7,805 bases of DNA from an uncultured Lachnospiraceae bacterium (GTDB taxonomy: Bacteria; Bacillota; Clostridia; Lachnospirales; Lachnospiraceae): contig CACZNZ010000299.1 of assembly GCA_902782625.1 (NCBI GenBank), forward strand, positions 1 through 7,805, given 5' to 3'. Numbering within the stretch: position 1 is the stretch's first letter; each line of letters begins with the position of its first letter. Made by a program: the position numbers and the translations under genes. Below, piece after piece: positions 1-7,805 of the stretch. Under the pieces are notes generated by a model. The model did no database searches. It saw only the letters and a list, made by a program, of their open reading frames with translations, and was not told the DNA's origin.

Positions 1-1
1 A

Positions 2-1024
2 ACGACCGGAAAGAGAGTCGTTGCTTTCTATACACAGGAAGACATCGATATATGGGACGAGTGCTGTGCCCGCGCTATTGTCGCTGCAGGCGGAACCAAG
101 GATGATGTGGTCCATGTCTGCTATGGATACGGACTGTTTACCGGTGGCCCCGGTTTGAACGGAGGCTCCCATATGGTGGGCAGCCTGACACTTCCGATGT
201 CTTCGGGCAATACACAAAGACAGCTCCAGTTTATGACAGATCTTGGTTCTACCATCATTTGCTGTACACCGTCTTATGCCGCCAACCTGGCAGAGTCCAT
301 CAATGAGCGTGGGCTTCGGGACAAGATTAAGCTGAAAGCCGGTATCTTCGGTGCAGAGCCATGGACAGAAGAGATGCGTCATGACATCGAAAGAAACCTT
401 GGAATCAAAGCGTATGATATCTATGGCCTGACAGAGATATCCGGTCCGGGTGTCTCCTTCGAATGTGAGGAGCAGGCGGGCATGCATATCCAGGAAGATC
501 ATTTTATCGCTGAGATCATCAATCCGGATACCGGGGAGGTTCTTCCGGACGGAGAAGTCGGGGAACTCGTGTTCACAAGTATCACGAAAAAAGCATTTCC
601 ACTTATCCGGTATCGCACCAGAGACCTTTGTTATCTTACCAGGGAGAAATGTTCCTGTGGCCGCACGCACGTGCGCATGCATAAACCGATGGGAAGAAGC
701 GATGATATGATGGTTGTCAAAGGCGTCAATGTATGGCCGTCCCAGATTGAGCAGGTACTCTTTGAGCAGGGCTATCAGGCGAACTATCAGATCGTGGTTG
801 ACCGTGTCGGCAACAATGATACCATTGAAGTTCAGGTGGAGATGACACCGGAGATGAAACTCGCCGACGATGTGAAAGTCGCAGACAGAGAGAAGAAGGT
901 TGTCAAAGGACTGAAATCCATGCTTGGCATCATGTGTGATGTCAGTGTCCTTGAACCTAAGACGATTGTAAGAAGTGAAGGAAAAGCAAAACGAGTTGTA
1001 GATAAGAGAGATCTCTACAAATAA
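2..1024 (+). CDS. paaK: Phenylacetate-CoA ligase, PaaK type (5' truncated by window edge)
   Basis: AMP-forming ligase of the ANL superfamily, expected to convert phenylacetate or a related aryl/indole acetate, ATP and CoA to the aryl-acetyl-CoA in the cytoplasm. The reading frame is already open at base 2 and 340 residues are visible. PaaK proteins are about 430 residues, so roughly 90 N-terminal residues are missing. The visible part opens inside the ATP-binding P-loop (TTGK). It then shows the PaaK-type YGYGLFTGG segment (visible residues 41-49), YGLTEISGPG (141-150), RYRTRDL (203-209), a CSCGR metal-site-like patch (217-221), the hinge region GRSDDMMVVKGVNVWP (231-246), and SEGKAKR (325-331) with the expected C-terminal catalytic lysine. 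A GTG at 107 lies inside the conserved domain and is not the start. A terminator follows within 10 bases, so this is the last gene of its transcript. Family assignment is firm; the exact aryl substrate is inferred. Confidence 0.93.
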   Translation, partial: TTGKRVVAFYTQEDIDIWDECCARAIVAAGGTKDDVVHVCYGYGLFTGGPGLNGGSHMVGSLTLPMSSGNTQRQLQFMTDLGSTIICCTPSYAANLAESINERGLRDKIKLKAGIFGAEPWTEEMRHDIERNLGIKAYDIYGLTEISGPGVSFECEEQAGMHIQEDHFIAEIINPDTGEVLPDGEVGELVFTSITKKAFPLIRYRTRDLCYLTREKCSCGRTHVRMHKPMGRSDDMMVVKGVNVWPSQIEQVLFEQGYQANYQIVVDRVGNNDTIEVQVEMTPEMKLADDVKVADREKKVVKGLKSMLGIMCDVSVLEPKTIVRSEGKAKRVVDKRDLYK

Positions 1025-1030
1025 AAGAAA

Positions 1031-1080
1031 AGGCTGTGACCCGGATCCGTATGATACGGACGGGCCGCAGCCTGTTTTTT
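1031..1080. terminator. Bidirectional intrinsic terminator between convergent genes
   Basis: AGGCTG at 1031-1036 pairs with CAGCCT at 1068-1073. Inside that, CCCG pairs with CGGG, and TCCGTA pairs with TACGGA around a TGA loop. GTTTTTT follows (1074-1080). On the minus strand the same hairpin is followed by CCTTTTCTTTTAT, so it can also stop transcription of the aminotransferase, whose stop codon is 10 bases away. Confidence 0.92.
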
Positions 1081-1089
1081 ATCCAGAAT

Positions 1090-2283
1090 CTATCGATAGG
1101 ATTTTGCTAACTTTTCGAATACATCAAGAGATCTTTCAATGCGTTCTGTCGGAACACAGAAAGAAATTCTGGTATGGCCAGGACAGCCAAAACCGGTACC
1201 CGGTACGATCAGGAGATTGTAATCAAGTTTGGCTCTTTCGCAAAAGGCAATGTCGTCGTCGATGATGGTGCGCGGGAAAATGTAGAAGGTTCCACCCGGT
1301 TCCACGACGGAATACCCCATTTCCCGCAGACCTTTGGTAAGGATGTTGCGGTTTGTCTCATAGACAGAGATATCAGAGGTATCATCCGCACAAAGAGCAC
1401 ATACCCGCTGGAACAGTGCCGGGGCACAGACATAGCCAAGGGAACGGCCGGCGCCTGCGATTGCCGCAAAGACAAGTTCATGGTCTTCCACCTCGTCCGG
1501 TACGGTTACATAACCAAGACGCTCTCCGGGAAGGGAGAGGGATTTGGACCAGGAATAACATACCAGCGTATTGTCATAATACTTAGGAAGGTAAGGCACT
1601 TCTACACCTTCAAAAGCAATCTCACGATAAGGTTCGTCTGCGATCAGATAGATTACAGAACCATAAGCTTCAGATTTTTCTTTCAGGATACGGGAAAGCT
1701 TCTTCACGGTCTCTTCCGAATAAACTGCACCGGAAGGATTGTTCGGCGAATTGACGATCACACCCTTGGTATGCTCATTGATTGCCGATTCAAATGCCTC
1801 AAAATCAATCTGGAATGCGTCCGTATCTGCCGGGATGAGTCTCATCTTTGCGCCGGCTCCTTCAATAAATACTTTGTATTCAGGGAAATATGGGGCAAAG
1901 ACAATGAATTCATCACCCGGATTTGCCAGACCGTTTAAGCAGCAGCAGAGTGCAGCAGCTGCCCCGCAGGTGATATAGAAATTGTCGGCAGAAAGATTGA
2001 CCGAAAACCTTCTGTTCAGGGAATCTGCGATCATCTGCCGTGCGGCGGCATCACCCTGTGCACTGGTGTAACCGTGCAGAAGGATCGGATCCGTTTCCTG
2101 AATGATCCGGATTGCCGTCTCATTCACACAGTCAGGTGCAGGGACACTGGGATTGCCGATGGAAAAATCAAAAACATTCTCAGCACCAACCTTCTCAGCC
2201 TGAATCTTACCGTATTCAAACAATTCACGAATCACAGAGCGCTGTGTTCCGAGATCAACCATTCTTTGGTTTAATTTCAGCAT
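1090..2283 (-). CDS. PLP-dependent aminotransferase (class I/II, aspartate aminotransferase-like)
   Basis: Complete 397-residue fold-type I aminotransferase, the usual length for class I. It moves an amino group between an amino acid and a 2-oxo acid using pyridoxal phosphate in the cytoplasm. Visible landmarks are GNP (43-45), NSPNNPSG (178-185) with the PLP-contacting Asn182, ADEPY (215-219) with Asp216 that pairs with the pyridine nitrogen and Tyr219, SWSKS (244-248) with Lys247 as the Schiff-base lysine, Arg255 in GERLGY as the phosphate-binding arginine, and Arg372 in TRISF as the substrate carboxylate arginine. A GAGGA site lies 9 bases before the ATG, and a sigma-A promoter lies just upstream. 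It converges on the arylacetate-CoA ligase gene, which would suit an aromatic amino acid substrate, but substrate cannot be decided from these motifs. Other options are aspartate or alanine-type specificity. Confidence 0.93.
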   Translation of the reverse strand: MLKLNQRMVDLGTQRSVIRELFEYGKIQAEKVGAENVFDFSIGNPSVPAPDCVNETAIRIIQETDPILLHGYTSAQGDAAARQMIADSLNRRFSVNLSADNFYITCGAAAALCCCLNGLANPGDEFIVFAPYFPEYKVFIEGAGAKMRLIPADTDAFQIDFEAFESAINEHTKGVIVNSPNNPSGAVYSEETVKKLSRILKEKSEAYGSVIYLIADEPYREIAFEGVEVPYLPKYYDNTLVCYSWSKSLSLPGERLGYVTVPDEVEDHELVFAAIAGAGRSLGYVCAPALFQRVCALCADDTSDISVYETNRNILTKGLREMGYSVVEPGGTFYIFPRTIIDDDIAFCERAKLDYNLLIVPGTGFGCPGHTRISFCVPTERIERSLDVFEKLAKSYR

Positions 2284-2338
2284 ATTATTCTATCCTCATT
2301 TCATTTTTATTCGTCGCTACTAGTTCCGGACTATTCCT

Positions 2339-2367
2339 ATAATAATCGTAAATCTGACATTTGGCAA
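2339..2367 (-). promoter_or_regulatory. Sigma-A promoter of the aminotransferase gene
   Basis: Read on the minus strand: TTGCCA (2362-2367), a 17-base spacer, then TATTAT (2339-2344). Both hexamers match consensus at 5 of 6 positions. Transcription should start near 2332, giving a leader of about 50 bases. The -35 element begins 6 bases after the PAP2 stop codon, so the two minus-strand genes may also share readthrough; no terminator separates them. Confidence 0.72.
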
Positions 2368-2373
2368 GGTGTT

Positions 2374-2886
2374 TCAGGCCAGGAATGTCATGCTTATAAT
2401 ACTGAGCATGGCAGATACAGTTCCTAAAAGCGCGCCCGCTGTCACATCTTTTATAAAATGCACACCACCCAGAACCCGCAGAACAGCTAATATAACGGAT
2501 CCCGCCAGGAGAAGCAGACCGATGGGCCTGTTATAGAAAAACCACAGACAGGCGATCAGAAAGATGGAAAAGACATGACGAGAAGGGAAGGACTTTCCTC
2601 TGGTATCTTTGATCAGTACCGGGGTGATGGACAAAACTTCATAGGGACGGGGTCGATTGACGATATCGCGGTAAAGTGACAGGAAAAGAAAAGATAGTCC
2701 CGGAATGATGATCGCTGCCGCAATAGTCCTGTAAGAAAAAGATTTCCGGTAAAGATAATACAGTAAGAGAGGATAAGCGGCAAATCCAAACAGTGTCAAT
2801 GCTTTGTCCGCCACACGGATCACTTTGGGAAACAGCGGATGAGCCATACAATATTCCGTGATCTTTGCATACTGTTTTTCTGTCAT
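2374..2886 (-). CDS. PAP2-family membrane phosphatase
   Basis: Integral membrane phosphatase of the PAP2/phosphatidic acid phosphatase superfamily, likely acting on a lipid phosphate or pyrophosphate such as undecaprenyl-PP or phosphatidylglycerol-P. It is 170 residues from the chosen start. Catalytic motifs, numbered from that start: R-x6-RP (Arg73 to Pro81, with Arg in place of the usual Lys), PSRH (101-104, a PSGH variant) and R-x5-H-x3-D (Arg137, His143, Asp147). Hydrophobic stretches near residues 28-46, 53-71, 106-118, 122-136 and 148-168 fit five or six membrane spans. An in-frame ATG at 2890-2892 lies only 1 base after the AAAGGAG site, while the ATG at 2884-2886 is 7 bases away, so the second is preferred. 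It is divergent from the acyl-CoA ligase operon and shares its control region. The true substrate is unknown. Confidence 0.9.
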   Translation of the reverse strand: MTEKQYAKITEYCMAHPLFPKVIRVADKALTLFGFAAYPLLLYYLYRKSFSYRTIAAAIIIPGLSFLFLSLYRDIVNRPRPYEVLSITPVLIKDTRGKSFPSRHVFSIFLIACLWFFYNRPIGLLLLAGSVILAVLRVLGGVHFIKDVTAGALLGTVSAMLSIISMTFLA

Positions 2887-2893
2887 ATCCATT

Positions 2894-2900
2894 CTCCTTT
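2894..2900 (-). promoter_or_regulatory. Ribosome binding site deciding the PAP2 start
   Basis: AAAGGAG on the minus strand. It lies 7 bases before the ATG at 2886 but only 1 base before the upstream in-frame ATG at 2892, which favours the shorter product. Confidence 0.75.
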
Positions 2901-2932
2901 CTGTTTAGATTCGAGACTCGTCCGTGAGGTTT

Positions 2933-2961
2933 ATTTTATCGTATTTTAGTAGAAATGTCTA
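2933..2961 (-). promoter_or_regulatory. Sigma-A promoter of the PAP2 gene
   Basis: Read on the minus strand: TAGACA (2956-2961), a 17-base spacer, then TAAAAT (2933-2938). Each hexamer matches consensus at 5 of 6 positions. The -35 hexamer lies inside the palindrome at 2948-2963, so a protein bound there should block this promoter. Confidence 0.65.
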
Positions 2962-2963
2962 CT
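2948..2963. promoter_or_regulatory. Palindrome in divergent promoter region, candidate operator
   Basis: AGTAGA (2948-2953), AATG, TCTACT (2958-2963): a perfect 6-base inverted repeat with a 4-base centre. A third copy of the half-site, TCTACT, lies at 2983-2988 inside the spacer of the rightward promoter. TAGTAGAAA (2947-2955) and TTTCTACTA (2981-2989) also form a 9-base inverted repeat. This arrangement suits a dimeric repressor controlling both directions. The regulator is not in the window and the site matches no operator I recognise with confidence. Confidence 0.5.
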
Positions 2964-2974
2964 TGCCAGAGAAT

Positions 2975-3003
2975 TTGACTTTTCTACTATATTGTGTTAA
3001 AGT
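2975..3003 (+). promoter_or_regulatory. Sigma-A promoter of the acyl-CoA ligase/GH3 operon
   Basis: TTGACT (2975-2980, 5 of 6), a 17-base spacer, then TAAAGT (2998-3003, 4 of 6). Transcription would start near 3010, giving a leader of about 60 bases. Both an AGTAGA-type half-site and a longer inverted repeat overlap this promoter. Confidence 0.6.
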
Positions 3004-3024
3004 GAAATAGATTTTGCTTTAACA
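2995..3024. repeat. Inverted repeat over the -10 and start of the operon promoter
   Basis: TGTTAAAG (2995-3002) and its exact reverse complement CTTTAACA (3017-3024) are separated by 14 bases. The left arm contains most of the -10 hexamer and the right arm lies just after the expected transcription start. It may be a second operator; chance in this AT-rich leader is also possible. Confidence 0.35.
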
Positions 3025-3070
3025 AGGCAAAGAGAAAAAGTAATAAAGTAAAAGAAAGGAATTATTCATC

Positions 3071-4705
3071 ATGCCTGTAACAGACTTACTTGAGAGAAAT
3101 CATAAATTATACGGCGATGAGGTTGCATTAGTAGAACTCAATCCGACCATGAAGGATACAAGGAAGACGACCTGGAAAGAGTTTGATCTGGTTCAGCAGA
3201 CTTCCTCCAAGCCATACCGCAGGGAGATTACCTGGAGTGTCTTTGACGAAAAGGCGAACCGTGTTGCCAATATGCTGCTGTCCCGAGGTATCAAAAGAGG
3301 AGACAGGGTAGCGATTCTGATGTTTAACTGTCTTGAGTGGCTGCCGATCTATTTCGGAATCCTCAAGACAGGTGCTATCGCTGTTCCGTTTAATTTCCGT
3401 TTTGACTCCCGTGAGATCAAGTATTGTGCTGATCTGGCCGAAGTGCATATCATCTTTTTCGGTCCGCAGTTTATCGGCAGAATCGAGTCTATCGAAGAAA
3501 AGCTTTCCCGCGGCCGGCTTTTGATCTATGTCGGAGATGGCTGTCCTACTTTCGCGGAAAGCTATCAGGAACTTGTGGCAGACTGCTCGAGTCAGCCTCC
3601 GATGGTGAGACTGGAAGAAGATGATGATGCAGCGATCTATTTCTCTTCCGGAACTACAGGATTCCCGAAAGCGATTCTCCACAACCACGAGAGCCTGCTG
3701 CAGGCGGCTCAGATGGAGCAAAAGCACCATCTGACCAACAGGGACGATGTCTTTTTATGCATTCCGCCACTCTACCATACCGGCGCTAAATTCCACTGGA
3801 TGGGCAGCCTTTGTGCAGGTAGCAAAGCGGTACTTCTTACCGGAACGACACCGGAGATCATCCTGGATGCTGTATCCAAGGAACACTGTACGATCGTCTG
3901 GCTCCTGGTGCCATGGGCACAGGATATCCTGGACAGCCTGGACAGGGGAGACCTTTCCCTGAAAGATTATGATCTGGATCAGTGGAGACTTATGCATATC
4001 GGGGCTCAGCCGGTTCCACCTTCACTGATCAAACACTGGAAAGAGTATTTCCCGCATCATGATTACGATACAAACTACGGATTATCCGAATCTACCGGAC
4101 CGGGCTGCGTCCATCTGGGATTGGAGAATACAGATAAAGTCGGTGCGATTGGCGTTCCCGGATATCGGTGGTCATGCAAGATCGTCGATGAGAACGAGAA
4201 AGAAGTCAAACAGGGGGAAGTTGGAGAACTCTGCGTGCAGGGCCCCGGTATGATGACCTGTTATTACAACGATCCGGAAGCTACTGCAGAGACGTTAAAA
4301 GACGGCTGGCTGTTTACCGGAGATATGGCGATGCAGGATGAAGACGGATTTATCTTCCTGGTAGACCGTAAAAAGGACGTCATCGTCAGTGGAGGAGAAA
4401 ATATTTACCCTGTAGAGATCGAGAATTTCCTGAGTGCATACGGGAAAGTGAAGGATGTGGCTGTTATCGGTATGCCGGATAAACGTCTGGGCGAGATCAC
4501 CGGTGCCATCATTGCGATCAAGGAGGGTATGACCTGTTCTGAGGAGGAGATTGATGATTACTGTCATGAGCTTCCTCGATATAAGAGACCGAAAAAAATA
4601 ATCTTTGCCGAAGTACCAAGAAATGCGACCGGAAAGATTGAGAAACCTGCTCTTCGCAAAAAGTACGGTGCAGAATACCTGGTAGCTCAGCAAAACAGGA
4701 GCTAA
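3071..4705 (+). CDS. AMP-forming acyl-CoA ligase (class I adenylate-forming)
   Basis: Complete 544-residue ANL-superfamily ligase that adenylates a carboxylic acid with ATP and transfers it to CoA; cytoplasmic. Motifs in order: YFSSGTTGFPK P-loop (190-200), PPLYHTGAK (232-240), YDTNYGLSES (332-341), GWLFTGD (412-418), the hinge and A8 block DRKKDVIVSGGENIYP (432-447), and ATGKIEK (519-525) with the catalytic lysine at 522. The ATG is preceded by AAAGGA at a 10-base spacing. It resembles the CaiC/long-chain-fatty-acid ligase branch rather than acetyl-CoA synthetase, so a medium-chain, branched or aryl acid is possible. An unusual feature is about 20 extra residues near the N-terminus, where a TWKEFD-like element (34-39) is followed by a second, TWSVFDEKANR (54-64). 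It is the first gene of an operon with the ParB-like and GH3 genes. Substrate unknown. Confidence 0.93.
   Translation: MPVTDLLERNHKLYGDEVALVELNPTMKDTRKTTWKEFDLVQQTSSKPYRREITWSVFDEKANRVANMLLSRGIKRGDRVAILMFNCLEWLPIYFGILKTGAIAVPFNFRFDSREIKYCADLAEVHIIFFGPQFIGRIESIEEKLSRGRLLIYVGDGCPTFAESYQELVADCSSQPPMVRLEEDDDAAIYFSSGTTGFPKAILHNHESLLQAAQMEQKHHLTNRDDVFLCIPPLYHTGAKFHWMGSLCAGSKAVLLTGTTPEIILDAVSKEHCTIVWLLVPWAQDILDSLDRGDLSLKDYDLDQWRLMHIGAQPVPPSLIKHWKEYFPHHDYDTNYGLSESTGPGCVHLGLENTDKVGAIGVPGYRWSCKIVDENEKEVKQGEVGELCVQGPGMMTCYYNDPEATAETLKDGWLFTGDMAMQDEDGFIFLVDRKKDVIVSGGENIYPVEIENFLSAYGKVKDVAVIGMPDKRLGEITGAIIAIKEGMTCSEEEIDDYCHELPRYKRPKKIIFAEVPRNATGKIEKPALRKKYGAEYLVAQQNRS
4697..4701 (+). promoter_or_regulatory. 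Ribosome binding site of the ParB/Srx-like gene, embedded in the preceding gene
   Basis: AGGAG lies within the last sense codons of the acyl-CoA ligase gene, 13 bases before the ATG at 4715. The long spacing, and its position at the upstream stop codon, suggest translational coupling and modest initiation. Confidence 0.5.
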
Positions 4706-4714
4706 AGAATAATA

Positions 4715-5089
4715 ATGAGGTACGGCAAAAGTGCATTTGATAAAATAATCAGTGAAAATCTGAAAAAGACAGAAGGACATCGGGAAGTGGTAAAAGCCGG
4801 ACTGACTGAAAGGATTGGCGTAAAGAAGGTTTCCCCTTCTATGCTGTACGTGAATCCGGATGATGAGTTTTCATTTCCTGATATCGGTCCGAGTGATTCG
4901 ATCATAGAGAACTACTGTCAGATCGCAAGGAGAAACTATGCACTGGGTATGCCGGTCTTCAGTGACCCGATCGTCGTAAACAAACTGCGGCAGGGGGGAT
5001 ACATGATTCTGAACGGGCATCACAGGTGGGCCGGCGCCACGAAAGCCCGCATTCCGAAAGTCAGGATTTCCATTGTTAATCCCGATTAA
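4715..5089 (+). CDS. Small ParB/sulfiredoxin-fold protein
   Basis: A 124-residue protein whose second half matches the ParB N-terminal/sulfiredoxin (ParB/Srx) fold: VSPSMLYVNP (39-48) as the first strand, a helix around SIIENYCQIARRN (62-74), DPIVVNK (84-90), YMILNGHHRWAGA (96-108) as the signature NGHHR nucleotide-binding loop, and a closing strand KVRISIV (115-121). No helix-turn-helix or ParB dimer domain follows, so it is not a chromosome-partition ParB. The first 35 residues are charged, helical-looking and unassigned. Proteins of this fold include DNA-binding CTPases, sulfiredoxins and the free-serine kinases SerK and SbnI. The ATG is 9 bases after the acyl-CoA ligase stop and the gene is followed 29 bases later by GH3, so it belongs to the operon. 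A small-molecule kinase or ATP-binding accessory role is inferred, not shown. Confidence 0.8.
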   Translation: MRYGKSAFDKIISENLKKTEGHREVVKAGLTERIGVKKVSPSMLYVNPDDEFSFPDIGPSDSIIENYCQIARRNYALGMPVFSDPIVVNKLRQGGYMILNGHHRWAGATKARIPKVRISIVNPD

Positions 5090-5118
5090 CTATCGCTAAG
5101 ACAGTATGGGTCGATGAG

Positions 5119-6918
5119 ATGAAAAAAACCATGGACAAAAACAAGAAAATAAGCATAAAAAAAAGAGTGAAGCATTACAGGGCTGTCCTGGGGAGAAAGA
5201 TCTATCTTCACAGAAGCAGCTCTAGAACAGCTTTCCTGATTTCCATGGGGAGAGAGACGGTCAGGGAAGTTGATTTTAACAGCAGGCAGGCAGTGATTCT
5301 GCAGCACCGGCTCCTGATGAAGCTTCTTCAGAAAAATAAAGACACAGAATTCGGAAAGAAATACGGCTTTGCCGATATCCATTCCGTAGAGGAATACAAA
5401 GACCAGGTACCATTTACCACCTATGAAGATTATTTGCCTTATATAGAGCGGATGATGGAAGGGGAAAAAAACCTCCTATGTGTCCGCAAACCAATGCATT
5501 ATGCAATCACTTCAGGCAGTGTGGGAAAAGAGAAATATATCCCGGTTTCGAAAGAGGAACTGAAGAAATATATGCATTATTCTGTCCTGATGTCTTTTGG
5601 TGTGGCTGATGAGTATTACCGCAATACCACCGGAAAAAGTGTTCCTGCCGGACCGGGACTCAATGCTGTCGAGGTGCAGGTGATTAATAATGAATCCGGT
5701 GTCAATCTAGGGGTAATATCCGGCAAGGTGATATCGGCCGTAAAAGATTACATCCCTTATCTGCTATCTTCTCCGTGGGAGGTCATCTGTCGGGAGGAAG
5801 AGATGGATATGAAGTACCTTAAGACCAGACTTGCTCTTGCTTACCGGGATCTTGCTTTCATGGATTCGGTATTTATGACAGGTCTTGTTGATCTGATGGA
5901 TTATATCAGGGACAATTATGAGATGCTTTGTAAAGATATCTATCATGGCCGTATCAATAAAAATGTGAAAGTACCCAAACATATCAGAGAATCCCTGGAA
6001 CGGAAGATTCTGCCTGACCGGGCACGTGCCAGAGATCTGATGCGGGAATTCCGCCAGGGGTTTGATACACCGATCATACCGAGAATCTGGCCGAGGATGA
6101 GCTGGATCAGCGGTATCGGAACCGGTGCATTTTCTTCCTATGCAAGACTGATGAGGAAATATACCGGAAAGAGTATTCCTTTCCACAATATGTGCTATGC
6201 AGCTTCGGAATCCTTCATGGCTGTCGCCCGCCATATGGGAGACGAGTCCTATGTACTTTTGCCTGATGGCGGTTTTTATGAGTTTATACCGGTCAGAGAT
6301 GAAGAAGGAAGCCGGACATTTACCATAGAAGAACTGGAAATAGGAGAGGAATATGAGATCATCGTAACCAACCTTTCCGGTTTCTATCGGTACAGACTTT
6401 ATGATGTGGTACGGGTGACGGGCTATTACAATGAGACTCCGCTTCTGCAGTTTATATATCGGAAAGATCAGCTTTTGTCCATCAATGGAGAAAAAACCAG
6501 TGGTGCTGCTATCCGCTGGGCAGTGGAGCGATTCTCCAGAGAAGCAAAGATTTTTATAACGGATTACAGCGTCTATCCCGATACGGACAGTTCCCCGGGA
6601 TTCTATGTGATTTTGATGGAACCGGAAAAAACAGTGCCAAAAGACTATATCCCCTACTGCAGGGATTTGATGGAAGCCTGCCTGATGCAGGCCAATCCCA
6701 CTTATGGCGATATGGTCCGTAAAGGACATCTACGTCCTTTGGAGATTGTTTTTTTACAGCAGCAGACATATCAGCTTTACAGAGAAGTGATGATCATGAG
6801 AGGAGCTTCCTTCAATCAGCTTAAACCGGTAGATTTGATTGACACTCCGTTTCAGAAGAAATTTTTCTTTGGATTAAAAGAAGATTATTCAGAATTTGAT
6901 TCTGATCATAACGAATAA
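5119..6918 (+). CDS. GH3-family acyl-acid amido synthetase
   Basis: 599 residues, typical for the GH3 family. Characterised plant members (JAR1, auxin-conjugating GH3s) adenylate a carboxylic acid and then form an amide with an amino acid; bacterial members are poorly understood. Visible motifs: the ATP P-loop TSGSVGKEKYIP (131-142), CYAASES (359-365), FYEFIPV (386-392), NLSGFYRYRLYDVV (418-431), followed by VTGYYNETPLLQFIYRKDQL (433-452) and LSINGEKTS (453-461), closely parallel to the JAR1 region, and a C-terminal NQLKPVDLI (566-574) like the plant NQYKTPR end. The glycine normally before the motif aspartate (RLGDVV) is Tyr428 here. The basic N-terminus has no signal peptide, so the enzyme is cytoplasmic. 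The start has only a weak ribosome site (GATGAG); ATG 5131 is an alternative. The frame has a stop at 5077-5079 and no upstream start. It is the last gene of the operon. Substrates unknown. Confidence 0.9.
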   Translation: MKKTMDKNKKISIKKRVKHYRAVLGRKIYLHRSSSRTAFLISMGRETVREVDFNSRQAVILQHRLLMKLLQKNKDTEFGKKYGFADIHSVEEYKDQVPFTTYEDYLPYIERMMEGEKNLLCVRKPMHYAITSGSVGKEKYIPVSKEELKKYMHYSVLMSFGVADEYYRNTTGKSVPAGPGLNAVEVQVINNESGVNLGVISGKVISAVKDYIPYLLSSPWEVICREEEMDMKYLKTRLALAYRDLAFMDSVFMTGLVDLMDYIRDNYEMLCKDIYHGRINKNVKVPKHIRESLERKILPDRARARDLMREFRQGFDTPIIPRIWPRMSWISGIGTGAFSSYARLMRKYTGKSIPFHNMCYAASESFMAVARHMGDESYVLLPDGGFYEFIPVRDEEGSRTFTIEELEIGEEYEIIVTNLSGFYRYRLYDVVRVTGYYNETPLLQFIYRKDQLLSINGEKTSGAAIRWAVERFSREAKIFITDYSVYPDTDSSPGFYVILMEPEKTVPKDYIPYCRDLMEACLMQANPTYGDMVRKGHLRPLEIVFLQQQTYQLYREVMIMRGASFNQLKPVDLIDTPFQKKFFFGLKEDYSEFDSDHNE

Positions 6919-6930
6919 TTGCATTAAAAC

Positions 6931-6985
6931 AAGCCTCTTTCCAATCATCTCCAAGAAGCAGGAGCCGATGGGCAGAGGCTTTTTT
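6931..6985 (+). terminator. Intrinsic terminator of the acyl-CoA ligase/GH3 operon
   Basis: AAGCCTCT (6931-6938) pairs with AGAGGCTT (6974-6981), followed by a T run to 6985. Inside the loop, CTCC and GGAG can extend the stem. It begins 12 bases after the GH3 stop codon and defines the operon end. Confidence 0.88.
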
Positions 6986-7010
6986 ACCGGAACTAACTGA
7001 AGGTGCCCTC

Positions 7011-7039
7011 TTTTCATATGACAAACATTATGTTATAAT
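7011..7039 (+). promoter_or_regulatory. Extended -10 promoter of the C39-like peptidase gene
   Basis: TTTTCA (7011-7016, 4 of 6), a 17-base spacer ending in TGT, then a perfect TATAAT (7034-7039). The TG one base before the -10 makes it an extended -10 element, which compensates for the weak -35. Transcription should start near 7046. Confidence 0.78.
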
Positions 7040-7074
7040 CTACATTTGTTAAAGTATATGAAGGAGGAGCATTT

Positions 7075-7805
7075 ATGAATTTAAGAAAACGGTATCTTGC
7101 AGGAAAGGGGATTTTGCGGAGCATTCTTTTTGCGATGGTTCTTGCCGGTGCATGCCTGAGTCTGCATGCGGAAGCTGAGGCAAAGACAATCTATACTAAG
7201 AGAAGTACCCTTCCCGCTGATACGCCGGAAGACGTGGTCCGGGTGACGATCAATACGAAAAAAGGGAAAAGAAACTTTCGTATTTTCGGACAGAAGAAGG
7301 CTACGGTAAAAAAAGACACTTATATTTCCGTGCATGGCTGCGCGGTTAGTTCTCTGACAACCGTGCTGAGCGGATTCAGTAAAACCTACCGTAACTATAC
7401 CCCTTACAAGACGTGCACACGACTTGAAAAAAAGGTGCTGAAAGGGGCCTGGAAAAACAACTACCGCAAGTCGCTGCTGAACAAAATGCCAATCTCGCTA
7501 TACGGGATCACCAGAGTGTTAAAATATGCAGGAATCAATTCTACATATGTCAGGGCAAGCAGGAATAAGACAGCGGCTGCAAGGATCAAAAGTCATTTAA
7601 GAAGGGGTAAGCCCGTCATCATAGAATTAAATAACCACAAGCAGATCAACGGACATGTTTCAAGGGCATATACCAGCCGCTGGGCTCTCAGCAAACATAC
7701 AGTAGTGTTGCTTGGCCTGACTGAAAAAGGGAGAGTGATTGTTGCGGATTCTGCCTACCGTGCGTGGGCCGGAGAGGACCAGCGGATCAAATATACCAGT
7801 GCAGA
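7075..7805 (+). CDS. Secreted C39-like cysteine peptidase (3' truncated by window edge)
   Basis: The frame is open from the ATG at 7075 to the window end, giving 243 residues. A very strong AAGGAGGAG site (7061-7069) precedes the start by 5 bases. The N-terminus is a signal peptide: basic MNLRKR, a hydrophobic core (about 13-30) and AEAEA-KT as the probable signal peptidase I site near residue 36. The mature part matches the Peptidase_C39_2 group of papain-fold enzymes: HGCAVSSLTTVLSGF (87-101) with nucleophile Cys89, RRGKPVIIELNN (176-187), and KHTVVLLGLTEKGRVIVADS (207-226) with His208 and Asp225 as the likely remaining catalytic residues. The product should act at or outside the cell surface. 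Its target is unknown; it lacks the ABC-transporter context of bacteriocin-processing C39 domains. It is a separate transcription unit from the GH3 operon. Confidence 0.82.
   Translation, partial: MNLRKRYLAGKGILRSILFAMVLAGACLSLHAEAEAKTIYTKRSTLPADTPEDVVRVTINTKKGKRNFRIFGQKKATVKKDTYISVHGCAVSSLTTVLSGFSKTYRNYTPYKTCTRLEKKVLKGAWKNNYRKSLLNKMPISLYGITRVLKYAGINSTYVRASRNKTAAARIKSHLRRGKPVIIELNNHKQINGHVSRAYTSRWALSKHTVVLLGLTEKGRVIVADSAYRAWAGEDQRIKYTSA

Follow-up and report, generated by a model that had tools for sequence, protein, structure and literature searches.

A gene for a predicted ParB/sulfiredoxin (Srx)-fold protein followed directly by a gene for a GH3-family enzyme forms a conserved unit, and this unit is restricted to a single GH3 clade. 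The pair was found in the window analyzed here, a 7805-base stretch that makes up the entire contig C299 of a metagenome-assembled genome (2.84 Mb in 639 contigs, 76% complete, 5.2% contamination), and it recurs in ten other genomes (11 in total). The closely related GH3 sequences that carry a taxonomic name are from Lachnospiraceae, the family to which the bacterium itself likely belongs.

A sequence-only reading of the window had placed an acyl-CoA ligase, the ParB/Srx-fold gene and the GH3 gene in one operon; the order, the coordinates and the gaps of 9 and 29 bases that it gave were all correct (Table 1). The terminator-like hairpin downstream of GH3 was missed by an automated hairpin scan, which had a loop limit of 8 bases.

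Table 1. Features of the window (contig C299)
Feature	Position	Strand	Remarks
Phenylacetate-CoA-ligase-like (PaaK) gene, truncated	2-1024	+	
Aminotransferase	1090-2283	-	
PAP2 phosphatase-like gene	2374-2892	-	
Sigma-70-like promoter candidate 5' of the ligase	2975..3003	+	9/12 matches
Acyl-CoA ligase, PRK06187-like	3071-4705	+	Below the cut-off of the PRK06187 model
Predicted ParB/sulfiredoxin-fold protein, 124 aa	4715-5089	+	Predicted NTP binder
GH3-family enzyme, 599 aa	5119-6918	+	Predicted ATP-dependent amide synthetase; Pfam, structure matches, motifs
Terminator-like hairpin and T run 3' of GH3	6933..6985	+	
C39-like peptidase gene, truncated	7075-7803	+	

A conserved ParB-GH3 pair behind a core ligase gene

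Scanning GTDB genomes with 30 GH3 relatives recovered 51 loci. The GH3 was at least 60% identical at nine of these, and ParB lay directly upstream in all eight that had upstream sequence, including L035, where only the C-terminal end of ParB is present, and L032, where the ParB match extends across two frames. The ninth close locus (L038) begins inside GH3, and in the same genome a ParB gene precedes the 5' end of a GH3 gene at the end of a different contig (L190). Genome G120 provided an additional case. No ParB match was detected at the 41 more distant GH3 loci with at least 797 bases upstream (L059 had too little upstream sequence and was excluded). In a GH3 phylogeny computed without the short fragments L059, L063, L073, L074, L077, and L078, the ten rows of the group (nine with ParB plus L038) formed one clade with 100/100 support. 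The ParB/Srx-GH3 link proposed from the sequence is thus real and recurrent.

At the genus level, the pair was observed only in the window's genome among the 24 genomes surveyed; one member of the genus, G411, encodes a different GH3 with no ParB adjoining it. At the class level, ParB-domain matches at E ≤ 1e-8 occurred in six of 391 genomes, the window's included, and those outside the family were a HAD fusion (G597) and an RHS protein (G778).

Restriction to one clade, together with flanking genes common to L037 and G120, would also be expected had ParB been inserted once by chance before GH3 in the clade ancestor and kept by descent without any functional connection. We consider this improbable: the flanks differ between most pair genomes while the ParB-GH3 adjacency persists, GH3 identity falls to 60%, and a third gene, encoding a predicted HAD phosphatase (see below), is present somewhere in 10 of the 11 genomes.

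The ligase behaved differently from the pair. It was identified in 19 of the 24 genus genomes (E ≤ 1e-150), and the best 120 database matches listed were all 86-90% identical. A homolog of the window's aminotransferase adjoins the ligase in 15 of the 18 other genus genomes, and because this neighborhood is shared and the ligase is 82-91% identical to that of its genus-mates, contamination of the MAG contig is unlikely. A six-frame search covering as much as 1.5 kb of either flank returned no ParB, GH3, or HAD match at any of the 18 other ligase loci (the stretches at L127 and L131 end within about 210 bases past the ligase). Conversely, no ligase homolog was found at any of the nine other ParB-GH3 loci with sequence 5' of ParB (L031-L034, L036, L037, L063, G120, and L190). 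Ligase, ParB, and GH3 do not form a conserved unit of three; the pair sits behind a core gene of the genus here and may share the ligase promoter in this species.

These results bear on the proposal that ligase, ParB-fold protein, and GH3 act in one pathway on a single acyl or aryl amino acid conjugate. The tight same-strand spacing, the single promoter candidate, the single terminator candidate, and the presence of PaaK and an aminotransferase on the same contig are consistent with it, but given the distribution of the ligase we regard such a pathway as very unlikely. The sequence-only reading had counted the ligase as a pathway member and had staked this on conservation of the three-gene order, which does not hold for the trio; the neighborhood search that it suggested bore out the co-occurrence of the ParB/Srx-like and GH3 genes and not that of the ligase. 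The nearby PaaK and aminotransferase genes suggested that phenylacetate or indoleacetate might be conjugated much as plant hormones are, a reading that was dropped because the aminotransferase is an ordinary ligase neighbor among genus-mates, at least one of which (L131) also has a PaaK-like stretch near the ligase.

The GH3 enzyme and its relatives

GH3 enzymes are best known from plants, where a free acid is activated with ATP and then transferred to an amine. All three GH3 domains (N-terminal, central, and C-terminal) were above the cut-off in the window GH3, with Pfam scores of 251.7 (PF03321), 88.5 (PF23571), and 68.3 bits (PF23572) against a cut-off of 23.6 each. The protein matched plant GH3 structures over nearly its full length, with E values from 3.5e-58 (7dk8) to 5e-45. 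It thereby resembles plant enzymes such as JAR1, GH3.8, and GH3.12, from which it differs in being bacterial and paired with a ParB-fold gene. The three ATP-binding motifs given for GH3 enzymes (PMC12493201, excerpts) are intact as TSGSVGKEK, YAASE, and GFYRYRLYD, with the hinge YRKDQLLSINGEKT, and the key positions of the motifs and hinge are invariant across 30 aligned rows, query included. On these features the window GH3 is probably an amide synthetase, for which N-acyl or aryl amino acid chemistry is plausible.

The closest functional precedent is OlsH, the GH3-like lyso-ornithine lipid synthetase of the planctomycete Singulisphaera acidiphila, a bacterial GH3 that was given a function in 2025 and uses free fatty acid, ATP, and ornithine to build an N-acyl amino acid; homologs elsewhere were left open (PMC12493201, excerpts). 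The two share a bacterial GH3, the three ATP motifs, and a small operon. They differ in that the window GH3 scored 110.5 bits on NCBIfam NF052613, for which the cut-off is 620, and in that the S. acidiphila operon carries the alpha/beta-hydrolase OlsI and OlsG (PMC12493201, excerpts), whereas no OlsI- or OlsG-like gene was present among the seven window genes scanned, with a ParB/Srx partner and a HAD satellite instead.

Several more distant GH3s (42-56% identity) were observed in apparent small biosynthetic clusters, whose genes were identified by comparing one member of each protein cluster with Pfam or NCBIfam. L045, L048, and L055 carry two GH3 genes alongside a PGA_cap protein and a pair of ABC half-transporters. 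At L044, L052, and L053 GH3 occurs with a RimK ATP-grasp, a pair of ABC genes, and another, long GH3, which on inspection of L052 proved to be a RimK-GH3 fusion. An A-T-C non-ribosomal synthetase and two ABC genes accompany GH3 at L068, L071, L080, and L081, and also at L069, where there are two GH3s. These neighbors support small-molecule biosynthesis as the general role of these bacterial GH3s. No such biosynthetic neighbors were seen for the window's clade in the stretches covered.

The ParB/Srx-fold protein as enzyme, kinase, or switch

The partner protein of 124 residues has the conserved motifs NPxDEF, GP, and NGHHRW and a predicted ParB/Srx (ParB-CTPase) fold, and the acidic pair D50/E51 is invariant in the alignment. 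Its best sequence-based matches among solved structures belong to the SerK group (1vk1, 4.8e-5; 5x0b, 1.2e-4), and the fold is shared with SbnI, a free serine kinase that serves staphyloferrin B synthesis (PMC9641203, excerpts). The protein might accordingly be a SerK/SbnI-like kinase whose product, a phosphorylated amino acid, would serve GH3 as its amine. This seems to us quite unlikely, as the protein scored 19.3 bits against a cut-off of 380 on the NCBIfam SerK model (NF053625) and is about half the length of SerK (242 residues). Moreover, Asp58 of the DGxHR motif is required for SbnI activity (PMC9641203, excerpts), and the family-wide NGHHR motif has Asn at this position in 52 of 52 relatives (42/42 in A2 and 10/10 in A5), the equivalence being taken from the residue count in the SbnI alignment, allowing for a two-residue tag. 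The replacement of Asp by Asn makes a plain serine kinase less likely and weakens the serine-kinase-like role suggested earlier. Glu30 of SerK, the residue mutated in the solved structures, aligns elsewhere than D50/E51 (sequence alignment only).

A serious rival is that the ParB-fold protein is a non-enzymatic, NTP-dependent switch, which gates or scaffolds GH3 (and HAD in relatives) and takes no part in metabolite chemistry. The protein resembles the ParB-CTPase fold proteins surveyed in PMC12704722 (excerpts) in its predicted nucleotide-binding fold and short stand-alone form. It differs from known ParB switches in that both the HTH and the C-terminal dimerization domain are absent, the protein stopping 20 residues past GHHR. 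The invariant D50/E51 pair could, moreover, be a catalytic site. The C-terminus of polymorphic toxins is the site of effector domains, and the ParB domain also occurs at the C-terminus of RHS proteins (L092, L093, and L186). Together with the nuclease or phosphotransfer activity that has been proposed for ParB toxin domains (PMC3482391, excerpts), this placement hints that the ParB domain may by itself have enzymatic activity. Overall, we consider a pure switch somewhat unlikely.

A HAD phosphatase partner and a possible phosphate step

A predicted HAD gene of ~165 aa lies close to the pair in eight of the 11 ParB-GH3 genomes: at five of the first eight loci, in G120, and in the L038 and L063 genomes, beside broken pair ends. 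The window's genome carries it on a separate contig (C538), and in G420 (L032) it is likewise away from the pair on another contig; G423 (L035) has ParB-GH3 and yielded no HAD match in the genome search. Among 397 family genomes, 12 had a ParB match of at least 100 bits, two of which were RHS proteins (G009 and G131) and were excluded. All ten remaining genomes had a HAD match of at least 200 bits, a level reached in 12 of the 397 overall (hypergeometric 2.8e-18, a value that ignores kinship and is inflated by it). G226, with a partial ParB match at a contig edge (73.7 bits), had no HAD match. The HAD gene was also found in 10 of 37 genomes behind other GH3 loci versus five of 276 family genomes lacking a strong GH3 (Fisher 3e-7, kinship ignored). 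The 37 are what is left of 47 genomes, which account for 48 of the 51 loci (all but L074, L077, and L078), once the eight pair genomes and those of L038 and L059 are set aside.

Relatives encode the ParB domain and, C-terminal to it, a divergent HAD domain in a single protein. The lone HAD gene adjoins such a fusion gene in 10 of 12 fusion loci, L185 among them. The two exceptions are G307, where the lone HAD is on another contig, and L184, where none was seen within 1.5 kb around the fusion; by genome, the fusion lacks an adjacent lone HAD in G307 and G683. Fused and GH3-linked forms separate in the ParB tree (94/89; 100% of 200 bootstrap trees). Coordinates are identical between G307 and the L053 genome, which are probably one and the same.

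The HAD satellite has a DxD nucleophile motif and a predicted HAD fold. PF00702 was matched at E ≤ 1 by 13 of 18 members (best 0.0021), the copy in the window's own genome scoring 15.1 bits against a cut-off of 26.4, and the structure model was of moderate quality (pLDDT 66, five-row alignment A3). The PAP2 gene upstream in the window gave no match to the HAD profile and was ruled out as a homolog of the satellite. A fourth gene, c22, encodes a small protein of 112-140 aa and was found in 11 of the 48 genomes searched, two of the 11 probably being one genome; in every carrier it is no more than 0.7 kb away from HAD. It matched no known family and had no match in the window's genome; an L031 ORF (8483-9151) considered as a c22 member was unrelated and was removed from the alignment. 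ParB, GH3, HAD, one ParB-HAD fusion, and c22 gave no PADLOC hit at E ≤ 0.01, which argues against a defense system. A phage reading was also rejected: in PHROGs, ParB matched ParB-like entries of a general kind, and HAD had weak matches to polynucleotide kinase and phosphoheptose isomerase.

The ParB domain occurs with HAD, fused or adjacent, and in one clade with GH3. What most simply unites these settings is phosphate chemistry with a shared nucleotide-binding partner. We tentatively favor the reading, which falls a little short of an even chance, that the ParB-GH3 pair makes an amide while the ParB-fold protein and HAD add and remove a phosphate. It builds on the observed gene order, motifs, ParB-GH3 adjacency, HAD co-occurrence, and ParB-HAD fusion in relatives. 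GH3 would adenylate a free acid with ATP and hand it to an amine without CoA, by analogy with OlsH and the plant enzymes. The ParB-fold protein would bind an NTP and either transfer its phosphate or hydrolyze it, and the HAD protein would reverse this phosphate step, whose target may be the substrate, the product, or the enzyme. A bolder version, which we hold to be unlikely, is a phosphate-gated amide synthetase: GH3 would need a phosphate set by the ParB/sulfiredoxin-fold phosphotransferase and removed by HAD, ParB would have swapped its fused HAD partner for GH3, and the product would be a new class of amide-linked metabolite in Lachnospiraceae.

A term search of the main text of the PNAS 2025 ParB-fold survey (PMC12704722) found neither GH3 nor phosphatase partners. 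Within open-licence PMC literature we found no description of gene sets with a ParB-fold protein and an amide synthetase or with a ParB-HAD fusion, and no paper combining 'GH3 family' and 'ParB'. The present results mark out a Firmicutes GH3 branch by a distinct genetic signature, consisting of a ParB/Srx-fold partner together with a HAD phosphatase, by which the question of what these GH3s produce becomes testable. They also place the ParB fold in two kinds of gene set, in one beside an amide synthetase and in the other as part of a HAD fusion. The ParB-GH3 pair, often with HAD, could mark an unrecognized small-molecule route.

ParB-type domain beyond the GH3 pair

Fusion of the ParB domain to a HAD-like domain defined a module at loci L137-L146, L184 and L185 from relatives' genomes, with no GH3 gene adjoining; at 10 of these 12 loci, the fusion was adjoined by a lone HAD (predicted phosphatase) gene. 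Searches of open-licence PMC papers turned up no description of the ParB-HAD fusion module. The RHS-type proteins of L092, L093 and L186 carried, at their C-terminal end, the same ParB-type domain as the GH3-linked protein. A small unnamed protein, c22, was encoded near the HAD gene in every genome where it was found.

Features near the HAD, GH3 and ligase genes
Feature	Locus	Coordinates	Position	Evidence
c22	L033	3153-3491	close to HAD gene	
c22	L037	9035-9373	close to HAD gene	
c22	L136	9201-9602	close to HAD gene	
c22	L190	3872-4294	close to HAD gene	
c22	L191	2249-2629	close to HAD gene	
C45-type autoproteolytic acyltransferase/hydrolase	L057	9661-10812	3' of GH3	NF040521 over cut-off
PAP2 phosphatase-like	window	2374-2892	between aminotransferase and ligase	

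Genes around GH3 and the ligase

Most genus-mates seen had a shorter aminotransferase-ligase spacing than the window, with no PAP2-like gene listed in between. In L072, GH3 was followed by a gene of the same protein cluster as the L057 C45-type enzyme. More distant GH3 genes lay in small clusters (L044, L045, L048, L052, L053, L055, L068, L069, L071, L080 and L081). Their partners across these loci comprised a further GH3, PGA_cap proteins, ABC half-transporter pairs, A-T-C non-ribosomal synthetases and RimK ATP-grasp enzymes; L052 additionally had a RimK-GH3 fusion. STAS and/or SpoIIE-type genes, assigned by checking one representative of each type, adjoined or neighbored GH3 in L041, L042, L048, L051, L060, L061 and L064-L067; both types are partner-switching regulators.
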